DNA from: Balneola sp.
Lineage (GTDB): Bacteria > Bacteroidota > Rhodothermia > Balneolales > Balneolaceae
Direction: 5' to 3'
Length of the DNA: 64,000 nt
Assembly: GCA_003712055.1 (NCBI GenBank)
Contig: RHLJ01000004.1
Location: 310,001-374,000, forward strand
A program made the position numbers and the translations under genes. The notes beneath the pieces are model-generated. The model had not been told where the DNA came from and ran no database searches. It saw only the letters and a program-made list of their open reading frames with translations. Positions 1 through 64,000 of this stretch are shown here, piece after piece (within the stretch, counting starts at the first letter, position 1; each line of letters begins with the position of its first letter).

Positions 1-839
1 TAATAGGTGTTATAGTATTCAGAATCTGCTTCGAGGGCATTTTGATAAGCTTCATAGGCCTCTTCATATTGGCTGTCTCTCTGAAGTGCGTTACCAAGAT
101 TATTATAGATTGCCGCAGTCGTATCATTAACAGCGAGTTGTTTTTTTGCTATCTCTGCAGCTTTTCCATACTCCTGGTTATTAAAATGGAAACTGTACAA
201 GCTATAATAAGGCCTCATTAGCTCAGGATAGGATTCAATGGCTTCATTATAGTTTTGAACAGCTTTTTCGTCTTCATCAAAATAAGAGTACACTCTACCC
301 CAGGCGATATATCCCGCTTCTTTTTCAATTTCAAAAATGGCTTTGGCTTGTTCCTCAGCTTTGTCCCTTCCCCCACCTACAAATTTTGGTGCCTGTAAAT
401 AATATTCCATAGCACTTTCTCGAGCTTCCACATTGGAGGGGTCATATTCAATAGCCTTTTCGTAATTCTTTTTGCTATTCCTGGCCAAGCCCGGGAGTTT
501 TAGCTTTGGAGCATTTTGAGCTCTCCTCCCAAAAGAATGCCCCAACCACATATGGTATTTGGAATTTCCTTTTTCGTATTTGGCTGCCTGTTCAAACGAT
601 TTGGTAGCATCTCCAAACTCTTCCATATCAAATAGAATTCTTCCCAGGTAAAAATTAGCTTCTGAATCTGACTTATTTGATTTCAGGTAGTTTTCAAAAA
701 AGGATTTGGCTTGCTCCAATTGTCCGTCTTCAAAAAGGTCGACGCCAGACTGGATGCCAGTTTGGCCCTGTGCAGAAATAGTTAGAAAAAGTAAGAAGAG
801 AAAAGGAGTAAGAAAGCGAAGTGTTTTAGGAAGCTTCAT
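1..839 (-). CDS. TPR-repeat secreted protein (3' end outside window)
   Basis: The minus strand is open from an ATG at 839 to the window edge with no stop, so the C-terminus is missing. The protein begins with a signal peptide (MKLPKTLRFL, then a run of F/L, ending near ISAQGQ), so it is probably periplasmic. The rest is a string of helical repeats of the tetratricopeptide type: the segments read as FLEQAKSFFENYL-like, ATKSFEQAAKYEKG, NYEKAIEYDPSN, AVQNYNEAIESYPE, AYEAYQNALEADSE, each about 34-37 residues apart. TPRs are protein-binding scaffolds; the partner cannot be read from this sequence. The start is chosen because it gives a complete export signal. The function beyond scaffold is unknown. 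Confidence 0.8.
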   Translation of the reverse strand, partial: MKLPKTLRFLTPFLFLLFLTISAQGQTGIQSGVDLFEDGQLEQAKSFFENYLKSNKSDSEANFYLGRILFDMEEFGDATKSFEQAAKYEKGNSKYHMWLGHSFGRRAQNAPKLKLPGLARNSKKNYEKAIEYDPSNVEARESAMEYYLQAPKFVGGGRDKAEEQAKAIFEIEKEAGYIAWGRVYSYFDEDEKAVQNYNEAIESYPELMRPYYSLYSFHFNNQEYGKAAEIAKKQLAVNDTTAAIYNNLGNALQRDSQYEEAYEAYQNALEADSEYYNTY

Positions 840-926
840 GCCATAAAGTTTTTTTAAAAGATGAAACGACTACGCTTCTTATCCATTGCGGTTTCGAAAC
901 CAAAAGATTTTGACCAAAGAAAAGCC

Positions 927-1316
927 TTAAGACTTAGACCACAAGGCTACCCTGTTTCCCTCGGTATCTTCGATTACAGCCATATACCCATGATCTTCTG
1001 ATATTTGTCGCTTAGGAATGAACACTGAACCCCCTGCTTCTTCAACTTTATCCAAAGCAAGTTGTAAATCAGGGTCGGCATCGAAATAGATTAAAGGGCC
1101 GTGAGTATTACTTGGAGCATACCATCCTTCGGCATGCCAAACCAGTGCTCCACTTACATTACCGCTTTCCCCGGGAAATACTTCCATTTTAAAACCGTCT
1201 CCTAAATCCATACTGGCCAGTTCAACTCCCAGGATTGTAGAGTAAAATGCTTTGGCTCTTGTAATGTCAGAGACTGGTAATTCAAACCAGGCCAGTGTGT
1301 GTTTTTTATCACTCAT
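927..1316 (-). CDS. VOC family (glyoxalase/bleomycin-resistance fold) protein
   Basis: This 129-residue cytoplasmic protein has the two beta-alpha-beta-beta-beta halves of the vicinal oxygen chelate fold: an N-terminal half opening with LAWFELPVSDITRAKAFYSTILG and a C-terminal half ending with VIEDTEGNRVALW, which is the usual end of the family. Such proteins bind a metal and act as glyoxalases, dioxygenases or small-molecule binding proteins; the substrate cannot be inferred. The ATG overlaps the end of the upstream doxX-like gene by 8 bases, so the two are translationally coupled. Together with the nearby MarR and AhpD-like genes it suggests a small detoxification or redox-stress group. Confidence 0.85.
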   Translation of the reverse strand: MSDKKHTLAWFELPVSDITRAKAFYSTILGVELASMDLGDGFKMEVFPGESGNVSGALVWHAEGWYAPSNTHGPLIYFDADPDLQLALDKVEEAGGSVFIPKRQISEDHGYMAVIEDTEGNRVALWSKS

Positions 1317-1776
1317 TTTCTTCTTTAGTATTTAGTTTAGAATGAATCCATCCGTCAATGGAGTATTTCCCTCCTCCGGAAATTAAGACGATCAAACAGA
1401 GGCCAATCACTAAAAGATGAAGTTCAAAGCCCTCACCTCGTCCGGGTTCGGAATACCAGTTCATAAAGAAATGACTTCCGGTTACAAAGTAAATAGCACC
1501 TAGCATAACAGCGATAATACTCCCAGCTGAAAACCTTGATAAAAAACCAAGTATCAGGGCGATGCTCCCAAAAAACTCAGCTACAGCGACCAGGAAAGTG
1601 ATAAAGAAGGGTATCCCAAACCATTGCTCAAAAGATTTCATTACAGGAGTAAGGCCATGTCCTCCCCAAATACCAAGAATTTTTTGCGCTCCATGAGGAA
1701 ATATGACAAGCCCAATAGTAATACGGGCAATTAGAGGTGAGATAGACGGTGTGGTTTTAAAAAATTTAGAAAGCAT
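1309..1776 (-). CDS. DoxX family membrane protein
   Basis: A 155-residue integral membrane protein with four predicted transmembrane helices (roughly residues 15-35, 57-80, 85-103 and 122-140). The first helix carries RITIGLVIFPHGAQKILG, the family signature in which a G-x-x-F-x-x-H-G-x-x-K pattern is typical of DoxX/TQO-small-subunit-like proteins. Members act with oxidoreductases in the inner membrane, often in thiol or quinone redox balance. It is the first gene of a two-gene unit with the VOC protein. A 13-bp inverted repeat lies 87 bases upstream of its start. Confidence 0.87.
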   Translation of the reverse strand: MLSKFFKTTPSISPLIARITIGLVIFPHGAQKILGIWGGHGLTPVMKSFEQWFGIPFFITFLVAVAEFFGSIALILGFLSRFSAGSIIAVMLGAIYFVTGSHFFMNWYSEPGRGEGFELHLLVIGLCLIVLISGGGKYSIDGWIHSKLNTKEENE

Positions 1777-2025
1777 GGATGTATAATTATATAGATGCTA
1801 TTAAATCTTTACATATAGTTTATTGCATTTTTTGGTGAACCTTATGTGTTTCTGTCAGCTGTTAATGGTTATTGGTGAATTATCTTTCCAATAACCATTA
1901 CCGAATAACGCATAAGGTCAGTAAGTAACTATTGTGTAATAATTCATTGTACTTTATATAATGTATTCCAAATTCCTCATACCAATTATTAACGGAGATA
2001 AATAGGTATTAAAAGATGTAACTCC
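1777..2025. promoter_or_regulatory. Intergenic region with 13-bp inverted repeat (1863-1875 / 1888-1900)
   Basis: The gap upstream of the doxX-like gene holds a perfect inverted repeat: TAATGGTTATTGG at 1863-1875 pairs with CCAATAACCATTA at 1888-1900 across a 12-base spacer. No T-run follows on either strand, so an intrinsic terminator is unlikely. It may be an operator for the neighbouring MarR or a processed hairpin in the transcript. The rest of the gap is AT-rich and has no convincing ORF. Confidence 0.5.
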
Positions 2026-2478
2026 TTAGGAGGTAATCTTTTCCAGCAAATCATTTAACTGTTTTGCTTCATCTTCGCTTAGCTTATCGAAAATGGCGTC
2101 CAGGTTATTGAGCTTTGTATCAATGGTGGAAAGCAAATAAAGTCCATCAGAACTAATAAAAACCTGCACTTTTCTACCGTCGTGTGGGCATGGTCTTTTG
2201 GTAGCAAGTTTTTTTGCAACAAGTCGGTCAACAATGCGGGATGTGTCCGACATTTTATCAATCATTCGGTCGCAAATATCGTTAGTAGAAAGTGGCTCTC
2301 CATCCGCGCCCCTCAAAATCCTTAAGATGTTGAATTGCTGTTGGGTCACATCAAACTGGTCCAGGAATTCCTTGATCTCGTTTTTTAACCAACCTGAAGT
2401 AAGGAGGAGGTTAACCCGAAGTTTATGAGATTCGTTATAGAATTTAGTTTGTTGTATTTGTTCGCTTGCTAGTGCCAT
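2026..2478 (-). CDS. MarR family transcriptional regulator
   Basis: A 150-residue winged-helix regulator. The order is an N-terminal dimerisation helix (1-45), the DNA-binding domain (FNILRILRGADGEPLSTNDIC then a recognition helix SDTSRIVDRLVAKKLA), the wing with the family D-G-R-K (PHDGRKVQVFISSDG) and a C-terminal dimer helix. MarR proteins repress adjacent genes and release DNA on binding phenolics or on cysteine oxidation. A Cys sits just before the wing (KRPCPHDG), whereas OhrR-type sensors carry it near the N-terminus, so oxidant sensing is not established. It lies downstream of the AhpD-like gene on the same strand, separated by a terminator. The palindrome at 3151-3170 is a plausible target. 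Confidence 0.9.
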   Translation of the reverse strand: MALASEQIQQTKFYNESHKLRVNLLLTSGWLKNEIKEFLDQFDVTQQQFNILRILRGADGEPLSTNDICDRMIDKMSDTSRIVDRLVAKKLATKRPCPHDGRKVQVFISSDGLYLLSTIDTKLNNLDAIFDKLSEDEAKQLNDLLEKITS

Positions 2479-2491
2479 GTGATTAATATAA

Positions 2492-2520
2492 AAAAGATCA
2501 GCCCTATGGACTGATCTTTT
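2492..2520 (-). terminator. Intrinsic terminator of the AhpD-like gene
   Basis: A perfect 10-bp stem (AAAAGATCAG / CTGATCTTTT) with a 9-base loop is followed on the minus strand by a run of T. It sits just downstream of the gene ending at 2538 and just upstream of the MarR start, so it separates the two units. Confidence 0.8.
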
Positions 2521-2537
2521 ATGAGGTCATTAATGCA

Positions 2538-3089
2538 TCAAGCTTCAACTAGTTCTTCAAGAGGTTGAGCCTGAGGAAAATCAATAGGAACTTGAGTAGT
2601 TCCATGGATGAAATTGCTAATCATTTTATCACCAATCACCATGATGATATCAACAAGGTTAGCTTCGTTGTAGCCAGCTTCAAATAAAGCTTCTATTACT
2701 TCGGCATCTGGCTTACTTCTGTTGATTACTGAGTTTTGTACATACTTAGCCAGAGCATCAAACTTAGGATTGAAGTCGACTTCTGCTCTTCGGATGTCAA
2801 GAATTTGTTCGTCAGAAAAGCCATTCATTTTACCAATAGCGGTATGAGCAGATAAGCAGTAGTAGCATTGATTTACTTCGCTAACTACCAGGTTAATAAT
2901 TTCTCTCTCTTTTGCTGAAAGAGTGCTTTTCCTGCCTTGAAGGGCTAAGTAATCACCGAGAGCGGTATCGTTATAAGCGTAAGTAGCGTATAGGTTAGGT
3001 ACAAAACCAACCTTTGATGTCAAGTTATCAAAGATAGCCTGGTTAGCTTCTGTTACTTGTTCGCGAGTTGGTACATTGAAAGTTTTCAT
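2538..3089 (-). CDS. Carboxymuconolactone decarboxylase/AhpD-like peroxidase-related protein
   Basis: A 183-residue all-helical protein of the AhpD/CMD superfamily. The catalytic signature is visible as C75-Y-Y-C78-x3-H82 within EVNQCYYCLSAH, the redox CxxC plus proton-relay His of alkylhydroperoxidase AhpD-type enzymes. The cytoplasmic role would be reduction of organic or alkyl peroxides, possibly with a lipoyl partner, but a decarboxylase role is excluded only by the motif, not by assay. The leader contains the 20-bp palindrome at 3151-3170. Neighbouring MarR, DoxX and VOC genes support an oxidative or electrophile stress role. Confidence 0.87.
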   Translation of the reverse strand: MKTFNVPTREQVTEANQAIFDNLTSKVGFVPNLYATYAYNDTALGDYLALQGRKSTLSAKEREIINLVVSEVNQCYYCLSAHTAIGKMNGFSDEQILDIRRAEVDFNPKFDALAKYVQNSVINRSKPDAEVIEALFEAGYNEANLVDIIMVIGDKMISNFIHGTTQVPIDFPQAQPLEELVEA

Positions 3090-3150
3090 AATAATATCGT
3101 TTGTTGTGTTTGAAATAATATTTAAGATGGAATAATGTTAAAGGTTAAAC

Positions 3151-3170
3151 TTTAATGTTACAACATTAAA
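3151..3170. promoter_or_regulatory. 20-bp palindrome upstream of the AhpD-like gene, candidate MarR operator
   Basis: TTTAATGTTACAACATTAAA is a palindrome with 9-bp arms and a 2-base centre, 62 bases upstream of the AhpD-like start on the minus strand. Size and AT-rich symmetry are typical of MarR-family operators, and a MarR gene lies just downstream of the target gene. A related half-like sequence (AATGTTAAAGG) is nearby at 3134-3144. The binding is inferred. Confidence 0.5.
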
Positions 3171-3222
3171 ATAATAGAAAAGCTTTATTGATTCAATAAG
3201 GGCTAGGCTAAATAATTGTTAT

Positions 3223-4101
3223 TTATAAGTAATCTAGAATTTTATCAAGAATTGGATTCCTATTGTTTTCCTTCCAAATGGCAGAAAGTGTAGTTCTTTG
3301 AGGAATTTTGTCTAGCTCTATAAACTTTATGTCCAGGGAAAAACCATGCTTTAATGAAGTGGGTACAATACCTATTCCAAGATTACTTTCAACAAGACGA
3401 AAAATAGTACTGGCATGCACAGACTCATGAGCAACCTGTGGAGTAAATCCCTGGTCTTCAAAAATGCTCATGATTTTCTCGAAATACCCATGGCTGTATT
3501 GGCTTGAAAAAAGAATAAACTTTTCATTTTGAAGGCTCTTTACCGTAGTAAATTCTTTAGAAGAAATGGGATGACTTGAAGGGAGAACAAGAGAAAAGGT
3601 TTCCACATGAACGTCAAGTTTCTTTAGACCATCAGGTAATCGAAGAGTTCGAATGAAGCCAAGGTCGAGTTCATCTTTTTGAATACGTTCTACCTGATCT
3701 TTATTAGGTAACTCCGTTAAAACAGAATGTACTCCGGGTGAATCCTTATTTATTTGGGACAGAAGTTGGGGTATAACCACTTGCATAGCAGAACCAACAA
3801 AGCCTATTCGAATCTCTCCTTTCTCCCCTTGCTGAATGAGTCGAATATTTTCAGTTATAAACTCCAATCGGTTAACAACAAAATCTATTTCCTCAAGCAA
3901 ATAAGCACCTGCAGGGGTTAATGAGACATTTCTTTTATCTCGATAAAGGAGCTCTGCTCCAACATACTGTTCCAACTGCTTTAACTGCCTGCTAAGTGCA
4001 GGCTGAGTAATGAACAATTTGTCAGCGGCCTTTTTGAAGTGAAGCTCACGACCCAAAGTTTTGAAATAGTGAAGATGTCGGAGTTCTATTTGATTACCCA
4101 T
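3223..4101 (-). CDS. LysR family transcriptional regulator
   Basis: About 292 residues from the chosen ATG at 4101, which gives the usual family start IELRHLHYFKTLG; an in-frame ATG at 4119 would add six residues. The N-terminal winged helix includes HFKKAADKLFITQPALSRQLKQLE, a textbook LysR recognition helix, and residues 90-290 form the periplasmic-binding-protein-like effector domain. The start resembles the BenM/CatM/CbnR group of catabolic activators. It is divergent from hutH with 75 bases between starts, the arrangement expected for a LysR activator of the neighbouring operon; the effector would then be urocanate or histidine, which is inference only. Confidence 0.9.
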   Translation of the reverse strand: MGNQIELRHLHYFKTLGRELHFKKAADKLFITQPALSRQLKQLEQYVGAELLYRDKRNVSLTPAGAYLLEEIDFVVNRLEFITENIRLIQQGEKGEIRIGFVGSAMQVVIPQLLSQINKDSPGVHSVLTELPNKDQVERIQKDELDLGFIRTLRLPDGLKKLDVHVETFSLVLPSSHPISSKEFTTVKSLQNEKFILFSSQYSHGYFEKIMSIFEDQGFTPQVAHESVHASTIFRLVESNLGIGIVPTSLKHGFSLDIKFIELDKIPQRTTLSAIWKENNRNPILDKILDYL

Positions 4102-4176
4102 AGTAATCAATATATGCATATAAAGAATTACAAAACATTAATACCATTCTCTACTTTCCATAAGAAGGACTAAGCT

Positions 4177-5745
4177 ATGGCCATATTTAATCTAGGAGTA
4201 GACACTGCAACAATTCAGGATGTAGTAGATATCTGCTACGGGAATAAGTCTATCCGTTTATCTGATAAAGCCAGAGAGAGAATCATACAAAGCTCTAATC
4301 ATGTAAATTCGATTGTTGAATCCGGGGAAGTAGTATATGGAGTCAATACAGGATTTGGACCGTTATGCAGTACTGTGATTTCCAGAGAGAATACAGAAAA
4401 ACTTCAGGATAATTTACTAAGGAGTCATAGTGTTGGCGTAGGGAATTCTATTTCGCCTATGATTGCAAAGGCAATGTTGATACTAAAGGCTCATAATCTG
4501 AGCCTGGGTTATTCCGGGATTCGATTAGAGACTTTAGAAAGAATTCTCTTTATGATTGATCACGACCTGATTCCTGAGGTACCTGAACAAGGTTCAGTTG
4601 GGGCATCAGGAGATCTTGCTCCACTAGCACATCTATTCCTTCCCTTAATCGGGTTGGGCAAGATTTATCACAAAGGGGAGTACAGGGATAGTAAAGAGGT
4701 TCTTAAAGACTATTCCCTTGAACCAATTACTCTTAGTGCCAAAGAAGGATTAGCTCTTATAAACGGAACCCAATTTATAGCAGCGCATGCAGTTTGGGGA
4801 GTGTACAATTTCCATTATTGCTTAAATGCTGCAGATATAATTGGAGCAATGAGTTTAGAGAGTGTATTAGGTAGCGTTAGTCCCTTTGATCAGCGCCTAC
4901 ACATTACCAGGCCTTTTGAAGGTTCATGTTTTGTTGCTCATCGGTTGAGAGCTTTGCTAAATAATTCAGAAATGGTGGCCTCCCATGAAGATTGCGGAAG
5001 AGTTCAGGATCCCTATTCTATTCGATGCATGCCTCAGGTACACGGAGCGAGCAGAAATGCCTGGCTACACACCAAGCAAATGCTGGATATTGAAATTAAC
5101 TCTGTTACAGATAACCCTATCATTTTATCTGAAAAGGAAGCCATAAGTGGTGGGAATTTCCACGGACAGCCAATGGCTCTTCCCTGCGATTATCTAACCC
5201 TTGCAGCACACGAAGTAGGTAATATTTCAGACAGGCGATCTTATTTATTGCTCGAAGGAGGTCATCACGGCTTGCCTAAACTACTCATGCATGATATTGG
5301 CCTAAACTCTGGCTTTATGATACCGCAATACACTTCAGCTGCTTTAGTAAGCGAAAACAAAGCACTGTGTTTTCCGGCTTCAGCCGATAGTGTTCCTACA
5401 TCACTTGGCCAGGAAGATCATGTAAGCATGGGTTCGATCAGCTCCAGGAAGCTTAACCAGGTCGTGGAAAATGTAGAAAAGATTCTAGCTGTAGAATTAG
5501 TGAATGCCGCACAGGCCTTTGACTTTAGAAGACCAATGAAATCCGGGCCCATTCTTGAAGCTTGCCATGAACTGGTTCGAGACCATATCGATCATGCAGA
5601 TGAAGACCGCGTTTTTGCAAAGGATATAGCAAAGGCATTGGGGCTTATCCAGACACACCAGCTGTCCAAAACTGCTGAAGAAATAGCCAATAAACAGAAC
5701 ATAGATTTAAACGGATCATACAATGAGCACTTCCGACTTTATTAA
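4177..5745 (+). CDS. hutH: Histidine ammonia-lyase
   Basis: First step of histidine utilisation: L-histidine to trans-urocanate plus ammonia, in the cytoplasm. The 522-residue length fits the family. The Ala143-Ser144-Gly145 triplet ([15 protein letters not shown]) cyclises to the MIO electrophile; the catalytic Tyr lies in YGVNTGFG, and the FRRP and QEDHVSMG motifs are present in the C-terminal half. It starts at the ATG after AAGAAGGAC, a fair ribosome site. It is the first gene of hutHUIG and its end overlaps hutU by 23 bases. Divergent LysR may regulate it. Confidence 0.97.
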
Positions 5746-7393
5746 TGAGTTTGTACAGCATCCAAACTATAAAACACCGATAGGTACAAAGCTACATGCA
5801 AAGAACTGGCAAACAGAAGCTCCGCTTCGAATGCTGCTTAACAATTTAAATGCTGAAGTAGCCGAAGACCCGGAAAGCCTGATTGTTTATGGAGGTAATG
5901 GGCAGGCAGCAAGGGATCGCAAATCACTAGAAAAAATCGTGGAATGCCTGTTAGATTTAGATGAACATCACAGCTTGCTTGTTCAATCAGGAAAACCGGT
6001 AGGAGTTGTAAGAACCCATCCTGAAGCCCCAAGGGTATTAATAGCTAACAGTAATTTGGTGCCGGAGTGGGCCACCTGGGACCATTTCAATGAATTAAAG
6101 GAACGTGGGTTAATGATGTATGGGCAGATGACCGCTGGCTCCTGGATTTATATAGGAACCCAGGGCATTCTTCAGGGCACGTACGAGACCTTTGTGGCTT
6201 GTGGGCAAAAGCACTTTCATGGAAATTTGAGAGGCAGGCTTTTAGTGACAGGTGGTTTAGGTGGTATGGGAGGAGCTCAGCCGCTTGCAGCTACAATGGC
6301 CGGTGCTACTTTTCTAGGTGTAGATGTTGACCCTTCTCGAATTGAAAAGAGACTAAAAACCAGGTACATCGATAGGATGACCGATTCCTATTTTGAAGCC
6401 ATTCGATGGATCATGGAAGCTAAAATCAAAAAAGAGAATCTGTCAGTTGGCTTGGTTGGAGATATCGGAGATGTGCTGGAGCGATTGATTGAAAATGGGA
6501 TTACTCCTGATATATTAACAGACCAAACCTCCGCGCATGACCCCATTAATGGCTATATCCCAAACGGGTACTCTCTTGAAGATGCGAAACGATTGAGGGA
6601 TACTGATCCAAAGATCTATGAGCAGAAATCAATAGCAAGTATGGCCCGTCATGTAAGACATATGCTTACGCTAAAGGAAAGGGGAGCGATAACCTTTGAC
6701 TATGGGAACAACCTTAGAGCATATGCCCAAAAAGGGGGAGTTGAAAATGCTTTCGACTTTCCCGGTTTTGTTCCCGCTTATATCCGTCCTCTTTTCTGTG
6801 AAGGGAAAGGTCCTTTTAGATGGGCAGCACTATCGGGTGATCCGGAAGATATTTATGTAACTGATCAGGCTTTGATGGAAGCTTTCCCTGAACACACACA
6901 CCTCATTAACTGGTTAACACAGGCTAAAGAGAAGATTGCCTTCCAGGGTTTGCCCTGTCGTATTTGCTGGTTGGGAATGGGTGAAAGGGAAAAAGCGGGA
7001 TTAATATTTAATGATCTGGTTCGAGCAGGCAAGGTAAAAGCTCCGATTGTAATCGGAAGAGATCACCTGGATTGTGGTTCGGTTGCATCGCCAAACCGGG
7101 AAACAGAAGCTATGAAAGATGGAAGTGATGCAGTAAGCGACTGGCCATTGTTAAACTTAATGAGTAATGCCACTGGCGGTGCTACCTGGATCAGCTTTCA
7201 CCATGGTGGAGGTGTAGGAATGGGTTTTAGTCAGCATGCCGGAATGGTCGTTCTGGCAGATGGTACTGATAGGGCAGAAGCCTGTTTAAAAAGGGTATTA
7301 TTTAACGATCCAGCTATGGGGGTTTTTCGGCATCATGATGCAGGATACGATTTAGCAACCGAAGTAGGTGAGAAACATAATCTTTTGCTCTAA
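5723..7393 (+). CDS. hutU: Urocanate hydratase
   Basis: Second step of histidine degradation: urocanate plus water to 4-imidazolone-5-propionate, with tightly bound NAD+ acting as an electrophile. The 556-residue protein has the typical N-terminus ([17 protein letters not shown]), the NAD-binding glycine cluster [13 protein letters not shown] around residue 180, and the catalytic Cys region [14 protein letters not shown] around residue 410. The C-terminus contains the [16 protein letters not shown] signature. The start ATG lies inside the last codons of hutH, indicating translational coupling. hutI follows after 8 bases. Confidence 0.97.
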
Positions 7394-7401
7394 GGGCAGC
7401 T

Positions 7402-8640
7402 ATGACTGATATAAAATTATATGGCCCTTTTTGTGAAATTGTAACCATGGACGGACTTTCCCTTCATGGACCTTTACAGGATCATGAACTTCCAGTGATA
7501 AGAAATGCCGGGATAGTAGTCCAGGATGGTAAGGTACTAGATATCGGTGGGTATCATCAGCTATTTAAAAAATATGCTGCTGCGGAACGAGTACTTACCG
7601 AAACTAAACATCAGGTAGTAGTGCCAGCTTTTATTGACTGTCATACCCATATCTGTTGGGCTGGAAATAGAGCCAATGATTATGCCATGAGAGTTTCAGG
7701 GAAAAGTTATCTGGAAATAGCTAAAGCAGGGGGTGGAATTATGGATACAGTGTTGGCTACCCGAAGTGCTACTCAAGAAGAATTGGTAACGCTTATTCTT
7801 AAAAGAACAGAATCCCTATTGGCTCAGGGGGTAGCGATTGTAGAAGTTAAATCTGGATATGGCTTGGATCTTGATAATGAGCTCAAAATGCTCAGAGCAA
7901 TAAAAGAAACGAATAATCATACTTCGGCTAAATTAATCCCAACCTTTTTGGGAGCTCATATCAGGCCAAAGGATTTTGAGGGCACACATAAAAAGTACCT
8001 GGCTTATTTAGTAAATGAAGTTGCACCAAGAGTATTAGAAGAAGGACTTGCGAAGCGAGCGGATATTTTCGTTGAAGAAGGTGCTTTTGATATCGAACTA
8101 TCTGAATGGTACATCAAAGAAATGCAAAAACTCGGTTTTGAGATGACGGTTCATGCAGATCAATTCAGCTCCGGAGGAGCAAGTCTGGCTGTAGAGACAG
8201 GTTGCATTTCAGCAGATCATCTTGAAAGTATCGATGAACATTCCATCACTAAATTTAGGAATTCCAAAACCGTAGCAATAGCACTACCCGGTGCTTCTTT
8301 AGGATTGGGGATGGCTTTTACACCATGTCGTCAATTGTTAGATAATGACGCATGTGTAGCCATTGCTACCGATTGGAATCCAGGTTCCGCTCCAATGGGT
8401 CATTTACTTGCCCAGGCTTCCATTATTGGCGCCAACGAGAAGATGAGCATCGCAGAGACACTGGCTGCTATAACCTATCGATCGGCATATGCTTTGAGAG
8501 TTAATGCTGGAACTATAAGGATAGGCGATAATGCAAGGTTTACAGTTTATGAGGGCGATGACTTTCGAAATATTTTTTATAGCCAGGGTCAGTTACATCC
8601 AACCCATACTATTATAGGTGATGAGTGCATCCAACATTGA
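7402..8640 (+). CDS. hutI: Imidazolonepropionase
   Basis: Third step: hydrolysis of imidazolone-5-propionate to N-formimidoyl-L-glutamate. The 412-residue protein belongs to the amidohydrolase superfamily. The metal-binding H-x-H is in PAFIDCHTHICWAGNR near residue 80, further ligands lie in EVKSGYGLD, FLGAH and VHADQF, and the Asp of ATDWNPGSAP closes the site. The gene is 8 bases after hutU and overlaps the hutG start by about 20 bases. Confidence 0.97.
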   Translation: MTDIKLYGPFCEIVTMDGLSLHGPLQDHELPVIRNAGIVVQDGKVLDIGGYHQLFKKYAAAERVLTETKHQVVVPAFIDCHTHICWAGNRANDYAMRVSGKSYLEIAKAGGGIMDTVLATRSATQEELVTLILKRTESLLAQGVAIVEVKSGYGLDLDNELKMLRAIKETNNHTSAKLIPTFLGAHIRPKDFEGTHKKYLAYLVNEVAPRVLEEGLAKRADIFVEEGAFDIELSEWYIKEMQKLGFEMTVHADQFSSGGASLAVETGCISADHLESIDEHSITKFRNSKTVAIALPGASLGLGMAFTPCRQLLDNDACVAIATDWNPGSAPMGHLLAQASIIGANEKMSIAETLAAITYRSAYALRVNAGTIRIGDNARFTVYEGDDFRNIFYSQGQLHPTHTIIGDECIQH

Positions 8641-9598
8641 TTTAAATTACTACCAGGCCCCTCAAAAAGATGTGTGGATAGGGCGGACAGATTCGGATAC
8701 CGATTCTGATCAATTTCGATACCATCAGGTCGCCAAACCTGTTCATCTCGATAGAATTTCAGAAAGCAAAGAAGTAGCGCTGTTAGGATTTACATCAGAT
8801 CAAGGCGTAGTGCGAAACAAAGGGAGAATAGGAGCTTCGAAAGGACCTGATTCATTTAGGTCGGCAATTGGTTCTTTATGTTGGCACGGAGAGCAATCCG
8901 GATTTATAGATGTAGGAAATATCCTTCCAAAATCTGGAAATTTAGAAGTAGCTCAGGCAGAACTGGGAAAGGGAGTAGCCCATCTTCTAAGAAATTCGAA
9001 AAAGAGTTTTGTGATAGGTGGTGGACATGAAACAGCCTTTGGTCATTATCTTGGGATAGCAGATTATCTATCATCCTCAAAACCAGATGCTAAGCTGGGC
9101 ATTCTAAATATAGATGCCCATTTTGATCTAAGACCTTACGACGGAACTCCTCATTCAGGATCACCCTTTCTCCAGGCTCATGAACACGCTCAAAAAGAGA
9201 ACATGGATTTAAGGTATTTTGTGTATGGGCTTAATCGGCACAATAATACTGCGTCACTTTTTAAGACAGTCGAGAGTTTAGGCGTTCAATGGATAGAGAA
9301 CCAAGAAGTCATGTCTGAAGAGGAAGCGTCTTTAGAAAAAGTAGCAGCTTTTATCGAGGAGAGAGACTACATCTACCTAACGGTTTGCCTAGATGTATTT
9401 AATGCCGCTATTGCTCCCGGAGTAAGTGCTCCAGCCTGGAATGGGATTTTTGCAGAGCATGCTATCAAGGTTATCGAGCTAGTAAAGAACTCCGGGAAGC
9501 TCTTGTCTATGGATGTATGTGAGTTGAACCCTGAGTTTGACCAGGATAATCGAACAGCGAAACTGGCAGGAACGCTCTTTGCAGAGTTTTTGGATTGA
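8621..9598 (+). CDS. hutG: Formimidoylglutamase
   Basis: Last step of this route: N-formimidoyl-L-glutamate to L-glutamate plus formamide. The 325-residue protein is an arginase/agmatinase-fold hydrolase with binuclear manganese motifs GGGHETAFG, NIDAHFDLR and LDVFNAAIAPGVSAPA. The ATG at 8621 is preferred over the GTG immediately before it at 8618; both lie inside the end of hutI. Its presence means that the organism uses the formamide branch rather than formyl-aspartate steps. It is the last gene of the operon; a long palindromic repeat follows. Confidence 0.95.
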   Translation: MSASNIDLNYYQAPQKDVWIGRTDSDTDSDQFRYHQVAKPVHLDRISESKEVALLGFTSDQGVVRNKGRIGASKGPDSFRSAIGSLCWHGEQSGFIDVGNILPKSGNLEVAQAELGKGVAHLLRNSKKSFVIGGGHETAFGHYLGIADYLSSSKPDAKLGILNIDAHFDLRPYDGTPHSGSPFLQAHEHAQKENMDLRYFVYGLNRHNNTASLFKTVESLGVQWIENQEVMSEEEASLEKVAAFIEERDYIYLTVCLDVFNAAIAPGVSAPAWNGIFAEHAIKVIELVKNSGKLLSMDVCELNPEFDQDNRTAKLAGTLFAEFLD

Positions 9599-9608
9599 TT
9601 TTTTTAAT

Positions 9609-9686
9609 GTCATCCTGAGGCTACTGCCGAAGGATCAACGTGGATATTGAGTAAGTATGATCCTTCGCAAGTATGCTCAGGATGAC
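9609..9686. repeat. Long imperfect palindrome (REP-like) between convergent genes
   Basis: A 29-base left arm (9609-9637, starting GTCATCCTGAGG and ending GAAGGATCA) is nearly complementary to the right arm (9658-9686, starting TGATCCTTCG and ending CAGGATGAC), with about a 20-base loop. The GTCATCCTGAG...GAAGGATC design resembles interspersed palindromes seen across many bacterial genomes, placed between genes. It lies between convergent hutG and the DMT gene and could act as a bidirectional terminator. Confidence 0.75.
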
Positions 9687-9692
9687 TACAGT

Positions 9693-10589
9693 CTACTCCG
9701 CTACCTCAACTTTCCGCTTCCTTGAAAGCCTCAGGGCAATCACATTACCAATGATAATCAACGCTGCACCTGAAAAGCTGATGACTGTCCAGGTATAGCC
9801 TTCCAGGAAAGTGGAAATGGTCAGTGCTATGATGGGAATAACCAGGGAAACATAAGCAGCCTTACTGGCACCGATTTTTCCAATCAATGTAAGGTAAGAG
9901 CCAAAGGCGATGATTGAACCAAAAATTGTGAGATATATCAATGACAGGGTATAATCGAGGGTCATTTCAAAGGTGGGGGTTTTCCCAGAAAAAATAGCCA
10001 CCAGGAACATCGCAACGGCTCCATAAAACATACCAAAGGCATTGGATTGAATAACCGGAATACCGGCGGCCTGGTTACGTGCCGATGTGATATTTCCAAA
10101 AGAAGCGATGATAGTTCCACCAATGGCCATGAGGAGTCCCATAATCTTGGTATCCGAAAAGGTGAAATGAGATAAATCCTCCTGGAAAATGAAGGCCGTT
10201 CCTATAATTCCCAACACTCCCCCGAAGATCACTTTCTTCTCAAAAGGAGTTTTAAGGAAAATCCTACTGTTGATCATGTTGAAGAAAACGAGCAGGGAGA
10301 AAATCAAGCCAACTACCCCACTGGTTAGATACAATTCCGACATATACATCAACCAGTAATTGAAACCGAATATCAGAAGGCCCTGGAGCAGAATGAAAGC
10401 ATGTTCCTTTCTGGTGAATTTTAGATTAAGCTTCATGATGGAACAAATCACCAGCATTAATACTCCCGCAAGTGCAAAACGATAGGATACTGAGAATAAA
10501 GGATCTACTTCACCAACCTGGAAAGTGATTACGTACCAGGTAGAACCCCAGATCAAACAGGGAGTGACAAAAAGGAGGATATTTTTCAA
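9693..10589 (-). CDS. EamA/DMT-family inner-membrane transporter
   Basis: A 298-residue protein with ten predicted membrane helices arranged as two EamA repeats (about 5-135 and 148-288). The start LFVTPCLIWGSTWYVITFQVG is the standard EamA opening (xWGS/T near helix 1). The C-terminus is basic and cytoplasmic (RLSRKRKVE). Family members export amino acids, metabolites or drugs; the substrate cannot be read. It is a single gene convergent with hutG. Confidence 0.9.
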   Translation of the reverse strand: MKNILLFVTPCLIWGSTWYVITFQVGEVDPLFSVSYRFALAGVLMLVICSIMKLNLKFTRKEHAFILLQGLLIFGFNYWLMYMSELYLTSGVVGLIFSLLVFFNMINSRIFLKTPFEKKVIFGGVLGIIGTAFIFQEDLSHFTFSDTKIMGLLMAIGGTIIASFGNITSARNQAAGIPVIQSNAFGMFYGAVAMFLVAIFSGKTPTFEMTLDYTLSLIYLTIFGSIIAFGSYLTLIGKIGASKAAYVSLVIPIIALTISTFLEGYTWTVISFSGAALIIIGNVIALRLSRKRKVEVAE

Positions 10590-10645
10590 ATCTTAGCCGT
10601 CTCAGCGTTCGGGAAAAATGTACACAAGACTTTTAAGGAATCCGA

Positions 10646-11392
10646 TCAGGAGATTGCAAAATCTTTTGCTGAAAGTGCCGCACCGATAATACCTGCGTGA
10701 TTACGACTTGCGGCAGGAACAACACGAGCTTCAACATCAATGTATTCTTTAAAAGAATCGAAATCTTTGCTTACACCTCCACCAATTATGAACAAGTCTG
10801 GCCAGAACAACGCTTCCATATATTGGAGGTATTTATTTACTCGCTTGCCCCATTTTTTCCAGCTCATCTCATTCTTTTCGCGAACGGAATTGGCTGAATA
10901 ATGCTCGGCCTTCTTTCCGTTTTTTAGATAAACATGGCCAAATTCTGTATTTGGAATCAATTGGTCATTTCGAAAGATTGCTGTTCCGATTCCTGTTCCG
11001 AAAGCAGCCATTACCACAGTACCATGTTCCCCAACTCCGGCGCCAAAGTTCATTTCGGCATAAGCGGCGGCATCCACATCATTAACTAAATGTACCGGGC
11101 ATCCAGTTTCTTTTTCAATTCGCTTAGACGCATTCACTCCAATCCAGGAGTTATCTATATTCGCAGCAGTTCTTATGATTTCATTTACAACCGCTGCGGG
11201 GAACCCACAACCGATTGGACCATGCCAATCAAAATGCCGAATGATTGCAATCATCGTTTCAATCATTGCATCCGGCGTGGCGGGTTGTGGGGTTACGAGC
11301 CGAAAACGCTCCGTAATTAACTCCCCTTTTTCTGTATCGACAATGGCTCCTTTTATCCCTGAGCCTCCAACATCTATTCCTAAAATTTGCAT
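10646..11392 (-). CDS. ppgK: Polyphosphate glucokinase (ROK family)
   Basis: A 248-residue cytoplasmic sugar kinase that phosphorylates glucose using polyphosphate (family members may also use ATP). It matches the actinobacterial PPGK pattern closely: phosphate loop [40 protein letters not shown], catalytic [30 protein letters not shown] and [13 protein letters not shown]. The size equals the polyphosphate-specific subgroup rather than the 300-plus residues of ordinary ROK kinases, and the ROK zinc motif is absent as expected. It stands alone between the DMT transporter and a secreted EEP protein. Confidence 0.9.
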
Positions 11393-11431
11393 GGTCGAAT
11401 ATCAGCAAAGTAAACTGGCAATCAAAATGCC

Positions 11432-12397
11432 TTAGTCCGAAGCAACAATATCAGCGATCATGGGCAAATGGTCGGCAATAAAATCCATAGAATCAGGTGA
11501 AAAAGGGGTGAAGACCTGGACGGAATTAACAAGCTCAGGCATCATGAATTCATTAGGAATGATGTGATCGATTCTCCAAAATACTGAGTCAGCCGGATGT
11601 GAGAATATTCCAGTTCCAGCCAAAGGATCAATAAAACGTAAATCCGTTGAATCACCTAAAAAGGCGTTGAATTCATCACTATCAGGAGTAGCATTAAAAT
11701 CACCTACAACCAACAGGTTTTGATCATGATCCAGGCTTATAAATTTTGAGAATTGGTCCCTCATTAGGTTGATCATTCCTAGTCTCCATTGTTCATTTCG
11801 TTCTCCACGACCAGCTTTCAAATGCACTCCGGTAAGATTGAAGTCATACTCCTCATTTACTAATACATCCACTGACCACATCCTGTTATTAATAAAGGTC
11901 TGCATAGCTGGTGTTCCGTCGTCATTGGTTTGCCCAATAATTGGGGTATTGGAAGTAGCATAACTATAAAAAGTACCCAGAGGAACCCGGCTCAGAATCA
12001 CCACATTCATATACCAGTCATCACTTTCCAATCCTCCATACACCTGATAGCCTAATTCAGGGAAATATTCGTCTGCCAGAACCTTTGCATAGGTACTGCT
12101 TTCAAACTCCTGGAATACGACGATATCGGCATCAGCCAGTTTTAATACTTCTGCCAGTTGAGCTCTCCGTTCAGGCATATTTGTTGGAGGATTATCCTCA
12201 CGTCGGTTATTGATATATGGGTTATCGAAATCATCCACGAAATGCTCCACATTCCAACTCAATACCCGAACTGTATCGAGAGGGGTGTACCAAGCGGGCC
12301 ATGCTAGTTCAGATTGTGTAGTATTGTTGTCAGGATTTGGCTGATCGATAGAGCAGGCTAAAAAAAGAAGAGGGAGAAAAAGTAAAAATCGGTTCAT
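11432..12397 (-). CDS. Endonuclease/exonuclease/phosphatase-family lipoprotein
   Basis: A 321-residue protein with a lipoprotein signal (hydrophobic stretch then LFLAC, cysteine at residue 15), so it is anchored outside the cytoplasm. The EEP (DNase I-like) fold is shown by [11 protein letters not shown] at the start of the domain, the catalytic Glu in [21 protein letters not shown], and a terminal S-x-D-x-x-x-D-H-L-P. The family hydrolyses phosphodiesters in nucleic acids, sphingomyelin or phosphoinositides; the substrate is not clear. A second EEP protein is at 38784. Confidence 0.88.
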
Positions 12398-12446
12398 TAG
12401 ATAAAGTTTTTACCAATGATACCCAGGCTATGTTAAGCGGGTATAA

Positions 12447-12779
12447 TCAACCGGCGCAAGAAACACATCTTGTTGCATGAGGCATGTATTCCAATCGCCC
12501 AAAGGGAATTTCCTTTCCGCATTTTAGGCAACGTCCAAAGTCTTTTTCATCAATTCTATCCTGGGTTCGTTCTAGTCGTTTTAGCAGCTTTTCCTTATCC
12601 CTTAAAGCAGCATCGTTAATGGCTTTGTTATTGATGGCGTCCATTCTCGATACTCTTCCTATCGAGGCGTCCAAGGGAATCGGTTTGGTAAACTCCTTTA
12701 GCTCAGCTATTTCTTTATTCAAAGCCTGGATTTGAACTTTAATGATGGCACTAATTTTTTTCTTATCAGAAGTATTCAT
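12447..12779 (-). CDS. TraR/DksA-type zinc-finger protein
   Basis: A 110-residue cytoplasmic protein with an N-terminal coiled coil (about 10-80, including ELKEFTKPIPLD and KLLKRLERTQDRI) and a C-terminal four-cysteine zinc finger C-x2-C (CLKCGKEIPFGRLEYMP) with a second C-x2-C (RCVSC). This is the layout of DksA-like RNA-polymerase secondary-channel proteins, in a shortened form. The acidic tip residues of true DksA are not obvious, so it may be a TraR/YocK-like relative. Its start overlaps the end of the MFS gene by 14 bases. Confidence 0.88.
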   Translation of the reverse strand: MNTSDKKKISAIIKVQIQALNKEIAELKEFTKPIPLDASIGRVSRMDAINNKAINDAALRDKEKLLKRLERTQDRIDEKDFGRCLKCGKEIPFGRLEYMPHATRCVSCAG

Positions 12780-13956
12780 TTACCTCCTGTTTATACCTTG
12801 AGATAGCTAACAGTCCCAAAACGGGCCCAACCAGCATAATCAAGAATACCATTGGGTTTGAATTAGCAGACCAAATCAGGTTCACTAATTGAATACTTAC
12901 AATAGTAAGTGCAAATCCCAGGCTGTTCACAATAGTAAGCCCAGTGGCTACATACTCAGAAGGGGATGATTGAGCCACTAAGGTTGAAAATTGGGGACTA
13001 TCAGGGATCACAAAAATTCCCCAAATCAACATAACCAGCAGGAAAACAACAATAGGTGCAGAAAAGAGAAAGGGTAGAACCAGGCAACAAAGCCCAGAAA
13101 TGACCAGACTCACTATGGCCACCTGTTTACTTCGATTGCCAAGAGATAAATGCCCTCCTATGGCACAGCCCACACCCCCAATTCCAATAATGATAAAAGC
13201 CCACAAGGAAATACTGATAGACTCGAGTTCATTAGTGGCCAGGTAGTAAGCAAGCATGATCGGGACAAAGGCCCAAAAGGTATAGAGTTCCCACATATGT
13301 CCGAAATAACCAAAAGCAGCCGATCGGAAATTGGGGATCTTGAATAGCTCCAGGATAGCACGGACTTCAATTTTTGAGTTGGAGTTCTTTTGGCGATTAG
13401 GTCCGTCCTTAACAGTCAGGAATAAAAGAATTCCTCCAAACGAAGCCAGGATGGATGTTCCAATAATCACCGAATGCCAGGAAAAAGAGCTGCCGGAATA
13501 CTTAAGTAAGTGAGGAAAAGCTGTTCCCAAAACAAGTGCCCCCACTAAATAGCCCAGGGCTTTTCCCAATCCTTCTTTGTGCCAGTCGGAGGCTATTTTC
13601 ATTCCCACCGGATAAATCCCAGCAAGGAAAAAACCAGTCGCTAATCGGGCAAACATGATCTCGGTAAAATTAGTACTCCAAATGGCGGTCAGGTTAGCTA
13701 AAGCTCCGGCCAGGCTACAAAAAAGGAAAACCTTAACCGGAGAAAAGCGATCAGCCAGGTTAATGAAAGCAAAAACCAGGGTGCCAATAATAAAGCCAGA
13801 TTGTACAGCCATGGTGATGAAGCCTACAAACATCTCCAGCAAATTGAGTTCTGCAATCAGGTCGTCAACAACGGCATTTCCTGCAAACCAAAGAGAAGTT
13901 CCTGCAAATTGGGCAAATACTATGACCGGTAATATATGTTTGGGGTTAGCCTGCAC
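12766..13956 (-). CDS. MFS transporter
   Basis: A 12-helix major facilitator superfamily permease of about 396 residues. Helix 1 is HILPVIVFAQFAGTSLWFAGNAV, and the conserved loop 2-3 is INLADRFSPVKVF, a degenerate form of the G-x-x-x-D-R-x-G motif. I place the start at GTG 13956 (MQANPKHILPV); the frame is open further to a TTG at 14004, but that adds a hydrophobic stretch not expected in the family. The substrate is unknown. It forms a unit with the DksA-like gene. A run of heptamer repeats lies upstream. Confidence 0.85.
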   Translation of the reverse strand: MQANPKHILPVIVFAQFAGTSLWFAGNAVVDDLIAELNLLEMFVGFITMAVQSGFIIGTLVFAFINLADRFSPVKVFLFCSLAGALANLTAIWSTNFTEIMFARLATGFFLAGIYPVGMKIASDWHKEGLGKALGYLVGALVLGTAFPHLLKYSGSSFSWHSVIIGTSILASFGGILLFLTVKDGPNRQKNSNSKIEVRAILELFKIPNFRSAAFGYFGHMWELYTFWAFVPIMLAYYLATNELESISISLWAFIIIGIGGVGCAIGGHLSLGNRSKQVAIVSLVISGLCCLVLPFLFSAPIVVFLLVMLIWGIFVIPDSPQFSTLVAQSSPSEYVATGLTIVNSLGFALTIVSIQLVNLIWSANSNPMVFLIMLVGPVLGLLAISRYKQEVNEYF

Positions 13957-14013
13957 CTGCCAAATAAACAAAACTAAGTATGCATTGACAATGTGATTAT
14001 CCAATTATCAATT

Positions 14014-14052
14014 GTTCAATGTTCAATGTTCAATGTTCAATGTTCAATGTTC
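14014..14052. repeat. Tandem heptamer repeat (GTTCAAT)5
   Basis: Five exact copies of GTTCAAT occupy 14014-14048, followed by a partial GTTC. The array lies in the 160-base gap between the divergent MFS and Asp-box genes. A unit of seven is not divisible by three, and the array is non-coding in either gene, so copy-number slippage could change promoter spacing. Confidence 0.9.
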
Positions 14053-14117
14053 GATTCCCTTCCGCTTGGCAATTTTTTTTAGCATACTATGTTAGTGCCT
14101 AATAAGTCGTTTGTGTT

Positions 14118-16757
14118 ATGAAGCTATTCAAACTTGCCTGCCTTTGTACTCTTGTTCTATTCGGAATTCTCTTTTTTATAGAACCCCCTACTGAACAAAA
14201 TCAGCTTTTAACTCCTGAAGATGGCCCTGCAACAGGGGCCAAACTTGCCCTGGATTATGTGAGTTTGGCCAGAAGCTATCCCAATTTTACAATTCCGGAT
14301 CAGGGTTTTGCTCAGGCTTTCGAGGAAGTTCAAGTTTCTAATGAAAGAGCAAAAGCGAAAGGATTTGTGAACCCAGATTGGACAGCTATGGGCCCGATTA
14401 ACATCGGAGGGAGAACTTTGGCTTTGGCTATTCATCCTGATACTCCTGATATCATGTTTGCAGGCTCGGCTAGCGGAGGGATTTGGAAAACTACTTCGGC
14501 CGGAGTTGGACTAAATGCCTGGGAATATGTGAGTACCGGTTTTCCTGTTCTTGGAGTAGCAGCGATAGCGATGGATCCTCAAAATCCAGATGTGATGTAC
14601 ATTGGTACAGGCGAATCTTATGGTACAGAAACTCTCATGCCCGGTGTTGGTCCGGTACGAACTACTCGTGGAAGCTATGGGATAGGAATCCTTAGAACAG
14701 AAGATGGAGGTGAAACCTGGGAGAAAAGCCTGGATTGGACCGTTGATCAACGGCGAGCAGTACAGAAAATCCAGGTAAATCCGCAGAATTCATTATCAGT
14801 TTGGGCAGCTACTACAGAAGGAACCTACAGAACCTTGGACGGAGGTGAAACCTGGGAGCTTATTCATAATGTGGCTATGGCCACGGATATTGCCATTAAT
14901 CCTGTTGATACCACTAAGGTATTTATTACGAATGGCGGACAGGGAAGTATTGGTCATGGAGTATATAGAACTATAAATGGTGGGGAGAGCTTTGAGCAGG
15001 TGAGCCTGTCTAGCTTTGGCGGGCCGATTAGTTTTCAGGGAAAACCCGTGCTTGATATGTCACGAAGCGACCCTGATGTAGTAGTTGTAAGCATAGGGAA
15101 TTCGAATGGAGCAATTGGTGCCGTTGAAGAAGCTAACAAAACCTGGCTAATGAGAACAGAAGATGGTGGCTCCACCTGGACTACAGAATTTGAAAGCAAT
15201 GATTTTTATGCCCGATTTCAAGGATGGTATTCCCATGCAGTAGCCATTCATCCAACTAACCCGGATTTGATCTGGGCTACCGGGCAGCCCGAATTACTAT
15301 ATAGGTCAACTAATGGCGGTAGTAATATGGATACCGTATTTGCTAATCCTGCTCAACCTGCTGGTCCTAACGACTTTGGAGATCTATATCCTTTTTTAAG
15401 CAATTGGGCCGACCATCATGATATTGTATTCCATCCCCAAAATTCTAACATCATTTACTTTATAAACGATGGAGGAATTTTTAGAACTACTGATGGAGGT
15501 ACCACCCTTGAAAATTGTAATTCAGGATACCAGACCGTTCAATTCTATAATGGAGTATCTAACTCCAATACGAATGGCTCATTGATGTTGGGAGGTCTTC
15601 AGGACAATAATAGTATTATTTACGAAGGAGATTTAAACTGGAGAAGGGGATGGGCTGGTGATGGTGCATGGACTGCTTTAAACCAGGATAATAATAACAT
15701 AGCCTATCTTTCTGCTCAATTTGCACAGGCTGTTAAAACGGACGATCTATTTACCCAGTCTCAATTCGGAGATACCTGGGCTCGACCAAGCTTTGAGTTG
15801 TTTCCTACTTCAGAAGCTAATTTTATTGCTCCATTTGTATTAAGCCCGGTAGACAATACCACCATGTATATGGGTGGGGAAAGAATTTATAAATCCGAAG
15901 ATGGTGGCGATTCCTGGTTTGCTACAAATTCAAACCTAAACCTGGATGGAAACTCTATGTCGGCAATGGCTGCTTCCCACCAAAGTGTAGACGTAGTTTA
16001 TGCTACCTCAAGTCCGAAAGTAACCCGATCGGGAGTATATAGGACAATTAATGGAGGAGATACATGGATAAATATTACTAATGATCTTCCCGACCGTTTC
16101 CCTACTGATATTGTGGTAGATCCTAATAATGATGAGATTGTCTACATCACCTTTGCAGGTTTTGAAAGCTCTCATCTTTTCAAATCTATTGATGGAGGGG
16201 CTAACTGGATAGATATTGGCGGCGGCTTACCTGATCTGCCTACCTGGGCGGTAACGGTTGACCCACAATTTCCGGATCATATTTTTGTAGGTAATGAAAT
16301 TGGAGTCTTTCAATCATTAGATGGAGGGGAAACCTGGGAAAACATCAATGGAAATTTGCCCGATGCTGTATTTGCCATGGATTTAGTGATTTCTCAATCA
16401 AACAGAATGCTTAGGGTTGCTACCCATGGAAATGGGGCTTATGAAATGAATTTGCCTCAAGGTTCCCCAAATGAACCAGAATACGATTTTCCGGGAGCTA
16501 TCAGATTAGGGAATAATTACCCAAATCCGTTCAATCCTTCTACCATAATTCCTTATGAACTGAAGCAGCAGGGTCAGGTTAGTTTGAAAGTGTATGATGT
16601 AAACGGGAGGTTGGTTCAAACCCTGGTGGATAGGGTACAGGGAGCAGGAGAATTTTATGTTTCTTTTGAAGCTAGCGAACTACCAAGTGGAACTTATTTC
16701 TACCAGTTAAGAGCAGGCGGTGAAGTTGAAATAGGTAGGATGTTGCTGGTGAAGTAG
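14118..16757 (+). CDS. Large secreted VPS10/Asp-box repeat protein with type IX sorting tail
   Basis: An 879-residue secreted protein. Residues 1-20 form an export signal. The middle is a beta-propeller built from BNR/Asp-box repeats: at least nine (S/T)-x-DGG-x-(T/S)-W units are visible, such as TEDGGETWEKS, TLDGGETWELI, TEDGGSTWTTE, SEDGGDSWFAT, SIDGGANWIDI and SLDGGETWENI. These VPS10/sortilin-type folds occur in glycan-binding proteins, peptidases and xyloglucanases. The last ~80 residues (NYPNPFNPSTIIPYELKQQG) are a T9SS type A sorting domain, so the protein is exported by the type IX route and attached to or released from the cell surface. No catalytic residues are recognisable. Confidence 0.92.
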   Translation: MKLFKLACLCTLVLFGILFFIEPPTEQNQLLTPEDGPATGAKLALDYVSLARSYPNFTIPDQGFAQAFEEVQVSNERAKAKGFVNPDWTAMGPINIGGRTLALAIHPDTPDIMFAGSASGGIWKTTSAGVGLNAWEYVSTGFPVLGVAAIAMDPQNPDVMYIGTGESYGTETLMPGVGPVRTTRGSYGIGILRTEDGGETWEKSLDWTVDQRRAVQKIQVNPQNSLSVWAATTEGTYRTLDGGETWELIHNVAMATDIAINPVDTTKVFITNGGQGSIGHGVYRTINGGESFEQVSLSSFGGPISFQGKPVLDMSRSDPDVVVVSIGNSNGAIGAVEEANKTWLMRTEDGGSTWTTEFESNDFYARFQGWYSHAVAIHPTNPDLIWATGQPELLYRSTNGGSNMDTVFANPAQPAGPNDFGDLYPFLSNWADHHDIVFHPQNSNIIYFINDGGIFRTTDGGTTLENCNSGYQTVQFYNGVSNSNTNGSLMLGGLQDNNSIIYEGDLNWRRGWAGDGAWTALNQDNNNIAYLSAQFAQAVKTDDLFTQSQFGDTWARPSFELFPTSEANFIAPFVLSPVDNTTMYMGGERIYKSEDGGDSWFATNSNLNLDGNSMSAMAASHQSVDVVYATSSPKVTRSGVYRTINGGDTWINITNDLPDRFPTDIVVDPNNDEIVYITFAGFESSHLFKSIDGGANWIDIGGGLPDLPTWAVTVDPQFPDHIFVGNEIGVFQSLDGGETWENINGNLPDAVFAMDLVISQSNRMLRVATHGNGAYEMNLPQGSPNEPEYDFPGAIRLGNNYPNPFNPSTIIPYELKQQGQVSLKVYDVNGRLVQTLVDRVQGAGEFYVSFEASELPSGTYFYQLRAGGEVEIGRMLLVK

Positions 16758-16788
16758 TTGTTAGCGTGAATCGAAAGCCTTTTCATCA

Positions 16789-16822
16789 GTCATTCTGAAA
16801 TTATTTCAGGATCTCTAGAGAT
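16789..16822. repeat. Palindromic half-element with GTCATTCTGAAA...CAGGATCTC
   Basis: GTCATTCTGAAATTATTTCAGGATCTC contains a short inverted pair (CTGAAA / TTTCAG), and directly after it ATCTCTAGAGAT is a perfect 12-base palindrome. It looks like a decayed copy of the interspersed palindrome family also represented at 9609-9686. It lies downstream of the Asp-box gene and may act in transcription termination. Confidence 0.55.
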
Positions 16823-16923
16823 TAAACCGCTGGAAAGAAGCTGTATTTTATCAACAAATTGATCTTCACAGATTCCGGGTCCCGCAACGGAATGACCTTT
16901 AATAGTTTGTTTGCTATTACCAG

Positions 16924-17400
16924 TTATAAGATTGCTCTTAGGAATGCGAAAGCAATCATAGCTGCTACTACTACTTTAATCATAGTTCCTGTAAGGAAGC
17001 CTACAAAAGATCCCCAGGCAGATTTAAGTGCAATATTAGCATCTTGCTTGTAGATGAATTCACCAACAAAAGCTCCTACAAGTGTGCCAAGGAAAAAGCC
17101 TACTGGCGGGAAGAAAAGTGTTCCTATTATCATACCAATGGTACTACCGGTAACTCCATAGGAAGAGCCACCAAACCTTTTTGTCGTGTACATGGGAATC
17201 ACGTTTTCAAGCACTAAAATACTTACCACTATAACCCCCCATGCAACCAGGAAGAATGTTGAGAACTGTGCAACTCCACTAAGTTGAAGAATCCAAAGAG
17301 CTGCATAACTGAATGGTAAACCGGGCATAACCGGAAGAAAAGCACCGACTAGACCGATTAGAATACAAATAACACCGAGGGCAATCCAAAGTAGTTCCAT
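16924..17400 (-). CDS. DUF456 family membrane protein
   Basis: A 158-residue, very hydrophobic protein with four to five membrane helices. It shows the DUF456 pattern: an opening G-x-x-G-A-F-L-P-x-x-P-G-x-P (GLVGAFLPVMPGLPFSY) and an interior glycine-rich segment (TGSTIGMIIGTLFFPPVGFFLGTLVGAFVGE). Members are small inner-membrane proteins of unknown role. It is a single gene, divergent from the peptide transporter. Confidence 0.88.
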   Translation of the reverse strand: MELLWIALGVICILIGLVGAFLPVMPGLPFSYAALWILQLSGVAQFSTFFLVAWGVIVVSILVLENVIPMYTTKRFGGSSYGVTGSTIGMIIGTLFFPPVGFFLGTLVGAFVGEFIYKQDANIALKSAWGSFVGFLTGTMIKVVVAAMIAFAFLRAIL

Positions 17401-17563
17401 AGCGAAAAAATTTACTCAAACTCACACGAATACCGAACATCAAAGTTTCGAATTGATCAAAAACATTAGAAAAGCGCTTTTTTAAATCTCGCTTGCGGTG
17501 TACAGAGCGTTTAGGTATCATCAACGCACTTTATATGTTGTAACAGCTAATTAAACTACCTCT

Positions 17564-19120
17564 ATGTCAAATCCAGACAATGGCTCAGGCGCTACTTTTT
17601 TTGGACATCCGCGCGGGTTAGCCACTTTATTCTTTACAGAAATGTTCGAGCGCTTCAGCTACTATGGGATGAGGGCTCTTCTTATCCTTTTCATGACCAA
17701 AGCGATCATGGATGGTGGTCTGGGTATTGATGATCAAAATGCGGGGGCAATTTATGGCTTGTACACCATGGGCGTTTATCTATTGGCACTTCCTGGGGGC
17801 TGGATAGCCGACAGATTACTCGGTCTCAAAAGATCGGTTTGGTGGGGTGGAATCATAATCGCTCTTGGACACTTTACAATTGCTATTCCTGGTTTCATAG
17901 AAGTACTTGGTATGAACCCCGCAGAAACGGTCACAAAACTGGATACTTATCCATTCTTTTTAGGATTGATTTTAGTAGCAGCTGGAACAGGACTTCTAAA
18001 GCCTAATGTAAGTTCTGTAGTTGGTTCTCTGTACCCCGAAAGTGAAAGTGCAAAAAGGGATGCCGGCTTTTCTATTTTTTATTCTGGTATCAATATTGGG
18101 GCGCTGTTTGGTCCACTTATCGCCAGTTCCTTAGGGGAAGGAATTAACTGGCACTTAGGATTCGGTGCTGCAGGATTGTTTATGGTGTTTGGTTTAATTC
18201 AATACCGATATACTGAGAAGTATTTGGATGGAATAGGGGACGCTCCGACATTTGAAACAGAAGATGAGATTGCAGCAAAAAATAAAATTGTTCGCAACCT
18301 GTCTATCGCTTTAGGACTCAGTATTTTAGTTATAGTATTGGCATTTTCGGGCATTATACCAATTGATGCGGTGTACATCGCAGATATTTCTGGTTATCTG
18401 ATTGTTGGCTCAGCCCTCCTTTTCTTAGGGTATGTGGCCTTTTTTGGTGGTCTTAACGATGATGAGAAAAAGAAGGTTGGAGCAATAGGTATTGTATTTG
18501 TGTTTTCAGCCATGTTCTGGTCTGGCTTTGAACAAGCAGGGTCAACGCTCAATTTATTTGCCGATCGTTTTACTAACCGTGAATTTTTAGGATTTACTAT
18601 AGCTGCCGGAGCATTTCAATCTATCAATGCTCTGTTCATTATCATATTTGCCCCAATTTTTGGAGCAATGTGGGTGTGGCTAGCCCGAAAAAACCTGGAA
18701 CCATCAAGCCCACTTAAATTTGCTCTGGGTCTAATCTTACTTGGTATAGGATTCCTGGTTATGTTCTTCGCTGCAAAAATTGCCGCTTCGGGAGATTTAG
18801 CAGCACCAACCTGGTTAATATTTACCTATCTGTTTCACACCTTTGGAGAGCTTAGTTTAAGTCCGGTAGGCTTAAGTCTAACGACAAAGCTTGCCCCTAA
18901 GAAATACTATGGACAAATGATGGGTGTTTGGTTTATGTCCGTTTCACTCGGAAACTTAATCGCTGGTCGAATAGGTGGGGAGATTTCCGGTGAAAGCACG
19001 GAAGCATTGGCTCAAATGCCAGATCAATATTTAATGATCGTATATACAACTGTAGGTGCAGGTTTCTTACTCTTGTTACTTATCAAACCAATGAAGAAGT
19101 TGATGGGTAATGTTCATTAA
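17564..19120 (+). CDS. Peptide MFS transporter (POT/PTR family)
   Basis: A 518-residue proton-coupled di/tripeptide symporter of the inner membrane. The diagnostic E-x-x-E-R-F-x-Y-Y-G motif is complete (EMFERFSYYGMRALL) and sits on helix 1, where it couples protons to transport. The second PTR signature is seen as FSIFYSGINIGALFGPLI. About 14 helices are predicted, as is usual for bacterial POTs. It follows a free-standing promoter region and ends at a clear terminator, so it is monocistronic. It could bring in peptides that feed the hut pathway and the M20 peptidase neighbours. Confidence 0.95.
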   Translation: MSNPDNGSGATFFGHPRGLATLFFTEMFERFSYYGMRALLILFMTKAIMDGGLGIDDQNAGAIYGLYTMGVYLLALPGGWIADRLLGLKRSVWWGGIIIALGHFTIAIPGFIEVLGMNPAETVTKLDTYPFFLGLILVAAGTGLLKPNVSSVVGSLYPESESAKRDAGFSIFYSGINIGALFGPLIASSLGEGINWHLGFGAAGLFMVFGLIQYRYTEKYLDGIGDAPTFETEDEIAAKNKIVRNLSIALGLSILVIVLAFSGIIPIDAVYIADISGYLIVGSALLFLGYVAFFGGLNDDEKKKVGAIGIVFVFSAMFWSGFEQAGSTLNLFADRFTNREFLGFTIAAGAFQSINALFIIIFAPIFGAMWVWLARKNLEPSSPLKFALGLILLGIGFLVMFFAAKIAASGDLAAPTWLIFTYLFHTFGELSLSPVGLSLTTKLAPKKYYGQMMGVWFMSVSLGNLIAGRIGGEISGESTEALAQMPDQYLMIVYTTVGAGFLLLLLIKPMKKLMGNVH

Positions 19121-19140
19121 TGTATAAATCATGAAACTAG

Positions 19141-19174
19141 AAAAGGCTCTCAACTACAGAGCCTTTTCTTTTTT
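19141..19174. terminator. Bidirectional intrinsic terminator
   Basis: A perfect 10-bp stem AAAAGGCTCT (19141-19150) / AGAGCCTTTT (19158-19167) followed by a T-run separates the convergent peptide transporter and M20 genes. Confidence 0.9.
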
Positions 19175-20609
19175 ACTGCTCAAAATCCAAAGGTGGTGGT
19201 CCAGCTGGGATCATTCCTTCATATACATAGTCCCCTTTTCGTTCTAAAAACTCGGAACGGATATCATCTCTTAGTTCTGGATTTTCATAGAGATCAACCA
19301 TGGTCATTGCTAATGCTTTGGAAGCATAAACCAGTCCTTTATGCCCAATCGACATTCCTCCGGTAGCTACTACTGCCCATGAATGCCAGGGTGTTCCGGA
19401 TGGGGCTGTAGTTCCTCTTAACCGAATAGTAGGCGTAATAAAGCTTACATCACCAACATCGGTTGACCCCCCTGTAGGATGTTCGGCCGTCTCCTTCATT
19501 GGATCGATCTTCATATCAATTCCTACCTCAGGTTTATCGGTAGCTCGCTGAATAGCTTTAGCAAACTCAATCTCTTCATCGGTGTATTCTATGGTTCCAA
19601 GTGTTTCCAGGTTTGCCTGTAGTACTGCACCTCCGGTTCTGTTAGGAAGTACTTCATGTATTCCTGAGATGAGCGAAACTTCATGTTCTACGTTAGCCAT
19701 AATTGCAGCCCCATTTGCCATCTCTACAACACGATCATACACCAGCCTCATTCCATCGCGTTTGGTATCACGAACCCTGACCCAAATTTTGGAATAATCT
19801 GGTACTACGTTTACCACTTTTCCAGCATCCTGTATATGGTAATGAATACGAACAGTTGGTTTAATATGCTCACGATACATATTAATTCCATCGGTATACA
19901 ACTCCAGTGCATCCCCGGCGCTACGCCCATTCCAGGGGTCGCTTGAGGCGTGGGCAGCCTGTCCATGAAACTCGACTAAAAAATCGACCAGAGCCAGACT
20001 GCTTTGCACATCTGCCTCGGTTCTGTTACTGGGGTGCCAATCCATCATTACATCCACATCATCAAAAAGACCAGCACGGATCATCCAAAGCTTTCCAAAA
20101 AACTTCTCTTCTGCTGGTGTGCCGTAGAAACGAATAGTACCCTCCAGTTCTCCGCTTTCAATTAGATTTTTGATAGCGATAGCCGCTCCAAGTGATGCAG
20201 CTCCAAAAATATTGTGCCCACATCCATGCCCTGGGGCATTTTCAATCATCGGAGATTTATAGGGAACAGCTTCTTGTGAAAGCCCCGGAAGGGCATCAAA
20301 CTCACCCATAATTCCGATAACAGGTTCGCCACTCCCAAATTCAGCGGTAAAAGCGGTAGGAATTTCACCTACTCCTCGTGTTACTCTAAACCCGTGCTTC
20401 TCTGCAAAATTAGAAAGAGTTGCTGACGACTGGTCTTCTTTAAAAGCTATTTCTGCATGCCCCCAAATTTCATCGCTTAATTGAATTAAGTCTTGAGACA
20501 TTTCTTCAATAGAAGCGATCGCCTGGTTTTTATTGTTATTGTCAGTGGTTTGCTGAGCAAGTATTTCTGTCGAGAAAAGGAATAGAATAAGGAATGAAAT
20601 GATTCGCAT
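19173..20609 (-). CDS. Secreted M20 family amidohydrolase (AbgB-like)
   Basis: A 478-residue exported metallohydrolase. Residues 1-19 form a signal peptide ending LAQQ. The M20D metal sites are visible: GEFDALPG (Asp ligand), NAPGHGCGHNIFGAASLGAA (His ligands), TPAEEKFFGK (catalytic Glu-Glu) and MMDWHPSN. The overall pattern matches the p-aminobenzoyl-glutamate hydrolase subunit B group, which cleaves amide bonds of aminoacyl conjugates. Export suggests a role on extracellular peptides or conjugates; the substrate is unknown. It shares a terminator with the peptide transporter. Confidence 0.9.
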   Translation of the reverse strand: MRIISFLILFLFSTEILAQQTTDNNNKNQAIASIEEMSQDLIQLSDEIWGHAEIAFKEDQSSATLSNFAEKHGFRVTRGVGEIPTAFTAEFGSGEPVIGIMGEFDALPGLSQEAVPYKSPMIENAPGHGCGHNIFGAASLGAAIAIKNLIESGELEGTIRFYGTPAEEKFFGKLWMIRAGLFDDVDVMMDWHPSNRTEADVQSSLALVDFLVEFHGQAAHASSDPWNGRSAGDALELYTDGINMYREHIKPTVRIHYHIQDAGKVVNVVPDYSKIWVRVRDTKRDGMRLVYDRVVEMANGAAIMANVEHEVSLISGIHEVLPNRTGGAVLQANLETLGTIEYTDEEIEFAKAIQRATDKPEVGIDMKIDPMKETAEHPTGGSTDVGDVSFITPTIRLRGTTAPSGTPWHSWAVVATGGMSIGHKGLVYASKALAMTMVDLYENPELRDDIRSEFLERKGDYVYEGMIPAGPPPLDFEQ

Positions 20610-20683
20610 AAAAAGAGCTTAGTTAGTTTTGAAAGCAGTGAACAAATAACTGTGAAAGGCAGAGAAAATCAACATTCCATAAA

Positions 20684-20718
20684 TCAAAAAAAGCCCCATG
20701 CTTTAGCAATGGAGCTTT
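20684..20718 (-). terminator. Intrinsic terminator of the outer-membrane protein gene
   Basis: Stem AAAGCCCCAT / ATGGAGCTTT with one mismatch and a 9-base loop, followed by a T-run on the minus strand, 24 bases past the stop at 20742. Confidence 0.75.
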
Positions 20719-20741
20719 GATCATCTGGGAATACCGGGATA

Positions 20742-21440
20742 TTAGAAAGCCTTGGCAATTCCAAAGTTCAAGTAAGTAGTACCCTCTATATCCATAATTC
20801 CTACATCTAATTGAAAGGACCTGTCAAGTTTATGAGCAATTCCTATTTCGAGTTTGTCAGTATCAGCATCACTATCATCGTACCATAGTACGGCATAGCC
20901 AAAGTAAAGCGCTGTAGTATTTGTTAAGTCAATAAAAGGGGTAACATTAAAATTGAAGGAGCCATCATCTATATCATTAAAAAACTCTCCATAGCCAAGA
21001 TTTGCATTAAGCATAAACTTAGGGGAAAAATTAAAATCAGCCAGGATACCAATTCGAGTGGAAAAGTCTTCTTCAAGGTCATCTTGATTGATAAAAGGTA
21101 AAACAGTTCGAACAAGTCCTGTGAGAATAATTTTACCATCGTTATGGAATTGATACTTAAATAAAGCAGCCTGAGAAGTCAGATCCGATTCATCATTAGC
21201 AAAAACAACAGAACCTGCATCGAACTGTAATTCAGCGTTTTTGCCTACACCAAATCTTAGGTGTAGTTGTCCAATATCACTTATATCATCATTTAAACTA
21301 CCGCCAGCTTCTAATACAAATCCACTGGTTGTTCTGGCGCTATATCCGTCTCCGGGTCGATCAGAATATAAAGTTTGAGCGTTTGTATGTATGATTGTCC
21401 CGAATAGGAAAATCATTGAGAGAGAAAAGAAACGTTTCAT
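20742..21440 (-). CDS. Putative outer-membrane transporter-type beta-barrel protein
   Basis: From ATG 21440 it is 232 residues with a signal peptide (MKRFFSLSMIFLFG ... NAQ). The frame stays open to an ATG at 21497 that would put 19 hydrophobic residues before it; the internal start gives a normal signal and is preferred. The mature part is all-beta with alternating residues (ELQFDAGSVVF, GKIILTGLVRTVL, TALYFGYAVLWY) and ends with a terminal aromatic (AKAF), typical of a small outer-membrane barrel. It resembles the Phenol_MetA_deg/putative transporter family. The role is unknown. A palindrome sits at 21505-21521. Confidence 0.75.
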   Translation of the reverse strand: MKRFFSLSMIFLFGTIIHTNAQTLYSDRPGDGYSARTTSGFVLEAGGSLNDDISDIGQLHLRFGVGKNAELQFDAGSVVFANDESDLTSQAALFKYQFHNDGKIILTGLVRTVLPFINQDDLEEDFSTRIGILADFNFSPKFMLNANLGYGEFFNDIDDGSFNFNVTPFIDLTNTTALYFGYAVLWYDDSDADTDKLEIGIAHKLDRSFQLDVGIMDIEGTTYLNFGIAKAF

Positions 21441-21504
21441 AATTCTAAATAGGGTTAATGTTATTAAGCTGAGTATAATTAATTTGACCAGTTTCAATAA
21501 TCAT

Positions 21505-21521
21505 GTAGACTATTAGTCTAC
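21505..21521. promoter_or_regulatory. Perfect inverted repeat GTAGACT-ATT-AGTCTAC, candidate operator
   Basis: A 7-bp perfect inverted repeat with a 3-base centre lies 65 bases upstream of the preferred start of the outer-membrane gene. The compact symmetry is operator-like and no T-run follows. The other bases in the gap 21441-21780, about 340 in all, hold the terminator of the ankyrin gene and an AT-rich stretch without a convincing ORF. Confidence 0.45.
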
Positions 21522-21723
21522 TACATTTTTACAATAGAGATAAATTCAAAAAAGATAGTTCCGCCTGCGTTCCTGAAGCAGGAGCTAGAAAAAATGCTTC
21601 TTATATCACAGAAAGCATTTTATGAATCCAAATCGGATTTAATTTTCACGGCCAGGATATTCACTTTAAATAGTCTCAGTTGTGATGTTGACCATAAGTT
21701 CACTGCTTTCTAGAGAATCGAGC

Positions 21724-21759
21724 ATAAAAAAGGCCTCTTAGTATCAGTAAGAAGCCTTT
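21724..21759 (-). terminator. Intrinsic terminator of the ankyrin gene
   Basis: Stem AAAGGCCTCTTA (21729-21740) / TAAGAAGCCTTT (21748-21759) with one wobble and a 7-base loop, and a T-run on the minus strand. Confidence 0.8.
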
Positions 21760-21780
21760 CATTGCTCTATCTATACATTC

Positions 21781-22428
21781 TTAAAACGAAGTGTTCCGAT
21801 TTTCGATTAATTCGGCAATTTCAGTATGCCCGGCTTCAATAGCCCAGCTTAAAGCACTTTCTCCGGATTCGTTAATGCGATCAGCTGTATTATTACTGAG
21901 CAATAAGGTGACAACATCTTTATGTCCTTTTGAAGCAGCTAACATTAGAGGGGTCACTCCATTATTCGCCGCCTTATTTATATCTGCATTGTAAACGATC
22001 AGATAAACAAGAGACTGATAATTACCTTTCGAAGCAGCGATATGGACTGGGGTAAAGCCGTCCTTGCGGATATAATTCGGATCTGCTCCGGATGCCAGTA
22101 ATGCCTCAACAGCCTGATGGTTATCATAAATGGTAGCTATGGCAAGAGGAGTATTTCCTGAACGGTTGGATGTGTTCATAAACGCACCTAATTTGGAAAG
22201 TAAGCTAACTGAAGAAGCATTGTTCTTCATGGCAGCAAGGTAAAGGGGAGTATTCCCATGCTGATCCATAATATTTGGATTTACTCCTCCTGAAATCAGT
22301 GAAGAAATGGATTTAGTATCTCCGTTATTTGCAGCAACAAAAAGGTTGTATTCCTTATCATCCTGGCCGTACGCGTTAATTGCAAAAAGGGCTAGCAGTA
22401 GTAGCACAAAAAAAGACTTAGTTTTCAT
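21781..22428 (-). CDS. Secreted ankyrin-repeat protein
   Basis: A 215-residue protein with an N-terminal signal peptide (FFVLLLLALFAINAYGQ) and five to six ankyrin repeats of about 33 residues. Each repeat has the G-x-T-P-L-x-x-A-A core: HGNTPLYLAAMKNN, SGNTPLAIATIYDN, DGFTPVHIAASKGN, NGVTPLMLAASKGH, SGESALSWAIEAGH. Ankyrins bind protein partners; the export signal puts this one in the periplasm or outside. The partner is unknown. The ORF is monocistronic and is followed by a terminator. Confidence 0.9.
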   Translation of the reverse strand: MKTKSFFVLLLLALFAINAYGQDDKEYNLFVAANNGDTKSISSLISGGVNPNIMDQHGNTPLYLAAMKNNASSVSLLSKLGAFMNTSNRSGNTPLAIATIYDNHQAVEALLASGADPNYIRKDGFTPVHIAASKGNYQSLVYLIVYNADINKAANNGVTPLMLAASKGHKDVVTLLLSNNTADRINESGESALSWAIEAGHTEIAELIENRNTSF

Positions 22429-22614
22429 GGCATTTATATTTGTTCATGTTGATCAAGCGTAAACCCTTTCTGAACATCAAAGGAACGCCTAACAATAGTA
22501 CGATTGCCAAATACGATCAGTTTAACGACTTACCACATCTTGAAAGCGGTTCATCACAAAAAAACTCTAATGTCTGTAAAGCGAAGTAAAACGGGGATCT
22601 TTGTATCTTAAGCT

Positions 22615-23991
22615 ATGCACAGCGAAATACATGAAGCACACCCAATAACTGCAATAGCCACACCGATAGGTGAAGGGGGGATAGCGGTTATTCGGATTTC
22701 GGGGAAAGATTCTATTGCAATAGTTGACAAGGCTTTCATAGGCAAAAACCTTTCTGAACAGGTATCACATACGGTTCATTTTGGCAAAATAATAGATGAA
22801 AAAGGGTTACCTGTTGATGAGGTCCTGGTAACTGTATTTCACTCACCTACCTCATATACAGGTGAAGAAACGGTAGAAATATCCTGCCATGGCGGGGTGC
22901 TTATTACTCAAAAGGTTTTAGAAACCATTCTAGCATTGGGCGTTAAAGCAGCGGAAGCCGGGGAGTTTACCCAACGTGCTTTTTTAAACGGGAAACTTGA
23001 ATTAGATCAAGCAGAGGCAGTAGCAGATTTAATTCATGCTAAAAGTCTTAAAGCAATAGATGCAGCAAACCAACAACTAGAAGGAAAGCTTGGGGAGCAT
23101 GTGAAACAGTTTCGCCAGCAAATTATTGATGCGACTGCAATGATTGAGCTTGAGCTCGATTTTATTGAAGAAGACGTTGAGTTTGCCAATAAGGAACAAC
23201 TCAGAAATTTACTTGAAGCAGTAGATAAAGAGTTAGGGAATCTGTTGAATACATATGAAGCTGGTCGCCTTATTAAAGATGGAATAAAGGTAGTATTTAT
23301 AGGGCGCCCTAATGCCGGGAAGTCTACACTGCTAAATACATTAATTGGTAGTGAACGGGCAATTGTAACTGATATAGCCGGAACTACCCGAGACACCATA
23401 GATGCTGACTGGAATTTTGACGGACTCTTATTCAAGCTAATTGATACTGCGGGCCTAAGGGAAACAGAGGACATAGTAGAAGCGGAGGGAGTAAAACGAT
23501 CACAGAATGCTTTTGAAGCTGCTGATCTGGCTATTTATCTAAAAGAGCTTAACACTCCGTTTGATGAGGTGGAAAGAAGGGAAATCGCCGCACTTCAGCA
23601 AAAAGCAGGAGAAACACCATTTATACTACTTGGTACAAAAGCGGATATCGAAATTGAGAGGGAAAGCAGGATTGTTTTTGATTTAAAAATTTCAGCAGCC
23701 AATGGAGATGGAATTGATCGACTAAAAAAGCTGCTCAAGAACCGAGCGCTTGAAAACAAGCACTATGATGCAAGCAGTATACTGGTTACCTCAACTCGTC
23801 ATCGAGACGGTCTTCAAAAAGCGAAAGACCATGTTCAAGCCGCTTTAATAGGGTTGAATCAGAATCTCACTGGTGACTTTTTATCGATCGACTTAAGAGC
23901 AGCCCTTAACGAATTGGGAACAATTACCGGGGAGATTACAAACGAGCATATTCTGGACTCTATCTTTTCTCGCTTTTGTATAGGCAAATAA
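22615..23991 (+). CDS. mnmE: tRNA modification GTPase MnmE
   Basis: With MnmG, MnmE installs the carboxymethylaminomethyl group on U34 of certain tRNAs. The 458 residues show the N-terminal tetrahydrofolate-binding domain (TAIATPIGEGGIAVIRISG), a helical domain, and a G domain near residues 220-380: GRPNAGKSTLLN, DIAGTTRD, DTAGLRE and GTKAD. The last five residues FCIGK contain the essential C-terminal Cys. The length is normal. It is monocistronic here, with a weak terminator downstream. Confidence 0.97.
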   Translation: MHSEIHEAHPITAIATPIGEGGIAVIRISGKDSIAIVDKAFIGKNLSEQVSHTVHFGKIIDEKGLPVDEVLVTVFHSPTSYTGEETVEISCHGGVLITQKVLETILALGVKAAEAGEFTQRAFLNGKLELDQAEAVADLIHAKSLKAIDAANQQLEGKLGEHVKQFRQQIIDATAMIELELDFIEEDVEFANKEQLRNLLEAVDKELGNLLNTYEAGRLIKDGIKVVFIGRPNAGKSTLLNTLIGSERAIVTDIAGTTRDTIDADWNFDGLLFKLIDTAGLRETEDIVEAEGVKRSQNAFEAADLAIYLKELNTPFDEVERREIAALQQKAGETPFILLGTKADIEIERESRIVFDLKISAANGDGIDRLKKLLKNRALENKHYDASSILVTSTRHRDGLQKAKDHVQAALIGLNQNLTGDFLSIDLRAALNELGTITGEITNEHILDSIFSRFCIGK

Positions 23992-24076
23992 TGATACCAA
24001 TTCGATGGAGTAGAAAAAAATGAGAGAATACATTGAAGTAGAAACGAAAAAGGAAAATTTATCCTTTTAAAAGTAC

Positions 24077-24106
24077 TGTTTGTTTAAGAGAGCAAACACT
24101 TTTTTA
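24077..24106 (+). terminator. Weak terminator candidate after mnmE
   Basis: A 6-bp stem (TGTTTG / CAAACA) with a 10-base loop followed by CTTTTTT. It is short, so confidence is limited. Confidence 0.45.
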
Positions 24107-24188
24107 CTTTTTCGTTAACACCTATTAACAATGTTTTGTTATTTTAATAGTCTTCATAAAACTCTAAAGAGAGTAATTAAAATAAGCT

Positions 24189-24839
24189 ATGAGAAAAAAT
24201 TATTTATCCCTGAGTCTTGGTGTATTAGTATTTGCAATCGCTTGTGCACCTACTAAGACAATTTATCTTGATGAAAATTATGAAAAGAACTCCATTACGA
24301 GTTCTTTTGCAGTTGTACCAATTCAAAAAGAATGGGTTCCGGATGCAGTTATTACTCCGCTTACCGGAACAACTAAAGAATATTTATATCTTGCGCTGGA
24401 ATCAGGCTTTAGTAAAAGCACTTTAAGTCCGGTAGAAATATTTAATGAAGATGTAGAATTTCCGGTTACTGCATTCGAAAGAAAGATGCTAGATGCTGAA
24501 AATCTGTCTATTGAAATCACACTTCCTCCTGATAGTTTGTTAAACTCTTTTCCTGAGCGATATGTGTACTTTTTGGAAGGTTACGGATTTAGAGTAGCTG
24601 AACAACAAACAACAGGATCAAGCTACGCTGGTAATGAAGCGTCTTCTTACCGGGTGTTAATGTTCCAAACAGAGTTTTATTTATATGATAAAACTACGAA
24701 AGAGATTATTTCCTGGGGTTTAGTTGGGGATCAGGCGCCGATAGCAAGTGATCCGGAATACAACCACTACTTAGATATTATGACAAGGGTTAGTCATAAA
24801 ATTGTAAAGGAGAGCCCATTCAGAGTAGTTAGTCCGTAA
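24189..24839 (+). CDS. Lipoprotein of unknown function
   Basis: A 216-residue protein whose N-terminus (KNYLSLSLGVLVFAIAC) is a lipoprotein signal with cysteine 19 as the acylation site. No domain is recognised. The body is alpha/beta with repeated aromatic residues (NSFPERYVYFLEGYGFRV, FYLYDKTTKEIISWGLVG). It could be a small membrane-associated secretory or assembly lipoprotein, but nothing in the sequence defines a role. A terminator separates it from the MG2/plug pair. Confidence 0.8.
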   Translation: MRKNYLSLSLGVLVFAIACAPTKTIYLDENYEKNSITSSFAVVPIQKEWVPDAVITPLTGTTKEYLYLALESGFSKSTLSPVEIFNEDVEFPVTAFERKMLDAENLSIEITLPPDSLLNSFPERYVYFLEGYGFRVAEQQTTGSSYAGNEASSYRVLMFQTEFYLYDKTTKEIISWGLVGDQAPIASDPEYNHYLDIMTRVSHKIVKESPFRVVSP

Positions 24840-24896
24840 GTATCAGTTAAATATTTATTTTTTTGCAACAATAACATTTATCTGTTTTTGTTGTCT

Positions 24897-24926
24897 AAAG
24901 GCTAGAATCATTCTAGCCTTTTTTTT
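24897..24926 (+). terminator. Intrinsic terminator
   Basis: Perfect 11-bp stem AAAGGCTAGAA / TTCTAGCCTTT with a 3-base loop, followed by a run of T. It sits 16 bases before the first MG2/plug gene and directly before the identity block. Confidence 0.9.
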
Positions 24927-24927
24927 A

Positions 24928-26293
24928 TAACTCACTCTATCATGAAAAAACTCTGCTTTCTAATTCTTCTGGGCAGTACGTTCATTTACCAGAACGCTAA
25001 TTCACAGGTAAGTCAGGATCAATTAAAATTTATTTCGAAGTTTAAAGCTCTTGAGAAGGAGCTGCCAAGAGAAAGAATCTATCTTCATACCGATAGGGAT
25101 AGTTATTATCTGGGTGATAGAATCTGGTTTTCTGCTTATGTACAGCTTGGGAGCTTCAACATGCCCTCCGATTTAAGCAAAGTGTTATATGTAGAGCTGT
25201 ATGAGCCTGAAGGCAAATTGCTAGAACGTGTAACCGTTGAAATAGAGCAAGGAAGAGCAAGTGGAAATATAAGTTTTACAGAAAAATCAGATAAACCAGG
25301 TATCTACAAAATTAAGGCTTATACGGCTTGGGCTCTTAATTTTGGGCCTTCATATGTATTCCAAAAAAATATTGAGGTTAGAACCGGAGAGGAAAGTAAA
25401 CTTACTGCCAAAGAACAAGATTTTGATGTACAATTCATGCCCGAGGGCGGAATATTAGTCGCTGGATTACCTACACGGTTAGCATTCAAATCAATTGGTA
25501 CCGATGGATTGGGTAAAGATATACATGGAGTGGTTTACCGGGAAGGCGCTCAGGATTCTATTCCATTTTCTACTGCACATCTTGGAATGGGTGTATTAGA
25601 ATTTACTCCCCAGCAGAATGGAGAGTATTATGCTGAGGTAAACGGCAAGACCTTTCCCTTACCTGAGGTTGTTACTGAAGGAACTCTTTTATCTGTAAAT
25701 GACGATCAAGATCAATTTAGTGTCAATGTTCTTTCTAACAGTACAGATGTAGCAGGTACTCCTCTTTTATTTGCTCACGTAAGAGGGGAAGTATTTTCTG
25801 CGGAACTGGTGAATATGCAAAATGGAAAGGGACAGGTATTTATTTCAAAAGCTCAGTTACCTACAGGCGTTGTGCACTTTACCTTACTGAATCAAAGCGG
25901 GCTTCCTGTAGCTGAAAGATTAGCCTTTAATAAGAATGAGGTAGATGAGTTGGAAGTCTCATTAAGCTTATCAGATGAAGAAGTGGGGTTACGTGACCGT
26001 ATAGATCTTGGAATTAGAGTAGCTAGTGAGACTGTAGGAGAGTTTGCTTCCAGTGCGAGTATATCGATTTATGATGATTCCATTGATCCATTTAATAGTA
26101 ACAGACCTTCAATAGTTAGTCGCCTTTACCTCGAAAGTGAACTTGAAGGGCATATTGAACATCCTGGCTTTTATTTTAGCGATCATTCACAGGCTGACGA
26201 ATATCTGGACATTTTGATGATGACACAAGGTTGGCGTGCCTATGATATGTCTAGTGTATTAGAGTGGGAGAACATAGAGTTGTATTCCTTTGC
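24928..26293 (+). repeat. Direct repeat of about 1,366 bp, copy A (copy B at 27785-29150)
   Basis: The DNA from TAACTCACTCTATC before the start codon through TATTCCTTTGC appears identical in both copies, at a constant offset of 2,857 bases. The match begins 14 bases before the ATG and ends abruptly inside the coding region at codon ~451, after which the genes differ clearly. Both edges are sharp. By eye no mismatch was seen inside the block; a base-by-base alignment was not run. Confidence 0.9.
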
Positions 26294-27404
26294 CGAGCAA
26301 GGCTTCAGGGTTTCTGGAAGAATAACGGGAGGGTTACTTCGAAGAGGTCAGGGTGAAGCACCCGTAATGTTCACAATGGGTACTGAAGAAAAACAGGTTC
26401 AAGTTGTTACTACCGATGAAGAAGGAAATTTCTTTATCGATGGATTAAAAGTGTATGGCAGTGAAATGGTAGAGATAAAAGCTAATGACAAAAAGGGTAG
26501 TGATAATATTACGATAAGAATGGACGATCAATTTTCACATTTACCCACTGAGAAAGAAGAAACATCTCAGGTTATTGGGGCTTTGCTTGAGCAGGAAATT
26601 ACAGAAGAAAATCAGTATGAATCTCCATTAGAGGATGAAGTTTTTGAAAGAGCAGTTGAAGCAAGTACTGAAGCGGAACAATTTATCGAAGTGATGATGC
26701 AGGGAGAGCTTGATGAAATAACTGTGACATCAGAAAGAATAGGCTTTAATGAAGAGGAAATTAACGAAGACTATACCGAAAGGATGCTAAAACAATCGGA
26801 AGCCAGAGGGAGTTATTTCGATCTGGATGAAAAAGAATGGATGAGAAGCGCTACAATGCCAACTATTATTACTCAATTGCCTGGTGTTACGTTCGTATTG
26901 CCTGATATTTTGTCCATAAATACAGGTACAAGAAGTTTTAGTACTCCGGTAGAGCCTATTTTTCTGATAAATGGAGTATTTACCGATCTCGACGCAGTGC
27001 TGTCTCTCGATCCCGATGATGTACAAACCATCGGAGTTATGCGCAGTTCTGTTGACCTGGCTATTTTTGGAGCACAGGGTGCAGGTGGAGCAATTATTAT
27101 TACACTCAGAAATGGTGCCAGGTTCGAACCTGCAAAAGGATTTATTCAGACCAACCTAGTTGGGTTTCAATTGCCAGTCCAGTTTTATTCTCCCAGATAT
27201 GGGGTGAATGTACCAAGTGATTATCCCACCAATGATGCCAGGCTAACGCTACATTGGGAGCCTGAATTTGAGGTTTCATCATCAGGAAGCTCATTGAGTT
27301 TCTGGGCTAATGATGTGCCGTCTACTTATCGAATCATAGTAGAAGGCGTAACAGAAACAGGTACTCCTTTTTATCAGACTAGAACAGTTACTATTTCCGA
27401 ATAA
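24942..27404 (+). CDS. MG2-domain and TonB-plug-domain secreted protein, copy A
   Basis: An 820-residue exported protein: signal peptide (LCFLILLGSTFIYQNANSQ), then a macroglobulin MG2-like domain (ERIYLHTDRDSYYLGDRIWFSAYV) near residues 35-140, more beta-sandwich domains, a carboxypeptidase-regulatory-like segment around 455-520, and a TonB receptor plug-like domain near 600-720 (PIFLINGVFTDL ... VQTIGVMRSSVDLAIFGAQGAGGAIIITLRNG). No beta-barrel follows. Such barrel-less plug proteins are common in Bacteroidota and their function is not known. The first ~455 codons are the same as in copy B (27799-30285). Confidence 0.85.
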   Translation: MKKLCFLILLGSTFIYQNANSQVSQDQLKFISKFKALEKELPRERIYLHTDRDSYYLGDRIWFSAYVQLGSFNMPSDLSKVLYVELYEPEGKLLERVTVEIEQGRASGNISFTEKSDKPGIYKIKAYTAWALNFGPSYVFQKNIEVRTGEESKLTAKEQDFDVQFMPEGGILVAGLPTRLAFKSIGTDGLGKDIHGVVYREGAQDSIPFSTAHLGMGVLEFTPQQNGEYYAEVNGKTFPLPEVVTEGTLLSVNDDQDQFSVNVLSNSTDVAGTPLLFAHVRGEVFSAELVNMQNGKGQVFISKAQLPTGVVHFTLLNQSGLPVAERLAFNKNEVDELEVSLSLSDEEVGLRDRIDLGIRVASETVGEFASSASISIYDDSIDPFNSNRPSIVSRLYLESELEGHIEHPGFYFSDHSQADEYLDILMMTQGWRAYDMSSVLEWENIELYSFAEQGFRVSGRITGGLLRRGQGEAPVMFTMGTEEKQVQVVTTDEEGNFFIDGLKVYGSEMVEIKANDKKGSDNITIRMDDQFSHLPTEKEETSQVIGALLEQEITEENQYESPLEDEVFERAVEASTEAEQFIEVMMQGELDEITVTSERIGFNEEEINEDYTERMLKQSEARGSYFDLDEKEWMRSATMPTIITQLPGVTFVLPDILSINTGTRSFSTPVEPIFLINGVFTDLDAVLSLDPDDVQTIGVMRSSVDLAIFGAQGAGGAIIITLRNGARFEPAKGFIQTNLVGFQLPVQFYSPRYGVNVPSDYPTNDARLTLHWEPEFEVSSSGSSLSFWANDVPSTYRIIVEGVTETGTPFYQTRTVTISE

Positions 27405-27505
27405 GTACTAGTTGAAGTCTCGGCTGCTTTGGTAATTTTTGCGAGCCCTATTCCAAATAAAAAGCTTGCTATGAACAATAGTATCCTGGCTAAGAGTCTC
27501 TTCAT
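27374..27505 (-). CDS. Possible 43-residue signal-peptide-like small ORF (doubtful)
   Basis: An ATG-started frame on the minus strand encodes 43 residues with a basic start and a hydrophobic stretch (KRLLARILLFIASFLFGIG) before a Thr/Ser-rich end. It overlaps the 3' end of copy A by 31 bases. It might be a small membrane or exported peptide, or the remnant of a signal peptide from a lost gene. There is no supporting neighbour and no obvious ribosome site. Confidence 0.2.
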   Translation of the reverse strand: MKRLLARILLFIASFLFGIGLAKITKAAETSTSTYSEIVTVLV

Positions 27506-27798
27506 GATGTAAGGATTTAGTTGTTTAGTTACCAGGATTAGTACAACTAAAGCATCAATTATTACAGGTAAATAAAAAATGTAATGGCTTCAATTAAGGG
27601 TACAAATGAGTTATTTCTTCTCGTAAGTACCCACTCTTTATTAATTCTTTAATAATCTTGTTTCTAGAGTATTAGAACCTGGCTTCCAAGGTTATTAGAA
27701 GTGTAATCATAAGAGCATATTTTGCTAGCATTAATATGCGATTGTTGAAAAAATTAACACGATATATTTAACTCTTTATGTAACTAACTCACTCTATC
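27405..27798. other. 394-base spacer between the paralogues
   Basis: The spacer holds only the doubtful minus-strand small ORF at its start and AT-rich sequence without a recognisable terminator after copy A. The last 14 bases before the ATG belong to the direct repeat. No promoter motif could be assigned with confidence. Confidence 0.5.
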
Positions 27799-29150
27799 AT
27801 GAAAAAACTCTGCTTTCTAATTCTTCTGGGCAGTACGTTCATTTACCAGAACGCTAATTCACAGGTAAGTCAGGATCAATTAAAATTTATTTCGAAGTTT
27901 AAAGCTCTTGAGAAGGAGCTGCCAAGAGAAAGAATCTATCTTCATACCGATAGGGATAGTTATTATCTGGGTGATAGAATCTGGTTTTCTGCTTATGTAC
28001 AGCTTGGGAGCTTCAACATGCCCTCCGATTTAAGCAAAGTGTTATATGTAGAGCTGTATGAGCCTGAAGGCAAATTGCTAGAACGTGTAACCGTTGAAAT
28101 AGAGCAAGGAAGAGCAAGTGGAAATATAAGTTTTACAGAAAAATCAGATAAACCAGGTATCTACAAAATTAAGGCTTATACGGCTTGGGCTCTTAATTTT
28201 GGGCCTTCATATGTATTCCAAAAAAATATTGAGGTTAGAACCGGAGAGGAAAGTAAACTTACTGCCAAAGAACAAGATTTTGATGTACAATTCATGCCCG
28301 AGGGCGGAATATTAGTCGCTGGATTACCTACACGGTTAGCATTCAAATCAATTGGTACCGATGGATTGGGTAAAGATATACATGGAGTGGTTTACCGGGA
28401 AGGCGCTCAGGATTCTATTCCATTTTCTACTGCACATCTTGGAATGGGTGTATTAGAATTTACTCCCCAGCAGAATGGAGAGTATTATGCTGAGGTAAAC
28501 GGCAAGACCTTTCCCTTACCTGAGGTTGTTACTGAAGGAACTCTTTTATCTGTAAATGACGATCAAGATCAATTTAGTGTCAATGTTCTTTCTAACAGTA
28601 CAGATGTAGCAGGTACTCCTCTTTTATTTGCTCACGTAAGAGGGGAAGTATTTTCTGCGGAACTGGTGAATATGCAAAATGGAAAGGGACAGGTATTTAT
28701 TTCAAAAGCTCAGTTACCTACAGGCGTTGTGCACTTTACCTTACTGAATCAAAGCGGGCTTCCTGTAGCTGAAAGATTAGCCTTTAATAAGAATGAGGTA
28801 GATGAGTTGGAAGTCTCATTAAGCTTATCAGATGAAGAAGTGGGGTTACGTGACCGTATAGATCTTGGAATTAGAGTAGCTAGTGAGACTGTAGGAGAGT
28901 TTGCTTCCAGTGCGAGTATATCGATTTATGATGATTCCATTGATCCATTTAATAGTAACAGACCTTCAATAGTTAGTCGCCTTTACCTCGAAAGTGAACT
29001 TGAAGGGCATATTGAACATCCTGGCTTTTATTTTAGCGATCATTCACAGGCTGACGAATATCTGGACATTTTGATGATGACACAAGGTTGGCGTGCCTAT
29101 GATATGTCTAGTGTATTAGAGTGGGAGAACATAGAGTTGTATTCCTTTGC
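27785..29150 (+). repeat. Direct repeat, copy B
   Basis: Second copy of the ~1,366 bp block described at 24928-26293. Preceding bases differ (ACTAACTC versus TATAACTC begins matching only at TAAC), and the following bases TGAACAGG versus CGAGCAAG mark the end of identity. Confidence 0.9.
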
Positions 29151-30285
29151 TGAACAGGGCTTCAGGGTTTCTGGAAGAATCATATCAGGTTTTACCCGAA
29201 CTGGGAGTGCTGAGTCCCCGGTTATGTTATCCATGGGAGGGGAGAAAAAGGGCTCCTGGCTTGTAACTAGCGATGAAGAGGGCTATTTCGTGATTGATGG
29301 ATTGAAGATATATGGGAATGAAAGGGTTGAAATAAAAGCGAACGATAGAAAAGGTAGTGATAATATTGTGATTGAAATGGACGATCAATTTTCACATTTA
29401 CCCGAGAGCAAAGAAGAATTAGTCCAGGTTCTGAAGAAGCTACTCGAAGAGGAGCTTATAGAAATAGAAGCTACAGGTACGGAAGAAGAGGAATTATTTG
29501 AGCGAGCTGTAGAAGCCAGCAAAGAGTCGGAGCAGTTTATTGAAGTAATGAAACAGGCAGAGCTGGACGAGATAACTGTAACATCAAACCGTATAGGATT
29601 TACAGAGGAGGAATTAGAAGAAGACTATCTGGTTCAAATGTTAAAGCAAAGTGATACAAAAAGTGCATATATCAATCTGGATGAAAAAGACTGGATGAAG
29701 AGCTTTAGGGTAGCGCAAATATTAGATCAATTACCGGGAGTAAGGACTGTTTATAGAGGTATTACACCGGGCATAGAAGTAGAAATGGGAGCTACTTTTA
29801 ATAATCCAGAAGATGATGATCCCGAAAACGAGCCTCTTTATTTTCTTGATGGAATAGAAGTTGGAGCTGCGGACATTTTATCATTGCACGGAAATGATAT
29901 AAAAACTATAGGAGTGATGAGAAGTTCAGTAGATCTTGCAATGTTTGGATCAAGAGGAGCTAATGGAGTTATTGTAGTTTCTCTTAAGAAAGGAGGAGAT
30001 TTTAATGAATCTGTAAGAGGATTGATCCAAGCTAACCTCATCGGATATCAACTACCAAGCCAATTTTATTCTCCCAGATATGGAGTAACTGTTCCCAGTG
30101 ACTATCCCACTAAGGATAACCGTATTACCTTGCACTGGGAGTCTGATTTTGAAGTGACAGGATCAGGAAGTACACTTAGCTTCTGGGCTAATGATGTTCC
30201 CTCAACATATCGAATCATAGTAGAAGGTATAACAGAAACAGGTATTCCTTTTTTCGAAACACAGACATTTACTATTACTGAATAA
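27799..30285 (+). CDS. MG2-domain and TonB-plug-domain secreted protein, copy B
   Basis: An 828-residue paralogue of the upstream gene with the same signal peptide, MG2-like domain and beta-sandwich modules (apparently identical to residue ~451). After that the two proteins diverge: copy B has FTRTGSAESPVMLSMGG where copy A has LLRRGQGEAPVMFTMGT, and its plug-like region is EPLYFLDGIEVGAADILSL ... VMRSSVDLAMFGSRGANGVIVVSLKKG. The extreme C-termini are again alike (LSFWANDVPSTYRIIVEG). The role is unknown; the pattern of identical front and differing plug could give two surface or receptor partners with different specificity. A terminator follows at once. Confidence 0.85.
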   Translation: MKKLCFLILLGSTFIYQNANSQVSQDQLKFISKFKALEKELPRERIYLHTDRDSYYLGDRIWFSAYVQLGSFNMPSDLSKVLYVELYEPEGKLLERVTVEIEQGRASGNISFTEKSDKPGIYKIKAYTAWALNFGPSYVFQKNIEVRTGEESKLTAKEQDFDVQFMPEGGILVAGLPTRLAFKSIGTDGLGKDIHGVVYREGAQDSIPFSTAHLGMGVLEFTPQQNGEYYAEVNGKTFPLPEVVTEGTLLSVNDDQDQFSVNVLSNSTDVAGTPLLFAHVRGEVFSAELVNMQNGKGQVFISKAQLPTGVVHFTLLNQSGLPVAERLAFNKNEVDELEVSLSLSDEEVGLRDRIDLGIRVASETVGEFASSASISIYDDSIDPFNSNRPSIVSRLYLESELEGHIEHPGFYFSDHSQADEYLDILMMTQGWRAYDMSSVLEWENIELYSFAEQGFRVSGRIISGFTRTGSAESPVMLSMGGEKKGSWLVTSDEEGYFVIDGLKIYGNERVEIKANDRKGSDNIVIEMDDQFSHLPESKEELVQVLKKLLEEELIEIEATGTEEEELFERAVEASKESEQFIEVMKQAELDEITVTSNRIGFTEEELEEDYLVQMLKQSDTKSAYINLDEKDWMKSFRVAQILDQLPGVRTVYRGITPGIEVEMGATFNNPEDDDPENEPLYFLDGIEVGAADILSLHGNDIKTIGVMRSSVDLAMFGSRGANGVIVVSLKKGGDFNESVRGLIQANLIGYQLPSQFYSPRYGVTVPSDYPTKDNRITLHWESDFEVTGSGSTLSFWANDVPSTYRIIVEGITETGIPFFETQTFTITE

Positions 30286-30286
30286 A

Positions 30287-30316
30287 AAACCCCGTCACAT
30301 ATTTGTAACGGGGTTT
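30287..30316. terminator. Bidirectional intrinsic terminator
   Basis: A perfect 9-bp stem AAACCCCGT / ACGGGGTTT with a 12-base loop, with A/T runs on both sides. It separates copy B from the convergent M16 protease gene. Confidence 0.85.
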
Positions 30317-30339
30317 AAACTCAGAGAGGGATTGGTATT

Positions 30340-33216
30340 TTATTTACCGTCCGAGTCTCCCTCTTTTATTTCTTCAATGATGTCACCTTTTTCAGTTACA
30401 TCCACTACTTCATAGCCTAGGGCTTTAAGTTTATCGCGATGAGAAGCTCCATCACCAACAACAAGAATATGCATATTCTCAATATCGAGATGTCTTCGGG
30501 CTAATTCGTTGATCTCTTCTTTACTTATAGTGCGGATGATTTCTGCTTGTTCATCAACATAAGAGCGATCAAGGTTATACCTCATAATAGTACTCAAGAA
30601 GCCTGCTTTTTGGAAAGGAGTTTCGTAACGACGAGCGTCTCTTTGCCCAATAGAGTTTCTCATAAAAGTTAATTCATCATCCGAAATTCCATTTTCCCGG
30701 AAATCTGAAAGCTCTTTCATGAATTCGTATACCGAGCTATCAGTAGCTACTTCCTTAACACCAGCAGATGCAGTGAATGCACCAGGATCTTCGCTAGCAC
30801 CAAAGAAAGAACGTGCACCATAAGTCCATCCTTTATCCTCACGTAGGTTAAGATTGATTCTACTGTTGAACGCTCCACCTAAGGTGTAATTCATTAGAGT
30901 GGTTTTATAGTACTCACCTGTAGCATCATAGGTAAGATCAGTCATATATCCGATTCTAATCTGAGATTGAGGTGCTCCAGCTTTATCAACCAAATAGATT
31001 TTTGTGTAATCTATTGGACTTGGTTTTGGCAGGTCAGGTAATACTGCACCAGTTTGTTCCCAACCAGATAGGAAGTCAAGTTTTGGGAGGATTTCGTCCT
31101 CTGAAATCTGACCTACTACTACAATTTCTGTGAGCTCAGGAGTATAGAATTGATCGTAGAATGCTTTTACATCGTCAAGCGTGATTCGCTCAACAGTCTC
31201 TTCAATACCCCCTACAGGAACAGAATAGATATGCTCATCACCATATAGCAGACGATTGTAAACTTGTCCGGCAATACTTGCAGGGTTTTGATAAGAAGAT
31301 CGGATACCTTCTATTTGTTGTTGCTTTAATCGGTCAAAATCTTCCTGAGTGAAACCAGGGCTGAATAAGATTTCCTCTGCAAGTTCAAGAGTTCGGTCAA
31401 TATTTTTGGTAAGGGAGTTAATACTAATAGTAGTAGTATTATTACCAGCAAATACACTAATAGAACTGGCAATAAGCCTTAACTCCTCCTGGATTTCCTC
31501 TGAGGTATAATTCTCTGTCGCTTCATTCATCATTGCTGCAGTCATAGAAGCCAGACCAGCTTTCTGAGAATGATAAGCATCCATTTTGTGACCACCTTTA
31601 ATAGTCATTTGGATGGTAACAGATGGAACCTCATTAGATTCAGTTCCGATAACTCTAATGCCATTATCCATTTCAGCTCTCCAGAAATCAGGAACTGGTA
31701 CTAAGGGTGCAGTTCCGGGAGTTGGTTTTACACTTCTGTCAAAGGTGTCCCCGGTTGGTCGGGAATAAGCAAGCCCTGAGTAATCGGTAGTAGGGAATGG
31801 ATTATCACCTTCAGTAATAGGGGTGAAATTATCTGGCTGAGCAGGCGCAGTTGCACCGCCGTCATTAGGTAAAACACTTTGAATTACTGCGTGCTTGCCA
31901 TAAATATATGTCTCAAAAACACGCATGATGTCTTCTTTGGTAACGGCATTATATCTCTCAATATCCTTCTCGATATAGTTAACATTACCTTCTATAGTTG
32001 CATAATCAGCAAGCTGTGACACTTTTCCGCTAACACTTGTTAACCCGTTGATAAAGCCTGATTCAAAGGATGCCTTGATTTTGGTCATATCCGCATCAGA
32101 AACGCCATCATTTTTAAAGTCCTCAAGAATTTGACGCATTTCTGTTTCAAAAGCAGAAAGGGTTTGTCCTGGGAATGGGAGTACAAACATCGTGAACTCA
32201 CCAGCTAGCTCACTTGCTGGATGGAAAGTTGAAGACTGGATTGCCTTTTGTGTCAGTACGAATTTTTTATAGAAGTAAGAGCTTCTTCCGGTTCCTAGAA
32301 TTTGTGCCAGGTAATCAAGTGGCGCTTCATCAGGGTGAAATCTTGGAACAGTAGGATAAGTAAAAAGAAGTGCTGGGAAGCGAATGTTCTTATCTACATA
32401 AGAAACATAGCGATCGGCATCGAGCACTACAGGATCTAATTCCATATCTGTTACTTCCGGTCCGGCAGGAATAACACCAAAGTATTTTTCAACTAGTTCT
32501 ACAACCTCATCCGGATTAACATCGCCGCCTACTGTAAGAGTTGCGTTATTAGGTCCGTACCATCTGAGGAAGAACTTTTTAAGATCATCTACATCTACAC
32601 GATCAAGATCTTCAAGCTTTCCAATAGTCAACCATGAGTAAGGGTGCCCAAAAGGATATAAAGCAGCAGCATTTACTTCACTCCAAAGCCCATATGCACT
32701 ATTGTCATAATTTTGACCTTTTTCGTTTTTAACTGTCTCACGCTGTACTTCAAATTTCTCCTGGGTAACTGCGTCTAAGAAAAATCCCATTCTATCAGCT
32801 TCAAGCCAAAGCATAACTTCAAGCTGATTGCTTGGAACAGTTTCAAAGTAATTTGTTCGGTCGCGATTAGTAGTACCGTTTAACGTACCCCCGGCATCGG
32901 TAATAATTTTAAAATGCTCTTCATCGGCTACGTTCTCTGAACCCTGGAACATCATGTGCTCAAAGAAATGAGCAAAACCAGATTTGTAAAGTTCTTCACG
33001 AGCAGAACCAACGTGATAGGTTACATCAACGTGAACTAAAGGATCAGAGTTATCCTCGTGGATAATAAGGGTAAGACCGTTATCTAAAACGTATTTTTTA
33101 TAAGGAATAACAATCTCATCTCCCTCTCTTTTTACTTCTTCTACCAACTTTGTTTGAGCAAGAAGAATAGGTTGACTTACAATCCCCACAATTAGGGCAA
33201 GCAATAATTTTTTCAT
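30340..33216 (-). CDS. M16 family zinc protease, two-domain exported
   Basis: A ~958-residue pitrilysin-like protease. I start at ATG 33216, which gives a signal peptide (MKKLLLALIV ... LLAQ); the frame is open to an ATG at 33348 but that would place 44 unlikely residues ahead of the signal. The first M16 domain has the inverted zinc motif H83-F-F-E86-H87 (SGFAHFFEHMMFQGSEN) with a second Glu in ETVKNEKGQN. The second half (from ~520) is the inactive, substrate-cradling M16 domain (FWRAEMDNGIRVIGTESNEVP). It probably degrades peptides in the periplasm. Confidence 0.92.
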   Translation of the reverse strand: MKKLLLALIVGIVSQPILLAQTKLVEEVKREGDEIVIPYKKYVLDNGLTLIIHEDNSDPLVHVDVTYHVGSAREELYKSGFAHFFEHMMFQGSENVADEEHFKIITDAGGTLNGTTNRDRTNYFETVPSNQLEVMLWLEADRMGFFLDAVTQEKFEVQRETVKNEKGQNYDNSAYGLWSEVNAAALYPFGHPYSWLTIGKLEDLDRVDVDDLKKFFLRWYGPNNATLTVGGDVNPDEVVELVEKYFGVIPAGPEVTDMELDPVVLDADRYVSYVDKNIRFPALLFTYPTVPRFHPDEAPLDYLAQILGTGRSSYFYKKFVLTQKAIQSSTFHPASELAGEFTMFVLPFPGQTLSAFETEMRQILEDFKNDGVSDADMTKIKASFESGFINGLTSVSGKVSQLADYATIEGNVNYIEKDIERYNAVTKEDIMRVFETYIYGKHAVIQSVLPNDGGATAPAQPDNFTPITEGDNPFPTTDYSGLAYSRPTGDTFDRSVKPTPGTAPLVPVPDFWRAEMDNGIRVIGTESNEVPSVTIQMTIKGGHKMDAYHSQKAGLASMTAAMMNEATENYTSEEIQEELRLIASSISVFAGNNTTTISINSLTKNIDRTLELAEEILFSPGFTQEDFDRLKQQQIEGIRSSYQNPASIAGQVYNRLLYGDEHIYSVPVGGIEETVERITLDDVKAFYDQFYTPELTEIVVVGQISEDEILPKLDFLSGWEQTGAVLPDLPKPSPIDYTKIYLVDKAGAPQSQIRIGYMTDLTYDATGEYYKTTLMNYTLGGAFNSRINLNLREDKGWTYGARSFFGASEDPGAFTASAGVKEVATDSSVYEFMKELSDFRENGISDDELTFMRNSIGQRDARRYETPFQKAGFLSTIMRYNLDRSYVDEQAEIIRTISKEEINELARRHLDIENMHILVVGDGASHRDKLKALGYEVVDVTEKGDIIEEIKEGDSDGK

Positions 33217-33349
33217 AGATATAGGATTAATCGTTAATGAAATGGTCTTTGAATATACAGGAAGTAATCCCGCATAAAAAAGCCAAAATATTTTACAACG
33301 AGAGGAGTGAATGAAAGTTACGAGGACTTTATAAAATACTGTAAACAAA

Positions 33350-33377
33350 AAACCCCCACGCTTTTGCGTGAGGGTTT
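33350..33377 (-). terminator. Intrinsic terminator of secG
   Basis: A 12-bp stem (AAACCCCCACGC / GCGTGAGGGTTT, one mismatch) with a 4-base loop and T-run on the minus strand, 7 bases past the secG stop. Confidence 0.85.
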
Positions 33378-33383
33378 AAAAAA

Positions 33384-33770
33384 TTAATTGTCTGAATCGT
33401 CAGAACCCCCATCATTATTGACGGGAGGTGGAGGAGTTTGAGAAGGAACGGCTGATTGAGTTTGCGATGGAACAGCAATGTCATTAATAGGAGCTCCTTG
33501 TTCAAGTACACTATTTTGAGGTGCAGTATTTCTGTCGATAGCAAAGTTTGCGAGTACACAAAGTGCTAGAAAAGCAGCCCCAAGAACGGTAGTAGCTTTT
33601 GAAAGAAGATCAGCGGTTCTTCGTGCACCAAGTCCTGCACTTCCACCCATTCCAGCCCCTGCGCTGGCAATTCCTGATAAACCTTGTCCCTGACCGTTTT
33701 GTAGTAAAATCACCAGCGTTAACAGAACGCAAATTAAAGTGATCACAGCAATGATAATATTATAAAGCAT
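33384..33770 (-). CDS. secG: Preprotein translocase subunit SecG
   Basis: A 128-residue membrane protein. Two hydrophobic helices (about 3-22 and 52-72) flank the conserved loop LLQNGQGQGLSGIASAGAGMG; the L-x-Q-x-G-x-G-x-G-L pattern is the SecG signature. SecG assists SecYEG in protein export through the inner membrane. A long Pro/Ser/Asp-rich C-terminal tail (SQTQSAVPSQTPPPPVNN) extends beyond the E. coli length (110) and is typical of Bacteroidota SecG. It is divergent from the MscS gene. Confidence 0.93.
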   Translation of the reverse strand: MLYNIIIAVITLICVLLTLVILLQNGQGQGLSGIASAGAGMGGSAGLGARRTADLLSKATTVLGAAFLALCVLANFAIDRNTAPQNSVLEQGAPINDIAVPSQTQSAVPSQTPPPPVNNDGGSDDSDN

Positions 33771-33857
33771 TGGATTTTTAACTTAACTTTTGCAAAAGGC
33801 CTTAAAGATATTCAAATTTGCATTTTCAAACCAATTAAAAGAACATCTTAAATTGCT

Positions 33858-34778
33858 TTGATGGAAGACTTTCGTAATCGAATAACAAATTTCCTGGGAA
33901 ACTCACCAGATCTAACTGCCAATATCTTTGAAACCATTGGCATTATTTTCCTTTTATGGTTTATTCGCTTCATTATTCTTCGAATCATAGTTAAGAGGTC
34001 TGAGAGTAAGCGTACACAGTATAAATGGCGGAAAAACTCAACATATGTCGCTTATTTCATTGGAATATTTGTAGTTGGGCAGATCTGGTTTTCAGGCATT
34101 GGCGATATAGCAACCTATTTAGGGTTACTATCTGCAGGTATTGCTATAGCTCTTAAAGACCCTATAACAGATCTGGCTGCCTGGTTATTCATAATTTGGA
34201 GAAAGCCATTTGATGTAGGTGATCGAATTCAGCTAGGGGATAGTAAAGGGGATGTAATTGATGTTCGAACCTTCAAATTTACCATTTTAGAGATTGGCAA
34301 CTGGGTAGATGCTGATCAGAGTACCGGGCGGGTTATTCATATTCCAAATAACTATGTATTCACAAAACAACTAGCTAATTACACCAGCGACTTTAAGTTT
34401 ATTTGGAATGAGTTACAGGTACTTGTCACTTTTGAGAGTGATTGGAAAAAGGCGAAAGAGATTCTTAATGAAATTGTTAGTGAGGTTTCTAAGGAATTCA
34501 TTGAAAAAGCCAAAGAAGAAATAGCAAAGGCTTCCAAATCGTATTTAATTGAATTTACCTACCTGACACCCATAGTATATACAGATGTTAAAGACAGCGG
34601 TATAAATCTTACCATCCGCTATTTAACCGATCCCCGGAGAAGAAGAGGAACCAGTCAAAAGATTTGGGAACAGATATTAGATGAGTATGCAAAGTATGAT
34701 AACATAGATTTTGCCTATCCAACCATCCGCTATTACGACAACCCGAAAGAAGGAAAACCGGGAACAAAACCTTCCTGA
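33858..34778 (+). CDS. Small-conductance mechanosensitive channel (MscS family)
   Basis: A 306-residue inner-membrane channel. Three transmembrane segments lie in the first 110 residues. The pore helix reads TYLGLLSAGIAIALKDPITDLAAWLFIIWRKPFDVGDRI, which covers TM3 and the following beta domain (Ala/Gly-rich then the F-x-x-G-D-x-I motif). The C-terminal alpha/beta domain (170-290) is the cytoplasmic vestibule. It would release osmolytes on hypo-osmotic shock. The stop lies one base away from the converging SRAP-like gene. Confidence 0.92.
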   Translation: MMEDFRNRITNFLGNSPDLTANIFETIGIIFLLWFIRFIILRIIVKRSESKRTQYKWRKNSTYVAYFIGIFVVGQIWFSGIGDIATYLGLLSAGIAIALKDPITDLAAWLFIIWRKPFDVGDRIQLGDSKGDVIDVRTFKFTILEIGNWVDADQSTGRVIHIPNNYVFTKQLANYTSDFKFIWNELQVLVTFESDWKKAKEILNEIVSEVSKEFIEKAKEEIAKASKSYLIEFTYLTPIVYTDVKDSGINLTIRYLTDPRRRRGTSQKIWEQILDEYAKYDNIDFAYPTIRYYDNPKEGKPGTKPS

Positions 34779-34779
34779 G

Positions 34780-35421
34780 CTAGTCCTCTTCTCTTAATTT
34801 TGGAATAGGCTGTATTAAATCCGGGGAGTTATTTGCAAGATCATTTACCAGATCAGGTACCCGGACTACTGTAACCTCCGGAAGTAAATTCACATCATTA
34901 AATCCTTCGGTAAGTATTGATGCTGCTTGTCCATCAAACCAGATTTGGAAATCATCGGGATCAATAATACAAGGCATTGTATTGGTAACAGGCTTTATGA
35001 GTACATTCGCAGCTTTAGTAATTACGGTAAAAGTATTCCTTTGGCCCTCATGCTCAGAATAAATACCGGCAATACCTAAGAGCTTACGGGTGTGTATTCT
35101 TGTATAAAAAGGTAATGGATCACTTACTGTTTTTTTCCATATGTAAAACCCGTTGATAGGAACGAGGCAGGCATTGGTGACAAGTAAATCCCGGTATTTT
35201 TTATTTTCAAGTAGCTCATCTATATCAATAGCACTTCCCAGTTCATCCATGCCCCAGATAGAATTTTCCAGAACGGTTCGTCCATCTATTTTATAAAGAA
35301 TAGGAAGCGAATTACCTGGTGCTGCATTATAAGTTGGATTAAGAATTGATTTTGAACCCGGTATAACCCCAAAGATCTCTTCCATTTCCTCTTTGTCCGT
35401 GCTAAAAACGTAACGCTCCAT
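34780..35421 (-). CDS. SRAP-like (YedK/HMCES) protein lacking catalytic residues
   Basis: A 213-residue relative of SOS-response-associated peptidase, which normally seals abasic-site DNA through Cys2. The recognisable frame is present: PTYNAAPGNSLPIL (normally N-x-A-P-T), SIWGMDELG (normally WGL), VTNACLVPINGFYIWKK (normally RCLVPADGFYEWK), NTMPCIID (normally RMPVIL). But the catalytic set is gone: Cys2 is replaced by Glu (MERYVF instead of MCGRY), the Glu of FYEW is Ile, and the His before RMP is replaced (VTNTMP). So DNA-protein crosslinking is not expected. It may keep DNA binding or be drifting. Confidence 0.75.
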   Translation of the reverse strand: MERYVFSTDKEEMEEIFGVIPGSKSILNPTYNAAPGNSLPILYKIDGRTVLENSIWGMDELGSAIDIDELLENKKYRDLLVTNACLVPINGFYIWKKTVSDPLPFYTRIHTRKLLGIAGIYSEHEGQRNTFTVITKAANVLIKPVTNTMPCIIDPDDFQIWFDGQAASILTEGFNDVNLLPEVTVVRVPDLVNDLANNSPDLIQPIPKLREED

Positions 35422-35495
35422 AAATCCTGTGTTTGTTTTAAAAGTATGTTTGTATCATCTCCATATATAGAAACTTCGCAGTATCCTCATTTAGT

Positions 35496-36413
35496 ATGAA
35501 TCCATTTTTTAATCAAGCAGAAAACAGGCCCAGAGTCCTTATTCGAATTGTAGTATTTCTGTTTTTAGGGATTATTTTGCTGGGCTTCTCTGTAGGTTTT
35601 GATTTATATGGATTTGAGTACCTATTTGCCGGTGTGATCATCTTAGCTTTCTTTCACATTTTTTATCGGTTTATTGATCAGAGAAGCTCATTGAAAGAAG
35701 CGGGTATTAGCCCTTCTAAAACATGGTTTCTTGAGTTTTTTGTCGGAAGTATTGCTGCGGCAAGTGCGATGTCATTGATTTTCGGCATTCAATGGCTAAC
35801 AGGTGATATCACAATACAAGGATATGCCTGGAATAGGGTTTCCTCAACATTCTGGTTAATCCCTGCATTGGGTTATTTCGTTAAAATGCTCAGCGTAGGT
35901 TTGTATGAAGAGCTTCAATTTCGCTCATACTTGATACCAAATATGAAAGAGGGGCTTACATTCGGTAAGGTTACTCCGGTTCAAGCTAGTTTACTTGCTG
36001 TTTTTTTAAGTTCAGCGCTATTTGGAGTAGCTCATATTTTCAATCCAAATGCTACCTTTTTTTCTACGGTCAATATTCTACTAGCCGGGATAATGCTGGC
36101 CTTTCCATACCTGCTAACCGGACGGCTAGCTTATTCAGTAGGTATACATTTTGCCTGGAACTATGTGCAGGGAGGTGTATTTGGATTCAAAGTGAGTGGA
36201 ACAGAAAATTTCTATTCATTGCTAACACTTCAGCATCATGGAAATCCGATTTGGACCGGAGGAAAGTTTGGTCCGGAAGGAGGGATAATTGGGCTGTTAG
36301 GGATAATGATTGTATCACTTATTGTGTATGCACATATCAAGAGGTCAAATAAAGAAATAGAGCTTAATGTGATGTTTAAACAGCGGTTTTTGGAAAATCA
36401 GCAGCAGCAATAA
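35496..36413 (+). CDS. CPBP family intramembrane metalloprotease
   Basis: A 305-residue integral membrane protein with about eight helices. The CAAX-protease/bacteriocin-processing motifs are all seen: motif 1 E-E-x-x-x-R (YEELQFRSYL), motif 2 F-x-x-x-H (FGVAHIFNPNA) and motif 3 H-x-x-x-N (HFAWNYVQGG). These residues bind zinc and cleave within or near the membrane. Members process exported or prenylated peptides or confer bacteriocin self-immunity; the target here is unknown. It is not next to any peptide precursor gene. Confidence 0.92.
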   Translation: MNPFFNQAENRPRVLIRIVVFLFLGIILLGFSVGFDLYGFEYLFAGVIILAFFHIFYRFIDQRSSLKEAGISPSKTWFLEFFVGSIAAASAMSLIFGIQWLTGDITIQGYAWNRVSSTFWLIPALGYFVKMLSVGLYEELQFRSYLIPNMKEGLTFGKVTPVQASLLAVFLSSALFGVAHIFNPNATFFSTVNILLAGIMLAFPYLLTGRLAYSVGIHFAWNYVQGGVFGFKVSGTENFYSLLTLQHHGNPIWTGGKFGPEGGIIGLLGIMIVSLIVYAHIKRSNKEIELNVMFKQRFLENQQQQ

Positions 36414-36517
36414 AAAGGGTGAGCTTAGAAAGCAAGTTTTGTATATTTGTGCGTTCCTGAAGGAACCAGATCTTTGAAATATTAACGATTAAGCAAAACT
36501 TGAAAGAGGTGTAACCA

Positions 36518-38059
36518 TTGTCTTTTGAAGAATATGGTCTGAGCCCCGAATTATTGAGCGGGCTGACCGATGTACAAATTGATGCGCCTTCACCTTTTCA
36601 GCAACAAGTGTTACCGGCTGCCTTAGATGGAAAAAATCTACTCGTAAAGTCAGAAGCCGGAGACATAGTTTCATTTTTAATTCCAACGTTAAAAACACTT
36701 GTAGAGAACGGAGAAAAAGAAGGCACCAAAGTTTTAATCTTAACACCATCTATAGAGCGTGCTATTGCCATTGATGAACTAATATGGGCTACAGGATATC
36801 ATGCTCAAATAAGCAGTGCGTTGCTTGCCATTAAAGGTAACAAAGAAGAACAAGAGCAAGCCGTACTTGATGGGGCGCCAGTGATTGTAGCTAATCCCGG
36901 GCGTTTAATTGAAATACTGGATAAAAATAATTTCCATTTAAAAGAGCTACAACTCATCGTAATTGATGAAGCTCATGATATGGAAAACTTTAACCTGGTA
37001 AACAGGGTGAAGGATATCTTACGCTTTGTTGACGGGAAACCACAAACGTTGGTGCTTTCGGAGCAAAGAAATAATGCTACTGAAGAGCTTGTAAAAGTAA
37101 CTCTTCAAAACCCAGAGCTCATCGGTTTTGATATCCAGGAGCCTTCTGAGAAAAAAGGAAAAGCGAATGGGGCGGCTCCACAAAAGAAGGAGGAAGCTCC
37201 CGAAAATGATTCCTCAGAAATCGATCTTGAAGGGGCTAAGAAAAAGCTAGATGAAGTCTCTGTAAAAGTGGTTCTGAAAGCTGACCAAAAAGAAGAGGAA
37301 CCTGCACAAGAACAACCGGCTGAAAAACCTGCTTCAGCAAAAAAAGGAAAGGCTGGAAAGCAAAAGTTAAGTGCCAAAGAGCATGGTTTTATAAACGTAC
37401 CTCCGCGCATGAAAATCTCTACACTTATGGCGCATCTGGAGGAATCTACAGCCCAAAAAGTCATAGTTTTTTCAGCATCAAAGAGAACTGCAGACAGACT
37501 ATTCCATATCCTCAAGAAAAAGAATTGGGGAGTAGTTAGTGTAAGTGGTGACCTTGAAAAAGAGATTTATACCGAGCGCTATGAAAAGTTTGTTTCCGGA
37601 GACATGCGTGTTTGTGTAACCGGAGGAATGTCGGTAGAAGATATCGAGATACATCAGGCTGAGGAGATTATTAATTACGATGTGCCAGAAAGCGTAGACG
37701 AATACAGTCGTCGAATTGAACTGGTTAAGTCTGGCAAAACAGCCAGAATTATTTCATTGGTATCCAAAATGGATAAGGATGATATAGCCCGAATTTCCGA
37801 TGAATTGGGATATGCTCCTTTTGAAATTCCATTACCGCTTCAGGTTAAGGAAAAAAAGAAGGGGAACAAGTCGGGTCCTAAGAAAAGAGCAACGGGAAAG
37901 AAACCCGCTGCACAAAAGAATAAAGCAAAGAAAGCACCCAGAAAAAAGGTGAAGCCAAATGAATTACCCAGACCAACTTATGAAGGTTTGTCTGGAGGAA
38001 GAGATGGAGATTCCAACTCTAAAGGAGTGTTTGGTTGGGTAAAAAAGTTGTTTAACTAA
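36518..38059 (+). CDS. DEAD/DEAH-box helicase homologue with degenerate ATPase motifs
   Basis: A 513-residue cytoplasmic protein starting at TTG 36518, preceded by the good ribosome site GAAAGAGGTG. The fold follows SF2 RNA helicases: MSFEEYGLS...SPFQQQVLPAALDG opening, PTLKTL (Ia region), VANPGRL (PTRELA/TPGR region), VIDEAHDM (motif II), and a RecA2 domain (KVIVFSASKRTADRLFHIL). However the Walker A AxTGxGKT is SEAGDIVSF, motif III SAT is SEQ, motif V is TGGMSVEDI instead of TDVAARGID, and motif VI HRIGRTGR is SRRIELVKSG. It probably cannot bind or hydrolyse ATP. The C-terminal third has Lys-rich tracts (KKKGNKSGPKK, NKAKKAPRKKVKP) suited to RNA binding. A terminator follows. Confidence 0.85.
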   Translation: MSFEEYGLSPELLSGLTDVQIDAPSPFQQQVLPAALDGKNLLVKSEAGDIVSFLIPTLKTLVENGEKEGTKVLILTPSIERAIAIDELIWATGYHAQISSALLAIKGNKEEQEQAVLDGAPVIVANPGRLIEILDKNNFHLKELQLIVIDEAHDMENFNLVNRVKDILRFVDGKPQTLVLSEQRNNATEELVKVTLQNPELIGFDIQEPSEKKGKANGAAPQKKEEAPENDSSEIDLEGAKKKLDEVSVKVVLKADQKEEEPAQEQPAEKPASAKKGKAGKQKLSAKEHGFINVPPRMKISTLMAHLEESTAQKVIVFSASKRTADRLFHILKKKNWGVVSVSGDLEKEIYTERYEKFVSGDMRVCVTGGMSVEDIEIHQAEEIINYDVPESVDEYSRRIELVKSGKTARIISLVSKMDKDDIARISDELGYAPFEIPLPLQVKEKKKGNKSGPKKRATGKKPAAQKNKAKKAPRKKVKPNELPRPTYEGLSGGRDGDSNSKGVFGWVKKLFN

Positions 38060-38068
38060 ACAACTCCC

Positions 38069-38097
38069 AAAGGCATCCATATTGGATGCCTTTTTTT
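38069..38097 (+). terminator. Intrinsic terminator
   Basis: Perfect 10-bp stem AAAGGCATCC / GGATGCCTTT with a 5-base loop followed by TTTTATT, directly after the DEAD-box homologue. Confidence 0.88.
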
Positions 38098-38147
38098 ATT
38101 TGTAGAAATAGTGTTCTGCTTATATTCACAATCAGGAGGAAGAGAGT

Positions 38148-38765
38148 ATGGCAGAGTTTATAAAGATCTTTAGCAACCCAATTGATCAAAAAGCGATTGA
38201 TAAGGTTGTGGCTGTTCTAAAGCGTGGAGGCCTTGTTATTTATCCAACTGATACCGTTTATGGGCTTGGGTGCGATATCTATAATAAGAAGGCACTGGAG
38301 AAAGTAGCCAGAATAAAAGGGGTTAAACTTGAAAAGGCAGAGTTGTCTTTTATATGCTCCGATCTGAAAAATCTTTCGGATTATACTAGTCAGATTGAAA
38401 CCAAAACCTTCAAAATTTTGAAGAGGTCTCTCCCAGGACCTTATACTTTTATCCTTCCTGGAGGAAGTAACTTACCTCCGGCATTCAAGAGAAAAAAAAC
38501 AGTGGGGATTAGAATTCCTGATAGTCCAATTGCCTTGGCTCTGGCCAAATCATTGGGTAACCCGATAGTTTCTACCTCAATAAAAGATGAAGATGAAGTG
38601 ATCGAATATACCACCGACCCGGAGCTGATATTTGAAAAGTGGCAAGGCCAGGTCGATATAGTAATTGATGGAGGTTATGGAGGGAATGAAGGATCAACAG
38701 TAGTCGATCTTACCACATCTACACCCGTTTTAATTCGCGAAGGAAAAGGTGAAATTATCTTATAA
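38148..38765 (+). CDS. yciO: YciO-type YrdC/Sua5 family protein (threonylcarbamoyl-AMP synthase-like)
   Basis: A 205-residue cytoplasmic YrdC-fold protein. It has GGLVIYPTDTVYGLGCD, the RIKGVKLEKAELSFIC nucleotide region, KRKKTVGIRIPD and STSIKDEDE. The last replaces the S-x-N of TsaC by the STS form seen in E. coli YciO, so it is nearer to YciO than to TsaC. TsaC-type enzymes make threonylcarbamoyl-AMP for tRNA t6A; YciO has weak activity and an uncertain role. An EEP protein follows 18 bases later. The true TsaC is expected elsewhere in the genome. Confidence 0.85.
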   Translation: MAEFIKIFSNPIDQKAIDKVVAVLKRGGLVIYPTDTVYGLGCDIYNKKALEKVARIKGVKLEKAELSFICSDLKNLSDYTSQIETKTFKILKRSLPGPYTFILPGGSNLPPAFKRKKTVGIRIPDSPIALALAKSLGNPIVSTSIKDEDEVIEYTTDPELIFEKWQGQVDIVIDGGYGGNEGSTVVDLTTSTPVLIREGKGEIIL

Positions 38766-38783
38766 AGTCATAATGTCAATAGA

Positions 38784-39620
38784 ATGAAAAAAACTATCCT
38801 AACTTTTCTAATAACGACCTGCATTTCTCTCATGGTTTTAGCGCAAGACTATTCTGCTATGACTTATAATATTCGATACAACACTCAGGGAGATGGAGTG
38901 GATTGGTGGGAGAATAGAAAAGAATGGGTAGCTGATGTAATCAACTTTTATGAACCGGATGTACTTGGTATACAAGAAGGTTTGCATGGGCAGGTAATGT
39001 ATTTAGATAGTGCTCTGATTGAATACTCTTATGTAGGGGTAGGAAGAGATGATGGACTAAAAGAAGGGGAATATGCAGCCATTTATTTTAAAGAGGAGAA
39101 ACTAGCGGTACTAGATTCAGGAACTTTTTGGCTATCAGAGACACCCAATGAACCTTCGTATGGTTGGGGAGCAAACTTCAGGAGAATTACTACCTGGGCT
39201 GAATTCCAGGATAAAGATTCAGGAGATATAATATGGGTACTAAACGCCCATTTCGATCATGAGACTCCGCTGGCCAGGCTGAATGGAGCCAAACTGATGT
39301 TAGAGAAGCTGGAGTCTTGGAATACTACTAATGACCCTGTTATCGTGATGGGTGATTTTAATGCTATCCCTGAAGCAGAACCGATTCAGGTTTTTAGTTC
39401 TGAATTATATGACTCAAAAGAAGTTTCGCAAACCTCTCCTATTGGGCCTATTGGAACGTACAACGGCTTTGATGTACATCATCCGCTGGACAATAGAATT
39501 GATTATATATTTGTGAATGGGAAAATCAATGTGCAGAAATACGCTGTTATATCAGAGACTAGAGATCAGCGAACACCGTCCGATCATCTTCCGGTATATA
39601 TAAAATTCAATACGAACTAA
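38784..39620 (+). CDS. Secreted endonuclease/exonuclease/phosphatase family protein
   Basis: A 278-residue exported protein with a signal peptide (LTFLITTCISLMVLAQD). The EEP fold is complete: MTYNIRYNTQGDGVDWW at the start, catalytic Glu in DVLGIQEGL, NAHFDHETPLAR, VIVMGDFNAIPEAEPI, and RTPSDHLPVYIKF at the end. The DxH/N pairs fit phosphatase or phosphodiesterase function outside the cytoplasm, possibly on phospholipid or nucleotide substrates. Unlike the one at 11432 it has no lipobox. It follows the YciO-like gene by 18 bases, so the two may be co-transcribed. Confidence 0.9.
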   Translation: MKKTILTFLITTCISLMVLAQDYSAMTYNIRYNTQGDGVDWWENRKEWVADVINFYEPDVLGIQEGLHGQVMYLDSALIEYSYVGVGRDDGLKEGEYAAIYFKEEKLAVLDSGTFWLSETPNEPSYGWGANFRRITTWAEFQDKDSGDIIWVLNAHFDHETPLARLNGAKLMLEKLESWNTTNDPVIVMGDFNAIPEAEPIQVFSSELYDSKEVSQTSPIGPIGTYNGFDVHHPLDNRIDYIFVNGKINVQKYAVISETRDQRTPSDHLPVYIKFNTN

Positions 39621-39630
39621 TTCATTTAGA

Positions 39631-40014
39631 TCATTCATAGGGAAACAGCTCGAAAGAAACTTTTCTGGTATCAAAAGCCAGGCACCCTTCGATGGGGCGG
39701 GAGTATTCAATAGGGTTTTCATAACTCCAGGCAATGTTTTTGACCCATAAATTAGAGCCGGAATAGTAATCCCAGTAACTGGCCTTTCCCTTAATAGGGC
39801 ATTCGTATTCAAGATCATTCTTACGATAATGGCTCATATCCAGATCGTCTTTCGGTATATAGTAGGTAGGATCATATATTTTATGACCCACTTCCTTTAA
39901 AATAATGGCTTCATAAGTTTCTGCCAGAATATGACCCTCATAAGAAATTCGGATTTTTCTGGAAGGTTTCTCAAGCTCATGATAATGAAGCTGGTTCATG
40001 TTTCTCTTTACCAT
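39631..40014 (-). CDS. DUF427 family protein
   Basis: A 127-residue cytoplasmic protein with the DUF427 layout: KIRISYEGHILAETYEAIILKE, the Y-Y-I-P segment (PTYYIPKDDLDMSHYRKNDLEYECPIKGKASYWD), and a closing W-x-Y-x-x-P (AWSYENPIEYSRPIEGCLAF). The family is a small beta-fold of unknown activity, found widely. It is convergent with the EEP gene (11-base gap). The function is unknown. Confidence 0.9.
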   Translation of the reverse strand: MVKRNMNQLHYHELEKPSRKIRISYEGHILAETYEAIILKEVGHKIYDPTYYIPKDDLDMSHYRKNDLEYECPIKGKASYWDYYSGSNLWVKNIAWSYENPIEYSRPIEGCLAFDTRKVSFELFPYE

Positions 40015-40035
40015 AATGGATCAATAGAATGAAAA

Positions 40036-40061
40036 GCTTCGGAATCATCACATTCCGAAGC
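40036..40061 (-). terminator. Intrinsic terminator of the SRPBCC gene
   Basis: Perfect 10-bp stem GCTTCGGAAT / ATTCCGAAGC with a 6-base loop, followed on the minus strand by TTTTCATT. Confidence 0.75.
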
Positions 40062-40090
40062 ATGGATTTACTTTTCTAACTTGAAAGTGA

Positions 40091-40576
40091 TTAAGCAGCT
40101 ACCAGCACTCCTTTTTTCCCAATGAGCTTTCCGGTTTTTAAATGAGTATTAAGTCCGTCAGCTACTTGCGTGAGGATGTTTTCGAACTGTTTTTTCATGA
40201 CAACAGATGCCATCACCTTACCTACCACACCAAATTTCGGTTTAAACTTCATGTCGAAGATGAGGGTGCTTTTTTGGTCTTTTGCTTCACTTACCGAAAT
40301 GGTTACCAGGCTTTTCTCGATTGGGAATGGTCCCGGATCATAAACTTCAACGGTATATTTTTCTCCTTCTATATAGTCGAATACACGTTCTCGTATTTCT
40401 CCACCATTGTACATCACACAGGTTCTTTCTGCTCCGTCACCATAAGGGGTTCCATTAGTAATGGGAGAAGACTCAATAAGTGGATGAATCTTGTAAATAG
40501 AACCGAAGTCCTTAATAATATCCCAAACCTGGGTTTTGGGAGCGTCAATAGTTTTGCTAACTGTTAATTCATGCAT
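40091..40576 (-). CDS. SRPBCC family protein
   Basis: A 161-residue single-domain START-like (SRPBCC) protein: ELTVSKTIDAPKTQVWDIIKDFGSIYKIHPL is the standard opening (beta strand, APxxxVWxxxxDF), with the helical C-terminal lid VMASVVMKKQFENILTQVADGL. The deep hydrophobic pocket usually binds lipids or aromatic compounds; the ligand is unknown. It could be polyketide-cyclase-like, but no such genes lie beside it. A terminator follows. Confidence 0.88.
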   Translation of the reverse strand: MHELTVSKTIDAPKTQVWDIIKDFGSIYKIHPLIESSPITNGTPYGDGAERTCVMYNGGEIRERVFDYIEGEKYTVEVYDPGPFPIEKSLVTISVSEAKDQKSTLIFDMKFKPKFGVVGKVMASVVMKKQFENILTQVADGLNTHLKTGKLIGKKGVLVAA

Positions 40577-40769
40577 AATTCTAGGTATTTGTTACTATTC
40601 GGGAGTAAATCTACTATGTCTGTATAGCACAAAAAATGCTGATGAGATAGGAAGGATTTTTTTGTGACGGTTGGGATCGTAATCCTCGTGATACTTCTTC
40701 TTTGGTATAAAAAGGAATTCAATTCAATCCCAAAATTGATATGTTCCTCCCACAATAGACTACCTATAC

Positions 40770-43103
40770 TTGAGTAAACCAGGAATAATAGAATCTGAAA
40801 AACGGGGACTTGTGGCTGTAATGTTTGCAGAAATTGCGAACTATTTTGCCATTGTAAACCAGGATGAACATCAATTAAAAAGGGTTCAGTCTTCGTTTAT
40901 TCATCTGATTAAAGAAGTGGTTCAAAAGTTTGGGGGAGAGCTTATCCAGAATTATGGAGAAGGTGTTTTGTTAACTTTTCAAAGTTCCATCCATGCAATG
41001 GGTGCCGCTAAAGAACTTCAGCAACTTAGTTTGTTGGAGAAGAAACTCAGCCAAAATATAAAAGTAGGGATGCATATTGGTGATATTCTCTATGATGAAG
41101 GAGGCGTATTGGGAGATAGTGTAAATGTATCTGCTCGACTTGGAGCTCTGGGAGTGGGAGGCAGTATAATTTTCTCCGAAAAAGTTTACGATGACATAAA
41201 AAACCAGGGAGGTTTTACTCCCGTTTTTCTGGGAGAGTTCGAACTCAAAAATGTGTCTGAGCCTATAAAAGTTTTTGCCTTAGGCAATGAAGGGCTTATC
41301 CTCCCGAGATACGATCAAATAAGAGCTCAAAGAAGTAATTTTATAAATAGTATTGCTGTTCTTCCTTTTCTTGACATCAACGAGGCTTCAGAGGATAGTT
41401 TTCTAAGTGACGGTATCACTGATGAGATCATTAATTCCTTATCTAAAATCGAAGGCCTGAAAGTTACCTCGAGAACCTCCAGTTTTGCCTTCAAAGGTAA
41501 ATTCAATGATGTAAGAGTGATTGGCAAAGAATTAGGCGTTGGCTCAATCCTTGAGGGCACAGTACAAAGAGCTGGGGATAGAATTAAAGTTTCGGCGAGG
41601 CTGTATAATACCTCAGACGGTTACCAGGTTTGGTCAGATTCATTCAATGGGATGATGACAGATGTATTTGAATTGCAGGATCAAATTGCAGAAAAGATAA
41701 GCAGGCAGTTAAAGGCCAATTTTACTGCCCGTAAAAAACACTTAAAAGCAGCACCCACGCAAAATATAGAGGCGTATAATCTTTATCTCGAGGCCAGGTA
41801 TTATTGGAATAATGGTTCAGTTCCGGAATTAAAAAGAGCTATTAGCTTATTTAGAGAGTGTCTCGAATTGGAGCCCAATTTTAGCCAGGCATGGTCCGGA
41901 TTAGCTACCGCAAACGCTTACCTGGGTGCATATGGACAAATGCCACCCAATGAAGTCTATCCTGAAGCAAAAAAAGCCGCATTAAAAGCTTTAGACCTGG
42001 ATCACCGCCTTGCAGAATCTCAAATTGCACTAGCTTTCGTTGAGTTTTTTTATGAGCTGGATTGGGTAAAGGCCGGAATTTCATTTGAAAGAGCATTGGA
42101 GTTAAATCCGGGATCAGCGCAGGCACATCATACTTATAGCTGGTATTTATCGGCAATGCGAAGGCACAATGAAGCGATTAATGAAATAAATATTGCTCTT
42201 CATCTTGATCCACTTTCTCCTTCAATAGCCACTTATCTGGCTGAGGCTTATTTCTATGCCGAAAACTATGAAGCTGCTCTTGAGCAATACAATAGAGTTC
42301 TTGAGCGATATCCAAATCATAAAAGAGCGCTCGAATTTAAAGCCCGGATACTAAGTACCAACGGCGACTTAGAGGGAGCTTATGAAGTATGGAAGAAGAT
42401 AAAATCACTAAGTCTTGAGCCTAATCATGGAATATCTGGATTCGGAATTTATTATGGTGAGATCGGTGATAAAGAAAAAGCACTGGAGATTATCAAAAAG
42501 GTGGAGGAGCGCGAGAAGAATGAACCCGGAATAAGCTTCTCTAACGATTATGCATTCATCTACACAGCAATGGGAGAGTACGAAAAAGCATTGGATGCAT
42601 TAGAAAGTTCTTTCGAAATACGTTCTGGGGTATTTACTATTTCACTTCATCCAATTTTTGATCCTATTAGAGATCATCCCCGATTTAAAAAGCTAATGGA
42701 TCAAATCCGAAGGGAGCCGGAATACTATTTCAGTGAATCCGGTACAGCAACACTTGAGGAAGAAGATACGGTTGTATTAAAGTCGGAAATCAATGAGTCT
42801 TTGAAGCTGAAAAAAGGAAGTATTATCTACATTGAAGCGGAGGGTAACTATTCGAAGATAGTTTGGGAAGAGAATGGAAAGGCAAGGAGTAAACTGTTAC
42901 GTATTGTAATCAAGAAACTCGAAAGTCAGCTCATTAACCCGTTCTTAATTCGATGTCACCGATCTTTCATTGTCAATCTTAACAAAGACTTCGAAGTTTT
43001 GGGCAATGCCAGAGGATACCGCCTAAAGCATAAGCTCTTAGAAAAGGAAATTCCTATTTCCCGCTCAAAAGGGAGTGAGATAGTTTCCTTGTTAAATGGT
43101 TAA
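40770..43103 (+). CDS. Cyclase-like, TolB/FlgO-like, TPR and LytTR fusion regulator
   Basis: A 777-residue protein with a TTG start (no ATG or GTG lies between the upstream stop and the domain start). In order: class III nucleotide cyclase-like domain (~10-165, RGLVAVMFAEIANYF ... LGDSVNVSARLGALG), TolB/FlgO-like segment (~185-310, NSIAVLPFLDINEASEDSFLSDGITDEIIN), TPR array (~325-640) and a C-terminal LytTR DNA-binding domain (~675-777, KKGSIIYIEAEGNYSKIVW). Both metal Asp positions are Glu here (FAEI, GEGVLLTF), so cyclase activity is doubtful. The LytTR end suggests a one-component transcription regulator with a sensing front. No signal peptide is seen. Confidence 0.87.
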   Translation: MSKPGIIESEKRGLVAVMFAEIANYFAIVNQDEHQLKRVQSSFIHLIKEVVQKFGGELIQNYGEGVLLTFQSSIHAMGAAKELQQLSLLEKKLSQNIKVGMHIGDILYDEGGVLGDSVNVSARLGALGVGGSIIFSEKVYDDIKNQGGFTPVFLGEFELKNVSEPIKVFALGNEGLILPRYDQIRAQRSNFINSIAVLPFLDINEASEDSFLSDGITDEIINSLSKIEGLKVTSRTSSFAFKGKFNDVRVIGKELGVGSILEGTVQRAGDRIKVSARLYNTSDGYQVWSDSFNGMMTDVFELQDQIAEKISRQLKANFTARKKHLKAAPTQNIEAYNLYLEARYYWNNGSVPELKRAISLFRECLELEPNFSQAWSGLATANAYLGAYGQMPPNEVYPEAKKAALKALDLDHRLAESQIALAFVEFFYELDWVKAGISFERALELNPGSAQAHHTYSWYLSAMRRHNEAINEINIALHLDPLSPSIATYLAEAYFYAENYEAALEQYNRVLERYPNHKRALEFKARILSTNGDLEGAYEVWKKIKSLSLEPNHGISGFGIYYGEIGDKEKALEIIKKVEEREKNEPGISFSNDYAFIYTAMGEYEKALDALESSFEIRSGVFTISLHPIFDPIRDHPRFKKLMDQIRREPEYYFSESGTATLEEEDTVVLKSEINESLKLKKGSIIYIEAEGNYSKIVWEENGKARSKLLRIVIKKLESQLINPFLIRCHRSFIVNLNKDFEVLGNARGYRLKHKLLEKEIPISRSKGSEIVSLLNG

Positions 43104-43249
43104 TCGATATTAAGAAGAGGGGCGTTTTGTCATCGGGTTTTACACTTGGTTATCCAAATCTAGATAATAGTTAGAAATAAGTGTAACGTTTACAGAAGCG
43201 GTTGCTCTTAGTACTGTCTGGTCAGAAATAAACTAAAGAGAACACATAC

Positions 43250-44698
43250 ATAAAAAAACTATATCGGTTTTTTGGAGTATGTTCGTTGGCCTTCTTGATT
43301 TCATGTTCCCAAACAAGTCCCGGACATGAAGAAGTGGAACTACCCGATATTAACTTTGAGAAATCACCAATCACTTACGTGAGGCCCACCGGTGAAATCA
43401 TTAACCCTGCGGATGAACATGCCAAAGATGTTTCTTCACCTTTTTTGTGCCTGGTAAATACCTTGGCTAATGAAGGAGAGGAGTGGGCATATAACACAGA
43501 AAAATATTCTCTGGAGATTCCGGACGAATATTTAGACGACCCCAATTTGGAAACCCGGGATATTGTATTTCGAATTGCAGCTCAAAATGCTCACTTACGA
43601 GAATCAGCTGATGATCATGAAGGAGGAGGGATTGTACGATTTGCTCGTTGTAAGCTTCCTGATAGCCCAGCTATTATTGTTGCTGTAGAAAAGAAGCTTG
43701 GAGAATTTGATCAAGATTCGTGGATGTATGCTGAAGTAAAAGACAAGGATACCAACGAAAAGCAGTTCATGGGCGATTGGGTATACATGTGCACGGCAGT
43801 GATTGATCACTTCTGGTGTGATCGTCCCAATGTACCAGATCCATATAATGACTCAGGCTGTACTTATTCCCATTCTACCTGTACCACCTATTCCTGGGTA
43901 TATGTAGATGATGGCGGTGGAGGCGGAGGTGGAATAGGTGCCGGTTCCGGAGACGGAGACCCTTGTGCGGCATGTAATCCGGATGGAGCAGGCATTTGCA
44001 CCAACCAGGAAAGCGGAGGTGTTCCCCAAAGTTGTGCCATCGATTTTAATATTAGCGTGATAACAAATCCTTGCCAACTAGCGGAGTTACTTGAAGAGGA
44101 TGGCTTTTTTAAAAGTTATATGCTCAGTTTAGTAAATGAAGCAAATACCAAAAACAGAGAAACAGGCTGGACTTTTTATAAAGATGGTAATGGAAACCCA
44201 CATTATCAGTACCATCAAGGCCCTGTTGGTGGAGAAGATATGTATTTTAATTCTCCTCATAGCGTTGATGGAGCTATGCATCAGCATTATAATTTCCCTG
44301 GTGCACTCTCTGTGTTTAGTACGACTGATTTAGAGGCTTTATATGGAATGTATAATGCAGGAGGTATCAATAACCTGGGAACCTTTACCTATGGTCTGGT
44401 GACTTTTTTTGGAACCCGGTATATGCTTGCGGTGGATGATGAACAAGCAGTAATTAATTTTCTAACCACTAAATTTAGCACCCAGGCGCAAGTCGATTCC
44501 TTTAGTGGTTTGTATACCTTTCTACTAGATAATTATGCAGATATATATGGTAAAGTAGTAGGTGAGCAACTTGCTTTTCTCGAAATGATAGAGGGTTCAG
44601 GATTTAAGTTCTTTGAGGCGAATCCAAATTTTACCTCATGGACAGCAAAAAGACTACACTCCAACGGAACCACAATCGTTAATGATAACTGTAACTAA
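43250..44698 (+). CDS. Lipoprotein of unknown function, apparent AUA start
   Basis: From ATA 43250 the protein reads (M)KKLYRFFGVCSLAFLISC, a full lipoprotein signal with Cys18 as acylation site; no ATG, GTG or TTG occurs between the upstream stop (43229) and this point. The next usual start, TTG at 43286, would leave only MAFLISC and no export signal. About 482 residues, with no recognised domain. It has a Gly-rich linker (near 43912-43955) and Cys-rich mid-part (DPCAACNPDGAGICTNQ), plus a long C-terminal region rich in Phe, Tyr and Asp. It is followed after 6 bases by a second exported protein. The role is unknown. Confidence 0.7.
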   Translation: MKKLYRFFGVCSLAFLISCSQTSPGHEEVELPDINFEKSPITYVRPTGEIINPADEHAKDVSSPFLCLVNTLANEGEEWAYNTEKYSLEIPDEYLDDPNLETRDIVFRIAAQNAHLRESADDHEGGGIVRFARCKLPDSPAIIVAVEKKLGEFDQDSWMYAEVKDKDTNEKQFMGDWVYMCTAVIDHFWCDRPNVPDPYNDSGCTYSHSTCTTYSWVYVDDGGGGGGGIGAGSGDGDPCAACNPDGAGICTNQESGGVPQSCAIDFNISVITNPCQLAELLEEDGFFKSYMLSLVNEANTKNRETGWTFYKDGNGNPHYQYHQGPVGGEDMYFNSPHSVDGAMHQHYNFPGALSVFSTTDLEALYGMYNAGGINNLGTFTYGLVTFFGTRYMLAVDDEQAVINFLTTKFSTQAQVDSFSGLYTFLLDNYADIYGKVVGEQLAFLEMIEGSGFKFFEANPNFTSWTAKRLHSNGTTIVNDNCN

Positions 44699-44704
44699 AA
44701 GACT

Positions 44705-45238
44705 ATGAAACGATTTACAATACTTACACTTAGCATGTTGGCCATATCCATGCTTTCCTTCGGCCAAACCCCAGAGATAGATATAGATGAAGCGATTCGT
44801 GGATATGCAAAGGTATCAAAATATGCTGGAACATGGATTTCCATTGAAGGAGACGACACCCTAATCGTTAACTTAGAGCTAGGAACATTTTATCAGAAAC
44901 GTTTTAATAAAGATATTCCTGTGCTCTTTGGAACCTATACCTATTCCCTATCAAGCAGTAAGCAGTTAGCTATGGTAGCTGTTGAGGAAGGGGAATTTAC
45001 TTTAAATAATGGATTACTTGTTGGTCGTGATTCACGTCCCTCAATTAACTTTTCATATAAGGATACAGAAACAGGTAGACCTTCACGGTTACGCCTTTAT
45101 GTTGATGAATCTGATGAAAATATACTTTATTGGCATATTGTAAAGACTACAAGATGGATAATCAACGGCGAAGCAAGGTATCCAGCTGGATATTCAGTAC
45201 CTGAAAATTTAACTCTGGTTCGAGTTGATTCGGATTAG
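44705..45238 (+). CDS. Small secreted protein (DUF6705-like)
   Basis: A 177-residue protein with signal peptide (ILTLSMLAISMLSFGQ). The mature domain is beta-rich with YAGTWISIEGDDTLIVNLE and a repeated strand pattern, and fits the small secreted DUF6705-type proteins of Bacteroidota, although the assignment is tentative. It starts 6 bases after the lipoprotein gene, so the two are probably an operon. The function is unknown. A strong hairpin follows within 60 bases. Confidence 0.78.
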   Translation: MKRFTILTLSMLAISMLSFGQTPEIDIDEAIRGYAKVSKYAGTWISIEGDDTLIVNLELGTFYQKRFNKDIPVLFGTYTYSLSSSKQLAMVAVEEGEFTLNNGLLVGRDSRPSINFSYKDTETGRPSRLRLYVDESDENILYWHIVKTTRWIINGEARYPAGYSVPENLTLVRVDSD

Positions 45239-45297
45239 GTTAATAGTCCACCCTTTTTTGGTGGGCTCAAGTACAAAAAAGAGGTGCAAAGAAACAA

Positions 45298-45329
45298 AAA
45301 TGCCCTCACAATAACGTGTGAGGGCATTT
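45298..45329. terminator. Bidirectional intrinsic terminator
   Basis: Perfect 13-bp stem AAATGCCCTCACA / TGTGAGGGCATTT with a 6-base loop and T-run on both flanks. It separates the small secreted protein from the convergent alpha-oxoamine synthase gene. A smaller hairpin (CCACCC / GGGTGG-like) lies at 45247-45265. Confidence 0.9.
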
Positions 45330-45349
45330 AATTTTTTTTAAGATTCAAA

Positions 45350-46576
45350 TCAGGCGGTTAGTTTGCTTGCTGATGCCATCACAAAATCCTTGATAGCTTC
45401 AAAAGCTACCAATGTTTTTTCGATGTGAGCATCGGTATGAGCAGCAGTAGGAATTAGTCGGATGAGTACAATTCCTTTAGGTACCACCGGATAAGCAACA
45501 CCACTAACAAAAACCCCATGTTCTTCACGAAGTTTTCTCATAATCGCGGTACAAAGGTCTGTGCTTCCCTGAGTAAGAACCGGAGTTACGGGGCTCTCAG
45601 AAGGGAGTACATTATACCCTATCTTTTGAAGGCCTTCACGTAGCTTTAAGGTGTTTTTCCAAAGGGTATCTCTCCACTCCGGATTATTCTTAATTAGTTC
45701 AAGGCGCTTTCTTGCTGTAACCACAATAGGTAGCGGTAAAGATTTGGCAAAAATCTGGCTACGGGCGTTTGCTCTAAGGAACTCAATTACTCTTGGCTCA
45801 GAAGCAACAAAAGCACCAATTAATGCAGCAGCTTTTGCAAACGTGCCAAAATAGATATCGATTCCATCCTGACAGCCCAGATGTGTACCAGTACCGGAGC
45901 CATCTTCACCAAGTGTTCCGAAACCATGTGCATCATCAACTAAAAGTCGGAAAGGAACTTCTTTTTTGAGCTCAATGATCTCAGGAAGAATTCCCAAGTC
46001 ACCAGTCATTCCAAATACACCTTCAGTCACAACAAGGATAGAGGAATTATCTTTTTTCTTGGAAGCGGCTCTGTATAACTGCTTTTTGAAGCTTTCAATG
46101 TCATTGTGCTTAAAAACAGACTTGTCTGCCATAGATAGCTGTTTACCATCTACGATACACGCATGACTAAGCTCGTCATAAATAAGAAAGTCGTTGCGGT
46201 CTACGAGTGAATGAATCACACTCATAATACCCTGATAGCCATAGTTTAGAAGCATAGCCTCAGGCTTATGAATGAATTCAGCCAGTTCTTCTTCCAACGC
46301 TTCATGTTCGGTAGAGTTACCCGTCATCAAACGAGCTCCCATAGGGGCGCTAAGGCTATACTTTGCCGTAGCCTCAGTGTCTACCTTTTTAATTTCTTCG
46401 TTACTACCAATTCCAAGGTAATCGTTGATGCTCCAAACGACCATATCCTTGCCGTTGAACTTCATTTCTGGGCCTAATGAACCCTCTAGTCTTGGAAATG
46501 TGTAGTACCCGTATCCTTCAGATGTGAATGGCCCTAAGGGGCTGGGCCGTTCTTCAAGCTTATCAAATAAATCCAT
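45350..46576 (-). CDS. Alpha-oxoamine synthase (serine palmitoyltransferase/cysteate acyltransferase-like)
   Basis: A 408-residue PLP enzyme of the fold-type I alpha-oxoamine synthase group. Motifs: NDYLGIGSNEEIK, LSAPMGARLMTGNSTEHEALEEELAEF, TEGVFGMTGDLGIL, LVDDAHGFGTLGEDG (Asp for the pyridine N), and the PLP lysine K248 in FGTFAKAAALIGAFV. The family condenses an amino acid with an acyl thioester (serine plus palmitoyl-CoA in SPT, cysteate in sulfonolipid pathways, alanine in BioF). The HGTFSK motif is FGTFAK. No biotin genes neighbour it, so lipid synthesis is more likely than BioF. It may work with the ACP operon ~4 kb away. Confidence 0.87.
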   Translation of the reverse strand: MDLFDKLEERPSPLGPFTSEGYGYYTFPRLEGSLGPEMKFNGKDMVVWSINDYLGIGSNEEIKKVDTEATAKYSLSAPMGARLMTGNSTEHEALEEELAEFIHKPEAMLLNYGYQGIMSVIHSLVDRNDFLIYDELSHACIVDGKQLSMADKSVFKHNDIESFKKQLYRAASKKKDNSSILVVTEGVFGMTGDLGILPEIIELKKEVPFRLLVDDAHGFGTLGEDGSGTGTHLGCQDGIDIYFGTFAKAAALIGAFVASEPRVIEFLRANARSQIFAKSLPLPIVVTARKRLELIKNNPEWRDTLWKNTLKLREGLQKIGYNVLPSESPVTPVLTQGSTDLCTAIMRKLREEHGVFVSGVAYPVVPKGIVLIRLIPTAAHTDAHIEKTLVAFEAIKDFVMASASKLTA

Positions 46577-46706
46577 GCAGAAACTAGATTGCTAAGAGAT
46601 TATAAATTAGTTAGTGAGAGTATAGTTTTTGAAAGCTGTAAAAATACGCAAATATCAAATTAACTAAAAAGATGCTTTCCAATCAGTTTCTTCAAACTTT
46701 TTAGCC

Positions 46707-48059
46707 TTAAAAAGTGGGCTTAAGTATGAAAAGCCCGTCTTCAATATCGCTTACAATAACAACATCATTTTTGAAGAAAGGGTAATTACTCCAGGTTCCT
46801 GAGTACCCAACATTGTCATTTTCAGGATGAGTATCAAAATAGCCTAAAGGTATTAATTCGGCATTGGCAAGATTGCCTATTCTAAAGGCTCTTAGCCCTG
46901 ATGTGTAATTCGTCTGATATACGATATTATCTTTGATATATAAGTTATGGTCGATTGACGGAGTATCGTGGGTATAATGCCCAACAAAGGTTGGTGTTTC
47001 CAGATTCCGAACATCCCAAATATACGTCTTGGTATTTCTTCCAAGATTACCCTCATCAATTTCGTCATTCATTAAGAAATAAGTATGATCCTCGGTCAGC
47101 CAGCCTTGATGAGAGTATTGCATTTCACTAGCGCCACTAAATCCTATAGTTGTAGGATTATTTTTATCAGTTACATCACTTATCACTACTGCTCCTTCAG
47201 CTGAACCAAAACATAATTCTTTTCCTGAGTATTCTGAATCTGGCCCATCATAATTGACACATTGTGCATCATGCTTATATCCAATACCTACATTTACAGC
47301 ACTTGGAAGTTCTGTTTCAGGGTCAAAATAGCACCCGGCAAATGATGGATTAAGCGGGGAGTTTATGTCAATGATATGTAATCCTGTTTCCTGCCTTGAA
47401 CCACATATTTCGGATGAAGTTATACCTACCACATAGGCAAAACCTGTTTGCTCATTAATGGCAATATTGTGAGCATTCGCAAAACGATCGTAAAGAGTAT
47501 CGTGAGTGAAGGTTAAGAATTCACCGTCGTAATCTCTCAATTTTGTAAGGTCAAAAACCTGCATTCCATGTGCCTGGCCATCACTTACTACAAATACATG
47601 GTCATCAAAAACTTTCAAATCCCTCCAGGTAGACCCCTCAGCAATATTTTTCGAAGCCTCGGTTGTGCCTATTCCTAAATAACATGCAGGGTATGCTTCA
47701 CTTGGATCAACGACCTTGAACTTTGCATTAATATTCGATTCCTCGAGCTTACCAATTACGACCGGACTATTTGGATCAGAAATATCAACAAAGCTTACCC
47801 CATCTGTTAATCCTACGAGAGCATAGTCTTTATTTGTCTGAGGATCAGTCCATCCCCAAATATCATTCAACCGGGTACCACCTAAATCTTCAGCAGATAA
47901 ATGCGCATACAAATCAAAATTTTCACAGGAATATGTACCGGATGCGGTCCCGTCTTCACAAGGAGAAGAGGCGTCAATTCCTTCATCCGATTTACATCCT
48001 GACACGAAAACCAGGATCATTATTAAAAAGAAAGGGGGGATATAAGAAGAAAAGCGCAT
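46707..48059 (-). CDS. Choice-of-anchor B/LVIVD-repeat lipoprotein
   Basis: A 450-residue lipoprotein (signal FFLIMILVFVSGC) with the choice-of-anchor B layout: LVIVD-type propeller repeats seen as DYALVGLTDGVSFVDISDPNSPVVIGKL, TGLHIIDINSPLNPSFAGCYF, GAVVISDVTDKNNPTTIGFSG, KTYIWDVRNLETPTFVGHYTH and GLRAFRIGNL. Such propellers are anchored at the surface and thought to bind ligands; enzymatic activity is not seen. The ORF is monocistronic; the neighbours do not clarify a role. Confidence 0.9.
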   Translation of the reverse strand: MRFSSYIPPFFLIMILVFVSGCKSDEGIDASSPCEDGTASGTYSCENFDLYAHLSAEDLGGTRLNDIWGWTDPQTNKDYALVGLTDGVSFVDISDPNSPVVIGKLEESNINAKFKVVDPSEAYPACYLGIGTTEASKNIAEGSTWRDLKVFDDHVFVVSDGQAHGMQVFDLTKLRDYDGEFLTFTHDTLYDRFANAHNIAINEQTGFAYVVGITSSEICGSRQETGLHIIDINSPLNPSFAGCYFDPETELPSAVNVGIGYKHDAQCVNYDGPDSEYSGKELCFGSAEGAVVISDVTDKNNPTTIGFSGASEMQYSHQGWLTEDHTYFLMNDEIDEGNLGRNTKTYIWDVRNLETPTFVGHYTHDTPSIDHNLYIKDNIVYQTNYTSGLRAFRIGNLANAELIPLGYFDTHPENDNVGYSGTWSNYPFFKNDVVIVSDIEDGLFILKPTF

Positions 48060-48219
48060 AAACTTAATCGTGATAATAAATTAAACTACGAAAAATAGCT
48101 TTGAATATTTTAATTGCCCGAATTAATAGAATATTAAACTTCAATAAGCACTGTTATTAGGGTGTGAATTTTGAATCTATGTAAATACATTACACACCAA
48201 AGATGATTGGTCAATAATT

Positions 48220-48744
48220 ATGTTACTCTTTCTCAAATACATTGCAAAGTTGCTAAAAGCACTTGCTTCTGAAGCTTCTCCGGGACAAATAGCCGGTGGG
48301 TTAATTCTGGGGATGATTATCGGGCTTACCCCGGTTATGTCTGCTCACAACCTGCTCATCCTGGTTCTCATTATCATTTTAAAAGTAAATATTGGAATGG
48401 CTATTCTAAGCTTCATTGTATTTAGCGGCTTTGCCTATCTGGCCGATCCATTATTTCATGCATTTGGCACCTGGTTATTGGAATTAGAAAGCATGCGCCA
48501 AACCTGGACAATGATGTACGACAACGAATTTTGGGCGATAACAAAATTCTATAATACGGTGGTAATAGGAAGTTTCTTAATCGCATTGATACTTTGTATC
48601 CCGATGTTCCCAATTGCTAAAGTAGGTGTGGTTCAGTATCGCATTCACATTCATGAACGAGTGATGAGGACTAAACTGATGAAGATGCTTAAAGGGACAA
48701 AGCTGTATTCGATCTATCAAACTGTAAGTAGAGTGAGAGGTTAA
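48220..48744 (+). CDS. TIGR03546 family membrane protein
   Basis: A 174-residue protein with three or four membrane helices and the opening MLLFLKYIAKLLKALASEASPGQIAGGLILGMIIGLTP, matching TIGR03546. It is found next to TIGR03545 in many genomes, as here: the second gene starts one base after the stop. Function unknown; the pair may form a membrane complex. Starts with ATG about 30 bases after AATAATT and without a clear ribosome site. Confidence 0.85.
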   Translation: MLLFLKYIAKLLKALASEASPGQIAGGLILGMIIGLTPVMSAHNLLILVLIIILKVNIGMAILSFIVFSGFAYLADPLFHAFGTWLLELESMRQTWTMMYDNEFWAITKFYNTVVIGSFLIALILCIPMFPIAKVGVVQYRIHIHERVMRTKLMKMLKGTKLYSIYQTVSRVRG

Positions 48745-48745
48745 G

Positions 48746-50599
48746 ATGAGGATAAAGGGAGTTATATTTGTTTTAGTTATAGCAGTGCTTTTTTTTGGAG
48801 CAAGTTTTATCAGCCTTGATTCTTATGTGGAATCGCAAGTTGAATACCAGGCTAGTTTGGTGAATGGCGCACTTGTTGAGATTGATGGGTTAGAAGTAAG
48901 CCTGTCTGAGTTGAAAATTCGTTGGGATCGGCTTCAGGTAACGAATCCTGAGAATACCTGGGAGAACTCATTTGAAACCGGTGAAGCTGAACTGGATTTT
49001 CTTTTCTGGCCAACTTTATGGGAAAGGGTGATTATCGAAGATGTGGTATTGAAAGATTTTAAATTCGAAACTGAAAGAGAAACGGATGGATATTTTGAAA
49101 TGCCTGTATCGGAAGAAAGTGGGGAACCTGAAGAACCTGGTTTTATAGCAGAAACTTTTGGTGAGATTTCTTCTGAGGCGAAGGAAAATGCTCAGGCTGA
49201 GTTTTTTGATATCAAAGATGATATCAATACCGACAGTTTACTGGCAGCGGTTGATTTGAAAGCTCCTGACAAAATCGATTCTCTCAGAAACGGGCTTTCT
49301 CAGAACTATGAAAAATGGGATAGTACGTTTTCAAATATCAATATTGATAGTGAAACTGCTCAAATTCAAGAAACCCTGAATGGTATAGACACCAAAAATC
49401 TGAAAAACCCGGAAGAGGCATTAGCAGCCATCAAAAAAGTTGAATTACTCACCAAACAAGTTGATTCACTAAAAACAATGGCTCAGAATATCAGAACGGA
49501 CTTTCAACAAGATTTCGGAAGCGCACGGTTTAGCACTTCGCAAATTGACGAGTGGATCAAAGATGATTTTGATCGGGCAGCAAAAATGGCCAAGCTCCCA
49601 ACTATTGATGCCCAAAACATAGCACAGTCTCTTTTTGGTGAGGAGCTATTCTCAGAGTATGCCGGATATCTAAAGTATGTTTCCATCGCCAGAGAATATG
49701 GGAGCAGGTTCATAGGTGGGGGAGATGAAGAGGAAGAAATTGAACGGTATGAGGGTGTGGATTATAAGTTCAGCGACAAATATGAATGGCCCAGGCTTTG
49801 GATTCAGAATATCGACTTATCCGGAGAAACAAAGTCAGCATTACAGCTTGCGGGTAAAATAACGGATATTAGTACTGATCAAAGTAAATCGGGAAACCCC
49901 ATGCTGTTCGATTTAAGTGGTTCAGATGCAAACTCCAGAAGTATGAAACTTGGCGGAGAGTTCAATTACCTTGAAGACCTTCCCAAAGAAGAAATAGCCT
50001 TTCAATATTCAGGATTCGATTTAAGTGGTACCGCATTGTCACCTTCCGAATTATTACCCTATCCGCTACAGCAAGGTGTGGGTGAGGTTAATGCATCTCT
50101 AAGTATCATTGATAAGCGCATTGACAGTGAAATCCAGTACCTGAATAAGAATCTGGTGTTTGATTTTGGGGCAGAGCGACCAGAGAACAGAGTAAAGCAG
50201 CTCATTCAAGATGCAGTAGCCAATACCAGCGAAATTGACATTACCGCCTTAGTGGATAATATAGAAGGACCGTTGGATGTAAAGATCAGATCCAATATTG
50301 ATAACCTCTTTGTAGATGCATTAAAAGGGAGTATAAGTAACCAGGTAGAGGACGCCCGGAATAAGATTGAGTCGGAAGTAGAATCCAGGATTGGAAATAA
50401 GAAAGAGGAGCTACTTACTTTTAAGGATGAGAAGGAGGCAGAGCTTAGATCACAATATGACCAATTAGAAAATAAGCTAAATGAACAGCTTCAAATCGTA
50501 GAGAAAAAGAAGCAAGAACTTGAAAAGCGAAAGAAAGAAATTGAAGACGAAATCAAGAAGAGAGCAACCGATGCTGTAAGAAGCAGGATTGGGTTTTAG
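48746..50599 (+). CDS. TIGR03545 family protein
   Basis: A 617-residue protein with one N-terminal membrane segment (VIFVLVIAVLFFGASF) and a large extracytoplasmic part. The opening beta-rich section reads like an AsmA/DUF748-type start (GALVEIDGLEVSLSELKIRWDRLQV). The central third is alpha-helical (residues ~130-300), and the last 90 residues form a long Lys/Glu coiled coil (NEQLQIVEKKKQELEKRKKEI). It pairs with the TIGR03546 gene. Its stop overlaps by four bases the end of the converging ACP gene. Role unknown. Confidence 0.85.
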   Translation: MRIKGVIFVLVIAVLFFGASFISLDSYVESQVEYQASLVNGALVEIDGLEVSLSELKIRWDRLQVTNPENTWENSFETGEAELDFLFWPTLWERVIIEDVVLKDFKFETERETDGYFEMPVSEESGEPEEPGFIAETFGEISSEAKENAQAEFFDIKDDINTDSLLAAVDLKAPDKIDSLRNGLSQNYEKWDSTFSNINIDSETAQIQETLNGIDTKNLKNPEEALAAIKKVELLTKQVDSLKTMAQNIRTDFQQDFGSARFSTSQIDEWIKDDFDRAAKMAKLPTIDAQNIAQSLFGEELFSEYAGYLKYVSIAREYGSRFIGGGDEEEEIERYEGVDYKFSDKYEWPRLWIQNIDLSGETKSALQLAGKITDISTDQSKSGNPMLFDLSGSDANSRSMKLGGEFNYLEDLPKEEIAFQYSGFDLSGTALSPSELLPYPLQQGVGEVNASLSIIDKRIDSEIQYLNKNLVFDFGAERPENRVKQLIQDAVANTSEIDITALVDNIEGPLDVKIRSNIDNLFVDALKGSISNQVEDARNKIESEVESRIGNKKEELLTFKDEKEAELRSQYDQLENKLNEQLQIVEKKKQELEKRKKEIEDEIKKRATDAVRSRIGF

Positions 50600-50862
50600 C
50601 CTTCTTCCTTTTCTTTAAGCTTGTTCAGAATAGTCTCAATTACATTTGCCCCTGTAGTCATATTTTGTAACTCTTCATCCGAAATCATGATATCGAATTC
50701 GTTTTCAATATCAATGATGATATCGATTACGTGCATTGAATTGATACCGAGTTCTTCAGTAAGGTTCATGTCCAACGAAAACTTTTCTGGCATTTCCTCT
50801 TCAGGAATATAGCTTTCGATAATCGTTTTTAGTTTTTCTGAAAGTTCTTCTTTTGAAATCAT
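50596..50862 (-). CDS. Acyl carrier protein of the lipid operon
   Basis: An 88-residue ACP. The phosphopantetheine site is S42 in LGINSMHVIDIIID; the usual D-S-L is N-S-M, which suggests a specialised ACP rather than the housekeeping AcpP. The acidic helix II/III surfaces are kept (EFDIMISDEEL). It is the last gene of the six-gene minus-strand operon, two bases after the ketosynthase. It would carry the acyl intermediate made by the ketosynthase, dehydratase and reductase next to it. Confidence 0.9.
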   Translation of the reverse strand: MISKEELSEKLKTIIESYIPEEEMPEKFSLDMNLTEELGINSMHVIDIIIDIENEFDIMISDEELQNMTTGANVIETILNKLKEKEEG

Positions 50863-50864
50863 GT

Positions 50865-52142
50865 CTAAGTAACTTTTTTCAAGATTATGCAGCTATTCGT
50901 ATCACCAAAAGCGAAGCTTGTTTTGGCAATCACATTAATTTCTGTTTCAATAGCTCCATTACTTGGAATTTTTTCCTCAGGAATAAGTTCTTTTATTCTT
51001 GGATGAACAGGGTCAGAGTTAATAGATGGGTGCACAAAATTGTGCTCCATCTGCAAACAGCATGCTACTAATTCAATAGAACCTGCGGCTCCCAATGAAT
51101 GTCCTATCATCGATTTTAAGGAGTTAATGTAAGGAAATTCTGAATCTTTTAGATTTAGCACTTCCTTCCAGTTTGCAACCTCAAGTGGATCAGCCATAGT
51201 CCCTGTTAAGTGCCCGGAAATTAAATCAATTTCCGTTGGCTGAATACCACTCATTTCAATTGTAGTGTTAATACACCGTTGTACTCCTGTAGAATTAGGA
51301 GCAACCATACTTCCCCCCATTCGTTGAGCTCCTGAATTTGCGAAACCACCGATTATTTCTGCATATATATGAGCACCCCGCCTTTTGGCTTCCTCATAAT
51401 CCTCAAGGATCAATACTGCACCTCCGGTGCTTGGGACAAAACCACTGGCATTAGCACTAAGTGGACGCGAAGCTTTTGCAGGTTCATCATTCGAGTTGCG
51501 TACAAGGATTCGCATAGACTCAAAGCCTGCCCACGAACTTGGTCCCTGGCCTTCAGTACTGCCGCAAACCATACGCTTTGCTTTTCCATCTTTGATCCAA
51601 TTATAACCCATGATGACCGATTCGGTACCAGTGCTACATGCCGAAGAATTGGAAGCTACCCAGTTACCAAGTCCCAACATGCCAGATACATAAACCGTTG
51701 GCCCATTATTCATGCGCTGTTCTGTAATTTTGGAACCCAGCTTCCGAACCATTTTATCATCGTAAATCTTATAGAGCTGGCTGATAAGCTCATTATCCAT
51801 AGCGATAGAGCCGGCGCCAATAATAGCCCCGGAATCCCAATCAATATCTTCTTTGTCTGGTAAGGGTAATCCTGCATCCAGCCAGGCGTCTTTGGCAGCA
51901 ATTATCCCATACTTAATGGCTTCGCTAAACAAGAAACGTTGAGAAATTTTATCGATATACTCGTCGATATCAATAGTGTCAAGCTCAGGAATCCCGCTTA
52001 TGGTTGTCTGGAAGTTTAGCTTCTCAAGAAAAGGGTCCTTCCGGATACCTGAAATACCGTTCTTTATAGCATGAAGAAAGTTTGGGATTCCAATGCCATT
52101 TGGGGAAACAACTCCTAAACCTGTAATTACAACTCGATTCAA
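50865..52142 (-). CDS. Beta-ketoacyl-ACP synthase (FabF-like)
   Basis: A 425-residue condensing enzyme with the full KAS II catalytic set: nucleophile C169 (NSSACSTGTES), H311 (LISGHLTGTMADPLE), K343 and H348 (SLKSMIGHSLGAAGSIE). The first histidine context GHLTGT differs from the usual NAHGTST. It elongates acyl-ACP chains by two carbons. It overlaps the dehydratase start by four bases. As a second KAS outside the main fatty-acid operon it probably serves a dedicated lipid or polyketide-type chain. Confidence 0.9.
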   Translation of the reverse strand: MNRVVITGLGVVSPNGIGIPNFLHAIKNGISGIRKDPFLEKLNFQTTISGIPELDTIDIDEYIDKISQRFLFSEAIKYGIIAAKDAWLDAGLPLPDKEDIDWDSGAIIGAGSIAMDNELISQLYKIYDDKMVRKLGSKITEQRMNNGPTVYVSGMLGLGNWVASNSSACSTGTESVIMGYNWIKDGKAKRMVCGSTEGQGPSSWAGFESMRILVRNSNDEPAKASRPLSANASGFVPSTGGAVLILEDYEEAKRRGAHIYAEIIGGFANSGAQRMGGSMVAPNSTGVQRCINTTIEMSGIQPTEIDLISGHLTGTMADPLEVANWKEVLNLKDSEFPYINSLKSMIGHSLGAAGSIELVACCLQMEHNFVHPSINSDPVHPRIKELIPEEKIPSNGAIETEINVIAKTSFAFGDTNSCIILKKVT

Positions 52143-52600
52143 TCTATATTCTCTTTTTCGATGAAGCCCATGCCCGAAAGGGTTGCTCTGCAGACTACTT
52201 CGCCTGCCTTGTTCACCATTTTCACTTCACTTTTAAATTTTCCATGACGAAAATAGCTTTTTTTACCTGAAACTGTAACTGTTTCTCCAGGATAAACCGG
52301 TTTTAGGAAGGTAGCCTCGGAATTGGAGAACCATTGAATGTATTTATTCTTTGCCTCCGGGTCTTCTTTCAGTAAAAAGAAGATGGAATGACAAACCAGG
52401 GCAACCTGAGCACAACACTCTGTTAAAATAACCCCAGGCGTTACTGGATTACCCTCAAAGTGCCCAGCATAAAAATACTCATCTTTCTTGAATGTGTATT
52501 CACCTGTAATGGTATCATCATTCACTTCCAGAATCTTATCTACGAAACGGAAAGGATGTTTTTGAGGGAGTAGAGAAAGTATTCGGTCTTCTAAACTCAT
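52139..52600 (-). CDS. 3-hydroxyacyl-ACP dehydratase (FabZ-like hotdog fold)
   Basis: A 153-residue hotdog dehydratase. The catalytic His47 and Glu61 lie in YAGHFEGNPVTPGVILTE; the acid is Glu as in FabZ, not Asp as in FabA. The opening LPQKHPFRFVDKIL is typical. It removes water from 3-hydroxyacyl-ACP and would act between the ketosynthase and the reductase of the operon. No ketoreductase gene is seen within the operon, so a housekeeping FabG or the SDR may supply that step. Confidence 0.9.
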   Translation of the reverse strand: MSLEDRILSLLPQKHPFRFVDKILEVNDDTITGEYTFKKDEYFYAGHFEGNPVTPGVILTECCAQVALVCHSIFFLLKEDPEAKNKYIQWFSNSEATFLKPVYPGETVTVSGKKSYFRHGKFKSEVKMVNKAGEVVCRATLSGMGFIEKENID

Positions 52601-52603
52601 AAT

Positions 52604-53473
52604 CTATACCAGATTTTCTCCACCGTCCGCAATAATGGTTGTTCCATTAATCCAGTTCGCCTCTTCCTTGCTTAACAGATATACGACATTGGCCACATCT
52701 TCTGGGGTAGTTAATCGCTTATTTGGGTTTCGCTCTTTGCTGAATGTAGCCAGGAAGTCACTACCGGGTATCATCCTAAAGCTTTGTGTTTCGGTTACTC
52801 CAGCTTGAATAAGGTTTGCGGTAATCTTTTTTGGTGCAAGCTCAATAGCCATGTACTTAACCAGGCTCTCTAACACTGTTTTAGCAGCACCAACGGCAGC
52901 ATAGCTTCCCCAAACTTTCTTATCTCCTTCGCTGGTAAGTCCGATTATCCGGCTATTAGTGGAAAAAAGATCACGGTCTAATAATTCTTTTACCCAGGTA
53001 TGCAAACTCAAAGCCATAGAATGAAGGGTAAGATCAAAATCCGTAAGTGATAATGCTCCGGTAGGTGCCCCAGAGTTTTTGAGCTCAAAGAATTTTGAGA
53101 TTTCATCATGTTCAATAGTAGACTCAATATCTTCAATATTCTTAAACAGAGGCTTAAGATTACCCCGGGCTATAGAATGAAGTACCAGATGTACCTGTCC
53201 TTCTTTTTGCTTCAAGTGAGCATCGATTCCCTCAACCAATTCCTTAATTGAAGATGCATCTACCCCATCTTTATTGAACGATAAAAGTTGTACGCCCAAA
53301 GAACGTAGTTCTTCAAACATCTTTTCAGCAGCCTCTGTCTGAGTTTTACGATCTTTGTGAATAATGATAAGGTTTAGTCCGTGTTGGGCTAGTTTTTTTG
53401 CACTAGCAAGACCCATTCCACTAGAACCCCCAAGGATTATTCCCCATTTATTATCGCCTTTAAAATCACTCAT
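52604..53473 (-). CDS. FabI-like short-chain dehydrogenase
   Basis: A 289-residue Rossmann-fold oxidoreductase. The nucleotide motif is GIILGGSSGMGLASAKKLA and the catalytic tyrosine/lysine pair is spaced Y-x6-K (SYAAVGAAKTVLE), the spacing of enoyl-ACP reductases FabI/FabL rather than the Y-x3-K of ketoreductases. C-terminal NGTTIIADGGENLV is standard. An unusually long insertion (QTEAAEKMFEELRSLG ... SIKELVEGID) is present after strand 2. It starts 8 bases inside the end of the acyltransferase gene. Confidence 0.87.
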   Translation of the reverse strand: MSDFKGDNKWGIILGGSSGMGLASAKKLAQHGLNLIIIHKDRKTQTEAAEKMFEELRSLGVQLLSFNKDGVDASSIKELVEGIDAHLKQKEGQVHLVLHSIARGNLKPLFKNIEDIESTIEHDEISKFFELKNSGAPTGALSLTDFDLTLHSMALSLHTWVKELLDRDLFSTNSRIIGLTSEGDKKVWGSYAAVGAAKTVLESLVKYMAIELAPKKITANLIQAGVTETQSFRMIPGSDFLATFSKERNPNKRLTTPEDVANVVYLLSKEEANWINGTTIIADGGENLV

Positions 53474-54602
53474 TCGAAAACTCTTTTATAAAGCACTGTC
53501 GTCTTTTTCGTATCTCGATCTCTTTGTCGTCTACTTTGGGAGAATAAAACATATTCTTGGATGGTGTATTACTTTTAAGAATGGGATTGGTATAAAAAAC
53601 CTTACCACCATTCTTTTTGAAGTTATTATATATCTCAAAAAAGAGAAGTCGTGTAACACCGAGTTTAGCATATTCTGGTTCAACACTTATAAGATATAGA
53701 TCTAGTTCCTCATCACTCATAAAGGCTTTTAGGAGCTGTATCCATCCAAATGGAAATAGTCTTCCTCTATTTTTTTGAAGAGCTTTTGAAAAAGAGGGCA
53801 TTGCTATGCCAAAACCTACAAATTTCCCATCCTTTAACACGTATTTTGTGTATTCCTTTCGGACAAACTTTAAATACTTGCCAACATAATAAGAGATTTG
53901 TTCATTGCTTAGAGGGTGAAAACCATAAAGGTCTTGGTAAGTCTTATTAATTAAGTTAAAAATATCGAACCCATGAACGGCTAATTCTTTTTGGCTATTT
54001 GTGTTGGCAATTTCTAGTCCAAAACGTTCTTTGATAAAGTTGGTTCGTTGATAGACTTTTTCATCAAACTCGAAGGATAAATCTCCGGTTAGTTCTACCC
54101 ATTCCGCAACGGAAGTATATCCAAGTTTTTTAAGGTGCTTTGGGTAGTACTCGTAATTATAAGTAGTAGCCATTGTAGCCATAGAGTCAAAACCTTCGAC
54201 TAACATTCCCTGGGGATCCATATCACTTAACCCTAGCGGTCCATGTACTCCAATAATGCCTTGTTCTTGTGCCCAGTTTTCAACGGTGTTAATTAGGGCT
54301 CTACTTACCTCTTCATCATCTATGAAATCAATCCAGCCAAATCGTGCTAGTTTTTTATCCTCAACTTCAGCGTTAATCAAAATACCGGCAATCCGTCCAA
54401 CAATCTTCTCTCCCTTATAAGCCAGCCAGTAAGTAGCCGAGGCGTGCTTGAATGCTGGATTCTTCTTTTTGGAGAGTGTTTCTTTTTCATCCATTAAAAT
54501 GGGGGGTACCCAATACGGACTGTCTTTGTAAAGTTCGAAGGGGAAGTGAATGAACTTTTTTAACTCTGAGGATGTAGAAACCGCCTTAACAGAAACACTC
54601 AT
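53466..54602 (-). CDS. YghO/bacterial ceramide synthase-like acyltransferase (GNAT fold)
   Basis: A 378-residue GNAT-fold protein of the PTHR41368/YghO group, which includes the bacterial ceramide synthase of Caulobacter. Recognisable parts: FELYKDSPYWVPPILMDEKETLSKKKNPAFKH opening, GRIAGILINAEVED, and VHGPLGLSDMDPQGMLVEGFD, the marker segment of the family, with a second GNAT half (KYVLKDGKFVGFGIAMPSFSKAL ... LISVEPEYAKLGVTRLLFFEIY). Known members N-acylate a long-chain base using acyl-CoA or acyl-ACP. The position inside an ACP/ketosynthase/glycosyltransferase operon supports N-acyl lipid synthesis, but the substrate is inferred. Confidence 0.75.
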   Translation of the reverse strand: MSVSVKAVSTSSELKKFIHFPFELYKDSPYWVPPILMDEKETLSKKKNPAFKHASATYWLAYKGEKIVGRIAGILINAEVEDKKLARFGWIDFIDDEEVSRALINTVENWAQEQGIIGVHGPLGLSDMDPQGMLVEGFDSMATMATTYNYEYYPKHLKKLGYTSVAEWVELTGDLSFEFDEKVYQRTNFIKERFGLEIANTNSQKELAVHGFDIFNLINKTYQDLYGFHPLSNEQISYYVGKYLKFVRKEYTKYVLKDGKFVGFGIAMPSFSKALQKNRGRLFPFGWIQLLKAFMSDEELDLYLISVEPEYAKLGVTRLLFFEIYNNFKKNGGKVFYTNPILKSNTPSKNMFYSPKVDDKEIEIRKRRQCFIKEFSNE

Positions 54603-54605
54603 ATA

Positions 54606-55745
54606 CTATTTGTAGTCGATTTTATAACCTTCACCCTGCCAACTTACTGAACGATTTATTACAAATGAAATGGGTAGGAAAAGAAAGATAAAAAACAGGT
54701 AGAAATAGATAACGGGGAGATATCGAAGAAACCGTTTTTCTCGAAACACTATTTTCTCAGTAATAAAGACAGAAGATTCTGCTACCAATTTTAATAGTAA
54801 AGCTCCAGTTGCAGCTACAGGGTTAATGAATAATCCCAGAATAATAGCAATCACAAAAAGAAAGCCAAATCCAAATACTACACTTAGCCCAATCGAATAT
54901 TCCCAACTTTGTTCATAGCCTCCCCGAATCCATCTGCGCTGCTGACTCAATAATTGTTGGAAAGTTTCTAGCGGAAACATCCGAACCGTTGTTTCCGGGT
55001 TGTTATGAGCCAGAGCTTTGTAGCCGGCATTAGCAGACATCATAAAAATAGCAAGGTCTTCGGCTACATTAAACTCTGCCTTTTCAAGCCCTCCGCTTTC
55101 TTCATAAATAGATCGTCTAATGGCCATATTGGGCCCAACGCAGATGAAATCCATCCCATACCCTGCTGCTCCAAAGGCAAAGGGAATGGTGTAACCCCAA
55201 GACATTTTTTCGAGGGTAGATACCAGGTTATTCTCTTTAATGGTCATCATACCGGCAATAGTCCCGGTTTTTTTACTTGTCCCAGTGAGCATTTTTTTTA
55301 GCCAAAGAGGATGTACTTCAGCATCTGCATCTGTAATAAATAACCATTCACCTGTAGCATGTTTTGCGGCAAAAGAAATCCCTCTAGCCTTGGCTTTCAA
55401 ATGGGTATCATAATCTTTTGTATTTAGCGTCTGCACATGATCATGACCCTCAATCGCTGTTTCTATTACTTTAGCGGTATTATCTGTTGACTGGTCGTCA
55501 ACAATAATGATCTGGAGCTTTTCCTTGGGATAATCCAGATTAATCAATGAGTTAATACAGGTAGCAAAAACGGCCTCCTCATTTTTCCCGGACACCAATA
55601 CGGATACCGTTGGCCATACTTCAGGTTCGGTACGTTTTCTGTCTCTTAAGTGAAGAATAATTTGACCTAAAGAAGCAACGAATACCAGAACAAGTAAATA
55701 TAATAGACCGCTAATGGTTAAGAATAGTCCGAGTGCGTCTGCCAT
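54606..55745 (-). CDS. Glycosyltransferase family 2, membrane-bound
   Basis: A 379-residue processive-type GT2. After an N-terminal membrane helix (FLTISGLLYLLVLVFVASLGQ) comes the GT-A core: VLVSGKNEEAVFATCINSL, IIVDDQSTDN, FITDADAEVHPLW (DxD-like), and the Q-x-x-R-W-type QQRRWIRGGYE. Three to four C-terminal helices follow. It transfers sugar from a nucleotide sugar to a lipid or polymer acceptor at the inner face of the membrane. It is the first gene of the operon and may glycosylate the lipid product of the following genes. Confidence 0.9.
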   Translation of the reverse strand: MADALGLFLTISGLLYLLVLVFVASLGQIILHLRDRKRTEPEVWPTVSVLVSGKNEEAVFATCINSLINLDYPKEKLQIIIVDDQSTDNTAKVIETAIEGHDHVQTLNTKDYDTHLKAKARGISFAAKHATGEWLFITDADAEVHPLWLKKMLTGTSKKTGTIAGMMTIKENNLVSTLEKMSWGYTIPFAFGAAGYGMDFICVGPNMAIRRSIYEESGGLEKAEFNVAEDLAIFMMSANAGYKALAHNNPETTVRMFPLETFQQLLSQQRRWIRGGYEQSWEYSIGLSVVFGFGFLFVIAIILGLFINPVAATGALLLKLVAESSVFITEKIVFREKRFLRYLPVIYFYLFFIFLFLPISFVINRSVSWQGEGYKIDYK

Positions 55746-55884
55746 AGAGTTAGTTGGGTTTGAAACAAAATAGGAATTGATCCAAATTGTTGCTTAGCCA
55801 AAAGACGATGATTCGAATAGAATAAAACGATGAGAAATACAGCCCTCAAATAGATGGTTTATCAAAGTCATTATAGCCTCTTTT

Positions 55885-56484
55885 ATGAAAAAACTATTTT
55901 CGAAATGGTGGGTATATCCACTTCTGCTAGTATTGATTTACCTCATCGCTTTTCCCTTTTTCTTCAGAAACCCTGAATACCCGCTTTTTTTTGAAGTCTA
56001 CTCCAGATTTAACGGCACCTTAGAGCATCAGGCTATCAATGGGAATAAAGATCAACTAGTTCAAAACTTTGAGTCGGTAACTATTGGGAGCGAGGCTCCT
56101 GATTTCATCTTAAACACCCTAAATGGAGAAGAAGTAAGCTTATCAAGCCTCGAAGGGAAAAAAGTATTTCTCACTTTTTGGGCTTCATGATGTCCTACTT
56201 GTCGTAAAGAAAACAAAGCTTTGGCAGCATTTTATGAGGAATACAGCGGGCAAGAGTTTGAGATTCTTGGAGTTTCTTTGGATCGAAGCAAAACAAACTG
56301 GGAGAAAGCAATTGAAAAAGATGGTATAACCTGGCTTCAGGTTTCCGACCTTATGGGTGTCGATTCTCCTGTAGCTACTCAATATGGAGTTTATAGTACT
56401 CCAACTACATTTTTAATCGATAGCTCAGGGGTTATACTTGGTAAAGATATAGAAGCAGAAAATCTAGAAGCGTTATTGAGATAA
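55885..56484 (+). pseudogene. TlpA-like thioredoxin-fold protein interrupted by in-frame TGA at the active site
   Basis: The frame from ATG 55885 to 56484 would give about 199 residues: an N-terminal membrane anchor (YPLLLVLIYLIAFPFFF), then a TlpA/redoxin domain (IGSEAPDFILNTLNGEEVSLSSLEGKKVFLTFWAS, then TGA, then CPTCRKENKALAAFYEEY ... TPTTFLIDSSGVILG). The TGA is at 56188-56190, exactly where relatives have the Trp of W-C-x-x-C (WASWCPTC), so it is a TGG-to-TGA change. Both halves keep the frame and the redox Cys pair is intact. It may be a recent nonsense mutation, a base-call error, or read through; Sec is unlikely since both Cys codons remain. Confidence 0.85.
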
Positions 56485-57000
56485 CCTCTTTTTCCGTTTC
56501 TCTCTGTAATGGGCTTTATCAGCAATGTAGATTTTCTTTTTTACTTCGCAGAAAACATGCTTTCCTTTTTTGTCGGTTAGCTTGGTGCTTTTTATAATTT
56601 CGATTTCCTTCTCAGAAGAAACCCGTTGTTTTATTTCATCAAGCTCTTCCATCGAATAAGAAAAGGAAGCATATAAGTCTTCTTCAACTGGTCTTAAGAA
56701 ACTAATCTCAGCCGATTTATCCCACATTATAAATCGATGATCTAATAAGTTAATAAGCTGAACTATTGGAATTGGGTCTACGGCTGAAAACATGCTTCCT
56801 CCAAACATGGAATTCATATAATTCCTATTCTTGTAACTGATTGGGATCTTTATCTTGATTTCCAATAGGTCTTCCGAAACATATATGATTCTACCAGTAC
56901 TTCTTCGGTACATAGGTGACAAATTGAATCCGTACCTATATAAGAGGTGGGGTTTTAGGAATTTTTTGCTAAACTCAGCGACTTTTCTATAGAAGGACAT
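56473..57000 (-). CDS. DUF4442 family hotdog-fold protein
   Basis: A 175-residue protein of the DUF4442 family, a hotdog (thioesterase-like) fold. The typical opening LYRYGFNLSPMYRRSTGRI and the central NRNYMNSMFGGSMFSAVDPIPIVQLIN are present, the latter being the long helix with G-x-x-M-x-x-A-x-D. The family is not biochemically defined but sits among acyl-CoA thioesterases. Its 3' end overlaps the end of the TlpA-like gene by 12 bases on the opposite strand. It could hydrolyse acyl thioesters connected with the lipid operon, which is speculation. Confidence 0.82.
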   Translation of the reverse strand: MSFYRKVAEFSKKFLKPHLLYRYGFNLSPMYRRSTGRIIYVSEDLLEIKIKIPISYKNRNYMNSMFGGSMFSAVDPIPIVQLINLLDHRFIMWDKSAEISFLRPVEEDLYASFSYSMEELDEIKQRVSSEKEIEIIKSTKLTDKKGKHVFCEVKKKIYIADKAHYREKRKKRLSQ

Positions 57001-57008
57001 GCTGCTAT

Positions 57009-58682
57009 TTAAAGGTTTGAGTCGGCTAAGTATTCATGCACATATTTAATACTCATAGCACCCTCACCCACTGCAGATGCAACCCGGTTCATAGCTCCAG
57101 CCCGAACGTCTCCAGCCGCAAAAATTCCTGGATTACAGGTTTCCAGGAGAAACGGCTGTCGATCAAGTTGCCATACCTTAGAAAACTCATCATATCTGTT
57201 TAATTCTTTCCCGGTTTCCAAAAACCCTTTTTCATTTTTAATGATGTCTGATTTAATCCAATCGGTATAAGGGCGAGCACCAATAAATATAAACAACCCA
57301 TCGGCTTCCACTTCTTCAAGATCACCGGAATTAGAATCTGACAACACTAGTTTTTGAAGTTTGCCTTCTCCACAAGCCTCCTGAACTTCGGTAAAGGGTT
57401 TTAACTCAATGTTTTCAGTTTTGTCAATCTGGTCAATTAAGTATGAAGACATGCTACTAGTAAGAGAGTCCTTACGAATGAGGATATATACATTTTTTGC
57501 GAATGTAGAAAGGTACATGGCAGCCTGGCCGGCTGAGTTACCTCCTCCAACAACATATACCTGCTTGTCTTTAAAGGCATGGGCTTCAGTCATAGCTGCG
57601 CCATAATAAATACCAGCTCCGGTAAAATCAGAAACACCTTTACATTCCAATTTCCGATAATTCACACCAGTAGTTACCACAACTGCTTTAGCATTAACCG
57701 TGTTTTGATCCGAAAGGGTCAAAGTTTTGTACTGATCATTAATCTTGATATCTACAACCTCTTGGGGAGAAAGAAATTCAATGCCAAAGCGGGTTGCCTG
57801 GGTTATGGCACGTCTAGCCAAATCAGAACCACTTAATCCGTTTGGAAAACCCAGATAGTTTTCGATTCGGGAACTTGTACCAGCCTGGCCACCGGGAGCT
57901 CTTTTTTCAATAAGTAACGTTTTAAGCCCTTCCGATCCTCCATATACAGCAGCTGCTAATCCAGCAGGTCCGGCTCCAATAATAGCCACATCATATATGG
58001 TTTCAGAAGCGGAAGGATTTCTGCCCAGCTTATTGGCAATTTGTAAAGGGGTAGGCTCGGTTAGATGTGTACCATCTTCGAAGAAAATGGCAGGTAAATC
58101 TTTTGCATCTATTCCTGATTCTTTCAATAGCTCACTAGCTTTATCGCTATCACTTGATTCTATATCAAGCCAGCGGTATGGAATTAGGTTGCCAGAGAGA
58201 TAATCCTTAACGGTATGAGATTTTGGCGAATACTGGTAACCAACAAGTTTAATACCTTGAAACTCTGGTTTGTAATTAGCTTGCCACTCATCCAAAAGAT
58301 CATCCAAGACCGGGAATAATTTTTCCTCAGGAGGATCCCATGGTTTCAATAAGTAATAATCTAATTGTACATCGTTGATGGCTTTAATAGCAGCATTGGT
58401 ATCAGAATAAGCTGTAAGGAGGACTCTTTTAGCATTTGGGAAGGTCTTCTTGGCCTGTTCCAAAAAGTCCACTCCAATCATTTCAGGCATACGCTGATCC
58501 GACAGGAACAATGCAACGGTTTCACCCTGTTTCTTAAGCTCGGGTAAAGTTTCGAGGGCTTCTTTAGGAGAATTCGTACTAAGAATCCTGAAGTCACTAC
58601 GGTAATTACTTCTTAAATCTCGCTGGACTGCCCTTAATACCTGAGGATCGTCATCAATGGCAAATATTATCGGTTTTTTCAT
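57009..58682 (-). CDS. Receiver-domain/thioredoxin-reductase-like fusion
   Basis: A 557-residue fusion: response-regulator receiver (1-135; acidic pocket IDDDP, phospho-Asp D62 in FLSDQRMP, T in LLTAYSD, K in LLKPWD), a thioredoxin-like middle (~140-225), then an FAD/NAD(P) pyridine nucleotide-disulfide-type oxidoreductase (~228-557; GAGPAGLAAAVYGGSEGL, GGQAGTSSRIENYLGFP, VVGGGNSAGQAA, FAAGDVRAGAMN). The C-x-x-C active site of thioredoxin reductase is missing (GIYYGAAMTEA instead of xxYCATCDG). So it is a known fused regulator/reductase type with altered chemistry. It is coupled by ATGA to the kinase. Confidence 0.9.
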   Translation of the reverse strand: MKKPIIFAIDDDPQVLRAVQRDLRSNYRSDFRILSTNSPKEALETLPELKKQGETVALFLSDQRMPEMIGVDFLEQAKKTFPNAKRVLLTAYSDTNAAIKAINDVQLDYYLLKPWDPPEEKLFPVLDDLLDEWQANYKPEFQGIKLVGYQYSPKSHTVKDYLSGNLIPYRWLDIESSDSDKASELLKESGIDAKDLPAIFFEDGTHLTEPTPLQIANKLGRNPSASETIYDVAIIGAGPAGLAAAVYGGSEGLKTLLIEKRAPGGQAGTSSRIENYLGFPNGLSGSDLARRAITQATRFGIEFLSPQEVVDIKINDQYKTLTLSDQNTVNAKAVVVTTGVNYRKLECKGVSDFTGAGIYYGAAMTEAHAFKDKQVYVVGGGNSAGQAAMYLSTFAKNVYILIRKDSLTSSMSSYLIDQIDKTENIELKPFTEVQEACGEGKLQKLVLSDSNSGDLEEVEADGLFIFIGARPYTDWIKSDIIKNEKGFLETGKELNRYDEFSKVWQLDRQPFLLETCNPGIFAAGDVRAGAMNRVASAVGEGAMSIKYVHEYLADSNL

Positions 58683-60067
58683 GAAAGTGGGAAACAGAGT
58701 TCGAAGGTGGTATCGCCTGGTTTAGAAGTCACTTTTATACTTCCGCTATGTTTATCAATAATTTTATGAACTACATCTAGTCCTAGTCCGGTTCCTTTGC
58801 CAACATCTTTAGTGGTAAAGAAAGGATCGAAGATTTTGTTTTGCACATCTTCCGGGATTCCCGATCCATTATCGTTGAAGTGTAAGATGAGATCCCCGTT
58901 TTTAGTAAATGCAGAGATACCGATTTTACCACCATTATCCAGTGCATCAATTGCGTTATCCAATAAATTGGTCCATACTTGGTTTAGCTCGCTTACATAG
59001 CCACAAAATTCGGGCAAGTCTTCAGGCACATTGATATCGTAAACGATATTCTTCTGTTTAGCTTTATGATTAAGCATCGTGATGGTGCTTTTAAACATTT
59101 TCTTAAGATCGACAGCTTCTTTATCAGAGCCCCGATCCATATGAGAATATGTTTTTACCGAGGAGATTAGATCAGATATTCGGGTAGCTGCGTCTTCAAT
59201 TTCCTCCACCATTTTTTCAGTAGTCAATACATTGGCAATCCATCCAAGAACAGGGGGGAGGTATTCTTCTGTTACATGCTCCAGTACAAATTCGAGATCA
59301 TCAGTATTGAAGCAATATTCAGCAAAGGTTTCTGCATATTCGAATCCATCGTCAACACCACGATCTTCCATCCAGTCAGTTAAATCATCTTCAAGAGCAG
59401 TTCGCTCCATTAAGCTTTGCTCATTTGAGGAACCTTTTTCCGCTTTTCGAAAGACAAGATCATTTACCGCATCAACCTGCTCATCACTCATTTTGATGTG
59501 CATTACCGCCTTGAACTTATCCGGACTGGACTTCAGGCCTTTTTTGAGTTCGGTGGCACTTCGTACCATAGCAGAAGCCGGATTATTCAACTCATGAGCA
59601 AGTCCTGCCGAAAGTTTTCCTAGCGCCACCAGCTTTTCATTTTGCTGCTGCTGTGTTGTGAAGCTTCGTATTCGATCAGAAAGTGAATGCACAAATACTG
59701 ATACCAGTTCATAGCGTTTTGTGATTTCCTTAAAAGTACTTTCATGGGTTCGTAGTAATGTGCATTCTTCCAAAACAGTCATAAATGCAGCAGAAGATTG
59801 CATTCTTGAAAAAGGTAGTTTTCCAGAAATGTCACCTTTTTCAAAGTGAGCTAGGGGACTGAATTGATTCCCTCTTTTGATTTGAGCCCGGAGCGTACCT
59901 TCAAAAATGATGAATAAGCCATCAATTTCATCTCCAGGTTTTACAATTACTTCATCAGGCTGGTACACACAAAGCTCAGAGACAGAAGCAAACCATCTTA
60001 GTTGGTCTTCGGGTACATTTTCAAAGGCAGGGTTTTGTTGCAGTGATGAGACAATATAATCTTCCAT
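58679..60067 (-). CDS. Cyclic-nucleotide-binding-domain sensor histidine kinase
   Basis: A 462-residue cytoplasmic kinase. Residues ~8-130 form a cNMP-binding domain ([24 protein letters not shown]), followed by a HisKA dimer helix with phosphoaccepting H158 ([19 protein letters not shown]), and HATPase_c ([39 protein letters not shown]). No membrane helix is seen. It autophosphorylates and would transfer to D62 of the downstream receiver-reductase. The signal bound by the cNMP domain is not established; the conserved Arg and Glu of a cAMP phosphate-binding cassette are not evident. Confidence 0.92.
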
Positions 60068-60327
60068 TAGGCCTCCAGCATATCGTTATGAATGTAACAG
60101 TATCGCCAACTTTCACCAGGTTCAACGGACCGGATTATGGGATGTTCAGCGCGGAAATAATGTTTACGAGCATGCTTGTTTTTGGAGCTGTCGCAACAGC
60201 CGATATATCCGCAAGTCATACACATTCGTAAATGAACCCAGGTATCGCCTTGCTTTATGCAGTCTTCGCACTCAACATTCTTATTGGGTTCTACGATTTC
60301 GATCATTTGTTCATGTTCACAGCTCAT
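60067..60327 (-). CDS. UBP-type zinc finger protein
   Basis: An 86-residue zinc finger with the ZnF-UBP pattern: C3-x-H5, C-x2-C (VECEDCIKQG), then HLRMCMTCGYIGCCDSSKNKHARKHY with additional Cys and His ligands, and H-P-I-I-R at the end. In eukaryotes this fold binds the ubiquitin C-terminus; in bacteria, which lack ubiquitin, it is found beside kinases and oxidoreductases but its partner is unknown. It starts on TAATG at the end of the antiporter gene and ends on TAATG at the start of the kinase gene. Confidence 0.9.
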   Translation of the reverse strand: MSCEHEQMIEIVEPNKNVECEDCIKQGDTWVHLRMCMTCGYIGCCDSSKNKHARKHYFRAEHPIIRSVEPGESWRYCYIHNDMLEA

Positions 60328-61889
60328 TACATTAATTCCAATGACATTGATCCTTCAATTTCCTCACTGATGCTTAGCTCTGCAAGTTTCCTGCCAGCTT
60401 GTTTCATTGGCAGACATACGGCGTTAGCTCCTGCTTCTCTAAGTGCTGTATGCTCCTCATCCCGCATGGTTAATGCATAGATGTCATTTTCAAAGTTATT
60501 CTTACGCATCATTTTAGTGGCCTCGACCTTACTGTCAGGATTTGGAACAGCAAGCATCACTGCCTCTACTTCCGACAGGTCGATATACTGCCATAATTCC
60601 GGATCAGTAGCATCGCCATACACTACTCTTCTTCTATCTTTCAGGTTTTTTTCGATACGAGCAGGGTCAATATCCATTCCGGTTACACGAAGATTTCTTT
60701 CTTTCAAATAGTCATAGGCAGCTTCTCCAGCCTGACCCATTCCCACAATCAAATAGTGAGCACCTCCAAGATTGACTACTTGTTGTCCTGGGTGCTTCAC
60801 GTCCCGCTCAAATGGTACAAGCTTATGTTCAAATCTATTCCATAATCGATTCGCATTCGCTGTTAAAGGAGCATTAAGTGCATAAGAAACGGCTGTGAGT
60901 AACGCGAAAACAATGATTGTTGATTCAGGTATAAATCCTGCACTGGCCGCAGCTGTTCCTGCGATCAAAGTAAATTCACTATAAGAGGTTAGCGTAGTTG
61001 TTACCATAAATGAATTTCTGGACCGCAGCTTAAATGCGATAAGAAGGAAGAAAAACATGATGGATTTCAGCGGTAGTAGGAGTAAAAGTACTCCTGCGAA
61101 AAGGAGAGCATCCATATTTGGCAGTCCGGCCAATCCTACTTCCAGGAAGAAACCAACCAAAAAAGCCTCCTTTATACCCCAAAGTTTCTCAGCTAGTTCA
61201 TCCGCAAGTTCATGGCCAGAAAGTAATGCGCCTGCAGCGAGGGCTCCTAACTCTGAGGAAAGGCCGAGTACTTCAAAAAGTGTTCCCAGTCCAACCGCAA
61301 GGATAAGCCCAAAGAGAAGCTGTAGTTCCTCATGACCACTGTATGTCAGTAATTTTATCAAAGCAGGGCGTAGAAAAGGAAGGATTAATAGTGCAAGACT
61401 CCAAGGAGAGGGTAATCCACCGCCGGTTAGAGCAAGAACTGTGATTGCAGCAAGATCCTGCAGAATCAGAATACCAATAGATACCCTTGCATGGTACGCA
61501 CCCAATTCTCCTCTGGCTTCCAAGGCTTTAGCCGCTAATACGGTACTTGAGAAGCCCAGAAGAACCCCAATTACTATAGAGGCAGTTAGGTCAAACCCAA
61601 ACAGAGTTGCGATGAAGGTGAAGATTCCAGCCGAAACCACAAGATGAATTCCCCCGGCTCCAAATACTTCAGGTTGGATAATGTTTTTTAGTCGAAGATG
61701 AAGACCTACCGTAAACAAGAGTAATAGTACACCGAGGTGCCCAACCTCATGAATGACGTCTGTTTCGAGATGTATTCCTGATATTGAGAGTAAGATTCCT
61801 GCTACAAGATAGCCTACCAAAGGGGGGAGTCTCATTGCCTGGAAAATCATTCCAAGCACGTAAGCCAAACCCAGCCAAAGAATTTCCAT
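60327..61889 (-). CDS. CPA2-family cation:proton antiporter with C-terminal RCK (TrkA-N) domain
   Basis: A 520-residue membrane transporter. The first ~365 residues hold 11-12 membrane helices of the KefB/C type (VGYLVAGILLSISGIHL, VLLLLFTVGLHLRLKNI, SSELGALAAGALLSGHELADEL). Residues ~375-500 are the RCK domain with a Rossmann motif (YLIVGMGQAGEAAYDYLKERNLRVTGMDID ... VVYGDATDPE), which binds NAD(H) or nucleotides and gates transport. It exports K+ or Na+ in exchange for H+, possibly controlled by the redox or kinase partners that follow. First gene of a four-gene operon. Confidence 0.93.
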   Translation of the reverse strand: MEILWLGLAYVLGMIFQAMRLPPLVGYLVAGILLSISGIHLETDVIHEVGHLGVLLLLFTVGLHLRLKNIIQPEVFGAGGIHLVVSAGIFTFIATLFGFDLTASIVIGVLLGFSSTVLAAKALEARGELGAYHARVSIGILILQDLAAITVLALTGGGLPSPWSLALLILPFLRPALIKLLTYSGHEELQLLFGLILAVGLGTLFEVLGLSSELGALAAGALLSGHELADELAEKLWGIKEAFLVGFFLEVGLAGLPNMDALLFAGVLLLLLPLKSIMFFFLLIAFKLRSRNSFMVTTTLTSYSEFTLIAGTAAASAGFIPESTIIVFALLTAVSYALNAPLTANANRLWNRFEHKLVPFERDVKHPGQQVVNLGGAHYLIVGMGQAGEAAYDYLKERNLRVTGMDIDPARIEKNLKDRRRVVYGDATDPELWQYIDLSEVEAVMLAVPNPDSKVEATKMMRKNNFENDIYALTMRDEEHTALREAGANAVCLPMKQAGRKLAELSISEEIEGSMSLELM

Positions 61890-62148
61890 TTAGTTAGCTT
61901 TTAGTGTTGATGTGAGTCTTAGTGAGACTCAAAAAAGGCATTAATTATTTGCTGAATATGCTGAATCTCATCCTCGTTGACAAGCAAAGCAGATAGCCTT
62001 TTTCTATAGCCTATATAGATCTGAAGCGAGCTCGTTTGTAGTTACCCTTAATTGTGCCAGTAGTTCGCGTAGCATTCATTTTTTACTGCCGTTGTAAAAT
62101 TCACAAACAAAGTTATCTTTGATCACAAATAAGGCTTATACAAGTATC
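61890..62148. other. Intergenic region with a leader hairpin and a frame remnant
   Basis: A short perfect hairpin (TGAGTCT / AGACTCA) lies at about 61913-61931, in the leader of the antiporter on the minus strand. The minus frame from about 62040 to 61919 reads 40 residues ending with NEDEIQHIQQIINAFFE, which looks helical, but it has no ATG/GTG/TTG at its start, so it is not listed as a gene. The promoter of the following gene is at 62092-62121. Confidence 0.5.
62092..62121 (+). promoter_or_regulatory. Bacteroidota-type promoter
   Basis: TTG at 62092-62094 and TATCTTTG (62114-62121) are separated by 19 bases, which fits the Bacteroidota consensus TTG-N19-21-TAnnTTTG. A transcript would start near 62128, leaving a leader of about 20 bases before the TTG start at 62149. 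Confidence 0.6.
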
Positions 62149-64000
62149 TTGGTACAGAAAAAATTAGGGATCTTACTATTGTTTTTTTGCCTGAGTATTT
62201 CATACTCAGCTAATGCTCAATACAATAAAAAAATCTTTACCGATGAGGATGGGTTGCCTGGTCTGGCAGCATATGATATCCTTCAAACAGAGGATGGATA
62301 CCTATGGTTTGCTACCACAAATGGATTAGCTCGTTTCGATGGGGTCGATGTAACCGTTTACAATAAGGATAATACCGAAGCACTCAATTCCAGTGTTATT
62401 CGAAAGCTTTATTTGGGGGATGACGGAACTCTTTGGATTGGAACATCAGGTGGAGGGGTGACTACCTACAAAGACAGAGAGTTTTCACGTCCTTTTGGAA
62501 AATTAGGAGGCATCGATCAGTACATTGTTTCGTTTGCTGAAACATCGGATGGAGCATTTTGGGTTGGTACTGACGGAAGAGGATTATATAAAATAGTAGG
62601 AGATTCAATTCGGCAGTTTACTGCTGAAAATTCAGAGCTATCTCAAAACCACATTTTTTCTTTATCTCCATACAAAGGAGACACTCTTGTAGTAGGTTTT
62701 ATCGATTATGGGTTGCGCTATTTTAAAGACGATCGATTTATTGACTTTCCGCTTCCAAAAGAACTTGAAACTCCGGTTATATACAGCATTATCAATGAAT
62801 CAGATTCTTTGTTTATTGGTAGCCGGTCAGGGGTATTTGTAATGTACGAAGGTGAGTACAAGCATTATCCGCTTACCGATCAGGGAGCGAATACCAGCTT
62901 TGTGTTAGATCTTGCAAAAGATGGAAGCGCATTATGGGTTTCGACCTCAGAAGGTGTTCACCGATTAGATTTGATAACAGGAGAACTGGACAAAAATCTT
63001 GGATTGGAAAGCAAAGGCTCGTTAGCAGCACTAAAAGATAAAGAGGGTCATATCTGGATATTTAGCTATTTAGAAGGAGCCTACAGAATAAAAGAAACAA
63101 CCTTTAGTTCTTTTGGAAATGCAACCGCAGGAGCAATGGTAGAATCTACCCCCGGAACTTTTTGGGTAGTCTTAGATAGCAGGTTGACAAAAATTGAGGG
63201 TAATGATACGACTGTATTCGGTGCAAAAGACGGATTAATGACGGACTTAGCTGAAGCTATGATAGCAGATTCGCAAGGGCGGATTTTTGTGTCTAACAGT
63301 GCAGAAGAAGTAGGAATCGATGTAATCGATGGAAGAAGTATAAGGCCACTATCCGAGTTCAATTCTACCTTTGATTCGGAGGTAAACACTTTTTATGAAG
63401 ATGTAAATGGTCAGCTATGGGTAGGCCTTCAGGCAGGAATTGTAAAGTGGACGGGAAGAAATTCTTTGCATTATGATGACGCAGAAATGTCGAAAGGAGG
63501 GGTGCTTTCAATTACCAATGATAAATCTGAGGCTTTGTGGGTCGGGACTAATTATGGCCTCAATAAGCTGGTTGCCGATACTGTTCAATCTCAATATATC
63601 GAAGGTTCAGGTCTGTCTAATCCCATTATTAGTGCTCTTTATAATGACGAAGAAGATCGGCTTTGGATAGGTACATCCGGTGGTGGCTTAAATGTGAAAA
63701 TTGAGGAGAAATTCATACCTATTAAAACCAACCAGCTTCCTGCTGAAACTATAGGAGATATCATTGAGGATCATAATGGTTTCTTATGGATTTCTACCAG
63801 CAATGGAATTTACTATGTAGAAAAACAGCAGCTTCTTGAACATATCTCGGATACTACTAAACAGGTGTCTTACCGAAAGTTTACAACAGATGATGGTCTT
63901 CCTTCTAATACTATCATAGATGGATTAGTAACTAGTACCAATGAAATTTGGTTTTCTACCGGAGCAGGAATAGGGAAAGTAAACCCGGATAGAATCCTTA
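62149..64000 (+). CDS. Two-component-type beta-propeller sensor protein (C-terminus outside window)
   Basis: An open frame runs from TTG 62149 to the end of the window (617 codons), so the C-terminal output domain is not visible. It opens with a signal peptide (KLGILLLFFCLSISYSANAQ) and then has repeated Reg_prop units: EDGYLWFATTNGLARFDG, DDGTLWIGTSGGG, SDGAFWVGTDGRGLYK, GSALWVSTSEGVHRL, EALWVGTNYGLNKL, EDRLWIGTSGGGLNV, NGFLWISTSNGIYY. Such periplasmic propellers are the sensor part of hybrid histidine kinases or of AraC/LuxR-type regulators. The TTG start is preferred because the promoter lies at 62092-62121 and no ATG precedes the signal peptide. Confidence 0.85.
   Translation, partial: MVQKKLGILLLFFCLSISYSANAQYNKKIFTDEDGLPGLAAYDILQTEDGYLWFATTNGLARFDGVDVTVYNKDNTEALNSSVIRKLYLGDDGTLWIGTSGGGVTTYKDREFSRPFGKLGGIDQYIVSFAETSDGAFWVGTDGRGLYKIVGDSIRQFTAENSELSQNHIFSLSPYKGDTLVVGFIDYGLRYFKDDRFIDFPLPKELETPVIYSIINESDSLFIGSRSGVFVMYEGEYKHYPLTDQGANTSFVLDLAKDGSALWVSTSEGVHRLDLITGELDKNLGLESKGSLAALKDKEGHIWIFSYLEGAYRIKETTFSSFGNATAGAMVESTPGTFWVVLDSRLTKIEGNDTTVFGAKDGLMTDLAEAMIADSQGRIFVSNSAEEVGIDVIDGRSIRPLSEFNSTFDSEVNTFYEDVNGQLWVGLQAGIVKWTGRNSLHYDDAEMSKGGVLSITNDKSEALWVGTNYGLNKLVADTVQSQYIEGSGLSNPIISALYNDEEDRLWIGTSGGGLNVKIEEKFIPIKTNQLPAETIGDIIEDHNGFLWISTSNGIYYVEKQQLLEHISDTTKQVSYRKFTTDDGLPSNTIIDGLVTSTNEIWFSTGAGIGKVNPDRIL

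Follow-up and report, generated by a model that had tools for sequence, protein, structure and literature searches.

A Balneola operon that probably links ceramide-type N-acylation and glycosylation to its own fatty-acid cassette

A six-gene operon in Balneola sp. probably indicates that bacterial ceramide synthesis has a form not described before. It lies in a 64,000-nt stretch of genomic DNA (the window), and we think it reasonably probable that it is an accessory module for ceramide-type N-acylation and glycosylation, in which a type II fatty-acid cassette belonging to the operon supplies the N-acyl chain. In the parts of the open-licence PMC literature consulted, no description was found of a ceramide synthase with its own ketosynthase (KS) or FAS cassette.

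Results

A tightly packed operon with a private carrier protein

Six open reading frames occupy positions 50596-55745 of the minus strand. An earlier sequence-only reading of this DNA had described six packed genes of the families reported below, and the coordinates, spacing and Pfam and NCBIfam families all agree with it. Calculated from the ORF coordinates, a 3-base gap separates the glycosyltransferase (GT) from the N-acyltransferase (NAT), an 8-base overlap joins NAT to the SDR-family reductase, and a 3-base gap, a 4-base overlap and a 2-base gap follow between SDR and dehydratase (DH), DH and KS, and KS and acyl carrier protein (ACP). GC content is 0.39-0.41 throughout the operon, giving no compositional sign of transfer, and no tRNA was found in the window.

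The operon is flanked on both sides by plus-strand genes that are not part of it. The left flank (48746-50599) belongs to the TIGR03545 family (288.8 bits against a cut-off of 173), and the right flank (55885-56484) is thioredoxin/TlpA-like by appearance and is interrupted by an in-frame TGA. In two genomes of the same genus (G001 and G002) these flanks are adjacent, the TIGR03545-family gene adjoining the Trx-like gene; the operon genes are absent from the region read, and no operon-type KS occurs anywhere in either genome. Thus, judged by these comparisons, the operon is present or absent as one accessory unit. Counting matches at E <= 1e-70, its KS is found in 4 of 92 genomes of its own family and 4 of 244 of its own class, a rarity that counts against the ceramide reading.

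Four of the genes form a fatty-acid cassette. The SDR (52604-53473) matches Pfam adh_short_C2; its top NCBIfam model is FabL (153.5 bits, under the equivalog cut-off of 328) and its top PDB match is an enoyl-ACP reductase [NADPH] (3oic). The Y-x6-K motif (YAAVGAAK) and the FabL match disfavour a FabG-type ketoreductase, and we regard the protein as a probable FabL-like enoyl-ACP reductase (ER). DH (52139-52600) is a FabZ-like 3-hydroxyacyl-ACP dehydratase, scoring 57.3 bits to Pfam FabA and 69-79 bits to NCBIfam FabZ models, under their cut-offs. KS (50865-52142, with a TTG start) is FabF-related, with the N and C ketoacyl-synt domains of Pfam, the residues Cys169, His311, Lys343 and His348, and 276 bits to NCBIfam fabF, under the equivalog cut-off of 494. 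It falls in an accessory clade, being only 32% identical to the two other FabF-like KSs of the genome and separated from them by 100/100 branches.

The ACP (50596-50862; Pfam PP-binding, 29.4 bits) reads INSM at the phosphopantetheine serine, as had been recognized earlier in the description of NSM in place of DSL. This serine, Ser42, is invariant among nine aligned ACPs. The INS motif is present in seven of the nine, the window ACP among them, and is thus a mark of this ACP class rather than a defect. Pfam and NCBIfam searches of the six operon proteins found no fatty acyl-ACP synthetase and no type III PKS, nor did they find a chain-length factor or a KASIII.

The N-acyltransferase belongs to a KS-linked clade

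NAT (53466-54602) was proposed in the sequence-only reading to be YghO/BcerS-like, and homology to E. coli YghO indeed extends along its full length (29% identity over 365 aa, 149 bits). Pfam recognizes only a weak GNAT domain (Acetyltransf_1), and a sequence search of the PDB returned no solved homologue up to E 1. The predicted structure (pLDDT 91) has tandem GNATs as its closest PDB folds, the nearest being a glucosamine N-acetyltransferase, although a match of model to fold at 12-15% identity says little about the acceptor.

Phylogenetic analysis places NAT in a KS-linked subclade of this family. The eight KS-linked NATs in a tree of 49 rows (taken from 94 NAT rows) form one clade with support of 100/99, and the 38 in a tree of 79 rows likewise form one clade (FastTree 0.93). 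Neither E. coli YghO nor the SPT-linked bCerS of the Balneola sp. genome itself falls within this clade. These two pair at 100/100 with the window NAT across that branch, and we therefore rejected membership of the E. coli YghO clade; in reading this placement it should be noted that the branch leading to the window NAT is long and that one of the two trees marks both it and E. coli YghO as long rows, whereas the other marks none.

The glycosyltransferase resembles ceramide glucosyltransferase

GT (54606-55745) is a GT2/GT21-type membrane glycosyltransferase. It scores 51.9 bits to Pfam Glyco_transf_21 (cut-off 21.7) and higher, 81.8 bits, to Glycos_transf_2. The motifs D83D84, D139xD141, E229D230 and QQRRW ending at W272 are invariant across the four operon GTs; D, DxD, ED and QxxRW make up what we take to be the motif set for GT21 ceramide glucosyltransferase. 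A profile built from the four sequences has ceramide glucosyltransferase as its top PDB match, nearly full length (positions 8-369, E 4e-15), whereas the single GT sequence matches that protein weakly, at 33 bits, below 6yv7 and 6p61. A GT21-like GT is present at only 4 of 38 NAT loci, which argues against the ceramide reading; the GT-less loci L176, L242 and L273 end at contig ends.

Related loci pair the core with SPT-like and CerR-like genes

We read the neighbourhoods of related KS genes matched at E <= 1e-70, covering all 37 matches in the phylum (window included), 17 further matches (L009, 15 regions, and G569, taken as the same place as G329 because the coordinates are identical), G080, and 38 new loci drawn from 45 KS places. 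The other seven places included four read before and two second KSs, in L240 and L241, that were not counted as new loci; L236, on a 3.5 kb contig, stands outside the tally. A gene label here stands for the best BLAST match, above 38 or 42 bits, to reference proteins from the window, L157, L158 and L212-L214, and is not a curated name. The Pfam test of the type III PKS label covered L157 only and the NCBIfam test of the DarH label covered L158 only, with L160 assigned by 70% identity to L158.

Of the 92 KS loci, 38 have a NAT-KS-ACP core (8 of the first 54, counting the window, and 30 of 38 in the second set). The operon is thus conserved in its core; conservation of the gene order was a check asked for in the sequence-only reading. 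An SPT-like gene lies within a few genes at 31 of the 38 (the window being among the 38), mostly with a CerR-like reductase alongside; 28 of these loci come from the second set and the others are L212, L213 and L214. Co-directional genes at the 30 second-set NAT loci include ACP (28), SPT (26), DH (24), CerR (20), SDR (19) and PPTase (14). The three SPT-like alpha-oxoamine synthases (AOSs) that were scored reached 603, 594 and 582 bits against the Bacteroidetes SPT model, just below its cut-off of 640. At the position of the SulA Lys, all 28 second-set AOSs and all three others have Ala, and none of the 31 has a SulA-type Lys.

None of the KS neighbourhoods listed has an SPT-like gene without NAT, yet the NAT-KS-ACP core has no SPT beside it in the window, L009, L115 and L116. 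Thus, the cassette follows NAT. Recurrence of the core, both in the window's family and in the order of G540, together with the single clade of KS-linked NATs, makes the gene set more than a chance association.

The cassette alone does not mean ceramide, because it adjoins type III PKSs at 45 of the 92 loci; at two loci it is found in DarH-type clusters. The KSs that adjoin type III PKSs group in a separate clade (100/98). A single origin of the NAT-linked KSs is weak: without L239 they lie on one side of a 67/46 branch, and with L239, which is classed as non-NAT, the one-clade test fails as it nests among the NAT rows (in a tree with 47 of the 92 KS rows and two of FabF).

The neighbouring alpha-oxoamine synthase is not part of the operon

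The sequence-only reading had linked the operon to a nearby PLP-dependent alpha-oxoamine synthase. That gene is real (45350-46576, minus strand), but it is not a member of the pathway. Among solved proteins it is closest to the sulfonolipid enzymes CFAT (28eh, 462 bits) and SulA (7u7h, 447 bits), compared with 238 bits to SPT (3a2b), and its 287 bits to the NCBIfam SPT model are under the cut-off of 640. It has Lys278 at the SulA Lys position, the distinguishing role of which is described in the part of PMC9304779 consulted, and is without the SPT-type Ala. A near-full-length copy is present in 85 of 92 genomes of the family, as against 4 of 92 for the operon KS, and the gene is retained in place in G001 and G002 without the operon. 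On these sequence criteria it is a cysteate acyltransferase-type core gene outside the operon, and the CFAT/SulA match, family-wide presence and retention led us to reject it as a pathway member.

The amine source is more likely to be an SPT-like enzyme encoded on another contig, C7, where the Balneola sp. genome carries an SPT-like gene, a CerR-like gene and the SPT-linked bCerS. The window operon contains no SPT or CerR gene and a bCerS is already present on C7; in this genome, then, gene linkage does not connect the operon with the amine acceptor, a point against the ceramide reading.

Proposed mechanism and alternatives

We infer that KS, ACP, the FabZ-like DH and the FabL-like ER would elongate or tailor an acyl chain on the private ACP, with ketoreductase and malonyl transferase borrowed from the main fatty-acid pathway. 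NAT would then transfer the chain from this acyl-ACP donor to the amine of a long-chain base. The likeliest such base is 3-ketosphinganine or sphinganine, which the SPT-like enzyme on C7 would supply, after which the GT21-like membrane GT would place a sugar on the ceramide-like lipid. The earlier proposal of a chain built on its own ACP, joined to an amine and glycosylated fits the SPT/CerR-like linkage in relatives and the ceramide-glucosyltransferase-like GT, apart from its inclusion of the AOS next door; substrates and product are putative. We also speculate that how oxidized the N-acyl chain is may depend on which reductive genes are present (KS-ACP alone, with DH, or with DH and ER).

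The cassette could instead feed its acyl chain to SPT for the long-chain base, as a specialized ACP, AcpR, does in Rhodobacteria according to the part of PMC9386255 consulted, and SPT does share the gene run at 26 of 30 loci in the family of G808. However, the window, L115, L116 and L009 have cassette, NAT and GT but no SPT (the L009 contig ends soon after GT), every KS locus listed with an SPT-like gene also has NAT, and acyl-CoA is used by Bacteroidetes Spts in the part of PMC11324152 consulted, which leaves this explanation a small chance. We see a small chance that NAT acylates another amine: capnine made by the neighbouring cysteate-type AOS, giving a sulfonolipid, or an amino sugar or amino acid. 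The CFAT/SulA-type AOS is 4 kb from the operon and the closest fold to the NAT model acts on glucosamine, but that AOS occurs across the family, where the operon KS is rare, all 31 AOSs tested beside KS-linked NATs have the SPT-type Ala, and a fold match at such low identity has little bearing on the acceptor.

The frequent association of the cassette with type III PKSs, its occurrence in DarH-type clusters and the patchy distribution of the operon would also suit a secondary-metabolite cluster in which KS makes a polyketide or pigment chain and amide formation and glycosylation are tailoring steps. This we consider quite improbable, given that type III PKS, chain-length factor and KASIII are all missing from the six proteins, that related NAT loci have SPT-like and CerR-like genes instead, and that the KSs of type III PKS loci form a clade of their own. 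Even less probable is a redundant housekeeping-type fatty-acid module lying beside the acyltransferase by chance: DH, SDR, KS and ACP are all related to FAS II proteins, but the KS is distant from the genome's other FabF-like KSs in identity and in the tree, the NAT-KS-ACP core recurs, and the NATs form a clade.

Discussion

The reading that we prefer, a ceramide-type module with its own chain supply, has counterparts in known systems. With the Caulobacter ceramide pathway (Spt, bCerS and CerR) and the E. coli BL21 locus (yghO, fatty acyl-AMP ligase, epimerase, ACP and spt) the operon has in common a YghO-homologous N-acyltransferase, and its relatives likewise pair NAT with SPT-like and CerR-like genes. 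The E. coli locus also encodes an ACP, but has an acyl ligase with it where the operon has a KS-DH-ER-ACP cassette. In contrast to both systems, the operon has a NAT of another clade and a GT21-like GT, and lacks SPT and CerR.

A private ACP for sphingolipid synthesis, as proposed here, is also a feature of the rhodobacterial AcpR/AasR system; in the part of PMC9386255 consulted, a fatty acyl-ACP synthetase loads AcpR, which in turn supplies SPT, whereas the operon has no synthetase and its KS follows NAT. PfSgaAB of Pseudomonas fluorescens MYb115 similarly ties a dedicated chain-building enzyme to sphingolipid synthesis, but combines an iterative type I PKS with an AOS, in place of discrete type II proteins and an N-acyltransferase (PMC12134224). 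Bacteroidota type III PKS clusters carry homologues of the operon's SDR (where present), DH, KS and ACP, arranged as in the operon, and differ in their terminal chalcone-synthase-type PKS, methyltransferase, FAD oxidoreductase and separate KS clade. The window AOS resembles CFAT and SulA, including the SulA Lys, and these belong to sulfonolipid synthesis, separate from the operon (PMC9304779 and PMC11211663, in the parts consulted). As described in the part of PMC6498172 consulted, the koreenceine pathway is a type II PKS cluster of Pseudomonas containing KS/CLF pairs, a different gene set that we rejected as a model; the eustigmatophyte ebo operon, to judge from the part of its description consulted, is irrelevant as a comparison.

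The donor for the bacterial ceramide N-acyltransferase is presumed to be acyl-CoA in the part of PMC9386255 consulted, and the portions of the bacterial ceramide synthesis literature compared do not state how the N-acyl chain is chosen. We give even chances to a third wiring of bacterial ceramide synthesis, in which a private type II cassette would build the N-acyl chain to order, with DH and ER genes setting its oxidation state, and its own ACP would hand the chain to a dedicated ceramide-synthase clade. The cassette would then be a portable chain builder that Bacteroidota have combined with ceramide synthases, with type III PKSs and with DarH-type systems.

Because in this conserved operon a ceramide-synthase-like clade comes with a KS and an ACP of its own, the question of the acyl donor becomes testable with purified proteins. 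An alpha-oxoamine synthase next to such an operon need not be an SPT. The operon itself may serve as a marker, at the sequence level, of Bacteroidota with the capacity to make sphingolipids or glycosphingolipids.

A six-gene operon present as a unit

The six packed minus-strand genes that the sequence-only reading placed at 50596-55745 were all recovered there; neighbouring genes are separated by 2-3 bases or overlap by 4-8. Taken together, the Pfam and NCBIfam matches identify a glycosyltransferase of family 2/21 (GT, 54606-55745), a FabL-like SDR (52604-53473), a FabA/FabZ-like dehydratase (DH, 52139-52600), a ketoacyl synthase (KS, 50865-52142) and a member of the phosphopantetheine-binding family (ACP, 50596-50862); the N-acyltransferase (NAT, 53466-54602) has a weak GNAT match in Pfam. 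The NCBIfam matches listed for these six proteins all score below their curated cut-offs, so the operon proteins are relatives of FAS II enzymes rather than plain copies.

In the two congeners compared (G001 and G002), the TIGR03545 left flank adjoins the thioredoxin-like right flank, and no operon genes were detected in these flank regions at E <= 1e-8. The extra ~5.2 kb of the window corresponds to exactly the six operon genes, and its base composition is unremarkable. At E <= 1e-70, four of the 92 genomes in the window's family carry the operon KS; the 244 genomes of its class give the same four, and 37 of 394 genomes in the phylum sample carry it. The operon's border gene (55885-56484), which is thioredoxin/TlpA-like, is interrupted at its active-site motif by an in-frame TGA; in the G002 counterpart the frame is open at that point.

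The N-acyltransferase forms a KS-linked clade

The acyltransferase had been described as YghO/BcerS-like. Its relationship to E. coli YghO holds (29% identity), but in a tree of 49 NATs both E. coli YghO and the bCerS encoded on contig C7 of the same genome lie across a 100/100 branch from the KS-linked NATs, all eight of which form one clade (100/99). Another tree with five KS-linked rows, which carries a long-branch warning, gave this clade at 98/94, and a FastTree analysis of 79 rows unites the 38 KS-linked NATs with no other row among them (0.93). The window NAT is 39-47% identical to proteins in 80 retained loci from Neomarinimicrobiota, Cloacimonadota, Ignavibacteria, Spirochaetes, Bacteroidales and others, some of which adjoin alpha-oxoamine synthases (AOSs) of the serine palmitoyltransferase (SPT) type. 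No solved structure matched it by sequence up to E 1; the best fold match of its AlphaFold model (pLDDT 91.1, pTM 0.90) is glucosamine N-acetyltransferase, followed by other tandem GNATs.

Another NAT branch occurs in the window's family (L117, L118 and L119, in G025, G007 and G015); it groups with Chryseobacterium and Empedobacter proteins and has no adjoining KS. In a Bacteroidales MAG (L010:7587-11119), two tandem NATs from different branches come after an SPT-type AOS.

Partners of the fatty-acid cassette

Gene neighbourhoods were examined at 92 KS loci, one of them in the window: a first set of 54 and a second of 38 from the family of genome G808, in which 40 of 295 genomes carry the operon-type KS. 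The first set comprises 41 type III PKS-like loci (mostly with a methyltransferase and an FAD oxidoreductase), eight with a NAT, two of DarH/KASIII type and three others; the second comprises 28 with a NAT and an SPT-like gene, two with a NAT on cut contigs, four type III PKS loci and four others. The NAT-KS-ACP core is present at 8 of 54 loci, the window among them, and at 30 of 38, respectively. The fullest gene order is SPT-CerR-NAT-SDR-DH-KS-ACP, in some cases with a PPTase (L212, L259, L264); the label CerR, a ceramide-pathway reductase, is based on the L212 protein, which is 28% identical (83 bits) to the epimerase-family protein encoded at the SPT locus of E. coli. Co-directional neighbours in the 30 NAT loci of G808's family are SPT (26), CerR (20), DH (24), SDR (19), ACP (28) and PPTase (14). 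None of the KS neighbourhoods listed has an SPT-like gene without a NAT. At four loci, those of the window, L115, L116 and L009, NAT, KS and ACP have no SPT neighbour and are accompanied by a GT21-like GT; the L009 contig ends ~0.6 kb past this gene. The order of G540, in which the NAT-KS-ACP core also recurs, must lie outside the window's class, since the search of 244 genomes of that class returned only the four family members.

Two trees group the KSs of type III PKS loci into a clade (100/98 and 100/99). The NAT-linked KSs do not securely form one: in the first tree they require two changes and a single clade is not rejected (p-AU 0.468), and in the second it is rejected (p 1.5e-07), with a non-NAT row, L239, nesting among them. 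Once L239 is removed, a branch supported at 67/46 separates them from the other rows.

Clusters of the type III PKS type make up 45 of the 92 loci; L147-L157, L159, L161-L166 and others encode an FAD oxidoreductase, a methyltransferase, a chalcone-synthase-type PKS, in some a FabL-like SDR, a FabZ-like DH, KS, ACP and PPTase. In L158:6776-15296 and L160, an SDR-DH-KS-ACP-PPTase cassette lies opposite DarH acyltransferase, KASIII-like and ABC-type genes. L240 and L241 (G953, G1006) have tandem KS genes in otherwise complete SPT-CerR-NAT-SDR-DH-KS-KS-ACP runs, and one ceramide-type operon KS (G964:C164:20898-22175) has a single in-frame TAG.

The neighbouring alpha-oxoamine synthase and a sphingolipid-type locus

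The AOS at 45350-46576 on the minus strand had been proposed as a member of the pathway, which our analysis contradicts. It scores 462 bits against CFAT (28eh) and 447 bits against SulA (7u7h), both cysteate acyltransferases, versus 238 bits against SPT, and has Lys278 where SPTs carry Ala, a replacement that the consulted part of PMC9304779 gives as the mark of SulA. The AOSs neighbouring NAT-linked KSs have Ala at this position in 28 of 28 loci and in L212-L214. A near-full-length copy of the window AOS is present in 85 of 92 family genomes, its own included; G017 has a 52% copy, G030, G086, G104 and G111 only fragments, and G010 and G089 only paralogue-level matches. It lies beside the empty operon site in G001 and G002, on a different contig from the operon in G011 and ~150 kb from it in G026.

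The same genome has a sphingolipid-type locus on contig C7 (L120:4266-10085), comprising an epimerase-family CerR-like gene, two glycosyltransferase genes that by their appearance we take to be GT4, an SPT-like AOS, which scores 495 bits in the SPT model against a cut-off of 640, and a bCerS (35% identity to E. coli YghO, 225 bits). All 58 relatives searched, this genome among them, have a YghO homologue.

D83D84, D139xD141, E229D230 and QQRRW are common to the four operon GTs. The best PDB match of their joint profile, ceramide glucosyltransferase, spans positions 8-369 of 373; the other 16 matches are confined to positions 24-164. The window GT alone scores 33 bits against ceramide glucosyltransferase, below 6yv7 and 6p61.

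A putative accessory ceramide-type synthase

The reading with most support is that the operon is a second, accessory ceramide-type synthase with a private acyl-ACP line, followed by glycosylation. It builds on the observed families, residues and linkage, the NAT clade and the presence of the genes as one unit. The NAT would take its acyl donor from the operon's private acyl-ACP line and transfer it to a sphingoid base made by the C7 SPT-like enzyme; addition of a sugar to the product would be the last step. In published work, bCerS is described as an N-acyltransferase of the cytoplasm and CerR as periplasmic (PMC11087976), and the Spts of Bacteroidetes reportedly use acyl-CoA (PMC11324152). 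The specialized ACP of Rhodobacteria, as presented in part of PMC9386255, serves SPT, whereas the operon ACP is proposed to serve a ceramide-type synthase. A literature search covering titles, abstract openings and passages, with subscription papers mostly outside it, returned no paper describing a ceramide synthase that has a KS-ACP cassette of its own. In genomes that carry KS and ACP alone, the chains would be predicted to be 3-oxygenated, and in genomes with DH and enoyl reductase to be saturated, unless housekeeping enzymes mask the difference.
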